Source of the DNA: Aidingimonas lacisalsi
GTDB lineage: Bacteria; Pseudomonadota; Gammaproteobacteria; Pseudomonadales; Halomonadaceae
Direction: 5' to 3'
Length of the DNA: 64,000 nt
Assembly (NCBI RefSeq): GCF_008079445.1
Contig: NZ_VRYH01000005.1
Span: forward strand, 124,001-188,000
The first letter of the stretch is position 1. Every line of letters begins with the position of its first letter. Positions 1-64,000 of the stretch are shown piece after piece. Position numbers and translations under genes: made by a program. The notes beneath the pieces are model-generated. The model was not told the origin of the DNA and did no database searches. It saw nothing but the letters and a program-made list of their open reading frames with translations.

Positions 1-366
1 CAGCTTGGGCAACTGCGTCGTCTTGCCCGACCCGGTTTCTCCCGCGACCACCACGACCTGATGATCGTTCAGCGCCTCGAGGATATCCTTGCGCCGCTCG
101 ACAACCGGAAGTTCTTCAGGATAATCGAGCCGTACGGTCGCTTGAGAGCGACGCTCTACCGCCGCCAGCGAGCGCTCCAAGCGGTGCTCGATATCATTCA
201 ACCCCCGGTCTACGGGCTTGCCGTCGCGCGCCCGACGCCGCAGCCCCGACAAGCGACGGCGAAACTCATGGGCATCGCGCAGCATCGCCTCGTCGAGCCG
301 TGCGGATAGTGCATCGATACGGGGTTGTGCATGGGAATCGGCAGGACGCGTAGTCGTGGTGCTCAA
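1..366 (-). CDS. hrpA: ATP-dependent RNA helicase HrpA, N-terminal part (runs off the window)
   Basis: The minus-strand frame is open to the window edge and gives about 122 residues. After a charged, arginine-rich N-terminus it reaches a Walker A motif GETGSGKT at residues 108-115, followed by TQLPK, which is the classic start of DEAH-box helicases of the HrpA/HrpB type. The preceding [11 protein letters not shown] segment also fits HrpA. HrpA unwinds RNA and acts on mRNA and stalled ribosomes. The chosen start is a TTG at 366 with AAGAGG just upstream; an internal ATG at residue 27 is the alternative. The helicase and C-terminal domains lie outside the window. Family assignment is firm; the exact start is not. 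Confidence 0.85.
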
Positions 367-478
367 GCGAACCTCTTTCGATCGAAACGACAACGAACCA
401 CACTCACCAGGAGTGCAAAGACGTCATTGTAACGCTCCACGAGGCGACGCGCCTAATCTTCCCCTGACCGACGCGTCG

Positions 479-2140
479 TCAATCGGCGGTATCGCGGAGC
501 TCGCGACGCAATACTTTGCCCACGTTGGTCTTGGGTAACTCATCGCGAAAGGCCACGTACTTCGGCACCTTGTAAGCGGTCAATTGTTCCTTGCACCAGG
601 CGCGCAATGACTCCGCATCCAGTTCGGCATTACGCGACACTACGAACAGCTTGATCGCTTCGCCGGCGTTATCATCGGACACCCCGACTGCGGCTACCTC
701 GACAACATCCGGATGACCGGCCACGATATCCTCGATCTCGTTCGGGTACACGTTGAAGCCGGACACATTGATCATATCTTTCTTGCGGTCGACGATGCGA
801 ATATAGCCATCTTCCTGCAGCACAGCGATGTCGCCGGTGTGAAACCAGCCATCAGCATCGATGGCCTGGGCGGTATCATCATCGCACTGCCAATAGCCTT
901 TCATCACTTGCGGCCCTCTAACGCACAGCTCCCCCGCTTCACCGAATGGCAGATCGCTCCCGTCCGGTGCCACGGACCTGACCGACGTCCCGACGACCGG
1001 CTTGCCGATGGTACCCAGTTGAATGGCATTCACCGGATTGAAGCTGACCACAGGCGACGTCTCGGTCAATCCATAGCCTTCAGCGACTGGACAGCCTGTC
1101 ACCTCTTCCCAGCGGCGAGCGACCGGCTGAGTCAACGCCATGCCACCAGAGATGGTCAGTTTGAGGGACGAAAAGTCGAGACGCCTGAAGTCATCACGGT
1201 TGCAGAGTGCATTGAACAAGGTATTGAGACCGATGAAACCGCTGAAAGGCTGTGACCGCAACGTCTTGACGAACGTATCGAGATCGCGCGGGTTGGTGAT
1301 CAATACCGAATGGTTGCCGGTCTCGACCATGAACAGGCAGTTCACCGTGAACGTATAGATATGATAGACCGGCAACGGTGCAATGATGGTCTCGCATCCC
1401 TCGCCCAGCGCCGGCCCAATCGCCGCACGCGCCTGCAGCATGTTGGCGATCAGATTCCGATGGGTCAGCATCGCGCCTTTCGCCCTGCCCGTGGTACCGC
1501 CGGTGTACTGCAGAGCTGCAATATCCGTGGTCTCGCACTCGACATCGCGATGCGACGACCTCCGCCCACGGGCGAGGGTATGGCGAAACGAAAACGCCGA
1601 AGGCAACGAATAGCGCGGCACCATCTTCTTCACGTACTTGACGACGGAGTTGATCAGCCACCGTCTGGGCAGTCCGTGCAGATCGGCCAACTCGGTGACA
1701 ACGACATGTTCGATCATCGTTCTGTCGAGTACATGTGCCAGCTTGTCGGCCATATTGGCCAGAATCAGAATGGCCCTCGCCCCTGAATCGCTGAACTGGT
1801 AGGCCATTTCTCGTTCGGTGTAGAGCGGATTGGTATTGACCACGACCAGGCCGGCACGCAGCGCACCGAAGACGGCCACGGGGAATTGCAGGACATTGGG
1901 TAATTGAATGGCGATGCGATCGCCTGGCTCAAGGTCTGTCTCGTTCTGCAACCAAGCAGCGAAGTCGCCTGACAGACGATCGAGCTCCGCATAGGTCAGG
2001 GTTTGTCCCATGCAGCTGAATGCCGGCCTGTCCGCGAAACGTTCGACCGAGGATTTGAACACGTCCAGGATCGACGTATAGTCATCGAGACCTTCAATCG
2101 GCGGGCCCGACAGGATGGGGGCGTTGGCATGCTTACTCAT
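479..2140 (-). CDS. fadD: Long-chain-fatty-acid--CoA ligase
   Basis: This 553-residue protein is close to the usual FadD length. It has the adenylate-forming enzyme motif YTGGTTGRAKGA at residues 212-223, a GYGLTETSP motif in the middle, WFHTGDIA, and the DRKKDMINVSGFNVYP hinge typical of fatty acyl-CoA synthetases. A conserved PKTNVGKVLRRELR ending supplies the catalytic lysine. It activates long-chain fatty acids with ATP and CoA at the inner membrane face for beta-oxidation or phospholipid use. The ATG at 2140 has GGAG upstream. A PsrA-like operator lies about 140 bp upstream, suggesting control by fatty-acid availability. It is transcribed alone, 158 bp after the YafJ-like gene. Confidence 0.93.
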   Translation of the reverse strand: MSKHANAPILSGPPIEGLDDYTSILDVFKSSVERFADRPAFSCMGQTLTYAELDRLSGDFAAWLQNETDLEPGDRIAIQLPNVLQFPVAVFGALRAGLVVVNTNPLYTEREMAYQFSDSGARAILILANMADKLAHVLDRTMIEHVVVTELADLHGLPRRWLINSVVKYVKKMVPRYSLPSAFSFRHTLARGRRSSHRDVECETTDIAALQYTGGTTGRAKGAMLTHRNLIANMLQARAAIGPALGEGCETIIAPLPVYHIYTFTVNCLFMVETGNHSVLITNPRDLDTFVKTLRSQPFSGFIGLNTLFNALCNRDDFRRLDFSSLKLTISGGMALTQPVARRWEEVTGCPVAEGYGLTETSPVVSFNPVNAIQLGTIGKPVVGTSVRSVAPDGSDLPFGEAGELCVRGPQVMKGYWQCDDDTAQAIDADGWFHTGDIAVLQEDGYIRIVDRKKDMINVSGFNVYPNEIEDIVAGHPDVVEVAAVGVSDDNAGEAIKLFVVSRNAELDAESLRAWCKEQLTAYKVPKYVAFRDELPKTNVGKVLRRELRDTAD

Positions 2141-2280
2141 GGGCTATCTCCATGACATGTCAGCGATCCATCTCCTGCACCGATCGCTGATCGTTTTATT
2201 ATTCACCGAGTATCAATACGTTCGATATGGCTGTTCGCCTAACGTATCGCACGGCTGGCAACAGTGTAAAACGATCGATT

Positions 2281-2294
2281 GAAACTTTCGTTTG
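2281..2294. promoter_or_regulatory. Putative PsrA-type operator upstream of fadD
   Basis: The sequence GAAAC-TTTC-GTTTG fits the published PsrA half-site pattern (G/C)AAAC-N2-4-GTTT(G/C). It lies in the 158-bp gap between fadD and the preceding gene. PsrA is the TetR-family repressor that controls beta-oxidation genes in Pseudomonas and related bacteria and is released by long-chain acyl-CoA. The match and location support the call; no psrA gene is visible in this window. Confidence 0.5.
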
Positions 2295-2298
2295 CCAT

Positions 2299-3084
2299 TT
2301 AGTTCAATGACGTCAAGCGCCGCTGAATCTCACCATCCTGCCAGACCAGCAATTCCCCGGGCGCCATTTGTGTCCATTGCTCATTGTCGGTGAGCGGTTC
2401 GGTCGCCAGTACCGATACCACATCGTCAGGCGTCGTATGCTCAACGAAATCAACGCTCAATTCGGCATCCGACAGACTGGCCTTGCCGAACGGTGCACGC
2501 CGGGTGATATGGACCAGTTTGGTCGCACAATACGCGTAGAGATAACGCCCGTCGGATAGCAGTAAGTTGAAAACCCCCAGATGTCGAAGGCGTTCACACA
2601 GTTCATGCAGCACTTGCCACATGGCATCGGGGTCGTCTGGAGGATCGGGAAACCGTTGTCGTAACTCGCCCATCAGGAAACAGAACGCATATTCACTGTC
2701 GGTGTCCCCGACCGGGCGATAGTAGGAGAGCGGCAACGATTGCCACGCTGCGAGCTGACCATTGTGAGCATACCCCCACGGCCGCCCCCACATTTCACGG
2801 GTGAATGGGTGAGTATTGGCCAGTCGAATCGTCCCGACATTGGCCTGGCGAATATGGCTGATCACGACATTCGACTTGATGGGGTAATCACGGATCAAAC
2901 GAGCGATCGGCGAGTCGACGGAGGGGTGGGGATCGCGGAAATCGCGATACCCACCCTCTTCATAGAAAGCGATACCCCATCCGTCGCGGTGAGGCCCCGT
3001 ACCACCCCCGCGATGCAGGAAACCGGTGAAGCTGAAACAGATATCCGTGGGCACGTTGGCGCTCATGCCCAGCAACTCACACAT
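2299..3084 (-). CDS. yafJ: Class II glutamine amidotransferase, YafJ-like
   Basis: The protein is 261 residues when started at the ATG at 3084. That start places the N-terminal nucleophile cysteine at position 2 (MCELLGMSANVP), as class II (Ntn-type) amidotransferases require. GGAGG stands just upstream. Further conserved features are HRGGGTGPHRDGWGIAFYEEGG, the ISHIRQANVG segment, and NTHPF with WGYAHNGQL. These form the glutamine-hydrolysing site; no synthase domain is attached, so the ammonia acceptor is unknown. The start overlaps the end of the upstream VWA gene by 8 nt (ATGTGTGA), indicating translational coupling. An in-frame start further upstream would bury the catalytic cysteine and is unlikely. 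Confidence 0.87.
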   Translation of the reverse strand: MCELLGMSANVPTDICFSFTGFLHRGGGTGPHRDGWGIAFYEEGGYRDFRDPHPSVDSPIARLIRDYPIKSNVVISHIRQANVGTIRLANTHPFTREMWGRPWGYAHNGQLAAWQSLPLSYYRPVGDTDSEYAFCFLMGELRQRFPDPPDDPDAMWQVLHELCERLRHLGVFNLLLSDGRYLYAYCATKLVHITRRAPFGKASLSDAELSVDFVEHTTPDDVVSVLATEPLTDNEQWTQMAPGELLVWQDGEIQRRLTSLN

Positions 3085-4972
3085 GGGGTTCCTCCCGCGT
3101 TGCAGCCCGACGACGGACGCTGACACGCCGCCAGGCCAAGCCCCCCATTACCAGCAACGCCAACACGCCCAGCAACAACCAGGGCCACCATCGAGCCAGG
3201 CGAGGTTCGAGCCCTATCTGGCGCCCCAGGCGCTCGATACGTGGCACCGTCGACAGCCACATCGACTCGACGCCATCGTTGAGATCCGTCGTCAACTCAT
3301 CGAGCCAGTGACGAGCCGTGTCGTCGTTACTCGTGGTGGCTGTCGACTCCCCACTCTCCTCACCGGCCAGCGCTTGTCCTTCGATGATATCGTTGCCGAT
3401 ACGTGCACCGCCAAGCCCGATACGGCCATCGGGATTGAGCACCAGATCAGGTAACGTCAACTCGCGGGATTCGCCTTCGAGTTGGACGGTACCATTGAAC
3501 AGTAGCGGCACACTGACATCGGCATCCAGTTCCGGAAGCTCCATGACCCAGCGGCGTTCATCGACCGCCTCTATGTCCAGGGATTCCCCCTGCAGTTGAG
3601 CACGTAACTCCGTGTTGTCGCGTGCGATGCCGGGATGCTCGGCAATCAACTCCACTCGTTTGCCTTGTTCATCGATCCTGGCACTGATCGGTGGCAGCAC
3701 ATTGACTGCCTGCACGCGTTGCCGCTGAAAGCCTTCAGCGTCGGCGGTGATGACCAGGCGCGCATTGCCGGTACGTTCCGGCGCAGGCAACATTCCGACG
3801 AAGCGTCGTCCGTCTTCATCATGCTCCAACCGGCTGACGGACTGGATTTCGTCTTCCATGTCGAACAGTTCCGCCTTTATCTCGAGCCCTTCGGGAAGAT
3901 CCGACGCTCGTTCACCGTCCTCTTCGAGCCAGGCCGAGACCGGTAGATCGAACCCGAGATACAACGTGGGCGGTAACGGCGAGGTACGCAGAACCAGCGA
4001 TGACGCGACGCTGATACGACTGTCGCTTCCGACATCACCTTCCACATGCCACTCGCCCTCCTCAGGCGAGGGAATCGTAATCAGATCGAAACGCGACTCG
4101 CTCTGCCAGCGAATATCGTCTGGCAGATCATCGCCTCTGCGGTAACGCTGTCCATCAGGTCCGACCAGCGTTGGCGATGACTCGTCGGGTTCATGAAACA
4201 ACAGCGCCGAGAACGACTCCACGTCGGAATCGATGACGAAACGATCGTCTTCCAGCGGTACTTGGTCAGAGGGGAAGATGCGCTCGAGGATATTCAGGAA
4301 CGAACTCAATAGTACATCGGGGGTCTCAGCCAGGGTCGCCAAGCCATCGGAGGACTGCGCAAGCCGCTGGACCATCGCCAGATCGGCCTCGGGGGAAAAG
4401 GCAATCGCGTGAATGACCGTTCCCTGTTCGGCCAGACGAGGGGCAAGTTCGTCGAGTAGCACCCGGCGCGACGCATCATCGCTGCGCTGATCGTCAGCGG
4501 GGAGATCGATCATGCCATCGGTCAAGAGAATCAGGTGTCGCTGCCCCTGACCGCCATCTTCCTCTGCGGCGGCCCTCACCGCCGCTTCGATATCGGTGAA
4601 CTGCTGGTAATCGACCAGAGAGGGAGCCAGTGCCTGTGCCTGGGCACGCCAGTCACGATCGATGGGAGCCACCGCCTGGGCCTTGTCGACCCGCTCTCCA
4701 AATCGCCAGATACCGCCGTGAATCCCGGAAGGCAGCAGCGCGACCAACAGTTCCAATGCACTGACGCTCAACTGCTCCGGATCGTTATCGCGCATGCTCC
4801 CCGAGACATCGAAAATGACCCTGACATCCGGTACCGGCCGGTCGTCATCCACAGTCAAGCTTCCTGCGTCCCGCGTCAGGATGGACGCCGCGGATCCCGA
4901 CTCACTCTGGGCCATCAGCGGTATCGACATCCAGGCCAGACACCACACGATGGCCACTAGCAGCACGCGCAT
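3077..4972 (-). CDS. VWA-domain protein with signal peptide and C-terminal membrane anchor
   Basis: The 631-residue protein begins with a signal peptide (MRVLLVAIVWCLAWMSIPLMAQ). A von Willebrand factor A domain follows, with a MIDAS motif DVSGSM at residues 55-60 and a later TDGM segment. The middle resembles beta-rich extracellular domains. Near the C-terminus there is one membrane helix (WWPWLLLGVLALLVMGG) and then a short basic cytoplasmic tail. Topology is therefore mainly periplasmic. The ATG at 4972 has a purine-rich Shine-Dalgarno and starts 10 nt after the upstream membrane-protein gene ends. It overlaps the YafJ-like gene by 8 nt. The function is unknown; the VWA fold suggests metal-dependent protein binding. 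Confidence 0.8.
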   Translation of the reverse strand: MRVLLVAIVWCLAWMSIPLMAQSESGSAASILTRDAGSLTVDDDRPVPDVRVIFDVSGSMRDNDPEQLSVSALELLVALLPSGIHGGIWRFGERVDKAQAVAPIDRDWRAQAQALAPSLVDYQQFTDIEAAVRAAAEEDGGQGQRHLILLTDGMIDLPADDQRSDDASRRVLLDELAPRLAEQGTVIHAIAFSPEADLAMVQRLAQSSDGLATLAETPDVLLSSFLNILERIFPSDQVPLEDDRFVIDSDVESFSALLFHEPDESSPTLVGPDGQRYRRGDDLPDDIRWQSESRFDLITIPSPEEGEWHVEGDVGSDSRISVASSLVLRTSPLPPTLYLGFDLPVSAWLEEDGERASDLPEGLEIKAELFDMEDEIQSVSRLEHDEDGRRFVGMLPAPERTGNARLVITADAEGFQRQRVQAVNVLPPISARIDEQGKRVELIAEHPGIARDNTELRAQLQGESLDIEAVDERRWVMELPELDADVSVPLLFNGTVQLEGESRELTLPDLVLNPDGRIGLGGARIGNDIIEGQALAGEESGESTATTSNDDTARHWLDELTTDLNDGVESMWLSTVPRIERLGRQIGLEPRLARWWPWLLLGVLALLVMGGLAWRRVSVRRRAATREEPHV

Positions 4973-4982
4973 CCTACCCCCT

Positions 4983-5414
4983 TCATCCAATGACCGGCTC
5001 ACGGCGTTCCTGGTGCTCGGCACTTCCATCCGATTTGGGTGATGCACCACGTTGTTCCGCCGGTTCGCTACTGCGACGACGCCATGACCACCATAGCGCC
5101 ACGCCCGCCAATGCGCCCAGCAAGGCGCCCAACCCCACCATTGTCAAAGGCACCGCCATCGAGGTTCCTTGCAGAAAATCGACTGTCGCCACGACAATGG
5201 CCGGTGCCACGCCGTCATAGGTCGCACTTTCGCTCTCCAATAGTGGCAGCGAAAACACCCATGGCATCCACAAGCAACCAGCCACGACGCCAGCCACTAT
5301 CAAGCGAGGCAGTTGCGGCACAAAACGTATCCCCAGATAGCCGGTGACCAATACGATGACCGACAGTAAGATATAGGCAACCCACAACAAGGGCATAGAA
5401 TCGGAAATCAACAT
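4983..5414 (-). CDS. Small membrane protein of the VWA operon, unknown function
   Basis: This 143-residue protein has three or four hydrophobic segments. The first two are near residues 9-27 and 35-58, and the last is near 95-112 (VPLTMVGLGALLGALAGVALWW). A charged, Gln/Glu/Ser-rich C-terminal tail of about 30 residues follows. The ATG at 5414 has a strong AAGGAG ribosome site. It is the first gene of a tight operon with the VWA protein and the YafJ-like amidotransferase. I do not recognise a family beyond an inner-membrane protein. Co-transcription suggests a partner of the anchored VWA protein. Confidence 0.72.
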   Translation of the reverse strand: MLISDSMPLLWVAYILLSVIVLVTGYLGIRFVPQLPRLIVAGVVAGCLWMPWVFSLPLLESESATYDGVAPAIVVATVDFLQGTSMAVPLTMVGLGALLGALAGVALWWSWRRRSSEPAEQRGASPKSDGSAEHQERREPVIG

Positions 5415-5463
5415 ACTCTGTCTCTCCTTAGTAGGCGCTATTTCCCATGGTACACCGCACCTT

Positions 5464-7548
5464 ATGAAAGCACAGCCGTCTCATGACAATGACATGTCAT
5501 CCCCGAACCATCCCGTCGCCTCTTTCCGCCGTGTGGAAGATCCCCATTGGCTTTGGCTGGAAGCACGCGATGACCCGATGGTCAGAGCGTTTCTCGATGC
5601 GGCCAACGTCCAGAGTGACACTTGGTTCACACCGCTCGAGCCACTGGCCGAATCACTGTACCAAGGGCATCTGGCACGCCGGGACCTGGCCGTTACCAGC
5701 CTGACCACGCCACTTGACCACTATACCTATTGGAGCGAAACCACCGCTGACAGCGACTATCCCAGTTGGTGGCGGCATCCCAATGAGGATTATCGGCAGA
5801 CATGCTGTTTTCTCGACCTAGACGCTCGTGCCAGCCATCGGTCGTTTCTGGAAATCGGCGACATGGCGATTTCACCGGATGAGCAATGGCTCGCCTGGAC
5901 CGAAGACACACTAGGTGACGAGTATTTCACGCTGCTAATCAAACGGCTACCCGATGGACAACCGCGAGCGTTGCTCGATCATATCGGCCCGGAGCTGATC
6001 TGGGCCGAGGACAACAGAACGTTGCTCTTCACCCGTTACGACACCACTCAACGGCCCGACAGCGTCTGGCGCTTGACGATAGACGATGCCGCGTCGCATT
6101 GCATTCTCGAGGAGCCCGATCCCGAGTTCTGGATCGGCCTGGGCAAGACACGTTCTCGCCAGTGGCTGGTAGTGGAAAGTGCTTCCAAGGACACCACCGA
6201 ATGCCATCTGATTCCCGCGGCCTTGCCGGCAACACCGGCATTCTGTTTCCGGCAACGTGAACCTGGCGTCGAATATGCCCTGGAACATCGACCGGGACAC
6301 TTCTATGTTCTCAACAATCGAGCGGCCCCACACTTCCGACTGGACAGGGCCGAGGAAGCGCATCCCGATACCTGGCTACCGCTGATCGAGCACCGGAGTA
6401 CCCATACACTGGAAGGCGTGGACGCCTTTGATTGGGGACTCGTTCTCACCGAACGCGATCATGATGAGGCACAGGTTCGGCTTCGCACCATCGAGTTCGC
6501 CTCCGACCACAGCGTCACCCGAGATACCCTCCTGCCCTTGCCTGACACCCCTTGCAGTCAACACCTTGGAGAGACGCCGCACTTTCAGACAAGATACCTG
6601 CGACTGCAAGAGGAGTCGTTCACTCAACCGCTACAGTGGCTGGAATACGGTCTCGATACCGGCGAACGCCGGTTGCTGAAACGGCAAGCCGTCCACGGGA
6701 ACCTGCAGCCTGACCAATTGACGGCTCGACGGCTCTGGGCGACCTCTCCCGATGGTGAACGCATTCCGGTGTCCATCGTGGCTCGACGCGATCATCTAGG
6801 CCAGGGACCGTTGCCGACCCTACTGTATGGCTACGGGGCGTATGGCGAAGCACTGGACCCCTGGTTTTCAATAGCTCGCCTGGAGTTGCTCGATCGCGGC
6901 GTTGCCTTCGCCGTGGCTCATGTGCGGGGGGGTGGCGAGCGCGGAGAGCCCTGGTATCTGAACGGCAAACTCGCGCACAAGGAGAACAGTTTCAGCGACT
7001 TTCTAGCCGCGCGCGAGGCCTTGATAGACAGCGAGCTGGCCGACAGTGAACGCATCGTCGCCTATGGTGCCAGTGCCGGCGGCCTGCTGGTCGGGGCCAG
7101 CCTCAACCTCGCTCCCGACGCGTTCTGTGCCGCCGTGCTCGACGTGCCTTTCGTGGACGTCCTGCGGACGATGGACAATCCGGATCTACCGTTGACGACT
7201 GCCGAGTATACGGAGTGGGGCAATCCCAGCGATCCAGTCGTGAGACAGCGCATCGCCGCCTACTCGCCATTGGACAACCTCGTCGATCGCCCTTATCCGA
7301 GCCTGTTCCTGCAGGCCAGTTGGCATGATTCCCGCGTACCCTACTGGGAAGCTGCCAAACTGTATGCTCGCTTGAATGACTTGCAACTCGCCCGGCAATC
7401 GGCCACGCCGCACCCTATCCTTCTACATACCGAGATGGAAGCCGGCCATGGCGGAGCCTCGGGCCGTTTTCAGGCCTGGCGGGACAATGCCCGCCAAGAT
7501 GCCTTCATACTCTGGGCCCTGGGGCTAGCCGACATCTCGACTTCCTGA
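5464..7548 (+). CDS. ptrB: Oligopeptidase B-like prolyl oligopeptidase family serine peptidase
   Basis: The 694-residue protein has an N-terminal beta-propeller region (RVEDPHWLWLEARDDP at the start is characteristic) and a C-terminal alpha/beta hydrolase domain. The catalytic triad reads as Ser537 in GASAGG, Asp622 in WHDSRVPYW and His662 in GHGGASGR. The segment PTLLYGYGAYGE is also a family hallmark. Oligopeptidase B cleaves short peptides after basic residues in the cytoplasm. No signal peptide is visible. Ribosome sites at the first ATG and at the ATG 10 codons later are both weak, so the start is uncertain by about 10 residues. It is transcribed divergently from the VWA operon with a 49-bp gap. 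Confidence 0.9.
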   Translation: MKAQPSHDNDMSSPNHPVASFRRVEDPHWLWLEARDDPMVRAFLDAANVQSDTWFTPLEPLAESLYQGHLARRDLAVTSLTTPLDHYTYWSETTADSDYPSWWRHPNEDYRQTCCFLDLDARASHRSFLEIGDMAISPDEQWLAWTEDTLGDEYFTLLIKRLPDGQPRALLDHIGPELIWAEDNRTLLFTRYDTTQRPDSVWRLTIDDAASHCILEEPDPEFWIGLGKTRSRQWLVVESASKDTTECHLIPAALPATPAFCFRQREPGVEYALEHRPGHFYVLNNRAAPHFRLDRAEEAHPDTWLPLIEHRSTHTLEGVDAFDWGLVLTERDHDEAQVRLRTIEFASDHSVTRDTLLPLPDTPCSQHLGETPHFQTRYLRLQEESFTQPLQWLEYGLDTGERRLLKRQAVHGNLQPDQLTARRLWATSPDGERIPVSIVARRDHLGQGPLPTLLYGYGAYGEALDPWFSIARLELLDRGVAFAVAHVRGGGERGEPWYLNGKLAHKENSFSDFLAAREALIDSELADSERIVAYGASAGGLLVGASLNLAPDAFCAAVLDVPFVDVLRTMDNPDLPLTTAEYTEWGNPSDPVVRQRIAAYSPLDNLVDRPYPSLFLQASWHDSRVPYWEAAKLYARLNDLQLARQSATPHPILLHTEMEAGHGGASGRFQAWRDNARQDAFILWALGLADISTS

Positions 7549-7599
7549 CATAGCCCGGATGGGCATGGCGGCAGGAGGTGGCTTACGACGCTGCGCAGC

Positions 7600-8220
7600 T
7601 CAACCTCCTCCACCGCCACCGTTGGCACCACCGCCTGCGCCGCCGCCACTGGCGCTACCGCCACTGCCACCGTTGGCACCACCACCTGAGCCGCCACCAC
7701 TGGCGCTACCGCCGCCGCCGCCATTGGCACCGCCGCCACTACCCCCGCCACCACTGTTGCCACCGCCACCGCCATTGCCACCCCCACCTGAACCGCCACT
7801 ATTGCCGCCACCGGCACCACCACTGCCTCCTCCGCTACCCCCATTGCCGCCGCCACCAGACCCGCCATTTCCGGTACCCGGTCCAGGCCCGCCGCCTGAC
7901 GAGTTGCCATTGTCGTTGCCGGTATCACCGGGCACAGGACTCCCGGGCACCGTCGATACGCTAACCATGAAAGAGCCGCCACCGCAGCCTCCTCCACCGT
8001 CCAGCCCTCCGGTACCACAGCCACCACCGCCCGCGCCACTGCCTCCTCCCCCACCACCTGCTCCCCCTCCGGCTGCAGGCGCCGGCAGGCGATCATCCAT
8101 GATCTCGGAAAGCTCGTCGTCGGAAACATCGCCGGCATCCCAGGACGAAGACTGTCCCCAAACGGTAGGTGTTCCCAATATCAGCAATGCTGATAACGTT
8201 AATGTTGTCCAGCGTTCCAT
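7600..8220 (-). CDS. Secreted glycine-rich repeat protein
   Basis: The 206-residue product starts with a convincing signal peptide (MERWTTLTLSALLILGTPTVWG) and an ATG preceded by AGAGG. A short acidic segment follows (residues about 24-46), and then almost pure Gly/Ser/Asn/Ala low-complexity sequence runs to the stop. Near the C-terminus the pattern GGSASGGGSGGGANGG recurs, and three Cys-Gly elements occur near residues 68-79. The opposite strand is also open, but it would encode an unlikely polyproline protein without a signal. The protein is probably exported; a flexible matrix, adhesive or surface role is a guess. Length may vary between strains through repeat slippage. Confidence 0.68.
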   Translation of the reverse strand: MERWTTLTLSALLILGTPTVWGQSSSWDAGDVSDDELSEIMDDRLPAPAAGGGAGGGGGGSGAGGGGCGTGGLDGGGGCGGGSFMVSVSTVPGSPVPGDTGNDNGNSSGGGPGPGTGNGGSGGGGNGGSGGGSGGAGGGNSGGSGGGGNGGGGGNSGGGGSGGGANGGGGGSASGGGSGGGANGGSGGSASGGGAGGGANGGGGGG

Positions 8221-8432
8221 GACCCACCTCTCATGATCACCTTGCCCATCGATACCCGCGCATTGTGCTGTCCAGACACACTGGACAACATACCGTTACA
8301 CACCTTGATAGCATCGCGGTAGTGGCGCGAGTTCACCATCGGAAAAGCGACTGATTATGAGGCAGTAGAAGTCCATACCGATGTGGTCATGAAAACATGA
8401 TCGACATCATATCCAGGGAGAGGAATTTCCCA

Positions 8433-8882
8433 TTACTGGGAGATGGGGAGCACCGCGATTATGTGGTCGTCCAGTTCTTCGTCCGGCACATCGGGTTCGG
8501 AAACGGCAAAGTGAGAGACCCCGATACCAGCACGCTGCACGCTGCGAGGGTCGCCGGAGATCAACGGGTGCCAAGCGGCCAGACCACGGCCTTCATGGAC
8601 ACGGCGATACGCACAGGAAGGGGGCAGCCAACGAAAGTCGCCGACTCGTTCCGGCGTCAACTGTGTGCAGCCCGGCACACGTTCGAAACGATGTTCATAG
8701 TCGCTACACCGGCAAGTGCCGAGATCCAGTAACTGGCAGGCCACGTCCAGGGTCGCGATATCCCCGGTATCGTCATCTTCCAGTTTGAGCAGACAGCACC
8801 GGCCGCAACCGTCACAAAGGGCCTCCCACTCTTCGTGGGTGAGCTCGCTCAAGGCAAACCGTTGCCAGAAGCGTTCACGCAT
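8433..8882 (-). CDS. ycgN: YcgN family cysteine cluster protein (UPF0260)
   Basis: This 149-residue protein carries the family cysteine cluster CDGCGRCC near residues 23-30. Further cysteines lie in ACQLLDLGTCRCSDY, VPGCTQLTP and LPPSCAYR. The arrangement suggests metal or iron-sulfur binding, but no activity is established. Its ATG overlaps the ycgL stop as TGATG. It is therefore the last gene of an rnd-ycgL-ycgN operon, an order known from other gammaproteobacteria. Confidence 0.9.
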   Translation of the reverse strand: MRERFWQRFALSELTHEEWEALCDGCGRCCLLKLEDDDTGDIATLDVACQLLDLGTCRCSDYEHRFERVPGCTQLTPERVGDFRWLPPSCAYRRVHEGRGLAAWHPLISGDPRSVQRAGIGVSHFAVSEPDVPDEELDDHIIAVLPISQ

Positions 8883-9178
8883 CAGTCCTGCCCCCCACTC
8901 GGAACGCGATACGGATCCAGCCGAACCGCCTCTGTGTCAGGCGGCATCTGCAGATAGAAACCTTGCTCCTCAACGGCCTCCATCACCTCGCTCGCATCGA
9001 CTCGAGCCAGCCGCTTGTCGGGGGTCAACAACAATGTCGTCACGGCAACTGGTGAACCGAAACGCTCGAGCAACGCACCCGGAACTCGCTCCAGCCCCTC
9101 ACGCTTGTCAACGAAGAGATACATTGCCTCCTTGCGCGGGCTTTTGAAGATTTCGCATATCAAACGGTCGGTCGTCAT
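8882..9178 (-). CDS. ycgL: YcgL domain-containing protein (UPF0745)
   Basis: The 98-residue protein matches the small YcgL family in length and in its segments CEIFKSPRKEAMYLFVDKREGLERVP and GFYLQMPPD. It is a soluble alpha/beta protein of unknown function. Its ATG overlaps the stop of the RNase D gene (ATGA), and its own stop overlaps the ycgN start. Co-translation with RNase D hints at an RNA-related role, but this is only context. Confidence 0.9.
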   Translation of the reverse strand: MTTDRLICEIFKSPRKEAMYLFVDKREGLERVPGALLERFGSPVAVTTLLLTPDKRLARVDASEVMEAVEEQGFYLQMPPDTEAVRLDPYRVPSGGQD

Positions 9179-10305
9179 GCAGGAACTCCATCAGCCAGTG
9201 CTGTCTGCAGCGCCGGAGACAAACGTTCACCCCGCCATCCTTGTGGTAAAGGTAACGGATCGTCATGCAAGCTGGCAGCCACCAACGCTTCCATATCCCG
9301 GCGACGCATCAGTAATTCCGGTGCCACGCCCAGCTCACTGGCTTGTTGATTGACTACCGATTTCAGTGCTTTGATGCGTTTCTTGAAATCGCCACTCAAC
9401 GGCGAAGGCAGCGCCTTGGGCAACGACGCGTCGGGCACCTGACGCGCTTCATTCAGTAACGCCAGCAGGCTATCACCCTCCCGCTTGACCAGAGACGGTT
9501 TGACATCCTCCACTGCCGCCAACTCATAGCGGTTTTTCGGCATACCTTCAGCGATAGCGAATAACAGCTTGTCGCTGACCAACCACCCTCTCGGCACATC
9601 ACGACGGCGTACCTCTCCTTCACGCCACGCCGTCATACGCCGATAGGCCTCGATCTGACGCGGTGACAACCGCCATAACTGGCGATGACGTAGGTACCAT
9701 AGAGCATCATCACGGTCGTCACGGCCCGCCTGCGACACCAGGGCATCGCAATCGTCCTGCAGCCATGACAGGCGATCCAGTGCGAGCAGCGATTCTCGCT
9801 GTGCCTGCCATATCTCCAGCAGATAAACCACGTCAAGAGCGGCATACTGGCACTGGGCATCGGAAAGCGGGCGTTCCAACCAATTGGAGCGAGTCTCATC
9901 CTTGGGTAGCGACTCCCCGATCCAGTGCGCCACCAAACGTTGGTACCCCATGGCCGGATCTTCACCAAGCAACCCCTGGGCAAGCTGCGTATCGATCAAT
10001 GGCGATACTGTCACCCCGGCCCAGGCGCCCAGCACTTCGAGGTCCTCACTGGAGGCATGCAGCAATTTGATGGGACCCTGAGCAAGCATGTCCCGGCAGG
10101 CATCGGTCGCCGCGACAGCTTGCGGGTCGATCAAGTAGACAGGCCCACCGGCGGTGACTTGCACCAGGGCAGGCACAGGATGAAATGTCGATTCACGAAA
10201 GAACTCGGTATCCAGCGCCAGCGTATCGGCCTGCGCAAGCTCACGGCAAACCGCATCCAGCGCGTCAGCGGTGTCAATCCAATGGATGTCGGGGATCAAG
10301 GGCAT
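9175..10305 (-). CDS. rnd: Ribonuclease D
   Basis: With the ATG at 10305 the protein is 376 residues, close to E. coli RNase D. The DEDD 3'-5' exonuclease domain shows LALDTEFFRE, the motif around DTQLAQGLLG, and YAALDVVYLLEIW. HRDC-type helices occupy the C-terminal half. RNase D trims 3' ends of tRNA precursors and other structured RNAs. The ATG at 10305 has GGA 6 nt upstream; an ATG two codons earlier and a TTG farther upstream are alternatives. It is the first gene of the rnd-ycgL-ycgN operon. Confidence 0.92.
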   Translation of the reverse strand: MPLIPDIHWIDTADALDAVCRELAQADTLALDTEFFRESTFHPVPALVQVTAGGPVYLIDPQAVAATDACRDMLAQGPIKLLHASSEDLEVLGAWAGVTVSPLIDTQLAQGLLGEDPAMGYQRLVAHWIGESLPKDETRSNWLERPLSDAQCQYAALDVVYLLEIWQAQRESLLALDRLSWLQDDCDALVSQAGRDDRDDALWYLRHRQLWRLSPRQIEAYRRMTAWREGEVRRRDVPRGWLVSDKLLFAIAEGMPKNRYELAAVEDVKPSLVKREGDSLLALLNEARQVPDASLPKALPSPLSGDFKKRIKALKSVVNQQASELGVAPELLMRRRDMEALVAASLHDDPLPLPQGWRGERLSPALQTALADGVPA

Positions 10306-10331
10306 ATTCATTCCGGGTGGCAAAACGGCTG

Positions 10332-10937
10332 TCAGTCGCTTTGAAAAGGTTGACGACCGGTGAAAGCGCGACTCAGTGTGCCGCCATCGACGTATTCGAG
10401 TTCTCCCCCCATCGGCATGCCATAAGCCAGCCGCGATACGCGTAAATCTCGACCGGCCAGCTGAGCCGCAATATAGTGCGCAGTGGCTTCGCCCTCGGCA
10501 GTGGGGTTGGTCGCCAGTACGATCTCCTCGACGCCGCCTTCGTCAAGACGCGCCTCCAGTTGGTCCAGACCGATGTCTTCGGGACCGATACCGTCCAGTG
10601 GCGATAAGTGGCCATGGAGGACGAAGTACAGCCCCCGATAACCGCCGGCTTCCTCGAAAGCCAGCATATCGGCAGGCGATTCGACGATGCACAGGACACT
10701 TTCGTCTCGCCGCGGGTGACGACACAGACCGCATATCTCCTCTTCGGTCAGGGTACGGCAACGGGCGCAATAGCCTACCTTGTCCAGCGCCTCGGCAAGT
10801 ATCGAGGACATGCGCCTGCCACCGTCGCGATCACGCTCGAGCAAGTGCATCGCCATACGCTGGGCACTTTTTGGCCCCACACCGGGAAGCACCCGGAGCG
10901 ACTCCATCAATTGCTCGACCAGAGGCGAGAAACTCAT
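10332..10937 (-). CDS. recR: Recombination protein RecR
   Basis: The protein is about 201 residues, the usual RecR length. Visible parts are the helix-hairpin-helix ([20 protein letters not shown]), the four-cysteine zinc finger ([21 protein letters not shown]) and the Toprim domain ([26 protein letters not shown]). RecR works with RecO and RecF to load RecA at gapped DNA. The ATG overlaps the ybaB stop as TGATG. This is the standard dnaX-ybaB-recR operon, with all three genes on the minus strand. Confidence 0.96.
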
Positions 10938-11266
10938 CAAAAAGGCATCTTGAAACCGGGTGGCAAATTAAGACCGGCCGTAGCCTCCTCCATCTTTTCG
11001 CGGGAATTGGCCTCGACCTTGCGAACGGCATCATTGACGGCGGCCCCCAACAGATCTTCCAGCAGTTCCTTGTCTTCTTGCATGACGCTGGGGTCGATAT
11101 CCACCTTGCTGACATCATGGCGTCCGTTCATGGTGACCTTGATCATGCCGGCCCCCGCTTCGCCAATGACTTCAGCCTCCGCGACCTCTTCCTGGACACG
11201 CTGCATCTTTTCCTGCATTTCCTGGGCTTGTTTCATCAGGTTGCCCATTCCTTCGCCCTTCATCAT
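10937..11266 (-). CDS. ybaB: YbaB/EbfC family nucleoid-associated protein
   Basis: The 109-residue protein has the family pattern: an N-terminal amphipathic helix ([20 protein letters not shown]), the central [19 protein letters not shown] strand region, and a C-terminal PPGFKMPF tail. It is a small dimeric DNA-binding protein acting on the nucleoid. The chosen ATG at 11266 has GAGAGG 8 nt upstream; an in-frame GTG three codons earlier is less likely. It is flanked by dnaX upstream and recR downstream. Confidence 0.95.
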
Positions 11267-11305
11267 GGCTAGCACCTCTCGAGAGTGGATCAGCGGGCCG
11301 TTGTA

Positions 11306-13297
11306 TCATGCCCCGTTGGTATGCGTTTCATCCGCTTGAGGTTGCGTTTGCACCGTGGTTTCCATCAACCGTGCACCGAACGCCTCCTGCATCTTCTGGA
11401 TATGCGGGTCACGATGCAATGCTTCAACCGCACGCGCTTTCTGTTCGGCGTCATGCCGCTGTGCCAAGGCACGCGGTGTTTCAACCGTGCCGGATAACTC
11501 GCCGGCAACGATCGATAACTGCCGCTCGACGCCAGCATCGGCCAGTGCCTTGCGAATGCGCTCGACATGAATGTCGGCGTTCATCGCTGCCTGAGACGGA
11601 TCCAGTCGCATGACCAATGTATCGCCATCATCACTTTCGACCACACAATGCGCAGCCAGGTTGCGGGTCAGTCCACCGAGTTCGAGCCGTTGGAACAGTG
11701 TCAGCCAGTCGTCGTGACCAAACTCGCCCGACGCCGACGCGGGTTCCGCTGAGACCGTTTCGGGCTCCGCTACCGTTGCCAGCGCCGACTCGGTCATCGT
11801 GGGGTCGGTAGCTTGGGCATCAGACGGTTCGCTCATTGCCGGGTCGGACAGTGGCTCGGCCACGGACGGTTCCGCCACCGGGGCATCCGATGCCAGTGGC
11901 TCGCGCGCCGCCACTTCGGACATGAGCCCCTCCGACACCGCCTCCTCGGCACCTGTGCTCTCCGCCACCGATACGTCTGTTTCCGGTTCGGCAGAGAAGG
12001 CTTCCGACTCGCTGACAGTCGATGTCGGCAATGGTTCGTCGGCAGGCGCCGACAGCGCATCCGATGCCTCCGTGTTCGCCTCATGCGCTTCCGTCACCGG
12101 ATCGGCTTCCGCAGAGGGAGCCGGTTTGTCCGGTGCTGGCGTCGAACTGGGTGACGCATTCAACGGTAGTGGCGTCTTGGCCGGCTTGGGAACGCCTTGA
12201 GGCCGAAACGCCAGCATTCGCAGCAACGTCATTTCCAGCGCCGAACGCAGATCGGGGGCATGTTCCATGTCACCGCGCCCTTGCAGACCAATCTGGTAGT
12301 AGAGCTGTACATCCTCGGCAGTGAACCGTGCCGCCATCGCCAGCAAGGTATCACGATCGCCATGACTATTGTCCAAAGCCTCAGGCACCATCTGCGCTAC
12401 GGCCAGGCGATGCAGTATGCCGACCAGATCGTCGAGTACACCGGCAAAATCCGGTCCCTGTTCGGCCAATGCAGCGACTTCAGACAGCACGCGTTGCGCA
12501 TCGACATCGGCCAGCGCCTCGATCAAGGCCAGCAAGTGGCGATGATCCAGAGTCCCCAGCATTGCCGACACATCGGCATGCCGTACTTCCCCTTGACCGA
12601 AGGCGATTGCCTGATCGGTCAAGCTCATGGCATCACGCATGGAGCCATTCGCCGCCTTGCCCAGCAACCAGAGCGCACTTTCTTCGCAGGGCACCGACTC
12701 GGCATCAAGCACTTGACGCAAATACTCGACGATCGGTTCGGGCGGCATGTTCTTGAGGCTGAACTGCAGACAACGCGACAGTACCGTAACCGGCAATTTC
12801 TGCGGATCGGTCGTGGCAAGCAGGAACTTGACGTGGGGCGGCGGCTCTTCGAGCGTCTTGAGCAGCGCATTGAAACTGTGCGACGACAGCATGTGCACCT
12901 CATCGACGAGGTACACCTTGTAGCGCCCTTGGGTCGGCGCGTACTGGACATTATCCAGGAGTTCGCGGGTGTCCTCGACCTTGGTGCGAGAGGCAGCATC
13001 GACTTCGATCAGGTCGACGAACCGCCCTTCGTCGATCGTGCGGCAATTTTCGCATTCGCCGCACGGCATCGACGTAACGCCTTCATCGCCGCGTCCATTG
13101 GCCGTACAATTCAGACACTTGGCCAGGATTCTCGCTAACGTGGTCTTGCCGACGCCACGGGTCCCCGTGAACAGGTAGGCATGATGCAGACGCCCCTGGT
13201 CGAGCGCATTGACGAGTGCGCGACGGACATGCTCCTGCCCGACCAGTTCATGAAACGTGCGTGGACGCCATTTACGTGCCAGTACCTGATAACTCAT
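11306..13297 (-). CDS. dnaX: DNA polymerase III subunits tau/gamma
   Basis: The 663-residue protein contains an N-terminal AAA+ clamp-loader ATPase: MSYQVLARKWRPRTFHELVGQEHV, Walker A GTRGVGKTT, four-cysteine zinc module CLNC..CGECENC, and DEVHMLSSHSFNALLKTLEEPP. Between roughly residues 385 and 525 there is a long Ala/Ser/Glu/Pro-rich acidic linker with degenerate repeats such as VAEP, MSEP and ESA. A conserved tau C-terminal domain follows. I saw no A AAA AAG slippery heptamer in the linker, so a separate gamma product made by frameshifting is not evident. The gene heads the dnaX-ybaB-recR operon. Confidence 0.96.
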   Translation of the reverse strand: MSYQVLARKWRPRTFHELVGQEHVRRALVNALDQGRLHHAYLFTGTRGVGKTTLARILAKCLNCTANGRGDEGVTSMPCGECENCRTIDEGRFVDLIEVDAASRTKVEDTRELLDNVQYAPTQGRYKVYLVDEVHMLSSHSFNALLKTLEEPPPHVKFLLATTDPQKLPVTVLSRCLQFSLKNMPPEPIVEYLRQVLDAESVPCEESALWLLGKAANGSMRDAMSLTDQAIAFGQGEVRHADVSAMLGTLDHRHLLALIEALADVDAQRVLSEVAALAEQGPDFAGVLDDLVGILHRLAVAQMVPEALDNSHGDRDTLLAMAARFTAEDVQLYYQIGLQGRGDMEHAPDLRSALEMTLLRMLAFRPQGVPKPAKTPLPLNASPSSTPAPDKPAPSAEADPVTEAHEANTEASDALSAPADEPLPTSTVSESEAFSAEPETDVSVAESTGAEEAVSEGLMSEVAAREPLASDAPVAEPSVAEPLSDPAMSEPSDAQATDPTMTESALATVAEPETVSAEPASASGEFGHDDWLTLFQRLELGGLTRNLAAHCVVESDDGDTLVMRLDPSQAAMNADIHVERIRKALADAGVERQLSIVAGELSGTVETPRALAQRHDAEQKARAVEALHRDPHIQKMQEAFGARLMETTVQTQPQADETHTNGA

Positions 13298-13450
13298 GCG
13301 GCGCGGGATCCTTCAGCGATGCGGCCGCTATACGGCCCCAGTGAAACGGCGAATGTCGATGATAACGTGACGTGCCGAACGATAACCCGTCATTCTAGCG
13401 ACTGGAAACAAAGGCGGAAAGCTCCTCTTCTCGATGCAACGACGCTCGCT

Positions 13451-14017
13451 TCATGAATCTGATGCCGCATGCACCGTTACCGCCAGCGATACCGCTTTCT
13501 CCAGGTCATTACGGTTCAATGCTTCCATCAAGGCGGGACGATCCTGGGTCAGAGCGCGGATGACATTGATGGCGCGCTGCAATACCCACTCGCGTTGGGC
13601 CTCGTCGTCGGTCAATGCGAGCAAGGGCTCCATGATGCGCGCATAAACGACGGTCGGCACCTGCCCGGCATCATTGCCCGGACGATACTCCCGGCCTTGC
13701 TGACAGACACCCGACGGTGTGCCCTCCGGTACGTGAAGCGAGCGGTTCGCCGCCTCCTCGCCGGGCAGCGAGCCTTCACCGGCCGCCAGCCACCCCACCG
13801 AGACCCCCAGGGCACTGGCCAGAACCACCAATTTGTCAGCCCCTGGCAATGACGATCCGCTCAAATATTTTCTTATCAAACTTTGTGCAATACCGGTGTC
13901 TCGCTCGAGAGCGTATGCCGACCGCTCCCCCATCGCCTGACGAAGGCGTAGGCAGAACCCCTCGACATCCCAAGCTTGAAGGCCATGACTGCGGGACTTA
14001 ACGGATTGATGCGCCAC
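13451..14017 (-). CDS. XRE-family (phage repressor-like) transcriptional regulator
   Basis: The product is about 188 residues from a GTG at 14017 with GGAG 7 nt upstream. An N-terminal helix-turn-helix of the Cro/CI type is visible (residues about 20-70, including YALERDTGIAQSLIRKYLSGSSLPGADKLVVLASALGVSVGWLAAGE). An uncharacterised C-terminal domain follows that lacks an obvious S24 peptidase motif. It is transcribed divergently from a Ner/Nlp-type gene, the layout of repressor and Ner in Mu-like phages. A palindrome at 14033-14052 lies in the shared promoter region. The block sits between ffs and dnaX and is probably a domesticated phage remnant. Confidence 0.82.
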   Translation of the reverse strand: MAHQSVKSRSHGLQAWDVEGFCLRLRQAMGERSAYALERDTGIAQSLIRKYLSGSSLPGADKLVVLASALGVSVGWLAAGEGSLPGEEAANRSLHVPEGTPSGVCQQGREYRPGNDAGQVPTVVYARIMEPLLALTDDEAQREWVLQRAINVIRALTQDRPALMEALNRNDLEKAVSLAVTVHAASDS

Positions 14018-14032
14018 GTCGGACTCCAAGCC

Positions 14033-14052
14033 ATTGATATATCATGATCAAT
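14033..14052. promoter_or_regulatory. Putative repressor operator palindrome
   Basis: ATTGATATATCATGATCAAT has perfect 6-bp inverted arms (ATTGAT/ATCAAT) around an 8-bp centre. A further ATCAAT half-site occurs about 10 bp downstream. It lies in the AT-rich 125-bp region between the divergent XRE and Ner-type genes. This is where a phage-type repressor would be expected to bind. Binding by the adjacent XRE protein is inferred. Confidence 0.5.
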
Positions 14053-14142
14053 AAAAATACAATCAATGAATTACGCATATGGATAGCAATAAACATCTAT
14101 TTGTGATTGCATAGAGCTTCATACTATTGCACCGTTTCCGTC

Positions 14143-14412
14143 ATGAACGAAAAACAGCGAGTAAAAAAACCGGCCTCTGGGGACTGGCATCGTGCCGATA
14201 TCGTAGCGGCCCTTCACAAGGCCGGCTGGACGCTGCGCAAGCTGGCCGCTCACCACGGTTATCGACAAGCGACCACGTTATCCGTGGCCCTGGATCGCCC
14301 CTGGCCCAAGGGCGAACGTCTCATCGCCAATGCGATCGGCGTCGACCCAGCCACCATCTGGCCGTCTCGCTATAACGACAACGTACTGCGGCAACATGAG
14401 CGTAAAGAATAG
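14143..14412 (+). CDS. Ner/Nlp (SfsB-like) family DNA-binding protein
   Basis: The 89-residue protein is strikingly like the Mu Ner/Nlp family. It has DWHRADIVAALHKAGWTLRKLAAHHGY, then LSVALDRPWPKGERLIANAIGV and IWPSRY near the end, covering the whole HTH domain. Ner proteins repress early phage transcription; the chromosomal relative Nlp/SfsB activates sugar genes. The ATG at 14143 has only a weak ribosome site; a TTG 12 codons upstream also exists. It is divergent from the XRE repressor and followed, 103 bp later, by the DUF2201-like gene. Confidence 0.85.
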   Translation: MNEKQRVKKPASGDWHRADIVAALHKAGWTLRKLAAHHGYRQATTLSVALDRPWPKGERLIANAIGVDPATIWPSRYNDNVLRQHERKE

Positions 14413-14515
14413 CAGCCCATCGGCATGAAGTCGCCCGCCGATAACTGCGAATACGCATGCCGATGACACGAGCCTGGAACGAGATGTGAATGCTTGCAGT
14501 CACCAGGAGATCATC

Positions 14516-15223
14516 ATGCCCGAGAATGCACCGACCATACTGAAGGACCGCCAAGGCGGCATGGAGACGCCTCGTGCGCCTTCCGCCACTGAACGGATGG
14601 TGAAACAGAGACAACGAACGGCGTGGCAAGCCGACTGCGACAGCCTGCTCGCGGCGCATCCCTTCACGGGGGCGCTGACTCGGTCGCTGGACCCGGTTCC
14701 CGTGATCGACAGCCGCCTACCCACCCTGATGACCGATGGCCATCACCTGTTCGCCAACGTCCACTTCATTGCCCGTCTTTCGGCGAAGATGCGACGGTTC
14801 CTGCTGGCCCATGCCGCCTATCATTGTGTGGGAGGACATTTTCTGCCCACCAGCAAACCGGACAAGCACCGCTGGACGCTAGCCTGCGAACATACCGTCA
14901 ACTATCTCGCGTTACTGGAACGTATCGACATCCCGGCCCAGGCAATCCTGTATCCTGCCCAAGCCGGCAAGGATATCGTGAGCGTATACGAATGGCTGGC
15001 ACACCACCCCTGCCCGAGTCGTGACCAGCCGCTGGACATCCACCGGCCAGACCTACGGCTCGCCGGCTCGCGTATCGCCATCATCGATCCGGACTTCCAG
15101 CCGCACACGCCCGACCCGACAGTGGCTCGTGACTGGCGTGATCTGGCCGTGACGCACGCCTGCCAATCCGACATGATTGATCAGGAAATACTCACTTACC
15201 TACTGGCGCCGGTCGATCGCTAG
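14516..15223 (+). CDS. DUF2201-like putative metallopeptidase domain protein with degenerate HAAYH site
   Basis: The 235-residue protein (ATG at 14516, AGGAG 6 nt upstream) resembles the N-terminal metallopeptidase-like domain of DUF2201 proteins. The pattern is a FIARLS.KMRRFLLAH segment, a histidine cluster, then W..ACEHTVNY and a helix ending in VYEWLA. The expected HExxH reads H99-A-A-Y-H103 with His108 following, so the catalytic glutamate is missing. The C-terminal VWA-like half normally present in DUF2201 proteins is absent; the protein stops shortly after RDWRDLAVTHACQ. It may be an inactive metal-binding protein. It follows the Ner-type gene in the same direction. Confidence 0.6.
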   Translation: MPENAPTILKDRQGGMETPRAPSATERMVKQRQRTAWQADCDSLLAAHPFTGALTRSLDPVPVIDSRLPTLMTDGHHLFANVHFIARLSAKMRRFLLAHAAYHCVGGHFLPTSKPDKHRWTLACEHTVNYLALLERIDIPAQAILYPAQAGKDIVSVYEWLAHHPCPSRDQPLDIHRPDLRLAGSRIAIIDPDFQPHTPDPTVARDWRDLAVTHACQSDMIDQEILTYLLAPVDR

Positions 15224-15318
15224 CCACTGCGCCATGCATGGCAACAAGCCTGCATCATGCGTTTGCAAAGGGAGGTAAACAAGCCAATAGCCAGAGGCGA
15301 TAACGGCCTTGAAAGGAG

Positions 15319-15428
15319 GCGGCCCCCGACAGCCGCATCCCGGCACACGCAGCCACCACTACCGTTGCTCCCTTCCGGGCCTGGCGGGGTTTGCGGTTTA
15401 GCGTTGCGGGAGGACCGACGAGGGCCAC
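15319..15428 (-). ncRNA. ffs: 4.5S signal recognition particle RNA
   Basis: On the minus strand this about 110-nt segment has the 4.5S RNA core: TCCTCCCGCAACGCT near the 5' side, the conserved GGCCCGGAAGG...GCA apical region, and GTGTGCCGGGATG on the return strand. Ends pair as GGCCCTCG with GGGGGCC. It is the RNA of the SRP, which together with Ffh targets membrane proteins. In many bacteria ffs lies directly upstream of dnaX; here about 2 kb of phage-like genes separate them. Ends are estimated to a few bases. Confidence 0.93.
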
Positions 15429-15436
15429 CATAACAC

Positions 15437-15454
15437 CATTAGCCGATGGCTAAT
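15437..15454. repeat. 8-bp perfect inverted repeat just upstream of ffs
   Basis: CATTAGCC-GAT-GGCTAATG is a perfect inverted repeat lying about 10-26 bp upstream of the estimated ffs 5' end, thus overlapping its promoter region. No T-run follows on either side, so it is not an obvious terminator. It may be an operator; no protein can be assigned. Confidence 0.4.
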
Positions 15455-15665
15455 GCTCTCGGGGATAGCCGCGACATCAACGGCTTATCCGAGGGAAGCG
15501 CACTATAACAGTCGGTTCCCGCACGAGCAATAGCCCAAACGCCGCCGGACGCCAAGTCGCTGCCGACCACGCTACTCTCACGTCCTGAAGGGATACCGTC
15601 ATGGCGATACATCGCCAAGAGGTGTAGCTTGATTGTTGAATGCTATCCATCGGGAGACATACAGC

Positions 15666-16889
15666 ATGAAGAAGGATCCGAACAAGGGTTATGTCGCGTT
15701 TCTCGGTTGGAGCCTCAATGCCGTGGAAGCCGCCGAAAACTTCGACAGGCGCTATGTCGTCGTCGCTCCGCCATGGGCGGAAGCGTACTGCCAGGAACAC
15801 GACATCCCCTACGTTCCGTGGGATTTCGAGCGACTCAACGACCGCTCCATGGAAATCGCCCAGACGCTGCAGGATATGGGAGTGGACGTCGCCATCCCAC
15901 TATTCGAGGAAACCGTCGAATGGGCCGGCGCCATCAATTCCGTCCTGCTCGACAACCCCCGTCTTTATGGCCAATCATTGCTGCTACGCGACAAGGCGTT
16001 GATGAAACGCCGTGCGCAATTGGGTGGCATTCGTGTCGGCATTTTCGAGGAAGCTCATGATCATGACGATGTCATCCGCTTCCTCAAGCGCGTCAATCAG
16101 ACGCTACTCAAGCTCGACGGCGACCCCAACGATCCCATTCATCTGAAGGCATTCGACAAGGCCGGCTGCCTCGGGCACCGCGTCATCCGCACGCCTGATG
16201 AAGTCGATACCATCCCCGAGGAAGAGTTTCCGGTACTGATGGAATCTCACCTCGACGGTTGGGAGTTCGCGGTCGAGGCATGGATCCACGATGGCAAGAT
16301 TCGCTTCCTGAACATTTCCGAGTATGTGACGCTGGGATACTCGGTATTCGTGCCGGCAACGCCCGAGCTGGAGAAGTATCGTGCGCAGATCACCGCCCAG
16401 ATCGAAAAATTGATCAAGACGTTCGATATCGATTTCGGCTTCATCCATCCGGAGTACTTCGTTACCAGCGATGGCGAAATGTACTTCGGGGAAGTGGCCT
16501 ATCGGCCCCCCGGCTTCAAGGTGTTCGAACTTCTGGAGCGGGCTTACGGCTTCAATGCCTACCAGGGTTTGATCCTCGCGTTCGATCCCAAGACGACCGA
16601 GGAGGAGATCACGGCCTTCTTTCCCCGCGAGGTGGTCGACGCCAAGGGGCATGCCGGCTGCTTCGGCGTCTACCCACGCCGACGTGTGGTCAGTCGCCTG
16701 GAAATCCCGGAAGAGACCGAAGATCACCTCTATTTCGAATCGCATGAACTGACGGCACCGCAAGAGGAGACCGTAACCAAACGCACGGCCTTCGGGACCC
16801 ACTGGGGGCTAGTCTACTTCTTCGGTGAAGATCCCCATACGATGCGGGATCTGCTGAAACATCAGGAGTCTCTGGATTTCTATGTATAA
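15666..16889 (+). CDS. ATP-grasp domain protein, partner of a papain-like protein
   Basis: The 407-residue protein (ATG at 15666 with GGGAGA upstream) has ATP-grasp features. These are a preATP-grasp Rossmann-like half, LLRDKALMKRRAQ at the entry to the ATP lobe, PVLMESHLDGWEFAVEAWIHDG in the middle, and FGEVAYRPPGFKVFELLERAYG as the metal/phosphate segment. Such enzymes join a carboxylate to an amine or thiol through an acyl-phosphate. The substrate is not apparent. The next gene starts 36 bp later in the same direction and encodes a large protein with a possible Cys-His-Asn triad. The two are likely co-transcribed and functionally linked. Confidence 0.8.
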   Translation: MKKDPNKGYVAFLGWSLNAVEAAENFDRRYVVVAPPWAEAYCQEHDIPYVPWDFERLNDRSMEIAQTLQDMGVDVAIPLFEETVEWAGAINSVLLDNPRLYGQSLLLRDKALMKRRAQLGGIRVGIFEEAHDHDDVIRFLKRVNQTLLKLDGDPNDPIHLKAFDKAGCLGHRVIRTPDEVDTIPEEEFPVLMESHLDGWEFAVEAWIHDGKIRFLNISEYVTLGYSVFVPATPELEKYRAQITAQIEKLIKTFDIDFGFIHPEYFVTSDGEMYFGEVAYRPPGFKVFELLERAYGFNAYQGLILAFDPKTTEEEITAFFPREVVDAKGHAGCFGVYPRRRVVSRLEIPEETEDHLYFESHELTAPQEETVTKRTAFGTHWGLVYFFGEDPHTMRDLLKHQESLDFYV

Positions 16890-16925
16890 TCCTAGAGAAC
16901 AAGCCTGTTAATACGAGGAGTGGGC

Positions 16926-18959
16926 GTGACGACGCATGACCATGACGCATCCAGCGATGACGCCAGACTCAAGCCGTTGCTGGACAAGCTCGACGACGCC
17001 ATCGCCATCCTGGCGGACGCCCCGGACTTCGCCAAACCCGGCAAGTTACGCCGGATTTTCGATACCGCGCGGCGCATCATGCTGCTTGAAGGGGGGGGGA
17101 CGGCGCTCGAGGCACGCGCCCAGACTCTGGAAGACGCCGGTCTCTTCACGGGAACCGATTGGGCCCATCCGCAGACATTGATTCCCTCATTGACGACACT
17201 CTCGCTGAAGAGTCCCGACACCGATACCGTCATACTCGAAGCCTTGAGCGAACTACGCCTGCTCAAGGTGGCGATGGGGGAATACGCGCACCCTCAAGTC
17301 TCCAGCGAGCAGGCACACCACTACCTGACCCAGGTACTCGCCATCAACCTGGAGCTGCTGTTTTCCGCCCCGAGTGAAGCGGAACGCGAGACACAAGGCC
17401 GCCTGGCCACGATCACCCGATCGCTGTTCGCCCATCTGGCCGAGCGTATTGGCTATGAACATGTCATGGACAAGCTGATCGATGAGATATGGCGCATCCT
17501 CCAGCAACGCCCCATCCAGGTCGAACCGGTCAAGCGCATGATCACCCAGATCGCCGCTTGTCGTCTCGACCCGGATATCGACCTGGGGACCAGCGGACAG
17601 GGTGCCGACCGATTGATCAGCAGCCTGTTCGGGGCCACGCAAGCCTGCCGTGAAGATCCCGGCGTCGACGTCTATGCACAGCGCCTTGCCAGCATGGACA
17701 ATGGTGCCTTGCAGTATGAAGCCACGGGCTTTGCACGCGCCATGCACGATACTGGCCTGGTATCGCCCTACCATGCGATCCTGATCCGGCACCTGCTCGA
17801 CCAGGGCGACCATCTGCTGTCGGAAGCCCTCGGCCTCTCGTCGACGGGGCGTGATTGCCTGCTGTGCTACCGACAGCTCATTCAAGCGATCATCGAGGAG
17901 TCGGTCCATCCAGCCACGGCACAGGGGATATATGGCCTGGCCCTGATGCTGGAACGCGGCATTCTCTATCAACCCCCCGTGGCACCAGCGTTATGGCGCC
18001 AGGTCGCCCTGCCGTTGTCTGCCTGGTCTCAGGAACGCCTGACACTCGCTTATGGCGATGTCGTCTCCCCCCGAGCCAGGTTATTGGAAGGCGTTCTATG
18101 CATGCTTGGTATGCCGCTGGGTATCGGCCAGGGCAACAATCCGACCTGCCAGTCGGCACGCGCACTATCGATGTGGGCCTACAACGATCCTGATTACCTG
18201 CTGCAGATGGTGGCCTGGGCGGCTCGCGACGACGAGATCATCATGCATTTCGAGGGGCAGCCGATTTCGTCGATGGCCAGTCTGTCAGGTGTGGCCAAGG
18301 AATTGCCCATCGACCTGGATCCGGTCTCGCTATTGGTCGTTCCGCACCTCGATCGCATCTATGCCGAGATGGGACGTCGCTGTATCGGCCGAGAGGGCGA
18401 TCCGCACCGCTGGGTGAATCCCGAATTTCATGGATGGTGGTCCGGTCGCGGGTTTCGCATCAACGTCGATGTGGCAACCGGTCAGATCACGGATCTCGAG
18501 GATTTTCTGCGCCACTTCTATGCCAGTTACCACCCCTACTACAACGGCAATCAGCCCTTGATCCACCCCCAGCCCGCCGGTATTGCCGTGACCGACAACT
18601 CGGCGCGTTTCATTGGCTGGCACGCCATCAGCCTGCTGCGTGTGGCACTGGATCCCAGCGATGTGATGCGTGCCTACTTCTACAACCCCAACAACGACAG
18701 CGGCCAGGATTGGGGCGATGGTGTCAAGGTCAGTACCGCCGGCAATGGTGAACGCTTCGGAGAGGCCTCGCTGCCTTTCGAGCAATTTGCATCGCGACTT
18801 TACATCTTCCACCACGACCCGCTGGAAAGTGGCGAACCGGCGAGCATTACGCAAGAGGAACTCGACCGGGTTACCGGCTATGTCCACCGCAGTTGGGGCG
18901 CCGATAGAGTCCCGGCCGCGTCACTGCAAACCGCCGTCGACAATTCCCATCGACCCTGA
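16926..18959 (+). CDS. Uncharacterised protein with possible papain-like Cys-His-Asn triad
   Basis: The 677-residue cytoplasmic protein has no signal peptide. The start is a GTG at 16926 with GAGGAG 5 nt upstream; a GTG two codons earlier is too close to it. The first 390 residues are mainly helical. The second part contains QGNNPTCQSARALSMWA with Cys408, FIGWHAISLLRV with His566, and AYFYNPNNDSGQDWG with Asn587. This order and local sequence resemble the nucleophile helix, the histidine strand and the Asn/Asp turn of papain-like enzymes. That reading is an inference; I do not recognise a named family. It follows the ATP-grasp gene by 36 bp, and an amide synthesis/hydrolysis pair is a plausible model. 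Confidence 0.65.
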   Translation: MTTHDHDASSDDARLKPLLDKLDDAIAILADAPDFAKPGKLRRIFDTARRIMLLEGGGTALEARAQTLEDAGLFTGTDWAHPQTLIPSLTTLSLKSPDTDTVILEALSELRLLKVAMGEYAHPQVSSEQAHHYLTQVLAINLELLFSAPSEAERETQGRLATITRSLFAHLAERIGYEHVMDKLIDEIWRILQQRPIQVEPVKRMITQIAACRLDPDIDLGTSGQGADRLISSLFGATQACREDPGVDVYAQRLASMDNGALQYEATGFARAMHDTGLVSPYHAILIRHLLDQGDHLLSEALGLSSTGRDCLLCYRQLIQAIIEESVHPATAQGIYGLALMLERGILYQPPVAPALWRQVALPLSAWSQERLTLAYGDVVSPRARLLEGVLCMLGMPLGIGQGNNPTCQSARALSMWAYNDPDYLLQMVAWAARDDEIIMHFEGQPISSMASLSGVAKELPIDLDPVSLLVVPHLDRIYAEMGRRCIGREGDPHRWVNPEFHGWWSGRGFRINVDVATGQITDLEDFLRHFYASYHPYYNGNQPLIHPQPAGIAVTDNSARFIGWHAISLLRVALDPSDVMRAYFYNPNNDSGQDWGDGVKVSTAGNGERFGEASLPFEQFASRLYIFHHDPLESGEPASITQEELDRVTGYVHRSWGADRVPAASLQTAVDNSHRP

Positions 18960-18989
18960 CTGCGTAACGAGGCATCGCGTATTCGACCC

Positions 18990-20015
18990 TCATGGTGGAA
19001 AACGGCGTTGTAACCAGCGTGCCCAGAATGGCGCCACCATCATCAGGGCGACCATGCGGAGAAGATGGTGAAACGCCACGAACACCGGGTCGAGATCGAG
19101 CGCCACGGCAAGGATTGCCATTTCACCGATCCCGCCCGGGGCCAGCGCCAGCAACGCCACATCCCTCGGAACCCCCACGCTCCGATGAATCAACTCCGCG
19201 AATACGCCCAGCACCGCCAGGGCCAGCAACGTCGCGATGAATGCCTCGAACAGGTAACGTCCGAAGCGGGCCCCCGACAGGCCGTGAAACCGCGACCCAA
19301 TGGCGCTACCCAATACCCAGAGCATCAGATTCATGCCCCAGTCCGGTAACTGAAGGCTAGCCACGCCGAAGCCACTGAGCATTGCCGTGAACGCCAATGG
19401 CGCCAACAAGGCCGGGGTCGGCACTTTCAGCTTACGCCCCAGGGGAATCAGTATCGGCAGGATCAGCAACAACCAGAGATCGCGGGTTGCCATGGCGACT
19501 GCGTTATCTGCGGCCTCGCCGCCCTCGAATGCCCAGAACAGCGGCGGTAGAATCAGCACGACCAACACCACGCGCAGGGATTGTGCGACGGCGATCCGCT
19601 GCGGATCACCGCCACTGCGATCGCCCATCATGATCATCGCCGTCATGGCGCCAGGCGATGACGCGAACCAGGCACTGACCGCATCGAAACCACGATAGCG
19701 ATACCAGGCCGACGCTACCCCCGTCGAGATCGCGACACCGACCAACAGCAAGGCCGCGGACAACGGCCAATCCAGTACGCGCTCGGCCAACTGAGGCGTC
19801 ACCCGGCTTCCCAACACCATGCCCAGTACGCCGAGGAAGACTTCCCGTAATCGTTCGGGAACCCGGACATCAACGCCACGCGCCGAGACGATCAAATTGG
19901 CTACCAGAGGCCCCAGCATCCACGCCAACGGCAATCCCGTCTGATCGAAAATCACACCGCCAACGCCCCCGACGGCCAATGCCTTGAGCAACGCTCCCAC
20001 TGAGGCACTTGCCAC
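18990..20015 (-). CDS. AbrB-type (PF05145) integral membrane protein
   Basis: The 341-residue protein is almost wholly hydrophobic with about nine or ten membrane helices. It shows the internally duplicated family pattern: GLPLAWMLGPLVANL followed by SSPGAMTAMIMMG in the first half, then a similar LALAPGGIGEMAILAVAL in the second. Such proteins were long misnamed ammonia monooxygenase or AbrB regulators; their transport or sensing role is unproven. The GTG start at 20015 has AAAGGAG upstream. It is transcribed divergently from tlyA. Confidence 0.85.
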   Translation of the reverse strand: MASASVGALLKALAVGGVGGVIFDQTGLPLAWMLGPLVANLIVSARGVDVRVPERLREVFLGVLGMVLGSRVTPQLAERVLDWPLSAALLLVGVAISTGVASAWYRYRGFDAVSAWFASSPGAMTAMIMMGDRSGGDPQRIAVAQSLRVVLVVLILPPLFWAFEGGEAADNAVAMATRDLWLLLILPILIPLGRKLKVPTPALLAPLAFTAMLSGFGVASLQLPDWGMNLMLWVLGSAIGSRFHGLSGARFGRYLFEAFIATLLALAVLGVFAELIHRSVGVPRDVALLALAPGGIGEMAILAVALDLDPVFVAFHHLLRMVALMMVAPFWARWLQRRFPP

Positions 20016-20124
20016 CCGTCTTCTCCTTTTGTTACTTGCCTAACGGTCCTCATGATCGCATGAAAAGGCTGCCAAGCGGGACGTTATCGGTATAATGGTG
20101 TTTTGGCCGACTCACGAGAGATGC

Positions 20125-20889
20125 ATGCAGCGACTCGACCAACTACTGGTGAGCCAAGGTCTGGCACGCTCACGAGCACGCGCCCAACGCCTCATCCGCC
20201 ATGGCCGAGTCAGCCTGGCGGACACTGGCCGTGTCCTTGCCAAAGCCAGTGAGTCTCTGGATGAGAATTGCCGGCTGAACATCGCCGACGATCCGGAAGA
20301 CCGTTACGTGTCTCGTGCCGGGCTGAAACTGGAAGCCCTGATAGAGCGGCAGTCCATCGACCCGACGGGAATGGTGGCACTGGATGTCGGGCAATCGACA
20401 GGCGGCTTCACGGACTGTCTGCTTCACTATGGTGCCGCTCATGTGATCGGTATCGAAGTCGGCCACGACCAGCTCGTTCCCGCGTTGCTTGCCGATGCGC
20501 GTGTCACCGTACTGGAGGGGCTCAACGCACGCCGTATGAGCGACGACCCACGCGTGTACGCCTTGCTGGCCGACTATGCTCCTCGGGGTTGCGAGTTGGC
20601 GGTCATGGACGTCTCCTTCATTTCGCAGACATTAATCCTGCCACAGCTCGCCAACTTACTGAGACCGGATGGCCAACTCTTGTCGTTGGTCAAGCCCCAG
20701 TTCGAACTGGGACCCGGTCAGGTCAATGAACGCGGAATCGTCACGGATAGCGCTGCCTATGCCACGGTCGAGTCACAGCTTCATCAATGCTGCCGTGACC
20801 TCGGGCTTGATGTGCTAGCCTGGATCGAGAGCCCTATCCAGGGTGGCGACGGCAATCGAGAATTCTTGCTGCATGCCCGACGGCAATGA
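20125..20889 (+). CDS. tlyA: TlyA family rRNA 2'-O-methyltransferase / hemolysin-like protein
   Basis: The 254-residue protein has an N-terminal S4 RNA-binding domain (MQRLDQLLVSQGLARSRARAQRLIRHGRV). A FtsJ-like Rossmann methyltransferase follows, with the SAM motif ALDVGQSTGGFTDCLL and later MDVSFIS and SLVKPQFELG. TlyA of mycobacteria methylates ribosomal RNA; the function in gammaproteobacteria is assumed to be similar. The chosen ATG at 20125 begins the S4 domain exactly; an ATG 10 codons upstream adds nothing conserved. Confidence 0.9.
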   Translation: MQRLDQLLVSQGLARSRARAQRLIRHGRVSLADTGRVLAKASESLDENCRLNIADDPEDRYVSRAGLKLEALIERQSIDPTGMVALDVGQSTGGFTDCLLHYGAAHVIGIEVGHDQLVPALLADARVTVLEGLNARRMSDDPRVYALLADYAPRGCELAVMDVSFISQTLILPQLANLLRPDGQLLSLVKPQFELGPGQVNERGIVTDSAAYATVESQLHQCCRDLGLDVLAWIESPIQGGDGNREFLLHARRQ

Positions 20890-20959
20890 TTGACTTGACG
20901 TAACGGCATGGTAGAAACACAGGGCATCAACGCTTTTTGCCTAACGACAGGATGTTCAC

Positions 20960-21877
20960 ATGGCCACTGTAAAGCCACTTTTCACTTTTTCTCTGGGGCT
21001 GATCATCTCGCTCACTGCCTGCTTTCCTGCCTTGGCGCAGCAGAGTGATGAAGTGGATGAGGCGGTACAGGAAGCGAATCAACGCCGATTTCTTGAAGAG
21101 CAGTCGGAACGCAACCCGTTCTCAATCACCACTTATCGGCGCAATTACCTGATGCTGTGGAGTTACAATACCAATCCGAATGACACCCAATTTCGCGCTG
21201 CCAATGATGGTGTCGATGCCGATCACGCTGAGGTCATGTTCCAGTTCAGCGCAAAATTCTCGATGGCCGACGACATCTTTGGCGAGAATGGCGACCTTTA
21301 CTTCGCCTACACCCAGCGTAGCTGGTGGCAAGCTTACAATTCAGAGGCGTCATCGCCATTTCGCGAAACCAACTTCGAACCGGAGTTCTTCATCAGTTTC
21401 GAGAACGACTGGCAATGGCTGGGCTGGACGAACACTCAGAACCGCATCGCTATCAATCACCAATCCAACGGGCAATCGGGCGACGAATCACGCAGTTGGA
21501 ACCGCGTCTACCTGGATAGCGTTTTCCAGCGCGGTAAGTGGTCAGTCAGCGTTGCGCCCCACTGGCGCGTACCGGAGTCGCGTAGCAACGACGACAACCC
21601 GGACATCGAGAAGTACATGGGCTATGGCGATGTTACCGTGGCGCGACGACTCAATGATGATCATGAAGCCAGTTTGATGGTTCGGGGCAATCCCGGTGCG
21701 GGGAATATGGGAGCACAACTGGATTACTCATGGCCGCTCTTCGGCAACGTGCGCGGCCATATCCAGTATTACAACGGTTATGGCGAGAGTTTGATCGATT
21801 ACGACAATCGCAACCATCGCCTCAGTCTGGGCTTCAGCCTTAACCCTCTGTTCAGCGGCAGCAGTATTGCTCGATGA
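20960..21877 (+). CDS. pldA: Outer membrane phospholipase A (OMPLA)
   Basis: The 305-residue protein begins with a signal peptide ending near ACFPALA. The active-site region NHQSNGQSGDESRSWNR gives His167, Ser169 and Asn181, with the same spacing as His142, Ser144 and Asn156 in E. coli OMPLA. A conserved DDNPDIEKYMGYGDV segment and a C-terminal beta-barrel with a terminal region around LSLGFSLNP complete the fold. OMPLA hydrolyses phospholipids misplaced in the outer leaflet and is calcium-dependent. It is followed by the DUF883/YqjE/YqjK-like genes. Confidence 0.95.
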   Translation: MATVKPLFTFSLGLIISLTACFPALAQQSDEVDEAVQEANQRRFLEEQSERNPFSITTYRRNYLMLWSYNTNPNDTQFRAANDGVDADHAEVMFQFSAKFSMADDIFGENGDLYFAYTQRSWWQAYNSEASSPFRETNFEPEFFISFENDWQWLGWTNTQNRIAINHQSNGQSGDESRSWNRVYLDSVFQRGKWSVSVAPHWRVPESRSNDDNPDIEKYMGYGDVTVARRLNDDHEASLMVRGNPGAGNMGAQLDYSWPLFGNVRGHIQYYNGYGESLIDYDNRNHRLSLGFSLNPLFSGSSIAR

Positions 21878-21963
21878 CGTCGCCAGCGTCGTCAGGCGCC
21901 CATTCACGTTAGTGCCATAACTGCTATGCTGTGAACGTTATTCACCGTCAGAGGAAGACTCTT

Positions 21964-22296
21964 ATGGCAAGCCGTAAGCCCAATACCGAAGCCAGTACCG
22001 AACAACTCAAAGCCGATCTGCGCCATCTCAGCCAGACCGTCGAAGAGCTGGTGAACGCCACCGCCGATGACTCACGCAACAACATCAAGGAGCTGCGCGA
22101 ACGCGCCGAAAAACGTCTGCAAGACACTCGTTCTCGGCTCGAAGCACGCGGTGGACAGGTCTATGGAGAAGCCCGCGACAGCATGCGTGAGCAAGTCGAC
22201 GCCTGTGACAAGTATGTTCACGATAACCCCTGGACCAGTGTCGGTGTCGGGGCCGCCGCAGGAGTCATCATCGGCATGCTGATCGGGCGGCGCTGA
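21964..22296 (+). CDS. yqjD: DUF883 (YqjD/ElaB-type) membrane-anchored protein
   Basis: This 110-residue protein has a long charged amphipathic helix (residues about 15-75). It ends in the conserved YVHDNPWTSVGVGAAAGVIIGMLIGRR membrane anchor of the ElaB/YqjD/DUF883 family. E. coli YqjD is an inner-membrane, stationary-phase protein that binds ribosomes. The ATG at 21964 has AGAGGAAG upstream. Its stop overlaps the next start as TGATG, giving a yqjD-yqjE-yqjK-type operon. Confidence 0.9.
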   Translation: MASRKPNTEASTEQLKADLRHLSQTVEELVNATADDSRNNIKELRERAEKRLQDTRSRLEARGGQVYGEARDSMREQVDACDKYVHDNPWTSVGVGAAAGVIIGMLIGRR

Positions 22297-22688
22297 TGAC
22301 GGATCGCCAAGGACCGGCAGAGCGTCTGTTCGACGCCACCAAACGGTTGATCGGCAGCCTGCTGAGCTCCGGCGAGACGCGCTTGCGTCTCGCCGTTGTC
22401 GAGCTCGAGGAAGAACGCGCCAGACTCATTACGCTGTTACTGCTGGCCGGTATCAGCCTGTTGCTCCTGTTGCTCGGGCTGGCCGTGTTGACCCTGTTCA
22501 TCGTGGTGATTTTCTGGGAAAGCTACCGTCTGGAAGCCATTGGCGGCTGTGCCGCCGTGTTCCTTGTCAGCGGTCTCGGACTGGCGCTATGGGTACGTCG
22601 CCAGGCACGCCGCCCCACGCTGCTGAAAAGCACGCTCAAGCAGTTGGCTACCGACCGCGACCTCATGGAGGCAGACCGTGAGTCGTAA
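22296..22688 (+). CDS. yqjE: YqjE-like phage holin family membrane protein
   Basis: The 130-residue protein has an amphipathic N-terminus (RLFDATKRLIGSLLSSGETRLRLAVVELEEER). Two membrane helices follow (LITLLLLAGISLLLLLLGLAVLTLFIVVIFW and IGGCAAVFLVSGLGLALWV). This is the layout of the YqjE/Holin-X family. It overlaps yqjD upstream by one base and the next gene downstream by 11 bases. Its role is unknown. Confidence 0.85.
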   Translation: MTDRQGPAERLFDATKRLIGSLLSSGETRLRLAVVELEEERARLITLLLLAGISLLLLLLGLAVLTLFIVVIFWESYRLEAIGGCAAVFLVSGLGLALWVRRQARRPTLLKSTLKQLATDRDLMEADRES

Positions 22689-22971
22689 TTCATCGCCGGC
22701 TCAGCATCGTCGACAACGCAAGGCGGCTCTGGAAACGCGGATCGAGCAGCAGCGCATCGATATGCTGGTCGATGCGCATCGCTGGCATGACGCCAGCCGG
22801 AGTATCGATGATGTCTGGCACGAGGCCATGCGCTGGAAGGCGCCCATCTATGCCATCAGCGGGTTGGTACTCTGGCGGGGCGTGAAAAACCGTAACACGC
22901 TATTGCGCTATGGCCGACGAGGCTTCACTGTCTGGATGCTGATGAAGCGGATGCGAAAATTGTTGGGTTAG
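22678..22971 (+). CDS. yqjK: YqjK-like small protein
   Basis: The 97-residue basic protein starts at a GTG inside the end of the yqjE-like gene. It has an arginine-rich helix (QHRRQRKAALETRIEQQRIDMLVDAHRW) and a modest hydrophobic stretch (IYAISGLVLWRGV). It matches YqjK-like proteins in size and position after YqjD and YqjE. Assignment rests mostly on context. Confidence 0.75.
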   Translation: MSRNSSPAQHRRQRKAALETRIEQQRIDMLVDAHRWHDASRSIDDVWHEAMRWKAPIYAISGLVLWRGVKNRNTLLRYGRRGFTVWMLMKRMRKLLG

Positions 22972-22992
22972 TCGTGGTGCCCGTGTAGGCCA

Positions 22993-24171
22993 TTACAACG
23001 CCTGACCGCATGCCACGCCCGACGCCCATGCCCATTGGAAATTGTATCCTCCGAGTTCCCCGGTAACATCCAGCACTTCCCCTATGAAACGCATTTGCGG
23101 CAGATGCTTGACTTCAAATGTCTGCGAAGAGATCGACGCCGTTTCAACGCCTCCCATGGTCACTTCAGCCGTCCGCCAGCCTTCCGTACCGGCAGGCTTG
23201 ATACGCCACTGCTGAAGACATTCACGCCACGCCTCGAGTTGCGCGTTGGACAACTCGGCCAGCAGCGGGTCTTTGCCATACCACTCTGCCAATGCCAAGG
23301 CCAGGCGTCGTGGCACATGGTCGCCCAGCCAGGTCGTCAGTCGTCGTTTGGGTGTCGTTTGCCGGGCAGCGGCCAGTTCCTCAGCGGCATCCGTCGCGGG
23401 TAACAAATCAACCTCGAGCTCATCGCCCGGTTGCCAATAACTGGAAATCTGTAACATGGCCGGCCCGGACAAGCCTCGATGGGTAAACAGCATCGGTTCA
23501 TGGTACTCGCCATCACGACAACGAGCGACTACCGGCGTACTGACACCCGATAAGTCCGCAGCCCGCGCTTTCCAGCCTGACGTCAGGGTAAAGGGCACCA
23601 ATGCGGCGCGGGTATCGGTGACAGCCAGCCCGAACTGACGCGCAAGATCGTAGCCGAACCCTGTCGCCCCCATGGTGGGAATCGACAGGCCGCCCGTGGC
23701 GACCACCACCGCTCCTGCCTCGATTCGACCCAGCGATGTCTGCAGGACCATGCCCTCACCCAGGCGTTCGACGGATGCCACCGTCGTTTTCAGCCGAAGG
23801 TCGACACCCGCCCATTCGCATTCTGTCAGCAGCAATTCGACGATCTGCCTGGCCGAATCGCGACAGAACAGTTGGCCAGGTGTCTTTTCCGTATAGTCGA
23901 TGCCATGGCGCTCGACCAATTCTAGAAAATGTTCCGGCCGATACCGTTTCAGTGCCGAGATACAAAAATGCGGGTTGGTGGAGAAGAAGTTGGCCGGCGA
24001 CGTGGCCATATGGGTGAAATTGCAACGACCGCCCCCGGACATCAATATCTTCTTGCCTGGCTTGTTGGCATGGTCCAGCAACATGACAGACCGCCCTGCA
24101 TAGCCGGCTGTCAAGGCACACATCAGCCCAGCGGCGCCGGCGCCGATCACTACGACATCAGGATTCGTCAT
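22993..24171 (-). CDS. BaiN/HI0933-like FAD-dependent flavoprotein
   Basis: The 392-residue protein begins at the ATG at 24171 (CGAGGG upstream) directly with the dinucleotide-binding motif MTNPDVVVIGAGAAGLMCALTAGYAG. It also has the family hallmark KILMSGGGRCNFTH and a late VTMGGVETASI region with CTERMINAL GGYNFQWAWASGVACG. In-frame sequence upstream lacks conserved features and is not included. The protein binds FAD; a natural electron partner and substrate are unknown. It is divergent from the RND efflux genes. Confidence 0.9.
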   Translation of the reverse strand: MTNPDVVVIGAGAAGLMCALTAGYAGRSVMLLDHANKPGKKILMSGGGRCNFTHMATSPANFFSTNPHFCISALKRYRPEHFLELVERHGIDYTEKTPGQLFCRDSARQIVELLLTECEWAGVDLRLKTTVASVERLGEGMVLQTSLGRIEAGAVVVATGGLSIPTMGATGFGYDLARQFGLAVTDTRAALVPFTLTSGWKARAADLSGVSTPVVARCRDGEYHEPMLFTHRGLSGPAMLQISSYWQPGDELEVDLLPATDAAEELAAARQTTPKRRLTTWLGDHVPRRLALALAEWYGKDPLLAELSNAQLEAWRECLQQWRIKPAGTEGWRTAEVTMGGVETASISSQTFEVKHLPQMRFIGEVLDVTGELGGYNFQWAWASGVACGQAL

Positions 24172-24318
24172 GTACCCTCGGCATGCTTGGCAGGGCGAGT
24201 CCCCCCTGTCGAACGGCTCCCCGTCACTCGGACCGGGGCATGAAGCCGCCAGTCTAAGCGTTGTCCGAAACCTCGTCGAGCATGCCTCATACAAGACAGT
24301 CGCGCCGCCTGACACGAC

Positions 24319-24337
24319 CTGTACAATAGCTATACAG
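24319..24337. promoter_or_regulatory. Putative operator upstream of the RND efflux genes
   Basis: CTGTACAATAGCTATACAG has inverted arms CTGTA/TACAG with a 9-bp centre. It lies about 84 bp before the adaptor gene, in the divergent region with the flavoprotein. The length and shape suit a TetR- or MarR-family regulator. The LexA pattern CTGT-N8-ACAG is not met because the spacing is 11. Confidence 0.4.
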
Positions 24338-24420
24338 ATAACTGGCCGCAAAACCTGTGCATTTTTATCACATTGTTTGCACCGCGCAGAGAGTATGCTG
24401 CAACCCACTAAATAACAGTC

Positions 24421-25548
24421 ATGACGACGAACTCTATGTACGCCCCGATTTCGACCGTTTCACACCGTATCGTTTGCCTGGCCAGTGTCCTGTGCGTGGC
24501 AACACTCTTCGCCGCATCCGTCGACGCGCAGGAACGGAACCGCACTCCCGTCATCGGGACCCAGGTCGAGATGAGCCAGTGGTCGGACCCACTGGAAGCG
24601 CTGGGCACGCTGCGTGCCGACGAGAGCGTCACGATTTCCGCCACCGTGACCGAAATGGTTGAAACGGTGAACTTCCGTAGTGGCGATGAGGTGGCAGCCG
24701 GCGACCTGCTGATTCAACTTGCCGATGGTGAGGAGCAGGCACAGTTGCGTTCTGCCCAGGCCCAACGGGATGAACGCCAGAACGCACTGTCGCGCGCGAC
24801 TCAGATGCAGTCCCGCAATCTTGGGTCACGCGCCGATGTCGAGGACAATCAAGCTCAATTACGCCAGATCGAGGCGCAAATCGATGAAATCGACGCGCGA
24901 CTCATGGATCATAAAATACGCGCGCCCTTCAGTGGCGTGATCGGTTTTCGCAACATCAGCCCCGGCACTCTGGTTACCCCCGGCGATGAACTGACCACGC
25001 TGGACAAGCTGGATGTGGTCAAGCTCGACTTCAGCGTGCCCGAGAGTTTTCTCTCCACTCTGGAGCGGGGCCAGCAGATCGTTGCCACCACGGCGGCTTA
25101 TGATGAGCAGACCTTCAGCGGTGAAGTGACAAGCATTGGCACCCGCATCGATCCCACGACGCGTAGCGTCATGATTCGTGCCGAGATCGACAATCCGGAT
25201 CGTCTGTTGCGCCCCGGCATGCTGATGATCACCACGCTCGAACGCCAGGTTCGCGATGCGCTGGTCGTCCCCGAGTCAGTATTGATTCCGCGCGGGGAGC
25301 GGCAGTACGTACTGGTGATCGATAGCGCCGACGACAACCGTATCGAACAGCGTGAAGTCAGCATCGGTGAGCGACGCGTAGGTCAGGTGGAGATCACCGG
25401 GGGCGTTACCGAGGACGAACTACTGGTCAGTCACGGTGTACAACGCGTTCGTGAAGGTGATCAGGTCGAGCTGCTGGGCATTGCCGACGATGAGACCAGT
25501 ATCCGCGAGATTCTCCAACGCCATCGCGCTGATGAGGATGACACCTGA
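24421..25548 (+). CDS. RND efflux periplasmic adaptor (membrane fusion protein)
   Basis: The 375-residue protein has an N-terminal signal/anchor segment (IVCLASVLCVATLFAASVDA) and a biotinyl-lipoyl-like half (SGDEVAAGDLLIQLADGEE). A coiled-coil hairpin spans roughly residues 100-160, and the partner half is KIRAPFSGVIGFRNISPGTLVTPGDEL. A beta-barrel with RPGMLMITTL follows. It bridges the inner-membrane pump and an outer-membrane channel. The stop overlaps the pump start as TGATG. Substrates cannot be deduced. Confidence 0.93.
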   Translation: MTTNSMYAPISTVSHRIVCLASVLCVATLFAASVDAQERNRTPVIGTQVEMSQWSDPLEALGTLRADESVTISATVTEMVETVNFRSGDEVAAGDLLIQLADGEEQAQLRSAQAQRDERQNALSRATQMQSRNLGSRADVEDNQAQLRQIEAQIDEIDARLMDHKIRAPFSGVIGFRNISPGTLVTPGDELTTLDKLDVVKLDFSVPESFLSTLERGQQIVATTAAYDEQTFSGEVTSIGTRIDPTTRSVMIRAEIDNPDRLLRPGMLMITTLERQVRDALVVPESVLIPRGERQYVLVIDSADDNRIEQREVSIGERRVGQVEITGGVTEDELLVSHGVQRVREGDQVELLGIADDETSIREILQRHRADEDDT

Positions 25549-28500
25549 TGCGCCTGTCCGATCTTTCCGTCCAGCGACCGGTCCTCGCGACCGTCATTGC
25601 TGCACTGATCGTGGCCTTTGGCCTGCTGGCACTCGAACGTCTGGCGCTGCAGGAATACCCCTCCATCGACCCACCGGTCGTAAGCATCGACACCCGCTAT
25701 CCCGGCGCCTCGGCCAGTGTCGTGGAAACTCGCATTACCCAGGTGCTGGAAGACCGGATTGCCGGTGTGGAAGGCATCCGGATCATCACGTCATCCAGTG
25801 AAGACGGTCGTTCCGACATCTCGATCGAGTTCGGGCTCGATATGGATATCGATGCCGCCGCCAATGATATCCGCGATCGCATTTCAGGCGCGCGCGACAA
25901 TCTGCCCGATGAAGCCGATCCTCCGGAAGTGCAGAAGGCGGATAGCAGCAGTGAGGTCGTGGTCTGGCTCAGCCTCTCGGGGGAGGCGTACACGATCCCG
26001 GAATTGACTGACTATGCCGACCGTTTCCTGGTCGACCGATTCTCGGTGCAACCAGGCGTCGCCCAGGTACGCGTCGGCGGTGGACGTGAATATGCCATGC
26101 GCATCTGGCTGGACCGCAACGCCTTGGCGGCTCGCAACCTGACCGCTGGTGACGTCGAAGATGCCTTGCAGAATGAAAACGTCGAGCTGCCGGCAGGCTC
26201 CATCGAGTCCGAGGAGCGGCAGTTCATCGTACGCTTGCCACGCAGCTTCGCGACGCCGGAAGCGTTTCGACAGTTAGTGGTCGATGAAGGCGACGAGGGT
26301 CACCTCGTACGCATGGAGGATATCGCCCGCGTCGAGATCGGCTCGGTAGAGAACCGTTCGTTATTCCGCGGCAATGGCGTGCCCATGGTGGGGCTCGGCA
26401 TGATGAAGCAGTCCACCGCCAATGTCATGGAACTGTCGGAAGGCGTCCAGGCGGAAATGGAGCGGCTCAAGGGCACCTTGCCCGAAGGCATGGAATTACG
26501 CATGAACTTCGATTCTTCGGTATTCGTGTCCGGAGCCATCAATCAGGTCGTCATGACACTGTTCATCGCCATGGGACTGGTCGTACTGGTCATTTTCATG
26601 TTCCTGGGCAACTTCCGTACGACCCTGGTACCCGCAGTGACCGTTCCAATCGCCTTGATCGGTGCCTTCATTGCCCTGGCCGTGCTGGGATTTTCCATCA
26701 ATCTGCTGACCTTATTGGCGCTGGTTCTCGCCATCGGTCTCATCGTCGACGATGCCATCGTCGTGCTCGAGAACATCAACCGCCGAATGCATGAATACGG
26801 TGAAACGGCCCTCGTGGCGGCATTTCGGGGCACGCGTCAGATCTCGTTTGCGGTCATTGCCACCACGCTGGTTCTGATTGCCGTGTTCGTGCCATTGAGC
26901 TTTCTGCAGGGAGATATCGGCCGTCTCTTTTCGGAATTCGCGTTGACACTGGCCGCCGCTGTCGCCATCTCCAGCCTGTTGGCCTTGACGCTGACACCGA
27001 TGATGGCCTCCAAGATACTCAGCCCGAACATGCACGAGGGCAAGCTGGCCAAGGCGGTACATGGCTTGCTGGATTTCAGCCAGCGCCTCTACCGACGCCT
27101 GCTCGGTTGGGTACTCCGAGCACGCCTGTTGATGTTGGCCGCCTTCGTGGCATTGATTGCCGGAACCGCGTGGCTGGCGAACGAATTGCCCAACGAATAC
27201 ACCCCACAGGAGGACCGTGGCAACTTCTTCATCATGGTCAACGGCCCGGAAGGCGCCAGCTACGATTACATGGTCGACTACATGGACGAGATCGAAGCTC
27301 GTCTGATGTCCATGGTCGACGATGGCGAGATCGAGCGTGTCGTCGTCCGTGCCCCCCGTGGCTATGGCAACATCGAAAACTTCAATGACGGTTTCGCCAT
27401 CGTCAACCTCGCCGACTGGAGCGATAGACGCTCGGCCTGGGAAATCATGTCGGACGTTCGTCGGAAGCTGGATGGTCTGCCTGGTGTCACAGCCTCACCG
27501 ATCATGCCTCAAGGCTTCGGCCAACGCATACAAAAGCCGGTACAGTTCGTGCTCGGCGGCGGCACTTACGAGGAACTGGCCGAATGGCGAGATATCATGT
27601 TCGCGCGAATCCGCGAGGACAATCCACGCCTGGCCGCTCTCGATAGCGACTACCAGGAGACCCAACCGCAGTTACGTGTCGACATCGACTACCAGCGAGC
27701 GGCCGACCTCGGTGTCACGGTCAGCGAGATCGGACGAACGCTGGAAACGCTGCTCGGAGGCCGCAACGTCACCCGCTATGTCGACGATGGCCAGGAATAT
27801 GAAGTCATTCTCGAGGGAGAGCGCGACAATCAGCGTAGCCCGGATGCACTCGACAATATCCGGGTGCGTTCGGATCGCAGTGGGGAGTTGATCCCACTGG
27901 CCAGCCTGGTCAGCCTGGAAAATTTCGCCGGCCCCAGCACCCTGAACCGCTTCAACCGAGTTCGGGCCATTACTCTGGAGGCCGAACTGGTCGATGGGTA
28001 CCCACTGGGTGAGGCCCTGACCTACCTTGAGCGGATCGCCGACGAAGAACTTCCCGGTGAAGCACAAACCGACGTCAAGGGGGCGTCTCGTGACTATCAG
28101 GAAGCCAGCGGGGCGACCGGATTCCTGCTGGTCCTTGGTGCTCTGGTGGTATTTCTGGTGCTCGCCGCCCAGTTCGAAAGCTTCATCAATCCCTTCGTCA
28201 TCATGCTGACGGTCCCTCTGGCGATGTTCGGCGCCTTGCTTGGCCTCTTCCTGAGCGGTCAGTCCCTGAACATCTATAGCCAGGTGGGGCTCGTGATGCT
28301 GGTCGGCCTGGCCGCCAAGAATGGTATCCTGATCGTCGAATTCGCCAATCAGTTGCGTGATCGAGGCAACGACTTCCGCGACGCCTTGATGGAAGCCTCG
28401 GTGACCCGCCTTCGGCCTATCCTGATGACCGCCGTAACCACCATGGCCGGTTCCATCCCGTTGATCGTCTCCACCGGTGCCGGCGCCGAGACACGTCTGG

Positions 28501-28685
28501 TGATCGGTATCGTCATCTTCTGTGGTGTTGCAGCCGCCACCCTCTTCACGCTGTTCGTCGTGCCGGTCGCATACGACCTGCTGGCCCGGCGAACCAGCTC
28601 GCCCGGCACCGTTAGACGACGCCTGGCAAAGGAGATGGCTGACACCCCGGACAGCGACTCCGAGCTCGACCACAGCGGCGTCTAG
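25548..28685 (+). CDS. RND-type multidrug efflux permease (HAE1 family)
   Basis: The 1045-residue protein has the AcrB-like layout of twelve membrane helices with two large periplasmic loops. The proton-relay motif in TM4 is clear (LVLAIGLIVDDAIVVLENI, with the Asp pair). The second half has VGLVMLVGLAAKNGILIVEFANQ and PILMTAVTTMAGSIPL. It is co-translated with the adaptor. No outer-membrane factor gene follows, so it probably uses a TolC-type channel encoded elsewhere. It resembles MexK/AcrD-like clades only broadly, so no symbol is assigned. Confidence 0.95.
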   Translation: MRLSDLSVQRPVLATVIAALIVAFGLLALERLALQEYPSIDPPVVSIDTRYPGASASVVETRITQVLEDRIAGVEGIRIITSSSEDGRSDISIEFGLDMDIDAAANDIRDRISGARDNLPDEADPPEVQKADSSSEVVVWLSLSGEAYTIPELTDYADRFLVDRFSVQPGVAQVRVGGGREYAMRIWLDRNALAARNLTAGDVEDALQNENVELPAGSIESEERQFIVRLPRSFATPEAFRQLVVDEGDEGHLVRMEDIARVEIGSVENRSLFRGNGVPMVGLGMMKQSTANVMELSEGVQAEMERLKGTLPEGMELRMNFDSSVFVSGAINQVVMTLFIAMGLVVLVIFMFLGNFRTTLVPAVTVPIALIGAFIALAVLGFSINLLTLLALVLAIGLIVDDAIVVLENINRRMHEYGETALVAAFRGTRQISFAVIATTLVLIAVFVPLSFLQGDIGRLFSEFALTLAAAVAISSLLALTLTPMMASKILSPNMHEGKLAKAVHGLLDFSQRLYRRLLGWVLRARLLMLAAFVALIAGTAWLANELPNEYTPQEDRGNFFIMVNGPEGASYDYMVDYMDEIEARLMSMVDDGEIERVVVRAPRGYGNIENFNDGFAIVNLADWSDRRSAWEIMSDVRRKLDGLPGVTASPIMPQGFGQRIQKPVQFVLGGGTYEELAEWRDIMFARIREDNPRLAALDSDYQETQPQLRVDIDYQRAADLGVTVSEIGRTLETLLGGRNVTRYVDDGQEYEVILEGERDNQRSPDALDNIRVRSDRSGELIPLASLVSLENFAGPSTLNRFNRVRAITLEAELVDGYPLGEALTYLERIADEELPGEAQTDVKGASRDYQEASGATGFLLVLGALVVFLVLAAQFESFINPFVIMLTVPLAMFGALLGLFLSGQSLNIYSQVGLVMLVGLAAKNGILIVEFANQLRDRGNDFRDALMEASVTRLRPILMTAVTTMAGSIPLIVSTGAGAETRLVIGIVIFCGVAAATLFTLFVVPVAYDLLARRTSSPGTVRRRLAKEMADTPDSDSELDHSGV

Positions 28686-28732
28686 TGACTGCTATGCTAA
28701 GGGTAGCTATCGTTTGCAGGAGGAGATGCCCC

Positions 28733-29152
28733 ATGATCGAGTTGCTTCCCCCCGGCGCCGCCCATGTGGTGGCGCTGCGCGCCAGCGGTCGTGTCACCGC
28801 AGGCGATCTTCAGCATGTGATCGATGCCATTGAAGGACTCAAGGAGTCACAAGCGCGTATCAGCCTCTATGCCGAGATCGATGCGATGCGTTGGATGACG
28901 CTCACCGCTGTATTGCGTGATCTGGGTTATGGACTCACCCAGCTAGGCGACCTGCGGCGTTTCTATCGTGCGGCAGTCGTTACCGATCGACACTGGGTTC
29001 GTCCCCTTGCACGTCTGGAAAATCGGCTGTTCAAACCGCTGGAAGTGCGGACCTTCTCCAATGCCGAACGGGAACCCGCGCTTGAATGGGTCAGACACTT
29101 GCCGGAAGCACCGGATAGTGCCGATGTAGGGACAACGGCCACCGCGGGGTGA
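28733..29152 (+). CDS. SpoIIAA-like (STAS) domain protein
   Basis: The 139-residue protein (ATG at 28733 behind a strong GGAGGAG) fits the SpoIIAA-like family: GRVTAGDLQHVIDAIEGLKESQARISLYAEID, then FYRAAVVTDRHWVRPLARLENRLF and an EREPALEWV ending. These small single-domain proteins have a STAS-like fold and may bind lipids or partners; their role is unknown. The gene sits 47 bp after the RND pump and could be in the same transcript. Confidence 0.82.
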   Translation: MIELLPPGAAHVVALRASGRVTAGDLQHVIDAIEGLKESQARISLYAEIDAMRWMTLTAVLRDLGYGLTQLGDLRRFYRAAVVTDRHWVRPLARLENRLFKPLEVRTFSNAEREPALEWVRHLPEAPDSADVGTTATAG

Positions 29153-29155
29153 CAA

Positions 29156-29596
29156 CTAGCAGTCACCCACTCGACGCCCCTCAATGCGGGTATTCATGAC
29201 GAGTTCACCCGCCGGCGTCATGCTTTCGACCAGCATGGTGCCTTCGGCACGGTCACCGGAAAAGTGCATCTCTCCACTGATCGTGGCATCCGCCCCTTCG
29301 CCCTGACACTCCATGCGATAGGTCATACCATCAGCATGGGAATCCATCTCGACCAGCTCGCATTCGTCCCGATCGTCTACCATGACGATGCTTGCCTCGT
29401 CGATCTCTTCCTGAGTCAGACATTGCTGCTGCGTATCGTTCTGATCAGGAATCTGCATGTCACCTTCCACCGTGGTGTGGCTGGCGAATTCCCACTGACC
29501 CGGTTCGAGGTTGGCCGGTTCCACATCCGGTTCGGCCCATACCGGGCATACGGCGGCGACCGTCACTACGGACGCGATCCATGAGATACGACGCAT
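29156..29596 (-). CDS. DUF3617 family periplasmic protein
   Basis: The 146-residue protein starts with a signal peptide (MRRISWIASVVTVAAVCPVWA) and has the DUF3617 pattern LEPGQWEFASHTTVEGDMQIP, a QQQCLTQEEI cysteine segment, CELVEMDSHADGMTYRMECQGEG, and a final cysteine. The cysteines suggest disulfides. It is convergent with the SpoIIAA-like gene with a 3-bp gap. Function is unknown. Confidence 0.85.
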   Translation of the reverse strand: MRRISWIASVVTVAAVCPVWAEPDVEPANLEPGQWEFASHTTVEGDMQIPDQNDTQQQCLTQEEIDEASIVMVDDRDECELVEMDSHADGMTYRMECQGEGADATISGEMHFSGDRAEGTMLVESMTPAGELVMNTRIEGRRVGDC

Positions 29597-29669
29597 GAGA
29601 GACTCCCCTCCAGCATTGTTGGTTATCTAGTTATACGCTTTCAGGGTAGCCCAAACGGGCTGACACCAC

Positions 29670-29834
29670 CTATTCCTCGTGCTTGGTACGGTTGGGTCGT
29701 GTCAGCCAGAGCACACATCCCAATACGATGACCGCAACGCCTACAAAAAGAAATAAACGCGCAGCAACAATTCCTAACAACAGCATGGCCAAGCCCAGGG
29801 CCACGGCTATCGGGCCGATCCTCTTGCCCGTCAT
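29670..29834 (-). CDS. Small two-helix membrane protein
   Basis: The 54-residue protein starts at the ATG at 29834 with AGGAGG upstream. It has two adjacent membrane helices (IGPIAVALGLAMLLLGIVAARLFLFVGVAVIVLGCVLWL) and a charged tail (RPNRTKHEE). No family is recognised. A longer in-frame reading to 29972 would lack a ribosome site and overlap the cytochrome c remnant, so the short form is preferred. Confidence 0.7.
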   Translation of the reverse strand: MTGKRIGPIAVALGLAMLLLGIVAARLFLFVGVAVIVLGCVLWLTRPNRTKHEE

Positions 29835-29900
29835 AACGCCTCCTGTCGTCACATATGCCGAGTCAGTGTAGCCGGGGAAGCACGTACGGAGAAAGAGTGC

Positions 29901-30110
29901 GATCCGGACCGGCTCATCGACCAGAGCATACATCGCACGCGACCGCCCATGCCCTGGTTCAGCCTGAACCACATGACAGCGGACGACTCACAGGCCTTGT
30001 ATCACTACATACGCTCGCTCGAACCGCTGGGTGATCCCGCTCCCGACTCGCTACTGCCGGGAGAAGCGCCACCGCCACCCTATGTGGATTTCATTCTGGA
30101 GTGGCAATCA
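29901..30110 (+). pseudogene. C-terminal remnant of a cytochrome c
   Basis: In the plus frame this stretch reads RPPMPWFSLNHMT, then ALYHYIRSLEPLGDPAP and PGEAPPPPYVDF. This matches the C-terminal end of c-type cytochromes in which the axial-ligand MPW segment is followed by a short helix and a proline-rich tail. No CXXCH heme site and no credible start lie upstream; the frame upstream of RPPMPW degenerates quickly. Past 30110 the frame continues without similarity. It is read as a decayed gene at the edge of the accessory stretch. Confidence 0.55.
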
Positions 30111-30285
30111 AACCGCCTTGTCGATGAGGTGGCGGATCCACGCCATCAGAGTCACGATAACGCGACCATGACGATCGCGGTGATCAGGGCATATAGCATC
30201 AATGACCGTGGTCTAGTTACAGTTATCCCCCCTTCCGCCGATAGCGCCTCATATCCGCATTCAGTTCATTAGAAAGGGAGTCTTC

Positions 30286-31497
30286 ATGAATACCAGAATC
30301 GATGATAATCAGAAATGCTGGTTTCTTTCCGGTGTCGCGCTGTTCATCATTGCGATTTCCTGGATCGGCATACTGGACCGACTAGCTCAGGAATATATCG
30401 ACTCATCCACTGTCATGGCATTAGCCGCTTTTGCCACGGCAAGAGGCCTGAATGCCATCATATCGACACTTCAATCGATTCAGGTAGAATTCTCTTTTGT
30501 AGGAGGTTTTGCCATTCAGGTCGGGCAAACCCTTGAACCGATCAACGATTTGGTAGAGCAATATTCAAGCGCCATGAAGTTGGCAATCGGCTCTCTTTTT
30601 GGACAAAAGCTTCTTATCGAAATCGTATCAGCCAATTTCTTTAAAATCGCAACAACAATTTTTGGTGCTCTTTTCATTGCTAGCCTTTATATCCGCAATG
30701 GTAAGCATGCCTCTTTATTCATGCGATTTTTTTCATTCATTGCACTCATACGTATTCTGATCGTATTGGTTGTACTATGCAATGGCATCGTCAGCCAAGC
30801 ATTTGTCGATGATCTAGCACAAAATGAAATTGACAGTGTCGATCAAAAATCGGCGGCAGCGTCAGAGGACCTTAATCAGTTACAAATGGACTCCGACCTG
30901 AGCGGCGAGGAGAAACAAGCGATACGTTCCGATATCGAATCACTCTCTGTTGATAAACAGGAGGTTCGATCAGAGATCAATGCAATCCAAGAGCGCGTTG
31001 ATAAATCGCGAAAGGAACTCACGGAAGCGCGAGATGCAGTTTATGAGCTTGAGGAAGACCTCAATGTCATCGACAAAGTCAATGTCTTCAACCGTACGGA
31101 GAAACACGAGTCACTACTGGAAACACAATCCCAGCGGGAAGATGAGCTCGCTCAACGTACCAGCCGACTCGATAGTGCCACGAAACAGCTCGAAGCCATC
31201 GAAAACGAGATAACTCACAAGGAAAGCGCCCTGTCTGGACGAGATGGCAATTTTCTCTCTGGCTTCAAAGGGCGAATCGATAGCATAAGAGAGGCCGCTG
31301 ATCTAGGAAGAATAAAAAGCAAACTTGAAAGCTCTATTTCATCGTTAATCAACTTGATGGCGATATTTTTCATCAAGACTCTGGTATTGCCTTTGATATT
31401 CCTTGGGCTGTTCCTGAAAGGCTTCAAAAGCCTATGGAACATTGACCCCCGGGTATGGATGCAGCAGGAATATAAAAAGTTACGTGAGACTGACTGA
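30286..31497 (+). CDS. Membrane protein with long coiled coil, unknown function
   Basis: The 403-residue protein has hydrophobic segments near residues 13-30, 119-136 and 146-166. A long charged coiled coil follows (about 172-300), rich in Glu, Lys, Gln and Ser with heptad spacing, and a final membrane segment lies near 350-377. The ATG has AAAGGGAG upstream. Base composition is visibly AT-richer than the flanking genes, with many AAA/ATT/TTT codons, which suggests horizontal acquisition. I do not recognise a family. It lies between a cytochrome c remnant and a short orphan coding fragment. Confidence 0.75.
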   Translation: MNTRIDDNQKCWFLSGVALFIIAISWIGILDRLAQEYIDSSTVMALAAFATARGLNAIISTLQSIQVEFSFVGGFAIQVGQTLEPINDLVEQYSSAMKLAIGSLFGQKLLIEIVSANFFKIATTIFGALFIASLYIRNGKHASLFMRFFSFIALIRILIVLVVLCNGIVSQAFVDDLAQNEIDSVDQKSAAASEDLNQLQMDSDLSGEEKQAIRSDIESLSVDKQEVRSEINAIQERVDKSRKELTEARDAVYELEEDLNVIDKVNVFNRTEKHESLLETQSQREDELAQRTSRLDSATKQLEAIENEITHKESALSGRDGNFLSGFKGRIDSIREAADLGRIKSKLESSISSLINLMAIFFIKTLVLPLIFLGLFLKGFKSLWNIDPRVWMQQEYKKLRETD

Positions 31498-31521
31498 AGT
31501 CATCATCAACACATGACGTTC

Positions 31522-31558
31522 GGTGTCCGGATTGACCTGACGACCGTTTCCGGACACC
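31522..31558. repeat. 10-bp perfect inverted repeat after the coiled-coil gene
   Basis: GGTGTCCGGA and TCCGGACACC form perfect 10-bp arms separated by 17 bp, beginning 25 bp after the stop of the coiled-coil membrane protein. There is no U-run, so an intrinsic terminator is not certain. It could be a terminator-like hairpin or a mobile-element relic. Confidence 0.5.
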
Positions 31559-31570
31559 TTCGCCCCCTAT

Positions 31571-31783
31571 TGAAAAACTCCTCTTACCGAAGAGCAAACA
31601 CTGACACCCCTCCCCGATAGCGACTGGCAATGGCTGGAAGCCAAGGTCCCCGACGATCAGCAGCCCCTCTGGTGGCTGATGGGGATGGGCGTCAACATCC
31701 AGGTAAACGAGCCCGCTGGTTGGCGCGATGAAATACGGAATCATGCCAAGGCGATTCTGGAGCAAGCAGCTCCGGGAGCATAG
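31571..31783 (+). other. Orphan coding fragment without a start codon
   Basis: This frame is open for about 70 codons and ends at TAG 31781-31783. It contains PLPDSDWQWLEAKVPDDQQPLWWLMGMGVNIQV and later AGWRDEIRNHAKAILEQAA, which looks like real protein sequence. The only in-frame ATGs are near the end (31679 on). It is probably the 3' remnant of a lost gene. The rest of the 31498-31805 gap holds only the inverted repeat. Confidence 0.35.
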
Positions 31784-31805
31784 CTGGGCTGCACTATCTA
31801 GGGTG

Positions 31806-32276
31806 TCATGGGGTACGGCGCATTATGGTTACCCTCTCGCCACAGTAGTCGCGATTCTCCAGGTCACGCCAGCCCAAGCGTCGATAAAGCGCCTGCTGGT
31901 CCGGGGTGTAGAGATAGAAGCCCCCATGACCATACACGTAAGCCTCTTCCTCGACGCGTTGTACTAGTTGCGAAGCGACGCCCCGACCACGCCATGCAGG
32001 TAGCACATAGACCGAGGCCAACCAAGGGCTCAGGTCGCGGCGATCGCTCATGTCGTCGGCGACAAGGCTGGCCATACCGACCGGCGTATCATCGTGCAGG
32101 GCGGCAAACACTGAAGGAACTCCCCCTGAACCGCACTGAGTACGAAATACCGCGATGGCGGTGTCGAGAGATCGCTCAGGGTGCAGACACCCCCACTCGG
32201 TATGAGCCCATTCGGCCAAGGTAGCGACGTGAGTTGAATCGTCGCCGATACGTGCTATACGGATGACTTTTTCCAT
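31806..32276 (-). CDS. GNAT family N-acetyltransferase
   Basis: The 156-residue protein shows the GNAT core: ASVYVLPAWRGRGVASQLVQRVEEEA holds the acetyl-CoA pyrophosphate loop (RGRGVA), followed by FYLYTPDQQALYRRLGWRDLE, the usual C-terminal motif. The acceptor substrate is unknown. The ribosome site before the ATG at 32276 is poor. It is not clearly in an operon with the diguanylate cyclase gene, which ends about 60 bp upstream on the same strand. Confidence 0.88.
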   Translation of the reverse strand: MEKVIRIARIGDDSTHVATLAEWAHTEWGCLHPERSLDTAIAVFRTQCGSGGVPSVFAALHDDTPVGMASLVADDMSDRRDLSPWLASVYVLPAWRGRGVASQLVQRVEEEAYVYGHGGFYLYTPDQQALYRRLGWRDLENRDYCGERVTIMRRTP

Positions 32277-32335
32277 GGCGCCGGTATTGATTCCTGGTTC
32301 GAGTGCGTGGTGCCAGGCGAAGCGTCCCTTCTGAA

Positions 32336-33283
32336 TCAGACATGCGTCTTGTCAACATAACCGAACGCCGATTCGCGATACAGCCGGGTCGTATTTCTTC
32401 CCTCTGACTTGGCCAGATACAAGGCCCTATCGGCCTTGCGAAACAACTCATCAAAGGTTGGAGCCTCGGCTCCCTCGCTCAGACTGATGCCGATGCTGAT
32501 GGTCAGGGTACTATGCCCGATGGGGATGTCACGAGCGATGGCGTGCAGACGCTCGGCCAGGGCGCATATACCATCTTGGTGCGTGTTTCCCAATACGAAG
32601 ATAAACTCTTCGCCACCGTAGCGAGCGATCACATCCGCTTGACGACCCAGCTCGCGAAACCGACGGCCTAACGCCGCCAGCACCCGATCCCCTTCGGCAT
32701 GGCCAAGGTAGTCGTTGATCTCCTTGAAATAATCAATATCCACGAGCAACACGCCGGCAGTCTGATACGCACGAATGGCCTGTGCCAGGATCATGTCGGC
32801 ACGCTTGAGAAGTTCACGACGATTCAACAACCCCGTCAATTCATCCTGACTCGATAGGGTCTCTAGTTGAGCTGCCTTTTCTTCGAGCTGCCGGCGACGT
32901 TCAAGCAATTCCTGATACAGTCGATTACGTTGGGTAGCGTTGAAAAGAGCCCAATGAATGCGACCTCCCTGCGGATCATATAATCTGGTGTTGACTACGA
33001 TGGGGACTTTCTCGCCATGATAAGCACGAATCTCGAGCAGGATTTCGTCACAGTACCCATCGTTCATCAACATCGGCAACATATAGCTGTCGAACAAGAT
33101 CACGGATGCGGGAGTGAGCAATGACGCAAGCGACTTACCGATGAGGGCCTCGTCAGGAAAGCCGAAGACCTCATGGACATAGGTATTGGCGTATGCCACC
33201 TCACGCTGTTGCGATGTCTTGGTGCCGGACGTTATCAAGCAGCCACAGGGAAACGCATCCAGATTCAAAGGCAAGGCATTCAT
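32336..33283 (-). CDS. PAS-GGDEF diguanylate cyclase
   Basis: The 315-residue protein has an N-terminal PAS domain (VHEVFGFPDEALIGKSLASLL and later sensor strands, residues about 10-120), a short coiled linker (residues 121-145) and a GGDEF domain. The active site reads GGEEF at 223-227. An RxxD inhibitory site (RQAD, 214-217) is five residues before it, so product inhibition is expected. It makes cyclic di-GMP in the cytoplasm; there are no membrane helices. Its ATG overlaps the stop of the RsbQ-like hydrolase gene (ATGA), so the two are translationally coupled. Confidence 0.93.
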   Translation of the reverse strand: MNALPLNLDAFPCGCLITSGTKTSQQREVAYANTYVHEVFGFPDEALIGKSLASLLTPASVILFDSYMLPMLMNDGYCDEILLEIRAYHGEKVPIVVNTRLYDPQGGRIHWALFNATQRNRLYQELLERRRQLEEKAAQLETLSSQDELTGLLNRRELLKRADMILAQAIRAYQTAGVLLVDIDYFKEINDYLGHAEGDRVLAALGRRFRELGRQADVIARYGGEEFIFVLGNTHQDGICALAERLHAIARDIPIGHSTLTISIGISLSEGAEAPTFDELFRKADRALYLAKSEGRNTTRLYRESAFGYVDKTHV

Positions 33284-34116
33284 GCGTTGTTCTCTCTCCC
33301 CGCTTCATGGTTGCTGAAATAATCATTCATCGCAGCCCATACCCGCTCGGGATGCGTGACATGCAAACAGTGGCCCTCGCCCTCGATGATCTCGAGTTCA
33401 CTGAGCGGCATTCTCTCGTGCATGTATCGCCCGATAGCCGGGGGCGCCAGCGTGTCTTGCCGGCTTTGCAAGATCAACGCCGGGTGACGCGTCTCAGGTA
33501 ACAGATAGCGATAATCCGAGAAGAACGTGGCTTGCGCAAACACTTTTGCCGCTAACGGATCCGTCGTGCAGAAACTGTTGGCCAGTTCCCGGACGTGCTC
33601 TCCTGACGCTTCCGGCCCCATGACCAGCGGTGCCAGGTGACTGGCCCAACCCAGATAGTTCTTGTCCATCAGATCGATCAAGTCATGAAGGTCATCGTAT
33701 TCGAAGCCGCCCGGGTAATCCGGCGGCTTGTTGAGATAACACGGCGAAGGCGACAGCATCACGAAGCGAGCAAAACGCGTGGGGACGCGCTGAGCTGCCA
33801 ATAGGCCGATCATGCTACTGACTGAGTGTCCGACGAACGTCACGTCGTGCAATTCAAGGGATTCCAGAATGTCGATGATATCCTGAGCATATCCTGTTAG
33901 TGAGGAGTAGCGTTCGGCATCAAAGGCAGCCAGGTCGGAGCCGCCCGCGCCGACGTAGTCGAAAAGGACCAGTGTAAAATGCCGCTCGAGTTCAGGCTGC
34001 AGGAATCGGAACATGCTTTGATCGCAGCCAAAACCGTGCGCCAGCATCATCACGTGAGATCCACGGCCGACGACCCGCACATTGTTGCGTTGGCAAACCA
34101 CTTGTGCCTCTGGCAT
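33280..34116 (-). CDS. RsbQ-like alpha/beta hydrolase
   Basis: With the ATG at 34116 (GAGGAG upstream) the protein is 278 residues, close to RsbQ. The triad reads Ser98 in GHSVSS, Asp221 in SRQDTLAPP and His249 in GEGHCLHVTHP, nearly the positions known for RsbQ (Ser96, Asp219, His247). Other hallmarks are RNNVRV, LAHGFGCDQSMF and FDYVGAGGSD. RsbQ makes or delivers a small ligand to the PAS domain of RsbP in Bacillus; plant relatives are the KAI2/D14 hormone receptors. Here the coupled downstream gene is a PAS-GGDEF protein, so a ligand-to-c-di-GMP module is likely. Confidence 0.9.
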   Translation of the reverse strand: MPEAQVVCQRNNVRVVGRGSHVMMLAHGFGCDQSMFRFLQPELERHFTLVLFDYVGAGGSDLAAFDAERYSSLTGYAQDIIDILESLELHDVTFVGHSVSSMIGLLAAQRVPTRFARFVMLSPSPCYLNKPPDYPGGFEYDDLHDLIDLMDKNYLGWASHLAPLVMGPEASGEHVRELANSFCTTDPLAAKVFAQATFFSDYRYLLPETRHPALILQSRQDTLAPPAIGRYMHERMPLSELEIIEGEGHCLHVTHPERVWAAMNDYFSNHEAGRENNA

Positions 34117-34481
34117 CCCTAGCTCCTCGTCGTACTGTCTATTGCTGATCCCTTGGATCATGCATGCCATGCCTCATGCATCCCCACATTAGCTCTATAC
34201 GCATTAACGGCCGTGATGCTGGAACCTTGAGTAGAGCTATCGTTACATTCGAGGTCCATAACGAAAAACTATCTCTGCCTCTCCATACCGTGCCCATGCC
34301 GTCCGACACTGGCTGCTCGTGCCCCCAGGGACGTATGTTGCTGAGTGCACATGGCTGTTGATGGACCATGGGCCACCGCCGCAAGTGTTGGCGAAATCGT
34401 CCTAAAACGTCACACTGGGCAAGCAGCAACCGACCAAAGGCCGGTTCGCTCGCCTCCCATATCCCGCATAAGGATGCTGCA
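34117..34481. other. Intergenic region between the RsbQ-like and peroxiredoxin genes
   Basis: This 365-bp gap should hold the divergent promoters of the hydrolase operon (minus) and the peroxiredoxin gene (plus). Several short frames cross it on both strands, but none has a ribosome site or recognisable protein sequence. No inverted repeat or other element stood out. Confidence 0.5.
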
Positions 34482-34958
34482 ATGACAATCGCCAAAGGTG
34501 ATAGGATTCCCGACGTCACGATCAAGACCAACGGAGCCGAAGGCCCTCAGGATATTTCCACGGGTGACTTGTTCGCCGGCAAGCGTGTGGTGCTATTTGC
34601 CGTCCCCGGCGCCTTCACTCCCGGCTGTTCGAACACCCATATGCCGGGCTTCGTGATCAATGCCGACAAGATCTTCGGCAAGGGCGTGGACACGATCGCC
34701 TGTATGGCCGTCAACGACGCCTTTGTCATGGATGCCTGGCAGAAAGATCAGAATGCCCGGGCCTTCACCATGCTGGCCGACGGCAATGCCGAGTTCGCAC
34801 GAGCGCTGGGCACTGACATGGATGCTTCAGGCGGTGGCATGGGAACCCGCAGCAAGCGCTTCGCCCTGATCGCCAATGACGGTGTCATCGAGTATCTGGG
34901 CATTGATGCCAAGGGCGTGGAAGCAAGCAGCGCCGAAACCGTGCTGGCTCACCTTTGA
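34482..34958 (+). CDS. Peroxiredoxin, Prx5 type
   Basis: The 158-residue protein (ATG at 34482, AAGGAT upstream) has the Prx5 signature VPGAFTPGCSNTHMPGF with the peroxidatic cysteine at position 49, and a matching DVTIKTN N-terminus. The segment GMGTRSKRFALIANDGVIEYLGID is typical of the 1-Cys/2-Cys thioredoxin- or glutaredoxin-dependent subgroup. It reduces hydrogen peroxide and alkyl hydroperoxides in the cytoplasm. It is monocistronic and convergent with the pirin gene. Confidence 0.92.
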   Translation: MTIAKGDRIPDVTIKTNGAEGPQDISTGDLFAGKRVVLFAVPGAFTPGCSNTHMPGFVINADKIFGKGVDTIACMAVNDAFVMDAWQKDQNARAFTMLADGNAEFARALGTDMDASGGGMGTRSKRFALIANDGVIEYLGIDAKGVEASSAETVLAHL

Positions 34959-34992
34959 TGTTACAGTGGCCTCGTGTCACCGAGGACTGACG

Positions 34993-35934
34993 TTAGGTTT
35001 TCCACGGCAAGGGGGGCGGCATCAACGGATCACCCACATAGTGTGGGATACTCCCAAAGCGCTCGCTGCCGGCCTCCCAATCACGCTGCGCCTCGGCAAT
35101 CTCGGCCTTGCTATGGCCGACGAAGTTCCACCAGATCAGGATCTCCTCGTCGAGCGGCTCCCCTCCGACCAGAATGACCCGACTTCCCGCGGAAAGACTG
35201 AGCGTAACGCCCTGTCGTCCCCGCCCTAGATACGCCAGTTCGTTGGGCGCGAAGACACTGCCCTCGATATCCAGCGTATTTTCCAACGGCAAAACTGCGT
35301 ATTCGAAATCGCCTCTTAACGGCAGTTGCAACGAACTGGTTTCCCGGCAAGCCAGATCCAGTCCCACCAAGGGCGAAAAGGTCAGCGTGGGAGCCTGGCG
35401 GCCGATGAATTCTCCCGTCAGCAAGGTGATATCGACCCCTGTGTCTTGCCAGTGCGGAAGCGTCGGGTAATGATCAAAGCGGGGCTCGGTATGACGATAG
35501 GCCGCCGGGAGAGCGATCCAGAGTTGTGCGGCATGCAGATCCGTTTCGCCCGGCACGGACTCCTCCGTGTGACTGATTCCTCGACCGGCCGTCATCAGGT
35601 TGACCTGCCCCGGTCGAATGACCTGTTCATGGCCGAGACTGTCGCGGTGGAGAACCCGGCCTTGAATCATCCAAGTGAAGGTCTGTAGACCGATATGGGG
35701 ATGGGGGCCGACGCTCATGCCGCGGGAATCACCTTTGAACACTGCAGGTCCGGCATGATCCAGAAAACACCAAGCCCCGACCAGCCGACGCTGTCGGGAG
35801 GGCAAGACTCGATTGATAGGAATTCCACCGACTTCAGCAGAGCGCGGCGACACATGCTGGATCTGTCGTGTGCCGTCGACTACCGGACAGTCAAGTGACG
35901 ATCCCAGATCGCCATCATTCACGAGGTTGCTCAT
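34993..35934 (-). CDS. Pirin family protein
   Basis: The 313-residue bicupin has the pirin metal-site region: FLDHAGPAVFKGDSRGMSVGPHPHIGLQTFTWMIQG, followed by GQVNLMTAGRGISHTEES. Histidines and a glutamate bind iron. Bacterial pirins include quercetin dioxygenases and regulators; the actual activity here is unknown. The ATG at 35934 has GGGAGG upstream. The downstream neighbour on the same strand is none; the YcaC-like gene ends 24 bp upstream and may be co-transcribed with it. Confidence 0.9.
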   Translation of the reverse strand: MSNLVNDGDLGSSLDCPVVDGTRQIQHVSPRSAEVGGIPINRVLPSRQRRLVGAWCFLDHAGPAVFKGDSRGMSVGPHPHIGLQTFTWMIQGRVLHRDSLGHEQVIRPGQVNLMTAGRGISHTEESVPGETDLHAAQLWIALPAAYRHTEPRFDHYPTLPHWQDTGVDITLLTGEFIGRQAPTLTFSPLVGLDLACRETSSLQLPLRGDFEYAVLPLENTLDIEGSVFAPNELAYLGRGRQGVTLSLSAGSRVILVGGEPLDEEILIWWNFVGHSKAEIAEAQRDWEAGSERFGSIPHYVGDPLMPPPLPWKT

Positions 35935-35958
35935 CTGACATAGCCTCCCAGGTGCCGA

Positions 35959-36582
35959 TCAGACCTTCGCCTGCTGTGAGTAACTCTGCATCAAGTTGGC
36001 ATAGGCAGGCAGGTGGCTAGCCAGCAAACCACCAAAGCCTTCGATATCATTCCGCCAATCGCGGTGCAGTTCTCCACCTATCGCAAACCAGGTCATCAGT
36101 TGGGCACCGGCCTGGGACATGCGATCCCATGCCGCATCCCGCGTGGTCTGGTTGAAAGTACCGGAAGCATCGGTGACAACGAAGACCTCATAGCCTTCCT
36201 CCAGAGCGGAAAGGACCGGGAAAGCCACACAGACCTCAGTCACCACGCCGGCGATCAGCAGTTGCTTCTTGCCTGTCGCCTTGATGGCGTCGACGAAGTC
36301 CTGATTATCCCAGGCATTAATCTGTCCCGGACGAGCGATGTATGGCGCATCCGGGAAGGTTTCCTTGAGCTCCGGCACCATCGGTCCATTGGGTCCGTCC
36401 TCGAAGCTTGTAGTAAGGATCGTGGGAATATCGAAAAACTTGGCAATGTCGGCTAGCGCCAGGACATTGTTCTTGAAGTCGTCCGGACTGAAGTCGCGTA
36501 CCAATGACAGTAAGCCTGCTTGATGATCGACCATCAACAGAGCGACATCATTCTTGTCGAGGCGGTTGTAGGTAAAGGACAT
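35959..36582 (-). CDS. ycaC: YcaC-like isochorismatase family hydrolase
   Basis: The 207-residue protein begins at the ATG at 36582 with AAAGGAG 8 nt upstream. It is close to E. coli YcaC along its length: ALLMVDHQAGLLSLV with Asp19, PYIARPGQINAWDN, and IAGVVTEVCVAFP with Cys118. This gives the cysteine-hydrolase catalytic site, though the natural substrate is unknown. It is followed by the pirin gene on the same strand. Confidence 0.93.
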   Translation of the reverse strand: MSFTYNRLDKNDVALLMVDHQAGLLSLVRDFSPDDFKNNVLALADIAKFFDIPTILTTSFEDGPNGPMVPELKETFPDAPYIARPGQINAWDNQDFVDAIKATGKKQLLIAGVVTEVCVAFPVLSALEEGYEVFVVTDASGTFNQTTRDAAWDRMSQAGAQLMTWFAIGGELHRDWRNDIEGFGGLLASHLPAYANLMQSYSQQAKV

Positions 36583-37062
36583 CGTCATTCTCCTTTGCAT
36601 CGCGTGGATACCACCCGGCAACCAGCACACCGGTGAGTGTGCCGGATCTCTCGGTTCAGCGTTAATCGGCATAACACGTGATGAATCGCCTCAACGCGGT
36701 TCACCACAACAGAACGGTTGTAAGCCACCTGTTATAGAGAAACCGATTACAAGAACCATAGACTCGGTAGACACTATTTTCATGACACGATTGCGTAAAC
36801 AGGACACAAACATAAACTGCGAAGAATAGACTCTTCCCGAGTTGGTAGGTTCTCGCGGCGGGAGCGCCGCCCTAATTCAGCCCCAGAGCTACCCACTGAC
36901 ACCATTGCTAGCGGAGGGAGAGGTTTCAGGTCTGATCACGTCAGTCTAATAGCGTCCTGTAAGAGCTAGTGGAAGCTAGGAGCAAGGTGTGGGTCAAGGT
37001 GTGGATCAAAAATAGATTACCAATAAAAAAGCCGCTGAAATCAGCGGCTTTTTTCAATTCTG
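36583..37062. other. Gene-poor region between ycaC and tRNA-Ser
   Basis: In these 480 bp I see no convincing gene. There is a GC-rich hairpin at 36855-36870 (GCGGCG/CGCCGC) without a T-run. A short tandem direct repeat, GTGTGGGTCAA then GTGTGGATCAA, occurs at about 36988-37009. The strong terminator at 37025-37054 follows. The repeat beside a tRNA gene could be a relic of an integration site, but no integrase is present. Confidence 0.5.
37025..37054. terminator. Strong bidirectional intrinsic terminator after tRNA-Ser
   Basis: AAAAAAGCCGCTGA-AA-TCAGCGGCTTTTTT is a perfect 8-bp GC-rich stem with A/T runs on both sides. It begins 8 bp beyond the 3' end of the minus-strand tRNA-Ser and should terminate transcription from either direction. 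Confidence 0.93.
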
Positions 37063-37150
37063 TGGCGGAGAGGGAGGGATTCGAACCCTCGAAGCCTTTC
37101 GACTTACACGCTTTCCAGGCGCGCTCCTTCGACCACTCGGACACCTCTCC
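37063..37150 (-). tRNA. tRNA-Ser (GGA)
   Basis: The minus strand folds as a class II tRNA with acceptor GGAGAGG/CCTCTCC, a long variable arm, TTCGAATC in the T-loop, and an encoded CCA. The anticodon loop CTGGAAA gives anticodon GGA, reading UCC/UCU serine codons. Length is 88 nt. A strong terminator follows. Confidence 0.97.
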
Positions 37151-37267
37151 GTCTTTTTTGCGTTCCGGTGACCAGGGCGCGCCCGGCGTCAGAACGGCGC
37201 ACATGGTAGCGAGCTAACTCTCGGATTGCAAGTCGATTTTCGACAGCCAACGGCAAAGGGTGCGGTA

Positions 37268-37828
37268 TCACGTCCACCGCTCGACGTATTCTTCCGGGTC
37301 ACGCTCGGTCAGCAGTTTATGACGTCCGCCAAGCTGGCCAATATAGAGAAACCCGACGATTTCATCCTGTTCAGATACACCCAGGCCCTCCTTTACCGTG
37401 GGATCGAAAGCATAGTGCCCGGTGCGCCACATGGCGCCCAATCCCTGGGCATAAGCGGCAAGCAAGATGGCATAGGCGGCACATCCGGCGGACAGAACCT
37501 GCTCCTGCTTGGGAACGTTCTCGACATCAGGTGCGACCTTGGCGATCACGGCGATCATCAGTGGCGCCCGCAGCGGCTTCTTGCGAGCGGTATCGAGCGT
37601 TTGTGCCTCAATACCTGGGGACTTGCGCGACTCGGCTTCCGCAAATAGATCCCCCAGGCGGCTCAATCCATCACCGGTGATTTCAATGAAACGCCACGGG
37701 GTCAGTTCCTTGTGATCCGGAGCACGCAACGCCGCACGATACATGGTATCGAGTTGTTCCCGGGTTGGCGCCGGCCCGGTCAACTTGCCCATCGAACGAC
37801 GTTCTTCCAGCAATGTCATGGCATCCAT
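37268..37828 (-). CDS. ydjA: YdjA-like nitroreductase family protein
   Basis: The 186-residue FMN-dependent protein has the family N-terminus LLEERRSMGKL, the APDHKELTPWRFIEITGDGLSRLGDLFAEA segment, and SAGCAAYAILLAAYAQGLGAMWRTG. Length matches the compact YdjA type. Such enzymes reduce nitroaromatics in vitro; the natural substrate is unknown. The ATG at 37828 has GAGGAG upstream. Confidence 0.9.
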   Translation of the reverse strand: MDAMTLLEERRSMGKLTGPAPTREQLDTMYRAALRAPDHKELTPWRFIEITGDGLSRLGDLFAEAESRKSPGIEAQTLDTARKKPLRAPLMIAVIAKVAPDVENVPKQEQVLSAGCAAYAILLAAYAQGLGAMWRTGHYAFDPTVKEGLGVSEQDEIVGFLYIGQLGGRHKLLTERDPEEYVERWT

Positions 37829-37871
37829 CGGCGTCTCCTCATACGAATGATGCCCAGCTTATCTTAGCGCC

Positions 37872-38708
37872 CTACTGTCGAGCCAGACGCAATGCGCTGG
37901 GTGGCTGCATTCCAGGTGTCGCTCGCCACGGGTTGATGTCCAGACCGCCCCGTCGCACATATCGCGCTAACACCAGCAAGTGTTCCGGTTGTGCATGAGC
38001 CATCAGGTCGCAGAAGATACGCTCCACACAATTTTCATGGAAATCCTGATGCCGGCGATACGACACCACGTATTTGAGGAGTCCTTCGCGATCCAGCCGT
38101 GGGCCTCGGTAGTGAATCAAGAGGCTGCCCCAGTCGGGTTGACCCGTCACCGGGCAATTGGATTTGAGCAAGTGCGAATGGAGGCTCTCCTCGACGATTT
38201 CGGCACTCGACGCCAAGAGTGCGGGAGTCGGGGTGTACTGGTCGATCGTGATGTCCAGATCGTCGAGACAATCGCCAGGCAAACGCTGAGTCTGTAACGC
38301 CTCATCGTCGACACGAAACAACTCGACCGACACGGAGGCTCCGACGGCAGTCGTCAAGTCGCGCGCCAGCGTATCGCGTACTGCCCGGGAATCATCGAAG
38401 GCGGTCTGATTGAAGCTATTGAGATAGAGCTTCCAGGATTTCGACTCGATGAGATGGCTGGACGTCGCCGGTAGCGTGAAGCGGACAATGGCGACTCTGG
38501 GCTTCCCACGTCGATCCAGCCAGGAAAGTTCGAACGCGGTCCACTCATCCTCACCGATGAAAGGCAACGACGTAGCGTCGATGCCCAACAAGGCACGATT
38601 GTCATCGCGCACAATCGGATATAACAGCCCGGGATCGTAACGCTCGGGGTACGCGGAATCTCGCCCCAGTGGAGCATCCGACAGAGAGGATGGTCGGTTC
38701 ATAGTCAT
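37872..38708 (-). CDS. queF: NADPH-dependent 7-cyano-7-deazaguanine reductase (QueF, long type)
   Basis: The 278-residue protein is the long, unimodular QueF form. The catalytic cysteine is Cys185 in KSNCPVTGQPDW, with Asp192 beside it. SLLIHYRGPRLDREGLLKYVVSYRRHQDFHENCVERIF supplies the remaining active-site region. The N-terminal half has WTAFELSWLDRRGKP and SSHLIESKSWKLYLNSFNQT, where the ESKS segment is typical. It reduces preQ0 to preQ1 for queuosine synthesis. The nitroreductase gene lies 43 bp downstream on the same strand. Confidence 0.95.
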   Translation of the reverse strand: MTMNRPSSLSDAPLGRDSAYPERYDPGLLYPIVRDDNRALLGIDATSLPFIGEDEWTAFELSWLDRRGKPRVAIVRFTLPATSSHLIESKSWKLYLNSFNQTAFDDSRAVRDTLARDLTTAVGASVSVELFRVDDEALQTQRLPGDCLDDLDITIDQYTPTPALLASSAEIVEESLHSHLLKSNCPVTGQPDWGSLLIHYRGPRLDREGLLKYVVSYRRHQDFHENCVERIFCDLMAHAQPEHLLVLARYVRRGGLDINPWRATPGMQPPSALRLARQ

Positions 38709-38751
38709 GGTTTCCGTTCAATGCACATGTGCGATGGGCAACATGACAAGC

Positions 38752-39525
38752 TCAGTTCCTGATGCCTTTCCCTTTATCCAGCATCCACAGTCCAACGGCG
38801 AAAAACACCACGATAAAGGCCGCGATCGCAGTCAATGCGGCACCTACCGGGATATCCGAAACACCCAGGAAGCCGTAGCGGAATACGTTGACCATATAGA
38901 GAATGGGATTGAGCATCGACACGCCCTGCCAGAATCCCGGCAGCAGATCGATCGAGTAAAACACCCCGCCCAGGTAGGTCAGTGGCGTGAGCACGAAGAT
39001 TGGCACAATCGAGATATCATCGAACTTGTTGGCCACCAGTGCATTGATGAACCCCCCGATGGAGAACAGCGTGGCGGTCATCACCACGACCAGTAGCGTC
39101 AGCAAGGCATGCTCCACCGGCAATCGGGTGAAAAACAACGATACCACAGTGACAATCAAACCGACTCCCAGACCGCGAGCCATCCCACCGGCGACGAAAC
39201 CGGTCAAAATGACCCAGTTGGGCATCGGCGACACCATCATCTCTTCGACACTGCGCTGGAACTTGTTGGAGAAGAACGATGAGGCAACGTTCGAGTAGCT
39301 GTTGGTGATCACCGACATCATGATCAGACCCGGCACGATGTAATCCATGTAATCAAAGCCACTCATTTCGCCGATGCGCGAGCCGATCAAGCTACCGAAA
39401 ATGATGAAATACATCGTCATCGTGATCGATGGCGGAAGCAGCGTCTGAGGCCAGATACGAGTAAACCGACGCACTTCCTTGCCGACCAAGGTCCACAGCG
39501 CGATAACAATCTGCATGGGGTTCAT
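38752..39525 (-). CDS. yadH: ABC-2 type transporter permease, YadH-like
   Basis: The 257-residue protein has six membrane helices and ABC-2 permease features such as LPPSITMTMYFIIFGSLIGSRIG, VPGLIMMSVITNSYSNVASSFFSNKFQRSVEE, and PLTYLGGVFYSIDLLPGFWQ. It pairs with the ATP-binding protein encoded just upstream (ATGA overlap). Together they form a YadGH-type exporter of unknown substrate. The queF gene starts 43 bp downstream. Confidence 0.92.
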   Translation of the reverse strand: MNPMQIVIALWTLVGKEVRRFTRIWPQTLLPPSITMTMYFIIFGSLIGSRIGEMSGFDYMDYIVPGLIMMSVITNSYSNVASSFFSNKFQRSVEEMMVSPMPNWVILTGFVAGGMARGLGVGLIVTVVSLFFTRLPVEHALLTLLVVVMTATLFSIGGFINALVANKFDDISIVPIFVLTPLTYLGGVFYSIDLLPGFWQGVSMLNPILYMVNVFRYGFLGVSDIPVGAALTAIAAFIVVFFAVGLWMLDKGKGIRN

Positions 39526-40520
39526 TGACGCACCTCCGTACCTTCAACCGGCTCGGATTCCTCGTCATCGATACGAGGCCTCGATTCGCTATGCTGGTCG
39601 TTATCATCCTCGACCATCGAGACGAACATTTCTTCCAACCGGTTGGCACGATTACGCATCGACACCACATTCACCCCCTGCTCGCTGAGTGCCGTGAAAA
39701 CGTCATTGAGTCGCTGCCCCCGCTTGACCGAGACCGACAACTGCGATGGCTCCGACAGCGTGACGTCGAAACCGGCGATGGTCGGCACCGTGTCAACGGG
39801 ATGCGCCAGATCGAGCAGGAAGGTTTCCGCATGCAACTGAGCCAACAACTCACGCACGCTGGTGTTCTGAACGATTTCCCCATGGTTGATGATAGCGATG
39901 TTACGGCACAGGCTTTCGGCTTCCTCGAGATAGTGTGTCGTCAGGATGATCGTCGTGCCTTCCTCACGATTGATACGCCGCATGTAGTCCCACATGCTGC
40001 GACGCAACTCGATATCCACACCGGCCGTTGGTTCGTCCAGAATCAGCAGTTTGGGACGATGCATCAGCGCACGCGCAATCATCAAGCGACGCTTCATGCC
40101 CCCGGAAAGCATACGCGCACTTCCCTTGCGTTTGTCCCACAGTCCCAGGTCCTTGAGCAGCCGTTCAGCACGAGGCTTGGCTTCGCGTAGCGACATGCCG
40201 TAGTAACCTGCCTGGGAATGGATGATGTCCTCAACCTTTTCGAACTGATTGAAATTGAATTCCTGGGGAACCACACCGATATGGTACTTGGCACGTGCAA
40301 AATCCTCATCGATATCGATACCGAAGACCGATACCTCGCCTGCCGTCTTCTGCACTAGCGAACATACCACGCCCAGAGTGGTCGACTTGCCGGCGCCATT
40401 GGGGCCCAGCAACGCAAAGAAATCGCCTTCAGCGACATTGAGGTCGATGCCTTTCAAGGCATGAAAACCATTGCCGTAGACTTTGGTCAGCCCACGAATG
40501 GATAGCGCCGGTTCGGCCAT
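39522..40520 (-). CDS. yadG: ABC transporter ATP-binding protein, YadG-like
   Basis: The 332-residue protein has Walker A GPNGAGKST, an LSGGMKRR signature, Walker B KLLILDEPTAGVD and the H-loop ILTTHYLEEAE. The last 30 or so residues form an acidic extension (DDNDQHSESRPRIDDEESEP) not expected in E. coli YadG. The ATG at 40520 has GAGG upstream; a TTG one codon earlier is unlikely. It is co-translated with the YadH-like permease. Confidence 0.93.
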   Translation of the reverse strand: MAEPALSIRGLTKVYGNGFHALKGIDLNVAEGDFFALLGPNGAGKSTTLGVVCSLVQKTAGEVSVFGIDIDEDFARAKYHIGVVPQEFNFNQFEKVEDIIHSQAGYYGMSLREAKPRAERLLKDLGLWDKRKGSARMLSGGMKRRLMIARALMHRPKLLILDEPTAGVDIELRRSMWDYMRRINREEGTTIILTTHYLEEAESLCRNIAIINHGEIVQNTSVRELLAQLHAETFLLDLAHPVDTVPTIAGFDVTLSEPSQLSVSVKRGQRLNDVFTALSEQGVNVVSMRNRANRLEEMFVSMVEDDNDQHSESRPRIDDEESEPVEGTEVRQ

Positions 40521-40690
40521 CAAGAACCTCTATCATTCCGCGAATAAAACAATTAGGTCACTAAGGATGCGGGCAGAATTCCAGAAATCAATGCCCTTCT
40601 GGTTCCGTCATCGAAAGCGTCACACCTGAACGCACGACAGCGTATCACCTGGCAACGAAAAAGACGGCAAGCAAGATAGGAAATAACATC

Positions 40691-41015
40691 GGGAACGTGA
40701 GTCGATCGGGAGGCGAACCACCGAGCTGACGCACCGGATCGCGACCCTCACCTTGACTAACGTTGAGTGAAAATTGGAGCGGGAAATGTGATTCGACCGG
40801 GCTGGCGTTCCAGCTCGCGACCCTCACCTGTCCAACTCGACCTTCGCAAAGCATAGCTGGAGTAGGAACGTGATACGACCGGGCTGGCGCACCAGCTCGC
40901 GACCCTCACTTGTCCAACTCAACCTTCGCAAAGCATAGCTGGAGCGGGAAACGAGATACGACCGGGCTGGCGCACCAGATCGCGACCCTCACCTTGACTA
41001 ACGTTGAGTGAAAAT
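40691..41015 (-). repeat. Left array of tRNA-Gly 3'-end repeats
   Basis: Downstream of the first tRNA-Gly (minus strand) lie three to four units of about 76-83 bp. Unit boundaries at the tGGAGC motif fall near 40775, 40857 and 40939, and a more degenerate unit extends toward 40691. Each unit contains the tRNA-Gly-like ends CTCGCGACCCTC and GGAGCGGGAA as read on the plus strand. Between them is an inserted GACCGGGCTGGCGCACCAG instead of the normal T-arm. Two linker types occur: one containing CTTCGCAAAGCATAGC and one containing CTTGACTAACGTTGAGTG. Confidence 0.85.
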
Positions 41016-41090
41016 TGGAGCGGGAAACGAGATTCGAACTCGCGACCCTCGCCTTGGCAAGGCGATGCTCTACCACTGAGCTATTCCCGC
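41016..41090 (-). tRNA. tRNA-Gly (GCC), copy 1
   Basis: The 75-nt minus-strand cloverleaf has acceptor GCGGGAA/TTCCCGC, TAGCTCAGTGGTAGAGC in the D-arm, TTCGAATC in the T-loop and an encoded CCA. The anticodon loop TTGCCAA gives GCC. It follows tRNA-Glu by 28 bp and is itself followed by the left repeat array. Confidence 0.97.
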
Positions 41091-41118
41091 GATCTGACCA
41101 TGCAAGAGATGTAACGGA

Positions 41119-41194
41119 TGGCGTCCCATAGGGGGTTCGAACCCCTGTTACCGCCGTGAAAGGGCGGTGTCCTGGACCACTAGACGAATGGGAC
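41119..41194 (-). tRNA. tRNA-Glu (TTC), copy 1
   Basis: The 76-nt minus-strand sequence starts GTCCCATTCGTCTAGTGG, ends CCCTATGGGACGCCA and has an anticodon loop CTTTCAC giving TTC. It is identical in the readable region to the second copy at 41662-41737. It lies 28 bp upstream of tRNA-Gly copy 1. Confidence 0.97.
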
Positions 41195-41205
41195 GCAGCC
41201 AAGTT

Positions 41206-41556
41206 CCGATATCTGGCGCGGTAACATGATTCGATTGGGTGTCGATTCACCGGACTGGCGTACCAGTTCGCAACCTTCACCTTTCCAACTCAACCTTCGC
41301 AAAGCATAGCTGGAGCAGGAACGTGATACGACCGGGCTGGCGCACCAGCTCGCGACCCTCACTTGTCCAACTCAACCTTCGCAAAGCATAGCTGGAGCGG
41401 GAACGTGATACGACCGGGCTGGCGCACCAGCTCGCGACCCTCACTCGTCCAACTCAACCTTCGCAAAGCATAGCTGGAGCGGGAACGTGATACGACCGGG
41501 CTGGCGCACCAGCTCGCGACCCTCACTTGTCCAACTCGGCCTTCGCAAAGCATAGC
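41206..41556 (-). repeat. Right array of 82-bp tRNA-Gly 3'-end repeats
   Basis: Three full 82-bp units lie at 41308-41389, 41390-41471 and 41472-41553. They differ from one another at only two or three positions. A diverged unit precedes them near 41206-41307. The array abuts the 3' end of tRNA-Gly copy 2, whose last 13 bases match the start of each unit. Every unit carries a small inverted repeat CTGGCGCACCAG in place of the tRNA T-arm. Units are contiguous with no unique spacers, so this is not a CRISPR. Confidence 0.92.
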
Positions 41557-41631
41557 TGGAGCGGGAAACGAGATTCGAACTCGCGACCCTCGCCTTGGCA
41601 AGGCGATGCTCTACCACTGAGCTATTCCCGC
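41557..41631 (-). tRNA. tRNA-Gly (GCC), copy 2
   Basis: This 75-nt gene is the same as copy 1 at 41016-41090 in the readable sequence, with anticodon GCC and encoded CCA. It is followed on the minus strand by the right 82-bp repeat array. The two Gly copies lie 541 bp apart, which fits a tandem duplication of the Glu-Gly-repeat block. Confidence 0.97.
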
Positions 41632-41661
41632 ATGAACCACTTACTGCACCTCGGACTCGAT

Positions 41662-41737
41662 TGGCGTCCCATAGGGGGTTCGAACCCCTGTTACCGCCGT
41701 GAAAGGGCGGTGTCCTGGACCACTAGACGAATGGGAC
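41662..41737 (-). tRNA. tRNA-Glu (TTC), copy 2
   Basis: The 76-nt tRNA-Glu has anticodon TTC and an encoded CCA. It is the first tRNA of the minus-strand cluster Glu-Gly-repeats-Glu-Gly-repeats. It lies 30 bp upstream of tRNA-Gly copy 2. The promoter is expected just upstream, at about 41740-41830, but I could not fix it with confidence. Confidence 0.97.
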
Positions 41738-41953
41738 GCAACACCTCGCGTTCGAGATGGCGCGTATATTACTGAGCCCCCTGTGGGCTGTCAAGCAACT
41801 ACAACAGTGAGATATTACGTGATAACGAGCTACGCTGATTAATGCAACGAGGGGTGGAAATCGGACCGTCACTCGTTGTTTTATGGGCAGTAATGGCGCA
41901 GCCAACCGCCTATGCGTCAGTTATTTCGTTCGTCCGTAGCCAGAGGGGCCGTC

Positions 41954-42355
41954 ATGCGCAAGAAGATTGAAAAGAGCGAGGCCGAGTGGCGCCATCAACT
42001 CACGCCGGAACAATATCGGGTCACGCGCGAGCAAGGCACCGAACCGCCTTTCAGTGGCGACTTCCAAGTCAGCAAGAAACAGGGAATCTATCACTGTATC
42101 TGCTGTCATGCGCCATTATTCGAGAACGAACACAAATTCGATGCCGGCTGCGGCTGGCCCAGTTTCGATCGTCCCTTGGGGCGTGGATCAATCGAAGAGC
42201 ATTCTGACGACTCCATGGGCATGCAACGCACGGAAGTCGTTTGCGCCCACTGCGACGCCCATCTAGGGCATGTCTTTCCTGATGGCCCACCCGATACGAC
42301 CGGGCTGCGCTATTGCATCAACTCCGTGGCCATTGCATTCCATCCCGACGAATGA
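41954..42355 (+). CDS. msrB: Peptide-methionine (R)-S-oxide reductase MsrB
   Basis: The 133-residue protein starts at the ATG at 41954 with AGAGGGG upstream. It has two zinc-binding CxxC pairs (CICC and CAHC), the [11 protein letters not shown] motif, [20 protein letters not shown] with the catalytic cysteine, and the usual length. It reduces methionine-R-sulfoxide in proteins using thioredoxin. There is no signal peptide, so it is cytoplasmic. It is monocistronic, about 90 bp before the RbgA-like gene. Confidence 0.95.
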
Positions 42356-42446
42356 CCACCACTAGGAATCCATACCAACGGCCGCGCATCTGCTATGATG
42401 GGCGGCCATTGCATTGAGACGATAGCGACTCGTGAGGAGTGTTAGC

Positions 42447-43403
42447 ATGCTCGGCTGGTACCCGGGACACATGAACAAGGCTCGACGTCAGATTCAGGAG
42501 ACACTGCCCGAAATCGATGTCGTTCTTGAAGTCCTTGACGCTCGGCTCCCCTATTCCAGTGCCAACCCCATGCTGGCCGAACTTACCGAGCACAAACCCG
42601 TGTTGAAGATCCTCTCGCGTGCCGACCTGGCGGATCCGGCCCGCACGAATGAATGGGTCGAGCACTTCGATGCCCAGTCTCATACGCGGGCGCTGGCCGT
42701 CACCACCACCAACGCCAGGGAATTGAAGCAGATTCCCAAGCTGTGCCGCGACTTGGCCGGGCATGTACGGGCCGATCGTGACGTGCGCGTCATGGTGATG
42801 GGGATTCCCAACGTGGGTAAATCGACGCTCATCAACGGGTTGGCCAAACGAAAGATCGCCAAGACCGGCAATGAGCCGGCAGTGACCAAGCGCCAGCAGA
42901 AGGTCAGGATTGATGGTCAAGTTGCCCTCACCGACACGCCCGGCGTGTTATGGCCGAAGATCGAAGACCAGGCCTGCGCCTACCGACTGGCAGCTAGTGG
43001 CGCGATCCGCGATACCGCTATCGATTATGTCGATGTCGCCACGATCACCGCCGCCGAGCTAGCCAAGCGTTATCCCGACGCCCTGACGACACGCTACAAA
43101 TTGAAGACACTGCCTCCCTATACCCCGGACCCGCAGTCGGAAAGCGTGGACAGCGATGGGCCTCAGCAGATCGACTTCCTCGCACAGGCCGGATTCGACG
43201 GAGTCGCCATCCTCGGCGATATTGCCGCCAAACGGGGGGGATTACGCGCCGGTGGCGAAGTCGACCTGCACCGCGGCGCCGAAGTGCTGCTACATGAACT
43301 GCGTGATGGCAAACTGGGGCGCTTGACCCTGGAAACGCCCGCGGACATCCCGACGCCGGAATCCGTGAATGGCGGTATCGCTAAAGACACCGTTCAAACA
43401 TAA
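42447..43403 (+). CDS. YlqF/RbgA-like ribosome biogenesis GTPase
   Basis: The 318-residue protein begins MLGWYPGHMNKARRQIQE, the standard YlqF/RbgA N-terminus, with GAGGAG before the ATG. G-motifs occur in circularly permuted order: KILSRADLAD (G4-like), then MGIPNVGKSTLINGL (G1) and LTDTPGVLWPK (G3). RbgA-like GTPases act in late assembly of the 50S subunit. The C-terminal part is conserved but variable. The aminotransferase gene starts 23 bp downstream. Confidence 0.92.
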   Translation: MLGWYPGHMNKARRQIQETLPEIDVVLEVLDARLPYSSANPMLAELTEHKPVLKILSRADLADPARTNEWVEHFDAQSHTRALAVTTTNARELKQIPKLCRDLAGHVRADRDVRVMVMGIPNVGKSTLINGLAKRKIAKTGNEPAVTKRQQKVRIDGQVALTDTPGVLWPKIEDQACAYRLAASGAIRDTAIDYVDVATITAAELAKRYPDALTTRYKLKTLPPYTPDPQSESVDSDGPQQIDFLAQAGFDGVAILGDIAAKRGGLRAGGEVDLHRGAEVLLHELRDGKLGRLTLETPADIPTPESVNGGIAKDTVQT

Positions 43404-43426
43404 TCGCCGAGGCCGCTCTGACAGCA

Positions 43427-44677
43427 ATGGACACTCATCTCGACGCCCCTATGGATACTTCACTGCACAAATCCCACAAGCTCGACAACGTCTGCTATGA
43501 CATACGCGGCCCGGTACTCAACCATGCCAAACGTCTGGAAGACGAGGGACAACGAATACTCAAGCTCAATATCGGCAACCCTGCCCCCTTCGGCTTCGAA
43601 GCGCCCGAGGAGATTCTGCAGGATGTCATGCGCAACCTGCCCACCGCCCAGGGGTATTGCGACTCCAAGGGATTATATTCGGCCCGCAAGGCGGTCATGC
43701 AGGAGTGCCAGCGCAAGGAGATTCCCGGCGTTGGTATTGAGGATATCTTCATCGGAAACGGTGTCTCCGAGCTGATCGTGATGGCCATGCAGGCACTGCT
43801 GAACGACGGCGACGAAGTATTGATTCCTGCACCGGACTACCCCCTCTGGACGGCTGCCGCCAATCTGTCCGGCGGGCGCCCGGTTCATTACCTGTGCGAC
43901 GAGCAGGCCGATTGGGCGCCTGATCTGGCGGATATTCGCAGCAAGGTCACCAGTCATACCCGCGCCATCGTGTTGATCAACCCCAACAACCCGACCGGGG
44001 CGGTATACCCCCCTGAGGTCATCCGCGAGTTGCTGGCGATCGCACGTGAACATCGGCTAGTCGTGTTCTCCGATGAGATCTACGACAAGATCCTCTATGA
44101 CGAAGCCGAGCACGTATCCACCGGCTCGCTAGCCGATGACGACCAACTCGTGGTGACCATGAACGGGCTGTCGAAGAGCTACCGTTGTGCCGGCTTCCGC
44201 AGTGGCTGGATGATCCTCTCCGGCGGCGTCGCCAAGCATCACGCCAAGGACTTCGTCCAGGGGCTCGATATGCTGGCATCGATGCGACTGTGCGCCAACG
44301 TGCCGGCACAACATGCCATTCAGACCGCATTGGGCGGTTACCAATCGATCAATGACCTGGTCTTGCCCGGTGGGCGTCTACGAGCACAACGCGATATCAC
44401 CGTCGAGAAACTCAACGCCATTCCCGGCGTATCTTGTACCGTGCCCAAGGGCGCACTTTACGCCTTCCCACGGCTCGATCCGAAAGTATTCAATATCCAC
44501 GACGATGAAAAACTGGTGCTCGATCTCCTGCTACAGGAGAAGATTCTGCTGGTACAGGGTACCGCCTTCAATTGGCCGGATCCCGATCACGTGCGAATCG
44601 TCACACTGCCGTGGGCGGAGCAACTGGGAGATGCCCTGGAGCGTTTCGGTCGTTTCCTGGAGCGATACCGGCAATAA
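43427..44677 (+). CDS. alaA: AlaA-like alanine aminotransferase
   Basis: The 416-residue PLP enzyme has DIRGPVLNHAKRLEDEGQRILKLNIGNPAPFGF, close to AlaA/AlaC-type enzymes. INPNNPTGAVYP, FSDEIYDKILYD and the Schiff-base lysine in NGLSKSYRCAGFRSGWM are all present. It interconverts pyruvate plus glutamate and alanine plus 2-oxoglutarate. The first ATG (43427) and one eight codons later both have weak ribosome sites; the first is used here. Confidence 0.92.
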   Translation: MDTHLDAPMDTSLHKSHKLDNVCYDIRGPVLNHAKRLEDEGQRILKLNIGNPAPFGFEAPEEILQDVMRNLPTAQGYCDSKGLYSARKAVMQECQRKEIPGVGIEDIFIGNGVSELIVMAMQALLNDGDEVLIPAPDYPLWTAAANLSGGRPVHYLCDEQADWAPDLADIRSKVTSHTRAIVLINPNNPTGAVYPPEVIRELLAIAREHRLVVFSDEIYDKILYDEAEHVSTGSLADDDQLVVTMNGLSKSYRCAGFRSGWMILSGGVAKHHAKDFVQGLDMLASMRLCANVPAQHAIQTALGGYQSINDLVLPGGRLRAQRDITVEKLNAIPGVSCTVPKGALYAFPRLDPKVFNIHDDEKLVLDLLLQEKILLVQGTAFNWPDPDHVRIVTLPWAEQLGDALERFGRFLERYRQ

Positions 44678-44740
44678 GACCGGTGCCGATCGATACCAGC
44701 CAACGGCACATGACGAACCATTGATAAAAACGGCCAGGTG

Positions 44741-44770
44741 CTTGAAACACAACGGCCTAGGCCGTATCTA
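44741..44770 (+). promoter_or_regulatory. Sigma-32 (heat-shock) promoter of htpX
   Basis: CTTGAAA at 44741-44747 is an exact sigma-32 -35 element. After a 14-bp spacer, CCGTATCTA at 44762-44770 matches the -10 consensus CCCCATNTA at six of eight specified positions. It lies 62 bp before the htpX start, in agreement with htpX being a known heat-shock gene. The spacer includes the palindrome ACGGCCTAGGCCGT (44752-44765). Confidence 0.72.
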
Positions 44771-44831
44771 AGCTATCAGTGATCGCCCTGTCGGCGACTC
44801 GGATACAGACCACAGCGGGAGTTCTGGCAAC

Positions 44832-45734
44832 ATGATGAGAATCATTCTTTTCCTGGCGACCAACCTGGCAGTCATACTGATAGCCAGTATTACGTTGCGT
44901 CTGCTCGGCGTTGAGCCCTACCTCAATGCCAACGGGCTGAACATGAATGCGTTGCTGATTTTCTGCTTCATTTTCGGCATGGCCGGCTCACTGATATCCC
45001 TGTTCATTTCCAAGTGGATGGCCAAGCGCAGTACCGGCGCCCAAATCATTGAGCAACCTAGCAATGCCACCGAGAAATGGCTGCTCGATACCGTTGAGGA
45101 ACTCGCCCGTGACGCCGGCATAAAGACGCCGGAAGTCGGCATCTTTCCGGCCCAGCAGTCCAATGCCTTTGCGACGGGCTGGAAGAAGGATGATGCGCTG
45201 GTCGCTGTCTCCGCCGGTTTGCTCAACCGAATGAAACCGGAAGAAGTGCGCGCAGTACTCGCCCACGAGATTGGACACGTCGCCAATGGCGATATGGTTA
45301 CCTTGGCACTGATCCAGGGTGTACTGAACACGTTCGTGATGTTCTTCGCGCGCATCGTGGCCCATCTGGTCGATAACTTCCTGCGCAGCCGCGACAATGG
45401 TGGAGGCCTTGGCTTCATAGGCTACTTTGCGGTCGTCATCGTCGCAGAGATCGTATTCGGGCTCATCGCTTCGGTCATCGTCGCCTGGTTCTCGCGTTTC
45501 CGTGAATATCGAGCCGACGCCGCCGGAGCCAAATGGGCAGGCAGTGCGGCCATGATCGGCGCGCTGGGCCGTCTGAAAGCGGAAACCGAAATGCCCGACC
45601 AGATGCCGGATACGCTAACCGCCTTCGCCATCACCACAGGCCAGACGCGCAAGGTGATGGAACGGCTCTTTGCCAGCCACCCACCGCTGGACGATCGCAT
45701 CCGCGCGCTCAAGGAGTCCTCCTACCGGCAATGA
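44832..45734 (+). CDS. htpX: Membrane-bound zinc metalloprotease HtpX
   Basis: The 300-residue protein has two N-terminal membrane helices, the zinc site HEIGH at residues 145-149 followed by the downstream glutamate region ([17 protein letters not shown]), and two further membrane segments between them ([20 protein letters not shown] and [21 protein letters not shown]). It degrades damaged membrane proteins at the inner membrane together with FtsH. The ATG has GGGAG upstream. A sigma-32 promoter precedes it. It is convergent with pdxB. Confidence 0.96.
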
Positions 45735-45739
45735 TGAGC

Positions 45740-46882
45740 TCATGAACGAACGCCGAACCCCGCCGCCGACAGCCATGGAGCCAACTCGGCGGCTTCCGCC
45801 TCGAGCGCTACGGTCAGTGTCGAAAATTCCCGTCGTCTGACCTCGCCTGTCCGGCAGGCATCGAAGCCTGCCGGCATCCCTTTCTCGCATCGAGCAAGCG
45901 TCAAGCGGTCGTGCTCCTGCCGCACGTCGTGCACGGCGCGCACGCATAATCGTAGCGCATCCCAGGGCGCTAGCCCGGCACTCAGGGTCAATGACGATAA
46001 TGCCGGTGGGGGTGTCAACGTATCGAAGCTCTGACGCCTTGGCAGCCCGAAACGAGTCGTGAGTGCGGTATATATCTGATGAGTCGCACGCAGCTTGCCA
46101 TCCAGGCTGTAACCGGCCACATGAGGGGTCGCAATGGCCACATGTCGCCATAACGCTTCATCGATGGCGGGTTCGTTTTCCCAGACATCGAGGATCGCCG
46201 TGACATCACCTTGCCGCTGTAGCCGATCACGCAGCGCGATACCATCCAGGCACTCCCCTCGCCCCGCGTTGAGTAACCAGGTCCCCGGCTTCAGAGCCGC
46301 GATCCGTCGGGCATCCAGCAAATGCCGGGTTGCGTCGTCTCCGTGGCCGACCAACGGCGTATGCAGGCAGATGACATCGCAGCGAGCGATGATGGTATCC
46401 AGATCGACGAACGTTTCGCTGGGTTCGGCTGCCGCTCGGGGTGGGTCGCATGGAAGACACTCGATGCCGAGTGCCGACAACCGACGAAACAACCGCCCCC
46501 CCACGTGACCAACGCCAACGATTCCCACACAGCGGCGATCCAACTCCGTGCCCTGACGCTGGGCCTCGGTCAACAAACAGGATAACACCTGGTCGACCAC
46601 CGCTTCGGCATTGCATCCGGGCGCACTGGCAAAGTCGATATCATGGGACATCAACGCTTCCCGATCGACATGATCGGTGCCAATGGTACAGGTACCGATA
46701 AAACGCAGGCGCGACCCAGCGACCAGGCGATCGTCGATACGGGTAATCGAGCGTGTCAGCAAGACCTCGGCATCGCGCACGGCGGCGGCATCGATCTCGC
46801 GTCCAGGCAGGCGCGTCAGTTCGCCGAGCTGGCCAAAGCACGCCTCCACCCCGGGGATATCTCGATCGGCGACGATGCGCAT
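45740..46882 (-). CDS. pdxB: Erythronate-4-phosphate dehydrogenase
   Basis: The 380-residue protein (ATG at 46882, AAGGAGG upstream) begins MRIVADRDIPGVEACFGQLGE as in PdxB. NAD binding is at GIVGVGHVGGRLFRRL. The catalytic Arg, Glu and His sit in LNAGRGECLDG, DVWENEPAID and TPHVAGYSLDGKLR. A C-terminal PdxB-specific domain follows. It oxidises 4-phosphoerythronate in the pyridoxal phosphate pathway. It ends 5 bp from the convergent htpX stop. Confidence 0.95.
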   Translation of the reverse strand: MRIVADRDIPGVEACFGQLGELTRLPGREIDAAAVRDAEVLLTRSITRIDDRLVAGSRLRFIGTCTIGTDHVDREALMSHDIDFASAPGCNAEAVVDQVLSCLLTEAQRQGTELDRRCVGIVGVGHVGGRLFRRLSALGIECLPCDPPRAAAEPSETFVDLDTIIARCDVICLHTPLVGHGDDATRHLLDARRIAALKPGTWLLNAGRGECLDGIALRDRLQRQGDVTAILDVWENEPAIDEALWRHVAIATPHVAGYSLDGKLRATHQIYTALTTRFGLPRRQSFDTLTPPPALSSLTLSAGLAPWDALRLCVRAVHDVRQEHDRLTLARCEKGMPAGFDACRTGEVRRREFSTLTVALEAEAAELAPWLSAAGFGVRS

Positions 46883-47001
46883 TGTCGGCCTCCTTGCGTC
46901 ATGGAGAAGGATCAGGCGGTTTGAGCCAAAACAGCGTGCCGTTACAATAACATGACTCGACACATGATGAGCCGTTCCCCACCCGCGCAGCAGGAGTCGC
47001 C

Positions 47002-47280
47002 GTGATCGTTCGCTGGGAAAGTGACCATGACTATGTTCTCGTGCATATCCATCAGGACATGTTCGGTGACTGGATATTCAGCCGCGCCTGGGGGCAGATA
47101 GGCACCCAATTCGGTGGCCTTCAGCATCGTCTGGCGGACGATCATACCCAGGCGCTGATGTGGCTGGATGACGAAGCCACCATCCAAGCCTCACGCGGTT
47201 TTAAGAAGGTGTTGGAAACCCAGGATGAAACACCTGAAGGGCAGGATGCCGTCCGCCAGCTATCGTTGCTTGAATCATAA
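47002..47280 (+). CDS. Small WGR-domain-like protein
   Basis: The 92-residue protein starts with GTG at 47002 behind GCAGGAG. It shows a WGR-like pattern: MFGDWIFSRAWGQIGTQFGG, with short flanking beta strands and a charged helix. WGR domains occur in PARP-type and DNA-associated proteins and bind nucleic acid; standalone versions are poorly known. No neighbouring gene suggests a partner. It is divergent from pdxB. Confidence 0.7.
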   Translation: MIVRWESDHDYVLVHIHQDMFGDWIFSRAWGQIGTQFGGLQHRLADDHTQALMWLDDEATIQASRGFKKVLETQDETPEGQDAVRQLSLLES

Positions 47281-47365
47281 GCCGTAAGCTACCTACTATG
47301 TCACTAGCGGCAACGATCTTGCGTACGGTTCGGCGCTGATCGCTCCGTATGCAGTCCGGATCGAG

Positions 47366-47689
47366 TCAGCCCAGATAGCGTCGTCCATCGCGCCAATATC
47401 CCATCGACGATGCATGGGACGCATCCGTTATCGCGGCGGCGTCGCGCAAGCAGCCCCGCTCGGCAAGCCAGTCAGCCAGGTGCTCAGGAGAGCGAGCGCC
47501 ATCGAATTCATACCCCGCCGCATCCACTAACACCGGGATACGCTCACCATAACGGGCCAGTAGCGTCTCATCGTCGGCGATCTCGACACGTGCAAGACCG
47601 ACCTCATCGCTACCGAGCCTGACGACTTGCGCTTCGAGCTGCTCACAGAGGTGGCACCCCAGTGTCGTGTAGAGCGTCAGTCGGATCAT
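47366..47689 (-). CDS. Glutaredoxin family (DUF836-like) protein
   Basis: The 107-residue protein has a thioredoxin-fold N-terminus with a CHLC redox motif (LYTTLGCHLCEQLEAQVV), IPVLVDAAG as the cis-proline segment, and EHLADWLAERG. It resembles the small YfcG/DUF836-type glutaredoxins. A roughly 25-residue C-terminal tail is extra. Its ATG overlaps the rlmKL stop (ATGA), so the two genes are coupled. Confidence 0.85.
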   Translation of the reverse strand: MIRLTLYTTLGCHLCEQLEAQVVRLGSDEVGLARVEIADDETLLARYGERIPVLVDAAGYEFDGARSPEHLADWLAERGCLRDAAAITDASHASSMGYWRDGRRYLG

Positions 47690-49914
47690 GCATCCTCTCT
47701 ATGTCGAATCAGAAAGACATGGTGCATGGCCGGGTTGCGCGAGAAGTCCGGATCGAAGGTCCGCGACGAGATATCCTCGACCGCATAGCGCTCGGTCAGA
47801 TCGCTATCGATGCGAAAGCGCCGCTGGTTGTTGGAGAAAACCAGGGTCCCCGCCGACGCCAGACGTGCCATCGCCAGGTCGACCAATCGAGGATGGTCAC
47901 GCTGAATGTCCAGGGTGTCATCCATCTTCTTGGAGTTGGAAAACGTCGGCGGGTCCATGAAGATCAAATCGAACTCGCTGCCGGCCGTCTCCAGCCAATG
48001 GATGCAGTCGTCTCTCACTACTCGATGGCGGCTGGGATCAAGCCGGTTCAAGGCGATATTGTCACGCGCCCAGTCGAGATAGGTATTGGAAAGATCGACA
48101 CTGACACTGTCGCTGGCACCACCGGACTCCGCCGTTCCCAACGCCACATGCACCGTGGCCGCTGCCGTATAGCAGAACAGGTTCAAGAATCGCTTGCCGG
48201 CCGCCATTTCCGCCAGCATCCGGCGAACAGGCCGGTGATCGAGAAATAGTCCCGTATCCAGATAGTCACGTAGATTGACCCAGAAGCGTGCCGACCCTTC
48301 CTGTACCTGGAAACGCTCACCACTCGCCGCCTGTTTCTGATACTGCGAAGTGCCCGCCTGACGGCGACGCTGTTTGACATGAACATGGTCGGCTCGTACA
48401 TCCAACACGTCGGGTATGACCGTCAGCGCGTCCATCAAACGACGCTGAGCTTGAGCAGCATTGACTGTCTTGGGAGGGGCGTATTCCTGCACGTGCACAT
48501 GCTCGCCGTAAATGTCGATGGCGAGGGCGTATTCCGGCATATCGGCATCATAGAGCCGATAGCAGGTTTCCCCGCTACGCTTGAGCCACTTTTTCAATCG
48601 CTTGCGGTTCTTTTCCAAGCGATTGGCGAACATACGGGCCCCTTCGCCATGAGGCGCCCCATCCTCAGGCGTTCCCTGTGCGACCTGGTCCTCACCGTCG
48701 TTCCCCGGCACATCGATCAGTAACAGCTTGCAGTCCAACGGCCCGTTCTTGAAGGCGTATTGTTTGTCGGCGCGCATGCCGGTTCGGTGGCCGAGATCCG
48801 GGTTGCCGGTAAAGAGTCCCAGGCGCCATCCAGGAAAGCTGCGCCGAGCGAGACTGCCAAGTTCGGTATACAGCGAGACCAGCTCGGGTAACTCGCCTAA
48901 CCGTTCGCCATAAGGTGGGTTGGTCATCAGCAACCCCGAGGCCTCCGATCGCAACTCCTCGGGACGCTGTAGCGTCGACAGCGATCCGCCCTCAAGTTCT
49001 ATCAACGCCGGGATGCCGGCACGCATCGCATTGGCCTTGGCTGCAGCGAGCGCCTGGGGGCTCTGATCGAATCCGAACAGCCTGGCCCGGCAGCGTTTCC
49101 GTCCGATGCTCGCCCGTGCTTCAGCTTCACGCTTGAGTTCATGCCAAACAGCGGGATCATGTCCCGCCCAACCATGAAAACCGAAGCGTTCGCGTCGCAG
49201 GTTGGGAGCCATATCGGCAGCCATGAAGGCTGCCTCGATCAGCAACGTGCCGGAACCGCATAGTGGATCGACCAAGGACTCTCCCGCCTTCGCTCGCTCG
49301 GGCCAACCAGCACGTATCAGTAATGCACTGGCGAGGTTTTCCTTGAGCGGCGCATGGGCCTGATCACGGCGATACCCACGCTTGTGCAAGCTCTCACCGG
49401 ATAAGTCGATACCCAGTATCAGTCGCCCACGATGCAGGTGGGCATAAAGCCGGAGATCCGGCGACCGCGTATCGATATGTGGCCGTGGATTGCCGGCGGC
49501 TTGCAGGGCGTCGACCACCCCATCCTTGACCGTCTGAGCACCGAAGCGAGTATGACGAATATGCGGCGACTGCCCGTGGAAATCCACCGCCAACGTCGTT
49601 CCTGAACGCCAATGCATCGTCCAGTCGAGCGCCCGGCTGGCCGCCTGCAATTGTTCGGGATGTTCGATCTCCTGCACCTGAGCAAGGCAAAGCACGATTC
49701 GGTTAGCCAGGCGCGACCAGAGACAGAAGCGATAGGCCTCCTGCAACGACGCCTGGAGGTGAACGCCTGCGACCGTGGTCTTGCCGATCCGGGCGCCGAG
49801 CGTCGCCAACTCGTCCGCCAACAGGTCTTCAATCCCTTTGGGGCAGGTGGCAAAAATATTCATATAATCAGAGGCTTGTGACATAGTCATTGACGGCGGC
49901 TCGAGCCCTGTCAT
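47686..49914 (-). CDS. rlmL: Bifunctional 23S rRNA methyltransferase RlmKL
   Basis: The 742-residue fusion has an N-terminal THUMP region (MNIFATCPKGIEDLLADEL onwards). A first Rossmann methyltransferase follows with DPLCGSGTLLIEAAF and MTNPPYGERLG, then a second with LNLFCYTAAATVHVALG and FDLIFMDPPTFSNSKKM. It makes m2G2445 and m7G2069 in 23S rRNA. An ATG near 49863 begins the THUMP domain; the ATG at 49914 is used because it has AGGA upstream. The glutaredoxin-like gene follows by overlap. Confidence 0.94.
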   Translation of the reverse strand: MTGLEPPSMTMSQASDYMNIFATCPKGIEDLLADELATLGARIGKTTVAGVHLQASLQEAYRFCLWSRLANRIVLCLAQVQEIEHPEQLQAASRALDWTMHWRSGTTLAVDFHGQSPHIRHTRFGAQTVKDGVVDALQAAGNPRPHIDTRSPDLRLYAHLHRGRLILGIDLSGESLHKRGYRRDQAHAPLKENLASALLIRAGWPERAKAGESLVDPLCGSGTLLIEAAFMAADMAPNLRRERFGFHGWAGHDPAVWHELKREAEARASIGRKRCRARLFGFDQSPQALAAAKANAMRAGIPALIELEGGSLSTLQRPEELRSEASGLLMTNPPYGERLGELPELVSLYTELGSLARRSFPGWRLGLFTGNPDLGHRTGMRADKQYAFKNGPLDCKLLLIDVPGNDGEDQVAQGTPEDGAPHGEGARMFANRLEKNRKRLKKWLKRSGETCYRLYDADMPEYALAIDIYGEHVHVQEYAPPKTVNAAQAQRRLMDALTVIPDVLDVRADHVHVKQRRRQAGTSQYQKQAASGERFQVQEGSARFWVNLRDYLDTGLFLDHRPVRRMLAEMAAGKRFLNLFCYTAAATVHVALGTAESGGASDSVSVDLSNTYLDWARDNIALNRLDPSRHRVVRDDCIHWLETAGSEFDLIFMDPPTFSNSKKMDDTLDIQRDHPRLVDLAMARLASAGTLVFSNNQRRFRIDSDLTERYAVEDISSRTFDPDFSRNPAMHHVFLIRHREDA

Positions 49915-50226
49915 GGTTCATATTCCTGTAATGTCGACTTGATGATGCACTTATGACAAATCGCTTGTCGACAGAACACCGGATGATGAGCTAGATGTAA
50001 AAGGGTAGCTACTGAAAAACGCATGCGTTTCCTGTTCGCGGACACCCTTGCGGCGTAGGCCTGACGTCAGGCATGCCCTGAACGTATCCTTCAGGCGCCG
50101 CGACAGCAGGTTGCCAAATCAACAACGCAGTTTCTGACAAGGGAGTGCCTGATACGCAACCTGATCATGAACGAGGACTATACGTTTGTTAGTCATCAAT
50201 CAACGCTTCCTTCAAGAGGCCATCCG
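49915..50226. promoter_or_regulatory. Palindrome-rich region upstream of rmf
   Basis: This 312-bp gap holds three perfect inverted repeats: AAACGCATGCGTTT (50017-50030), GCCTGACGTCAGGC (50059-50072) and CCTGAA/TTCAGG (50077-50095). It should contain the divergent promoters of rlmKL and rmf. The palindromes may be operators or RNA hairpins in a long rmf leader. rmf is known to respond to the stringent response elsewhere; a specific binder cannot be named. Confidence 0.45.
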
Positions 50227-50433
50227 ATGAAACGACAGAAACGTGATCGCTTCCAGCGTGCTTATGTTCACGGCTATAAAGCAGGCATTACAGGCCGTTC
50301 CCGTGATGACTGTCCTAGCCAGGATGTCAATCTTCGCGAATACTGGATGAGCGGTTGGCGTGAAGGTCGAGGGGATCAGTGGGCCGGAATGACCGGGGTC
50401 TCCGGCATACACAAGAACCCCATGGTGACGTAA
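50227..50433 (+). CDS. rmf: Ribosome modulation factor
   Basis: The 68-residue protein begins MKRQKRDRFQRAYVHGYKAG and has GRSRDDCPSQDVNLREYWMSGWREGRGDQW, very close to RMF. The ATG at 50227 has AGAGG upstream; in-frame sequence before it is not conserved. RMF drives 70S ribosomes to hibernating 100S dimers in stationary phase. An intrinsic terminator follows at 50454-50483. Confidence 0.96.
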   Translation: MKRQKRDRFQRAYVHGYKAGITGRSRDDCPSQDVNLREYWMSGWREGRGDQWAGMTGVSGIHKNPMVT

Positions 50434-50453
50434 CACTCCATCGTTGCCCTACG

Positions 50454-50483
50454 AAGGCCCGTGCCCAAAACGCGGGCCTTTTT
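50454..50483 (+). terminator. Intrinsic terminator of rmf
   Basis: AAGGCCCG and CGGGCCTT form an 8-bp stem around an 11-bp loop and are followed by a T-run (TTTTT). It begins 20 bp after the rmf stop. It could also serve the convergent pyrD transcript, whose stop is 58 bp further on. Confidence 0.85.
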
Positions 50484-50541
50484 GATGTACCCCATTCAGC
50501 CGATGCGGCACTCCACACGTGAGCAGTACAGTGTCATTTCG

Positions 50542-51561
50542 TCACTGTCCGGTCGTCGCCAATGCCTGCGCGCATTCTCCCACCAGCGCCGGCCCTCGAT
50601 AGATCAACCCCGAATACAGTTGCACGAGATCGGCACCAGCCTCACGCTTGGCGAGAGCGGCGCTTCCACTATCGATGCCCCCGACCCCGATGATAGGCAT
50701 ACCTGGCAATTGTCGACGCAACTCACGAACCACGATAGTCGACGCTTCATGCACCGGTCGCCCCGACAACCCGCCGTTTTCCTTGCCGTGACGCAATCCC
50801 GTCACTGCGTCGCGGGCAATCGTCGTATTGGTGGCAATGACGGCATCAATGGCATGCGTCGTCAGCGAACGGGCCACCAGAGCCACCTCATCACTGCTCA
50901 TGTCCGGCGCAATCTTGACGGCCAACGGTACGCGGCGGCCATTGGCTTGGTCCAGACGCAGAGACTCCTCCCGCAACGCACTCAGCAAGGCATCCAGATG
51001 CTCTCCAAATTGCAAATTGCGCAAGCCCGGTGTATTCGGCGACGACAGGTTCACACTGATGTAGTGTGCATGCGCATGCACCTTGGCAAGACACGTCAGA
51101 TAGTCGTCCACCGCACGCTCTACCGGTGTCGTCAGGTTCTTGCCGATATTGATGCCGATCACGCCGGTATAGCGACTCGACCGTACCCGAGCCACCAGAT
51201 GATCAACGCCGCGGTTATTGAACCCCATGCGATTGATGATGGCACCAGCTTCAGGTAGCCGGAATAGACGCGGGCGAGCGTTCCCCTCCTGGGGCCGAGG
51301 GGTCACGGTACCGACTTCCACGAACCCGAACCCCAGCGCTCCCAGGGCATCCAGGTGATCCCCGTTCTTGTCGAGCCCGGCAGCCAGTCCGACCCGATTG
51401 GGAAAATGCAGCCCCATCAACTCTACCGGGTCGTCGACCCGACCACCGCCCAAAACGCCCGCCATACCCAGGCGATGGGCCATATCCAGCGCTGAAAGCG
51501 TAATACCGTGAGCGGTTTCCGGATCCAACCGAAACAGTAACGGTCGCACGAATCGGTACAT
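50542..51561 (-). CDS. pyrD: Dihydroorotate dehydrogenase (quinone), class 2
   Basis: The 339-residue protein has the N-terminal helix of the class 2 enzyme ([26 protein letters not shown]) and [53 protein letters not shown] carries the catalytic serine region. It oxidises dihydroorotate to orotate at the inner membrane, using quinone. The ATG at 51561 has GGGAG upstream. It is convergent with rmf. Confidence 0.96.
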
Positions 51562-51670
51562 GACGCTCCCTGTCGATGGAATGACGATAAAACGGCCGGC
51601 GAGTATAGCGCAGTCTCTCCGCCGGCCGCGAATCCATCATGAAACCTTCGTTACCAGTCCGGTGGATCGA

Positions 51671-54600
51671 CTAGCCCTCGCCATTGCTTTCCGCCAGATC
51701 CACCAACTCGCGAATCGCCACCGCAAATAGCGGATAGCCCCCCTGGCTGCCTGAACGAATCTCTTCATACAGGTTGCACCAACGTTGATACAGGGAGTGA
51801 TGCCGTGTCAGCCATTGTTCGACGCGAGGTTCGACATCTCTGGGTGCGCCCTCCATCGTCAGGACACTCACCGTCAGCGCCAACTGTTGCCGATCGAGAT
51901 CATCGCGGAAGGTTTCCCGCGCTTGGGCCTGCCAGCTATCCTGCACACTCAATGAGTTGATCTGTTCAATGACCTGCGGCAATGACAGGCGGTGGCCGAT
52001 TTCATAGAAGACTTCAGCGACACGCTGAATCTTTTCACCCGACTGCTTGGCGGCCTCGATCACTCCCAAGCCAGAATACAGGTTCGTGCTCGATGTCACG
52101 CTTCTGGCCAGCGACTCGGGAACGCCTGTCTCGACCAGTTCGGCCCGGCGCGCCTCCCAGACCTCGCGTTCACCACCTCGCAGTCGCTCGTCGAGGCTCT
52201 CTTGCAGTTGCGCCAACCGTGGCGCGAAATGCTCGATGCTATCCTTGGTCGTCAGACCGCTACGCTGCCGCAGGAACCAGCGTGTCCCCCGTCTCAACAA
52301 GCGCATCAAGTCGAGCATCATACGGTACTGAACCTGGCTCTCTACCTGATTGTCGAGTGCCTCGATCTGTTCCCATATCTCATTCAGATGGAAACTGTCA
52401 CGGGCGATGATATACGCTCTGGCGATATCCGACCGATCATTGCCGGTCGTATCCATCAAGCGGCGCACGAACACGATCCCCATGTGATCGACCAGATCAT
52501 TGGCGATCTGGGTCGCCACGATCTCTCGCTTGAGCTTGTGATCGTAGATCTCCGTCTTGAAACGCTCCACCAGTACCTGGGGGAAGATACGCTCCAGGTG
52601 CTGCCGGATATAGGGATCATCGGGCACATCAGAGGCAATCAGGTCATCCTTGAGAACGCTCTTGGCGTAAGAGATCAATACCGATAGTTCCGGCAGAGTC
52701 AGCCCTCCGCCCGCCTGGGAACGTTCCAGCAATGCCTCGTCGCTGGGCAGGAATTCCAGCTCGCGATCGAGATGGCCGCTGGCCTCGAGCTCGTTGATGA
52801 AGCGCCGGTAAGGGCCCATCCCTTCGCGTGACAGAATCTCGGATAATGACAGTGCCTGGGTCTGACGATAATTGCCACGCAGGACCAGCGTTGCGACATC
52901 ATCCGTCATCTGCGCCAGCAACTGATTGCGCTGCTTGTCGGTCATATCACCACGCTTGACGATATCATCGAGCAGAATCTTGATATTGACCTCATGGTCC
53001 GAGCAATTGACCCCGCCGGCATTATCGATGAAATCGGTATTCACGCGCACACCGTTGAATGCCGCTTCCATGCGACCTCGTTGCGTCAGGCCGAGATTGC
53101 CGCCCTCACCAACGACGCGACACCTGAGTTCATTGCCATTGACGCGCAGCGCATCGTTGGCCTTGTCGCCAACCTCCGAGTCGTTTTCGTCTTCAGCCTT
53201 GACGTAGGTGCCGATCCCGCCATTCCAGATCAGATCCACTTCGGCCTTGAGCATGGCATTCAGCAGATCGTTGGGAGCCAGCTTGTCTGCCGTGATGCCG
53301 AAAACGGATTTCATCTCCTTGGAGATCGGAATCGACTTGGCGCTGCGGCTGAAGATGCCGCCGCCTTTCGAGATCAGCTTGGTATCGTAATCCTCCCAAC
53401 TTGACCGCGGCAGTTCGAAAAGCCGCCGACGTTCAGCGAACGATTTGGCGACGTCCGGATCGGGATCGACGAAAATATGCAGGTGATTGAAGGCACCAAC
53501 CAGACGAATCTTGTCGGACAGCAGCATGCCATTGCCGAATACGTCACCGGCCATGTCGCCGATACCTACCACCGAAAACGGATCCGCCTGGGTATTGATG
53601 CCCATTTCACGGAAATGCCGTTTGACCGACTCCCAGGCGCCTTTCGCGGTGACCCCCATCTTCTTGTGATCATAGCCATTGGCACCGCCCGAGGCGAAGG
53701 CGTCACGCAACCAGTGGCCATATTCCAGCGAAATCTCATTGGCAATATCGGAAAAGGTCGCCGTCCCCTTGTCAGCGGCGACGACCAGATAGGGGTCGTC
53801 ATCGTCATGGCGGACGACCGCTCGGGGAGGAACCACCGTATTGCCGTCCAGGTTATCGGTGACATCGAGCAGCGCACGAATGAAGATCTTGTAGCAGGCT
53901 ATGCCTTCCTGCTGGAGTGCATCTCGGTCACTGCCGTCGGGCAGGCGTTTGCAGACGAAGCCTCCCTTGGCGCCAACCGGCACGATAACGGCATTCTTGA
54001 CCTGTTGCGCCTTGGCCAGCCCCAATATCTCGGTGCGGAAGTCTTCATGACGATCGGACCAGCGCAACCCACCTCGTGCCACTTTGCCGCTGCGCAGGTG
54101 CACACCCTCCACGCGCGGTGAATAGACGAAGATTTCGTAGGCAGGGCGTGGCTTGGGCATCCCCGTGACGCGTGACGGCTCGAGCTTGAAGGCGATATAT
54201 CCTTTGAGCTCACCATTGGCATCGGGCTGATAGTAATTCGTGCGCAGTGTCGCTTGAATCAGCTCCATGTAACGGCGAATCAACAGGTCATCGTTAAGGC
54301 TGGCCACGTCATCGAGCAGCCGGTGCAGACGCGTCACGCTTTCCTGTATGGCGTCGGCACTCTGGTCGCCACTCGGGTCCAGACGCAAGGCGAACAGATG
54401 CACCAGTTCACGGGTGATGTCCGGATGATTGGTAAGCGTCGTGGAGATATAGAGCTGCGACAGTCCAAAGCGAATCTGCTTGAGATAACGCGCATAGGCT
54501 CGCAGCATGGCGACTTCCCGCCAGGCCAGATTGGCGCCGATCACCAGACGGTTGAAGGGGTCGTTCTCTGCGTCTCCGACCCAGATCCGCTTGAACGCTT

Positions 54601-56509
54601 CGGTAAATGAGTCGCGCATTTCCTGCAGGTTGACGACTTCACTACCGTGATGCTCGAGATAGAAATCATGAATCCAGTAGCTGCCATCACTGCGCTCAAT
54701 CTCGTAAGGGTATTCACCAATGACCCGCAACCCCAGATTTTCCATCATTGGCAGGACATCCGAGAGAGGAATCGGGTTGTCCTTGTGGAACAGCTTCAGA
54801 TTGACGCCGTCTCCTTCTTCCTCGACCAAACGATACAACGACATCGACAGGGGCGCACCGCTGTCGAGTTCATTGATGTGATCGATGTCATAGACGGCAG
54901 TACGTGCCGAGAAATCCTCGCGGTAGCCGATCGGGAAGGCGTCGCGGTAGATATCCATCAACCGGTTGGCCTGCTCTTCACCGAACCCTTCTACCATGGC
55001 GGCATGCAGATCGTCCCTCCAGTTGCGTGCCAGGTTGATGACTTTCTGCTCAAGGCGCTTGAGATGATAATCAACGGGAGCATCACCATTGAAACGCAGT
55101 ATCAATTGGATGCGTGCCAGCACCGATTCGGACAAATACGTATTGAAATCGCCGAAGGTGGCATCGAGTTCTTCACACAACAGGGTCTGGATACGCACAC
55201 GCAAATCGGTCGAAAAGACATCGCGTGGCACGAAGACCAGGCAGGAATAGAACTTGCCGAAACGATCTTCGCGAATGAATAGCCTGACCTGCCGCCGCTC
55301 GCGAATATTGAGGATGCCAACGGCCGTCTGGCACAGTTCACCGACCGAGGTCTGGAACAGGTCATCCCGCGGGTAGACATTGAGGATCTGGCGCAACTGG
55401 TTGCCGTCGTGGCCGGCAGGATTGACATCGGCCGCTTCCATGACCGCATCGATCTTGCGACGCAGGACCGGAATATGTCGTGGTGAATCGTTGTAGACGG
55501 TTGCCGCATAAAGCCCCAGGAAACGACGCTCGCCGATCACCCGTCCTTCGTCATCATAACGATCGATGGAGATATAATCCGGATAGGTGGGACGGTGGAC
55601 GCGGGCATGATAGGCACTCTTGGCGAACGAGAGTAGCTCCGGAACCAGGATATAATGGTCGCCGTCGACGCCCAGGTCGTTACGGATACGCTCGCGGTAG
55701 TGCGGTTGGTCCAGCTTGAAGACTCCCAGCTCACTGCCCGGCACCTTACGTAATTCATCGTGCTCGTCCCCGGCCACGACTTCGTATTCATCACAACCCA
55801 GGAAGGTGAAATTGTCTTCGAGCAGCCACTCGAGGAAAGCAATCGCCTCCTTGTGGTCGGCACTCTTGACCTGCTTGGGACGCTTCGCCTTGAGTTCCTG
55901 GAGTGCCTCACGCACCTTCTCGCACATGGGCTCGAAATCGTTCACGGCGGTGCGGACGTCGCGAAGCACATCATATAAGCTGGTTTCGATCTCCTCGAGT
56001 AACTCCAGATCGGAATGGCGGTCTATCTCGATGACTATCAACGACTCACGCCGAGTGGGTGCGTTCTTGTCACCAGGACGGGCAAGGCGCTGCAAGCGGT
56101 TCGCGTCATCGCGCTCGGTTGCCAGAACGGCATTGTGAATGGAGTAGACCGTGATGCCACGACGATTGAGTTCAATGCGAACGGAATCCACCAGGAACGA
56201 CATATCCGGGTGCAACACTTCAACCACGGAGTGAGTGGACTGCCATCCGTGCTCTTCGAAATCCGGGTTATAGACGCGGATCTTGGGGGCGTCGGGATCG
56301 TGAGCCTGAATGAAATGCCAGGTCGCAAGCGTCGCCCCGTAGATGTCTTCCATCCGCCGTTCGGACAGGTCCTCGATGGACGCCCGCGAATAGAGGATGT
56401 CGGCAAACGCCATGATCGGCTCAACCTTGTCATCCGTGAGCCGCTTGGACAGTTGTTCCCGAAACTGAGCCAGAAATTCCTGCTTCCCTTCGATGGCACC
56501 GTGTTGCAT
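51671..56509 (-). CDS. gdhB: Large NAD-specific glutamate dehydrogenase (180-kDa type)
   Basis: The 1612-residue protein has the size and sequence of the L-180 GDH family. Recognisable parts are a regulatory N-terminal half with ACT-like segments, then the dehydrogenase core with KVARGGLRWSDRHEDFRTEILGLAKAQQVKNAVIVPVGAKGGFVCK and GDMAGDVFGNGMLLS, and LIWNGGIGTYVK. Deamination of glutamate to 2-oxoglutarate feeds the TCA cycle. The ATG at 56509 has GAGGTG upstream; a TTG one codon earlier is not preferred. It is transcribed as a single gene. Confidence 0.96.
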   Translation of the reverse strand: MQHGAIEGKQEFLAQFREQLSKRLTDDKVEPIMAFADILYSRASIEDLSERRMEDIYGATLATWHFIQAHDPDAPKIRVYNPDFEEHGWQSTHSVVEVLHPDMSFLVDSVRIELNRRGITVYSIHNAVLATERDDANRLQRLARPGDKNAPTRRESLIVIEIDRHSDLELLEEIETSLYDVLRDVRTAVNDFEPMCEKVREALQELKAKRPKQVKSADHKEAIAFLEWLLEDNFTFLGCDEYEVVAGDEHDELRKVPGSELGVFKLDQPHYRERIRNDLGVDGDHYILVPELLSFAKSAYHARVHRPTYPDYISIDRYDDEGRVIGERRFLGLYAATVYNDSPRHIPVLRRKIDAVMEAADVNPAGHDGNQLRQILNVYPRDDLFQTSVGELCQTAVGILNIRERRQVRLFIREDRFGKFYSCLVFVPRDVFSTDLRVRIQTLLCEELDATFGDFNTYLSESVLARIQLILRFNGDAPVDYHLKRLEQKVINLARNWRDDLHAAMVEGFGEEQANRLMDIYRDAFPIGYREDFSARTAVYDIDHINELDSGAPLSMSLYRLVEEEGDGVNLKLFHKDNPIPLSDVLPMMENLGLRVIGEYPYEIERSDGSYWIHDFYLEHHGSEVVNLQEMRDSFTEAFKRIWVGDAENDPFNRLVIGANLAWREVAMLRAYARYLKQIRFGLSQLYISTTLTNHPDITRELVHLFALRLDPSGDQSADAIQESVTRLHRLLDDVASLNDDLLIRRYMELIQATLRTNYYQPDANGELKGYIAFKLEPSRVTGMPKPRPAYEIFVYSPRVEGVHLRSGKVARGGLRWSDRHEDFRTEILGLAKAQQVKNAVIVPVGAKGGFVCKRLPDGSDRDALQQEGIACYKIFIRALLDVTDNLDGNTVVPPRAVVRHDDDDPYLVVAADKGTATFSDIANEISLEYGHWLRDAFASGGANGYDHKKMGVTAKGAWESVKRHFREMGINTQADPFSVVGIGDMAGDVFGNGMLLSDKIRLVGAFNHLHIFVDPDPDVAKSFAERRRLFELPRSSWEDYDTKLISKGGGIFSRSAKSIPISKEMKSVFGITADKLAPNDLLNAMLKAEVDLIWNGGIGTYVKAEDENDSEVGDKANDALRVNGNELRCRVVGEGGNLGLTQRGRMEAAFNGVRVNTDFIDNAGGVNCSDHEVNIKILLDDIVKRGDMTDKQRNQLLAQMTDDVATLVLRGNYRQTQALSLSEILSREGMGPYRRFINELEASGHLDRELEFLPSDEALLERSQAGGGLTLPELSVLISYAKSVLKDDLIASDVPDDPYIRQHLERIFPQVLVERFKTEIYDHKLKREIVATQIANDLVDHMGIVFVRRLMDTTGNDRSDIARAYIIARDSFHLNEIWEQIEALDNQVESQVQYRMMLDLMRLLRRGTRWFLRQRSGLTTKDSIEHFAPRLAQLQESLDERLRGGEREVWEARRAELVETGVPESLARSVTSSTNLYSGLGVIEAAKQSGEKIQRVAEVFYEIGHRLSLPQVIEQINSLSVQDSWQAQARETFRDDLDRQQLALTVSVLTMEGAPRDVEPRVEQWLTRHHSLYQRWCNLYEEIRSGSQGGYPLFAVAIRELVDLAESNGEG

Positions 56510-56708
56510 CAATCACCTCGGCTTGATCGGACCGCCCCTGTGCGGTCCTCGAATGACATTCAACATTCAGGCGCGACCCTGCGTCGGTCACGTTTGACAT
56601 TAGCTTACGTCAGTCTTACGCCGGGCCCTACTCCATTACTTCTCTCTCATGGAGCATGTCAGTTATGCATTACCCCTTGACGCTGCGCCTGTCCTGACCC
56701 AAGCGACG

Positions 56709-57812
56709 CTAACGCTTTTCCAGCACCACACCACACTCGCAATGATGGGTCCAGGGAAACTGATCGAACAGCGCAAATCGGCTCACCTCATGTGAACGTC
56801 CCAGGCGGTCCAGGTTGTCAGCCAATGTATCGGGGTTGCATGAAATGTAAACGATCCGATCATAACCGCTCAGTTGGTCACAACTCGCGTCATCCAGCCC
56901 GGCACGCGGCGGATCCACCAATACGGTAGAGAAATCGTAGTCGTCAAGCGCCATTTCAGCCACTCGACGCCCTCCTTTTTGCCCCTTGAGTGCGGCCGCG
57001 AATTCCTCGGCGGACATGCGGGCGACATGGACATTGGCGACCCCGTTGGCTGCCAGGTTGGTCCTTGCCGATGCTACCGACGTACGGGAAATTTCAGTGG
57101 CCAGCACCCGGCGAAAATTCTCGGCCAGGGCGACCGTGAAGTTACCGTTACCGCAATACAGCTCAACCAGATCTCGATCATCACTCCCCCGAGTGACATC
57201 ACGAGCCCATGACAGCATTGACTGACAGATAGCAGCATTGGGCTGGGTAAAACTGTTCTCGACCTGTTGATAAACGAAGTCGTGCCCATCGACCGTCAAT
57301 CGTTCCCAGACATGGTCTCGCGCCAGTACGCGTCGCTGCTTACGCGCCCGACCGATGATCATTGCATCCAGTTGGTGTTGCAGATCTCGAGCTTCAGCTT
57401 CCCACTCATCGTCCAACTGGCGGTGATAAATGAGAGTAATCAGCATCTCACCGGAGAGTGTCGTCAGAAACTCCACCTGAAACAGCTTCCGACGTAGCAC
57501 GGAGTTACCGCGCAGAGCGTCCAGCAGCCGAGGCATCATGCCATTGATCCGGTGACTGGCCACTGGATACTCATCAAGACGGATCACACGCTTCTGACTG
57601 GGGTTTTCCCTATCGACCTCGAACATTGCGTAAAACAGATCGTCACCTTCATGCCATAACCGGAACTCACACCGTTGCCGATAATGGCTTGCCGGCGATG
57701 CATATGTTTCAAGCGGAGGCGGGTCGAAGCGCGCGAACTGCTTGATCACTCGGTCGCGCTTGGCACCGAGTTGTTCGTCATAACGGTCGGGGTCAACGAC
57801 GGGAACAGACAC
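56709..57812 (-). CDS. trmA: tRNA (uracil-5-)-methyltransferase TrmA
   Basis: The 367-residue protein has the TrmA N-terminus (YASPASHYRQRCEFRLWHEGDDLFYAMF), the SAM site LVELYCGNGNFTVALAENFRRVLATEIS, VDPPRAGLD, and the nucleophilic cysteine in YISCNPDTLADNL. It makes ribothymidine at position 54 of tRNA. The start is a GTG at 57812 with GGAGAG upstream. murI ends 20 bp upstream on the same strand, so lysR, murI and trmA may form one operon. Confidence 0.95.
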   Translation of the reverse strand: MSVPVVDPDRYDEQLGAKRDRVIKQFARFDPPPLETYASPASHYRQRCEFRLWHEGDDLFYAMFEVDRENPSQKRVIRLDEYPVASHRINGMMPRLLDALRGNSVLRRKLFQVEFLTTLSGEMLITLIYHRQLDDEWEAEARDLQHQLDAMIIGRARKQRRVLARDHVWERLTVDGHDFVYQQVENSFTQPNAAICQSMLSWARDVTRGSDDRDLVELYCGNGNFTVALAENFRRVLATEISRTSVASARTNLAANGVANVHVARMSAEEFAAALKGQKGGRRVAEMALDDYDFSTVLVDPPRAGLDDASCDQLSGYDRIVYISCNPDTLADNLDRLGRSHEVSRFALFDQFPWTHHCECGVVLEKR

Positions 57813-57832
57813 GAAAGATTACTCTCCACGGC

Positions 57833-58648
57833 TCATTGAGGATAAAGGGGCGATAATCGCGCTGACATGCCGTCTGGAATGAGAAGCCGTATCGGAGTGG
57901 CAAACCCATGACGGGACAGGGCTGCCGTCACCTCCTCCGTGTCCGCGGTCACCCAGGCATCGCCCTGCCCCCTGCCAGGGCTCGGCGATTTCACCACTTG
58001 TGCCGTACGCCGCGCGATGGCATCTCCCGAATCGATCCAGGCGACCGGCCATGGAGCCAGCGAGACCAACACGTCACGCAACAGCGGAAAATGCGTACAC
58101 CCCAACACGACGGTATCCAAACGTTCATCACGCCATAACGGTGCCAGGCTGGCGGCTATCACTGCCATATCCACAGCCTGGCCGGCAAGGTAGTACTCGG
58201 CTTGTGTCACCAACGAATCGGCAGCGATACGCTGAACTCGGCAATCGGCAGCGAAGGTGTCGATCAAGTCCCGTGTATAGGGGCGGTTGACCGTAGCCGA
58301 CGTGGCCAAAAGCGCGATGTGTCCACTCCGGGACAAATGGGCAGCCGGTTTGATGGCCGGCACCGTACCGATGACGGGCACCGTCAACCTGGACCGCAGT
58401 ACGTCCAAGGCCAGTGTGCTGGCGGTATTACAGGCCACGACAAGAACACTCGCTTGGCTGGCAGCGACGGCTGCCTTGCAGACCGCGACGATACGTTCGA
58501 TCAGCCATGCATCGGACTTGGTGCCATAAGGTAGCATGGCATTGTCACAGGCATAGACCAGCGCCGCTCCAGGCAACCGTTGCCGCAACGATGTGACGAC
58601 CGATAGCCCACCGACACCGGAATCAAAGATCAGTACCGGCCCACTCAC
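57833..58648 (-). CDS. murI: Glutamate racemase
   Basis: The 271-residue protein has IFDSGVGGLSVVTSLRQRLP, the first catalytic cysteine in VVACNTAST, and the second in VVLGCTHFPLLRDVL. It interconverts L- and D-glutamate for peptidoglycan. The start is a GTG that overlaps the end of the LysR gene (GTGA). No other start close by has better support. Length is typical. Confidence 0.95.
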   Translation of the reverse strand: MSGPVLIFDSGVGGLSVVTSLRQRLPGAALVYACDNAMLPYGTKSDAWLIERIVAVCKAAVAASQASVLVVACNTASTLALDVLRSRLTVPVIGTVPAIKPAAHLSRSGHIALLATSATVNRPYTRDLIDTFAADCRVQRIAADSLVTQAEYYLAGQAVDMAVIAASLAPLWRDERLDTVVLGCTHFPLLRDVLVSLAPWPVAWIDSGDAIARRTAQVVKSPSPGRGQGDAWVTADTEEVTAALSRHGFATPIRLLIPDGMSARLSPLYPQ

Positions 58649-59538
58649 GTCGTGGTCTCCTTGAAGTGCTCCAGCAGTGAATCGATCAACACTCTCAGCC
58701 TCGTCGGCATCAACTCTCGCTCGGCATACAGCAGATAGACACCCATCGATGGTGGCCGGTATTTCTCCAACACCCTGACCAAGCGTCCACGCGACACTTC
58801 CGGTTCCCCCAGAAATGCCGGTTTCAGCACGATGCCCATTCCCAATACCGCGGCTTCCACCAAGGCACGCCCATTATTGCAGGTCAGCACCGGACGAAAC
58901 CGAATCCGCTCCGGATAGCCGCCATCCCAGAGCGTCCAACCGGGACCGCCACTCTGCAGGCTGTAATGCAGGCAACTGTGGGCACTCAGTTCGCGAGGAT
59001 GCGACGGCTCGCCATGCTTGGCCAGATAGGCGGGCGCGGCATACAGGTGCAGCGGCATATCCATCAACCGACGTGCGATCAGGCTGGAATCCTCCAGTTC
59101 CCCAATTCGGATCACTAGATCGAAATCCTCCGCCAGCGGATCGACACGCCGGTCTTCCAACACCACGTCGAGTTCGACAGCAGGGTGTGTCTGTTCGAAA
59201 GCTCGCAGGGCCGGCATCAACTCGCGCACCCCGAAATCCAACGGGGCCGATAAACGCAACCGGCCGCGGATATCGCCACGCTGTTCGCCCAACCCGGCCT
59301 CCAGTTCGACGAGTTCATCCACCAGCCGGCCGGCTTCACGCAAATAACGTTCGCCTTCAGCGGTCAACTGCAAACGGCGCGTCGTACGTACCAGCAACCG
59401 TACACCCAGCCAGTGCTCCAGACGCGCCACCTGCTTGCTGACCATGGCATTCGAGAGGCCGAGCTGACGCGCGCCACCGGCAAAGCTACCCGCCTCCACG
59501 ACGGCACGAAAAATCTGCATTGCCTGCAAGCGGTCCAT
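58645..59538 (-). CDS. LysR-family transcriptional regulator
   Basis: The 297-residue protein has an N-terminal winged HTH (MDRLQAMQIFRAVVEAGSFAGGARQLGLSNAMVSKQVARLEHWLGVRLLVRTTRRLQLT) and a C-terminal periplasmic-binding-like effector domain. It is of the CrgA/DmlR-like subgroup that often activates divergent oxidoreductases, but none is adjacent here. The ATG at 59538 has AAGG upstream. Coupling to murI by a 4-bp overlap is unusual for a LysR gene, which is normally transcribed alone. Confidence 0.9.
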   Translation of the reverse strand: MDRLQAMQIFRAVVEAGSFAGGARQLGLSNAMVSKQVARLEHWLGVRLLVRTTRRLQLTAEGERYLREAGRLVDELVELEAGLGEQRGDIRGRLRLSAPLDFGVRELMPALRAFEQTHPAVELDVVLEDRRVDPLAEDFDLVIRIGELEDSSLIARRLMDMPLHLYAAPAYLAKHGEPSHPRELSAHSCLHYSLQSGGPGWTLWDGGYPERIRFRPVLTCNNGRALVEAAVLGMGIVLKPAFLGEPEVSRGRLVRVLEKYRPPSMGVYLLYAERELMPTRLRVLIDSLLEHFKETTT

Positions 59539-59641
59539 GTTCAAGGCCTTCGACGTTGCAATGCGCGCATTCTACCCTAGCCCCCGCTGTCGTGCGACGC
59601 CGTGACACGGTGACCCTTGCTGATCTTGCACACAACCAGAA

Positions 59642-59661
59642 TACTGGTTATTTTTACAGTA
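59642..59661. promoter_or_regulatory. LexA box (SOS operator) of umuDC
   Basis: TACTGGTTATTTTTACAGTA matches the enterobacterial/gammaproteobacterial LexA consensus TACTGT-N8-ACAGTA with one substitution in the left arm. It lies 26 bp upstream of the umuD ATG, where an SOS operator is expected. Induction by DNA damage is inferred. Confidence 0.85.
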
Positions 59662-59687
59662 TCAATCAACGCTCAGGATGATCGCAC

Positions 59688-60128
59688 ATGCATGTCGACC
59701 CTCACTCGCGACCTGCGACGGACAAGACCATTCCCGACCCGTTCGCTCGGAGTGCCAGCGGCTTCCCCTCACCGGCCGACGACTACCGTGAGGCTCCCCT
59801 GGACTTGCACCGCTATCTGGTGCCACATCCTGCAGCCACCTTCTTCATGCGGATTGCCGATGACACTCAAGCTCGTGGCGGTTTTCAGCGAGGCGACCTG
59901 TTGATCGTCGACCGTTCCCTGACGGCCCAACGCGGTGACTGGATCATCGCCGTGCTGGACGGTGAACTCTGCCTCCAACAACTGGATGGCAACCGCCATA
60001 GGTCATGGTTGTGTCCCGCACACCCGGACCATGCCCGTATTCCGCTCGACGACGAGCACGACATCCGCCTCTGGGGTGTCGTCAGCCACGTCATTCATTC
60101 GTGTCGTCGTCAGTTCTGCGCCAATTGA
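59688..60128 (+). CDS. umuD: UmuD-like protein lacking the Ser-Lys catalytic pair
   Basis: The 146-residue protein aligns with E. coli UmuD without gaps in its first 100 residues (GFPSPADDY at 25-33, PHPAATFF at 47-54, GDLLIVDRSLTA at 69-80, DGEL at 91-94). Position 24 is Ser where E. coli has Cys at the cleavage site. The catalytic Ser60 is Thr (ADDTQ) and the catalytic Lys97 is Gln (LQQL). Normal RecA-assisted self-cleavage should therefore fail. A LexA box precedes it, and umuC follows 18 bp later. It may act as a non-cleavable partner of UmuC. Confidence 0.88.
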   Translation: MHVDPHSRPATDKTIPDPFARSASGFPSPADDYREAPLDLHRYLVPHPAATFFMRIADDTQARGGFQRGDLLIVDRSLTAQRGDWIIAVLDGELCLQQLDGNRHRSWLCPAHPDHARIPLDDEHDIRLWGVVSHVIHSCRRQFCAN

Positions 60129-60146
60129 CATCCAGACAGGCTTTCC

Positions 60147-61412
60147 ATGTTCGCTCTCGTCGACTGCAACAATTTCTATGTCGCCTGTGAACGGCTCTTT
60201 CGGCCCGAACTCGCTGGCCGGCCGGTCGCCGTACTTTCCAACAACGACGGCTGTGTCATTGCCCGCTCACAGGAGTGCAAGACGCTAGGCATACCAATGG
60301 GCATCCCGACGCACAAAATCGAGCCTGCCCAACGGCGTCATCTCCATCTGTGCTCTTCGAACTACGCGCTGTATGGTGACCTGTCAGCACGCGTCCAGCA
60401 GGTCATCAGCACACGCGTTCCGGCGCTGGACCCCTACTCCATCGATGAGTGCTTTCTCGACCTGCATGGGCTCGCGACCGACGAGCTCGAAGCACTGGCT
60501 CACTCGCTGGTACACAGCGTGGATAAAGACGTCGGGATCCCCGTATCGGTAGGTATCGCACCGACACGCACACTGGCCAAACTGGCCAACCAGCGAGCCA
60601 AACGTCAACCGCACGCGTCCCAGGTATGCGTCTGGACACATCATGACGATCCGTGCCTGTCCGCCTGGTTGCGGGAACTGCCCTTGAATGCCGTCTGGGG
60701 GGTAGGAGAACGTTTGCAGTCCGCCTTGACCGGCCAGGGCATCATGACGGCAGCCGCCCTGCGGGATGCCCCCCAGGCATGGCTGAAACGCCGCTTCAAC
60801 GTCGTGGTGGCACGTACCGCCCGAGAGCTTGGCGGTACCCCTTGTCTGACGCCTCAGGAACTCGATGTACCGCGGCGCCATATTCTGTGCTCGCGCTCGT
60901 TCGGCCGTTCACTGAACGATCCTCGCGAGTTGGCTGAAGCACTCCGCCATCACTGCCAGCAGGCGGGCGAGAAGCTACGCCGCGACAGTATGCAAGCAGG
61001 TGCCGTCGGTGTCTTCCTGCGCACCAATCCTTTTCAGGACCAGCCACAGCAACGCAGCAGTCTATGGGCATGCTTACCCTGCCCCAGTGCCGATACTCGC
61101 CATCTCAACCACTATGCCCAGCAATTGCTCGGCAGTCTGTGGCGTGAAAGCCATGCCTACCATAAGCTGGGTATCATGCTCGCCGAGTTGACATCGCGAC
61201 GCTACCAGCAGGCCAATCTCTTCGAGAGTCACGATTCGCCTCAGCAAGAGCGGCTGATGTCGGTCTGGGACAATGTCCGGCAACGATTCGGGCACGAAGC
61301 CCTGACACTGGGAGTCCAAGCAACCAATGCCAGTTGGCGAATGCAGAGCCGTCAACGCTCCCCACGCTATACGACGCGTTGGGAGGAGCTGCCCAAGGTC
61401 AGCGGTCGTTGA
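60147..61412 (+). CDS. umuC: DNA polymerase V catalytic subunit UmuC
   Basis: The 421-residue Y-family polymerase begins MFALVDCNNFYVACERLFRPEL with Asp6, and has the metal pair Asp100-Glu101 in YSIDECFLD. SVGIAPTRTLAKLAN and VWGVGERL follow in the palm and thumb. Near the C-terminus QANLFES is a beta-clamp binding motif. It performs translesion synthesis with UmuD'. It is co-transcribed with a UmuD that appears unable to mature itself. Confidence 0.95.
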   Translation: MFALVDCNNFYVACERLFRPELAGRPVAVLSNNDGCVIARSQECKTLGIPMGIPTHKIEPAQRRHLHLCSSNYALYGDLSARVQQVISTRVPALDPYSIDECFLDLHGLATDELEALAHSLVHSVDKDVGIPVSVGIAPTRTLAKLANQRAKRQPHASQVCVWTHHDDPCLSAWLRELPLNAVWGVGERLQSALTGQGIMTAAALRDAPQAWLKRRFNVVVARTARELGGTPCLTPQELDVPRRHILCSRSFGRSLNDPRELAEALRHHCQQAGEKLRRDSMQAGAVGVFLRTNPFQDQPQQRSSLWACLPCPSADTRHLNHYAQQLLGSLWRESHAYHKLGIMLAELTSRRYQQANLFESHDSPQQERLMSVWDNVRQRFGHEALTLGVQATNASWRMQSRQRSPRYTTRWEELPKVSGR

Positions 61413-61430
61413 CGGCCATGCAGCGTGGTG

Positions 61431-61985
61431 TCAGGTCGTGACCGGTTCTGGAGCGGCATTCAGTTCAGCATAAAGTTGCGGGTAGGCCTCTTGTAGTTGC
61501 TCCAGTTTGACGGAGGCACCCTCCGGCAAGGCATTGGCCAGACGTTGCAGATCTGCCTCGTCGAAATGCTCATGAATCAGAGGAAACAGCGATTGCCGTT
61601 CTTCACGAAGATAAGCACGATGCGCATCAAGGTATGCCTTGAGATCGTCGGCAAATCGATCCATGGGTATCACTGCATCCATCAGGATCATGTCGATATC
61701 CTGGGACAAACGCATCAACCGCTCATGAAGCGCCTTGTAGTCATCCGCCAGGCGGCGACTCAATTCAACGGATTGCGGCGCTTTGGCAGATAGTTGCTCA
61801 CTGCAGATACGCTCCAGAGGTACAGTAAAGTCATCCATGTAATCGAGAATGTAATCAACGACCTCGCGAACCAATTGAAAGTCGGGACGCTCACCGGCGG
61901 CAAGCGTCTTGTGCTTGAGTTGAAGCACATGCAACAGACGCGCCATGTTGGCATGATCCAGACGCAGTTGGGTCAACATCGGCAT
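61431..61985 (-). CDS. Hemerythrin domain protein
   Basis: The 184-residue protein starts at the ATG at 61985 with GAGGAGG upstream; in-frame sequence before it is not conserved. It is an all-helical protein with the hemerythrin-like pattern of His and Glu residues (LRLDHANMARLLHVL, DFTVPLERI, HRAYLREERQSLFPLIHEHFDEADL). Two irons, oxygen or redox sensing are expected of the family. The partner process is unknown. It is convergent with umuC with an 18-bp gap. Confidence 0.85.
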   Translation of the reverse strand: MPMLTQLRLDHANMARLLHVLQLKHKTLAAGERPDFQLVREVVDYILDYMDDFTVPLERICSEQLSAKAPQSVELSRRLADDYKALHERLMRLSQDIDMILMDAVIPMDRFADDLKAYLDAHRAYLREERQSLFPLIHEHFDEADLQRLANALPEGASVKLEQLQEAYPQLYAELNAAPEPVTT

Positions 61986-62154
61986 CACAGAGCCTCCTCT
62001 GCAGTCGAAGGCGAATGTCAGTATGTCATTGGATTCGCCACCGGGGCCTCGGTTCAATGGCCATGAGTCAGTCAGGATGGGTTGAATCGTAAGGATAGAC
62101 CCTAACGGCGCCGCCGTCGCGTTATTCAATTTTATCAAATGATTTCAAGGTATT

Positions 62155-63486
62155 ATGGATCTTTTCAGCCACCATCAGTCACAAGACAGCGCGCCGCTGG
62201 CCTACCGTATGCGGCCCCGGCGATTGACGGACTATATCGGCCAACAGGCGCTGGTCGGGCCGGACAAACCTCTCCGTCGAATGGCGGAAACGGCAGCCGT
62301 ACGTTCCATGATCCTGTGGGGACCTCCGGGAGTCGGCAAGACGACACTGGCGGAAATCCTGGCCAACGAATCGGAGGCCGAACTGGAGCATCTGTCCGCG
62401 GTGATGGCGGGTGTCAAAGAGATTCGTGCCGCAGTGGAGCGGGCGCGTTTCGCACAATCCCAAGGGCGTAGCACACTGCTCTTCCTCGACGAAATCCACC
62501 GTCTCAACAAGAGCCAACAGGACGCTCTGTTACCCCACGTGGAATCGGGGCTACTGACCCTGATCGGCGCCACGACTGAAAATCCGTCGTTCGAGGTCAA
62601 TTCGGCCCTACTGTCTCGCGCACGCGTTTATGTACTCAAGGCACTCGATGAATCGGAGTTGCTCGAGGTCATGCACCAGGCTCTGAAAGACGACGAACGC
62701 GGTCTCGGCAAACGACGGATTCATGTTGACGATGAGGTGCTGGCCAAACTTGCACGCGCCGCCGACGGCGATGCACGCCGCGCGCTGGGCTTACTGGAAA
62801 CGGCATGCGACTTTACGACCACCGAGGAACACGGTGAACGACTATCGGACGACGCCATCGCGGATGTCATCGGTCATCGCGCCAGTGCATTCGACAAACA
62901 GGGAGATCACTACTACGACCTGCTATCGGCCATCCACAAGTCGGTCCGTTCATCGCGCCCCGATGCCGCCCTGCTTTACATGGCCCAGTTCATTCAGGGT
63001 GGCGGCGACCCGCTGGATGTCATCAGGCGCTTGTCGGCCATTGCCTCGGAGGATGTTGGTAACGCCGACCCCCGCGCCCTGCCGTTGGTGATAGCCGCCT
63101 GGGATGCGTTCCTGCGTTTAGGCGACTATGAAGGACAGCGTGCTATCGCCCACGCCGCCATCCACTTGGCGGTTGCTCCCAAGAGCAATGCCATCGATCA
63201 GGCCTGGAACGCGGCGAAAGCGTTTGTCACCGAGCATCCTGACCTCGAGGTTCCCACCTACCTGCGCAATGCACCGACCAAACTGATGGCCGAACTGGGC
63301 CATGGTGAAGGCTACCGTTACGCTCACAACGAACCAAACGGCTACCCCGCAGGTAGCGGACATGACTGCTGGCCTGACGGGACCCCGAAAGCCGCCTTCT
63401 ATACCCCCAGTGACCATGGGCAAGAAGCGCGCTTCAAACAGATCATGGAGTGGCGGGCAACACTGGATAGTCAAGCGGATGAGTGA
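62155..63486 (+). CDS. rarA: Replication-associated recombination protein A
   Basis: The 443-residue AAA+ ATPase has Walker A GPPGVGKTT at about residue 56, FLDEIHRLNKSQQDALLPHVESG, the TENPSFEVNSALLSR arginine-finger region, and a RarA-type C-terminal part with ASEDVGNADPRAL. It acts at stalled forks and helps control recombination. It is convergent with lolA; in E. coli the two genes point the same way. Confidence 0.95.
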   Translation: MDLFSHHQSQDSAPLAYRMRPRRLTDYIGQQALVGPDKPLRRMAETAAVRSMILWGPPGVGKTTLAEILANESEAELEHLSAVMAGVKEIRAAVERARFAQSQGRSTLLFLDEIHRLNKSQQDALLPHVESGLLTLIGATTENPSFEVNSALLSRARVYVLKALDESELLEVMHQALKDDERGLGKRRIHVDDEVLAKLARAADGDARRALGLLETACDFTTTEEHGERLSDDAIADVIGHRASAFDKQGDHYYDLLSAIHKSVRSSRPDAALLYMAQFIQGGGDPLDVIRRLSAIASEDVGNADPRALPLVIAAWDAFLRLGDYEGQRAIAHAAIHLAVAPKSNAIDQAWNAAKAFVTEHPDLEVPTYLRNAPTKLMAELGHGEGYRYAHNEPNGYPAGSGHDCWPDGTPKAAFYTPSDHGQEARFKQIMEWRATLDSQADE

Positions 63487-63545
63487 GACACCGGGTCGGT
63501 GCGACGAGCGGTACCGCAAGCCCCAACCCGGTGCCGGTCACGTGA

Positions 63546-64000
63546 TCATTCACTCTCGCGAATCACGTCCACTCCGTCGGGGATGTCGAATTCAAAGTGC
63601 GAGTCATCGATATTGGCATTGACCTGGATCGAAGAAAACTCGATCGCCGTACGCTGACCTGTGCTGTCGGTCATTTCCAGCATGGTCAGACGCTCGTCGC
63701 CATCGAAAGCCATGGACAACTCCTCGAACAACGTATCGGCGGTCTGCGGTGTCAGCGTGAAGACATCGTGTCCCTCCTGTTGCTGATAGTCCACGTCATA
63801 ACTATCAGTCAGATCCGACGCGTCACCGGAAAGCAGCAACGCCGGTGTGTGAGTAATACGCTGATCCAGGCCTCGAACCGTCACCTGCTCCAGATCGGGG
63901 TCGTAAAGATAGACGTCCTCGCCATCCGAAACGACTTCCTGCCGGTAGGGGGCATTTACCTCCCACCGGAACTGGCCAGGTCGCGACAGCCACATGCGGC
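63546..64000 (-). CDS. lolA: Outer-membrane lipoprotein carrier LolA, C-terminal part (5' end outside window)
   Basis: The frame is open to the right edge and gives about 150 residues matching the later part of LolA: LSRPGQFRWEVNAPYRQEVVSDGEDVYLYDPDLEQVTVRGLDQRITHTPALLLSGD. The rest is an all-beta half-barrel. LolA carries lipoproteins across the periplasm from LolCDE to LolB. The signal peptide and first strands lie beyond the window. Confidence 0.9.
   Translation of the reverse strand, partial: RMWLSRPGQFRWEVNAPYRQEVVSDGEDVYLYDPDLEQVTVRGLDQRITHTPALLLSGDASDLTDSYDVDYQQQEGHDVFTLTPQTADTLFEELSMAFDGDERLTMLEMTDSTGQRTAIEFSSIQVNANIDDSHFEFDIPDGVDVIRESE

What the first reader, a model, noticed from the sequence alone, without database searches (positions are those of the whole stretch)
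40691..41737. tRNA-Glu/tRNA-Gly tandem duplication with 82-bp arrays built from the tRNA-Gly 3' end
Each tRNA-Gly gene is followed, on the minus strand, by tandem repeats. Right-array units are exactly 82 bp (41308, 41390, 41472) and differ by only two or three bases. Each unit keeps the ends of the tRNA-Gly 3' half (AGGGTCGCGAG and TTCCCGCTCCA read on the minus strand), but the T-arm is replaced by a short hairpin-forming segment. This parallels the E. coli tyrT distal repeats (rtT/tpr), which also carry 19 bp of tRNA 3' end, but the repeat sequence and tRNA here are different. Transcripts would contain a series of tRNA 3'-like ends.
Basis: partly seen in the sequence, partly recalled or inferred. 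Interest (0 to 1): 0.8.

Follow-up and report, generated by a model that had tools for sequence, protein, structure and literature searches.

The report
tRNA-glycine tail repeats with T-loop hairpin
Behind its glycine tRNA genes this salt-loving bacterium carries strings of copied tRNA tail ends, each with a tiny, strictly shaped hairpin stuck into the same loop; many relatives have them too, so they are not a local accident, but what they do is not known.

Summary
Behind two identical tRNA-Glu/tRNA-Gly(GCC) pairs lie tandem units (82, 82, 82 bp; 76, 82, 83 bp; plus decayed ones). Each is the 3' part of tRNA-Gly, ending in CCA, with a 16-nt hairpin inserted in the T-loop. It is not a local artefact: 175 of 275 family genomes match a covariance model of the unit, and 204 of 206 units in fetched loci follow tRNA-Gly(GCC), the other 2 lying at the edge of the stretch. 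Three pairs of positions in and behind the hairpin change almost only together (77 double, 7 single changes), so a specific fold is constrained. The 3' flank tracks the local tRNA T-stem allele (177 of 187): concerted evolution. The hairpin is portable: filled and empty sites exist in tRNA units and in a dispersed MITE-like repeat. The E. coli RtT/tpr repeats prove to share the plan: tRNA-Tyr 3' parts with a T-loop insert. Transcription and function are not shown; I favour a folded insert that stops transcribed tRNA fragments from acting as tRNA, with a mobile hairpin as the main rival.

The parts
41766..41794 (-). sigma-70-like promoter TTGACA-17-TAATAT for the tRNA/array unit
   Evidence: (10 of 12 matches; 1 found, 0.6 expected in shuffles), so weak on its own
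41662..41737 (-). tRNA-Glu(TTC), copy 1
41557..41631 (-). tRNA-Gly(GCC), copy 1; its 3' part is what the units copy
41475..41556 (-). unit U1, 82 bp; module 41496-41511
41393..41474 (-). unit U2, 82 bp; module 41414-41429
41311..41392 (-). unit U3, 82 bp; module 41332-41347
41195..41310 (-). decayed unit U4 and spacer to the next tRNA-Glu
41119..41194 (-). tRNA-Glu(TTC), copy 2
41016..41090 (-). tRNA-Gly(GCC), copy 2
40940..41015 (-). unit U5, 76 bp, other leader; module 40962-40977
40858..40939 (-). unit U6, 82 bp; module 40879-40894
40775..40857 (-). unit U7, 83 bp; module 40797-40812
40690..40774 (-). decayed unit U8 with the U5 leader
39522..40523 (-). ABC transporter ATPase gene next downstream, same strand; the two terminator-like sites of the scan on this strand lie inside this gene, none between it and the arrays

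Best explanation
Origin (supported): the units are partial tandem duplications of the tRNA-Gly 3' part plus its trailer, multiplied and lost by recombination over the shared 3' end and kept similar to the local tRNA by gene conversion. Structure (supported): the T-loop of each unit is interrupted by a portable 16-nt hairpin module with a strictly constrained fold: a 4-bp stem, a loop YG that pairs with a downstream CR, and one further pair. Role (inferred): the units are transcribed with the tRNAs, and the module acts as a T-loop lock. It folds by itself and keeps the tRNA fragment, which still carries the acceptor 3' strand and CCA, from meeting a D-loop or 5' half and competing with real tRNA-Gly.
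For: Units follow tRNA-Gly(GCC) in 204 of 206 cases (2 at the edge of the stretch); 150 of 204 are followed by tRNA-Glu or tRNA-Cys within 600 bp. On 171 distinct cores the loop/tail pair 23-32 is Watson-Crick in 169 (CG 152, TA 15, GC 2) and 29-33 in 165 of 170; neither pair was in the model. Over 168 minimum-spanning-tree edges double against single changes are 19:1, 18:0 and 40:6 for 18-27, 23-32 and 29-33 and 5:1 for 20-25; ten unpaired control column pairs give 3-9 double against 30-54 single. The T-stem 3' strand follows the local tRNA: G 93 of 99, C 66 of 68, T 18 of 20. One genome holds a filled unit and ten exact empty units with the same leader. The plan recurs after tRNA-Gly(CCC) and tRNA-Asp(GTC) with their own 3' ends, and in E. 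coli tRNA-Tyr with an unrelated T-loop insert. Of 70 tRNAs in 28 tRNA-Gly loci of other genomes of the class, 0 had a stray 3'-end copy within 600 bp.
Against: No expression data. G200 carries ten hairpin-less units directly behind a tRNA-Gly, so a lock is not always needed. The module also sits in MITE-like repeats without a tRNA. 100 of 275 genomes have no match, and the third tRNA-Gly of this genome, on contig C25, has none: all 6 unit matches lie on C23. Some units, mostly outside the family, follow a terminator seen by eye. Pair 24-31 shows 0 double and 3 single changes. The T-stem is less well kept than the module (13-43 Watson-Crick in 125 of 170, 15-41 in 138 of 171). Units fold no better than shuffles. 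The pseudoknot geometry is tight (third loop 1-2 nt), so the coupled pairs could be alternative or protein-bound contacts.
Confidence: 0.42

Rival explanations
1. The module is a tiny mobile hairpin, REP-like in logic. It inserts as folded single-stranded DNA just 5' of TCG in T-loop-like sequence; the tRNA units are only landing sites and tandem passengers, and the coupled pairs are needed for mobilisation.
For: Empty and filled sites in MITE-like repeats (GGTGCTCGGAATCC against GGTGC[16 nt]TCGGAATCC; of 30 copies aligned I count 16 filled and 14 empty) and in tRNA units; repeated modules at the same junction; separate arrivals in Gly(GCC), Gly(CCC) and Asp copies. IS200/IS605 elements choose cleavage sites by complementarity with a guide next to the hairpin (PMC8266576, passages). 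G-U and A-C pairs are equally rare in the module, 5 each, so RNA is not favoured over DNA.
Against: No Y1 transposase (PF01797) match in this genome; in this genome the module patterns searched occur only in the arrays (6 places); the dispersed copies that I read lie, by eye, in MITE-like or other palindrome-rich repeats, not as free insertions, and in the MITE copies the pairing is looser (of the 16 filled, 5 lack the 29-33 pair and 1 the 24-31 pair; my count); no GTAG or CGTC tag.
Confidence: 0.3
2. The units give a trans-acting RNA (sponge or decoy) after processing, like the 3'ETS of E. coli leuZ or RtT RNA.
For: Operon-internal position, conserved fold, conserved CCA end; tRNA trailers that act as sRNA sponges are known (PMC5222698, passages).
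Against: Leaders are not conserved between genera by eye; leader-to-tail pairing no better than shuffles (mean z +0.27, 111 units); I did not search for targets.
Confidence: 0.17
3. The units are relics or decoys of attachment sites of integrative elements that use the tRNA-Gly 3' end.
For: They carry the tRNA 3' end; some start at the anticodon loop.
Against: No phage record and one 1.8-Mb Halomonas replicon among plasmid records match; no integrase among 6 neighbouring proteins of the window; neighbours of the other loci were not scanned for integrases.
Confidence: 0.05
4. Local duplication artefact of this strain.
For: Only the near identity of the 82-bp units.
Against: 175 of 275 family genomes, other families, coupled changes.
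Confidence: 0.01

Closest known systems
E. coli RtT RNA / tpr, distal repeats of tyrT-tyrV
   Same: Tandem units behind a tRNA, each ending in the tRNA 3' end with CCA; tested here, the T-loop is interrupted by an insert (left half AGGTTCGA exact in 3 of 4 units, one base off in the fourth; insert 67 nt in the 3 measured).
   Different: Other tRNA (Tyr), other and longer insert, steps of 178 bp behind tyrV. The insert matches 4621 of 5426 E. coli genomes, median 2 places, the 5 rows listed being annotated RtT. No Rfam RtT match here up to E 1.
REP / REPtron elements (GTAG or CGTC tagged palindromes)
   Same: Tiny hairpin of similar size with a short flanking motif linked to it; REP Mb of Marinomonas has a 5-bp stem and a 4-nt loop (PMC8266576, passages).
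   Different: No GTAG or CGTC tag, few copies, tied to tRNA units and MITE-like repeats, no Y1 transposase match in this genome.
leuZ 3'ETS sponge and other tRNA-operon spacer RNAs
   Same: Lies in a tRNA transcript behind a tRNA; the relatives' Gly-Cys-Leu operon has the order that I recall for E. coli glyW-cysT-leuZ.
   Different: In the passages read (PMC5222698) the 3'ETS is not described as a tRNA copy; here the unit is tRNA-derived and repeated.

Membership tests
RtT RNA (Rfam) | Tandem units distal to a tRNA gene | tested here: met
RtT RNA (Rfam) | Unit ends in the tRNA 3' end with CCA | tested here: met
RtT RNA (Rfam) | tRNA T-arm split by a T-loop insert (found here for E. coli) | tested here: met
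RtT RNA (Rfam) | Match to the Rfam family model | tested here: not met
   no RtT match up to E 1 in window 40300-42100
RtT RNA (Rfam) | RNA made from the units | not testable with these tools
   no expression data
REP element | GTAG or CGTC motif beside the palindrome | tested here: not met
   sequence; definition from PMC3733652, passages
REP element | Many dispersed intergenic copies | tested here: not met
   own genome 6 places, all in the arrays; in relatives the dispersed copies read are in MITE-like repeats
REP element | Associated Y1 transposase in the genome | tested here: not met
   own genome only
tRNA 3'ETS sponge | Pairs with an sRNA | not tested
   -
Integrative-element attachment site | Integrase-bearing element bounded by tRNA 3'-end repeats | tested here: inconclusive
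   no integrase among 6 window proteins; no phage match, one plasmid record; other loci not scanned

The most novel reading that the evidence does not exclude
A 16-nt self-folding nano-element inserts site-specifically into T-loop-like sequence and is kept by selection as a lock that disarms partial tRNA copies. T-loop-locked tRNA fragments would then be a general class in tRNA operons, evolved independently in Halomonadaceae and relatives (Gly, Asp) and in E. coli (RtT).
Probability: 0.22. Interest if true: 0.87.

Novelty: new variant of a known kind. Interest (0 to 1): 0.68.

Why it matters
The E. coli tyrT repeats have, to my recall, been regarded as an oddity of unknown use. A second, unrelated and far more varied family with the same plan (tRNA 3' part, T-loop insert, CCA) makes the question testable: natural filled and empty sites, many alleles and a fold read from coupled changes are available. 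If the fold is needed for mobility instead, it would be among the smallest mobile DNA modules known to me.

Tried and rejected
Acceptor-like stem between leader and 3' tail: rejected, mean z +0.27 over 111 units. RNA-strand signature from G-U against A-C pairs: a first small count favoured RNA (note); the larger set gave 5 to 5 inside the module (the 53 G-U cells at 16-29 are left out of this count because 29 also pairs with 33), so I dropped it. Class-wide search with model R1: 308 of 369 genomes match, but the matches listed outside the family span 39 nt and score like tRNA-Gly, so the count is not used. R1 was then used with E <= 1e-9, below the own tRNA-Gly (6.6e-9); eight of the 175 genomes have their best match between 1e-10 and 1e-9 and are less sure. 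A BLAST count of 183 of 275 at E <= 0.01 is looser and not used as the main figure. A hairpin-less copy in G091 lies at a run of N and is discarded. The simple terminator scan found 0 of 204 before units, but it needs perfect stems and missed terminators seen by eye (for example L022, L122), so it is not used. In one search two of five measures did not beat the shuffles clearly (pairs with a double change: 30 of 500 shuffles reach it; further pair types: 226 of 500); the other three were reached by none. In one search the T-stem pair 13-43, first meant as a control, gave 9 double to 23 single changes and is not counted among the ten controls. Script one search printed nothing and was replaced; script one search was an empty test. 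Literature: the listings (open PMC papers) show no title or abstract that describes these units or a T-loop insert in RtT; subscription papers, including the original tyrT work, were not available.

Full report
What is there. On the minus strand the window holds Glu-Gly-array-Glu-Gly-array, then an ABC transporter gene pair. The three units behind the first Gly are exactly 82 bp and differ by 2-3 bases; the second array has 76, 82 and 83 bp; each array ends in a decayed unit. A promoter-like site precedes the first tRNA, and on this strand the scan's only terminator-like sites lie inside the ABC gene, so co-transcription is likely but not shown. A third tRNA-Gly(GCC) of this genome lies on contig C25; all 6 unit matches lie on C23.

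Anatomy of a unit. A leader, mostly 20-40 nt from the tRNA end to the core, then tRNA-Gly from about the anticodon loop to CCA. Between T-stem position 53 and the T-loop TCG sits the module TGGNNCGCCAGCCCGG, with T54 replaced by C. In relatives the leader differs widely, while the module and tail are conserved. Some units hold two modules in a row at the same junction.

Spread. With model R1 at E <= 1e-9, 175 of 275 genomes of the family match, in 14 of 24 genera. Of 25 genomes from 24 genera I count 11 with a match. In 119 loci, 206 units score at least 30 bits: 204 follow tRNA-Gly(GCC) on the same strand within 800 bp and 2 are at the edge of the stretch. Of the 204, 110 precede tRNA-Glu, 40 tRNA-Cys and 54 are terminal. 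Outside the family I count at least 12 of 372 genomes of the order with tRNA-linked units, one of them judged by a tRNA tail at a contig end; the context of some weaker matches was not read. Named cases are Alcanivorax, Alloalcanivorax, Oceanobacter, Thalassolituus, Saccharospirillum and Aliikangiella. Saccharospirillum has units behind tRNA-Asp(GTC), some with the Asp 3' end, and Chromohalobacter behind Gly(CCC). Phages: no match; plasmids: one large Halomonas replicon. Rfam: only tRNA and weak tRNA-like matches up to E 1.

Fold. On 116 distinct units the counts gave 100% pairing for 23-32 and 24-31, with 17 double changes at 23-32, and 97.4% for 29-33. For the whole structure three of five measures beat all 500 shuffles, two did not. 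On 171 distinct cores from loci not picked by the module pattern the coupling holds: 23-32 Watson-Crick in 169 of 171, 29-33 in 165 of 170 plus 2 wobble, 18-27 in 170 of 171, 20-25 in 169 of 170 plus 1 wobble. The three main pairs occur in six combinations seen at least 3 times each, so they are not one inherited block. Along a minimum spanning tree (not a phylogeny) their changes are almost all double, while 24-31 has only 3 single changes; 22 of the 40 double changes at 29-33 and 11 of the 18 at 23-32 happen on edges where no other of the four pairs changes. Pairs 23-32 and 24-31 cross the stem, hence pseudoknot-like; with a third loop of 1-2 nt the geometry is tight, and I do not claim a solved fold. 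The T-stem is less conserved than the module.

Evolution. The T-stem 3' strand of units follows the allele of the local tRNA in 177 of 187, the 5' strand in 148 of 187; in loci with GGGAG tRNA the 5' strand reads G in 34, T in 33 and C in 1 of 68. This is concerted evolution with the tRNA gene, stronger on the 3' side. In G200 one unit with the module and ten exact 72-bp units without it share one leader: a direct filled/empty pair. In G132 and G175 a dispersed MITE-like repeat with terminal inverted repeats exists with and without the same 16 nt, again just before TCG (16 filled and 14 empty among 30 aligned copies, one copy from G981); the filled MITE copies keep the pairing less well (5 of 16 lack 29-33, 1 lacks 24-31). 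Other relatives have such copies (of 20 places read, 2 were tRNA units), this genome shows none. In Saccharospirillum-type loci, units with an intact tRNA-Gly 5' half and a changed anticodon loop lie upstream of tRNA-Gly, a mirror image, and one locus has a near full-length tRNA-Gly pseudogene with the module and an altered 3' end.

Comparison. I read the E. coli tyrT locus. Its four distal units carry the tRNA-Tyr T-arm left half AGGTTCGA (one with a single change), an insert of 67 nt (measured in three), then the T-loop right half, acceptor strand and CCA. So the known RtT repeats and these arrays share a plan, although tRNA and insert differ. In 28 tRNA-Gly loci of other genomes of the class none of 70 tRNAs has a stray 3'-end copy within 600 bp, so this is not background.

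Reading. Supported: partial tRNA duplication, concerted evolution, a portable module, coupled changes. Inferred: transcription and role. I rank a T-loop lock first (0.42) because the insert sits in the T-loop in unrelated families and its fold is kept in place while its flanks are rewritten by the tRNA. A mobile hairpin with passengers is second (0.30): it explains the MITE copies and the serial insertions, but not why this genome holds the module only in these arrays and has no Y1 transposase match. The hairpin-less array of G200 speaks against a strict need for the lock, and could also mean that the insert damps recombination between unit and tRNA.

Noticed in passing
L305 (G200:C1), minus strand 1130-1850: Ten exact tandem copies of a 72-bp unit holding tRNA-Gly from about position 24 to CCA, without the hairpin.
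   Followed up: partly
L131, L132, L191, L210: One or two tandem units of roughly 105-115 bp (by eye) with an intact tRNA-Gly 5' half, changed anticodon loop (TTGACCGA, TTGATCGA) and other inserts, upstream of tRNA-Gly in Saccharospirillum-type genomes.
   Followed up: partly
L197-L203, L217-L246, L336-L346: Dispersed MITE-like repeat (ends GGGAAACACTGAATAAAT / ATTTATTCAGCGTTTCC) with and without the 16-nt module; 40 matches scored in G132, where only 40 of 92 candidates were scored.
   Followed up: partly
L360 (E. coli K-12 tyrT-tyrV): RtT repeats contain the left half of the tRNA-Tyr T-arm, so the 67-nt part is a T-loop insert.
   Followed up: yes
L100 (Aliikangiella marina) and L124: Long arrays: 7 units (five pattern matches at exact 107-bp steps) and 4 units at 98-100-bp steps behind tRNA-Gly.
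   Followed up: no
window 7610-7873: Imperfect 51-bp tandem repeat of CCACCGCCACC type, perhaps a glycine-rich coding repeat on the minus strand.
   Followed up: no
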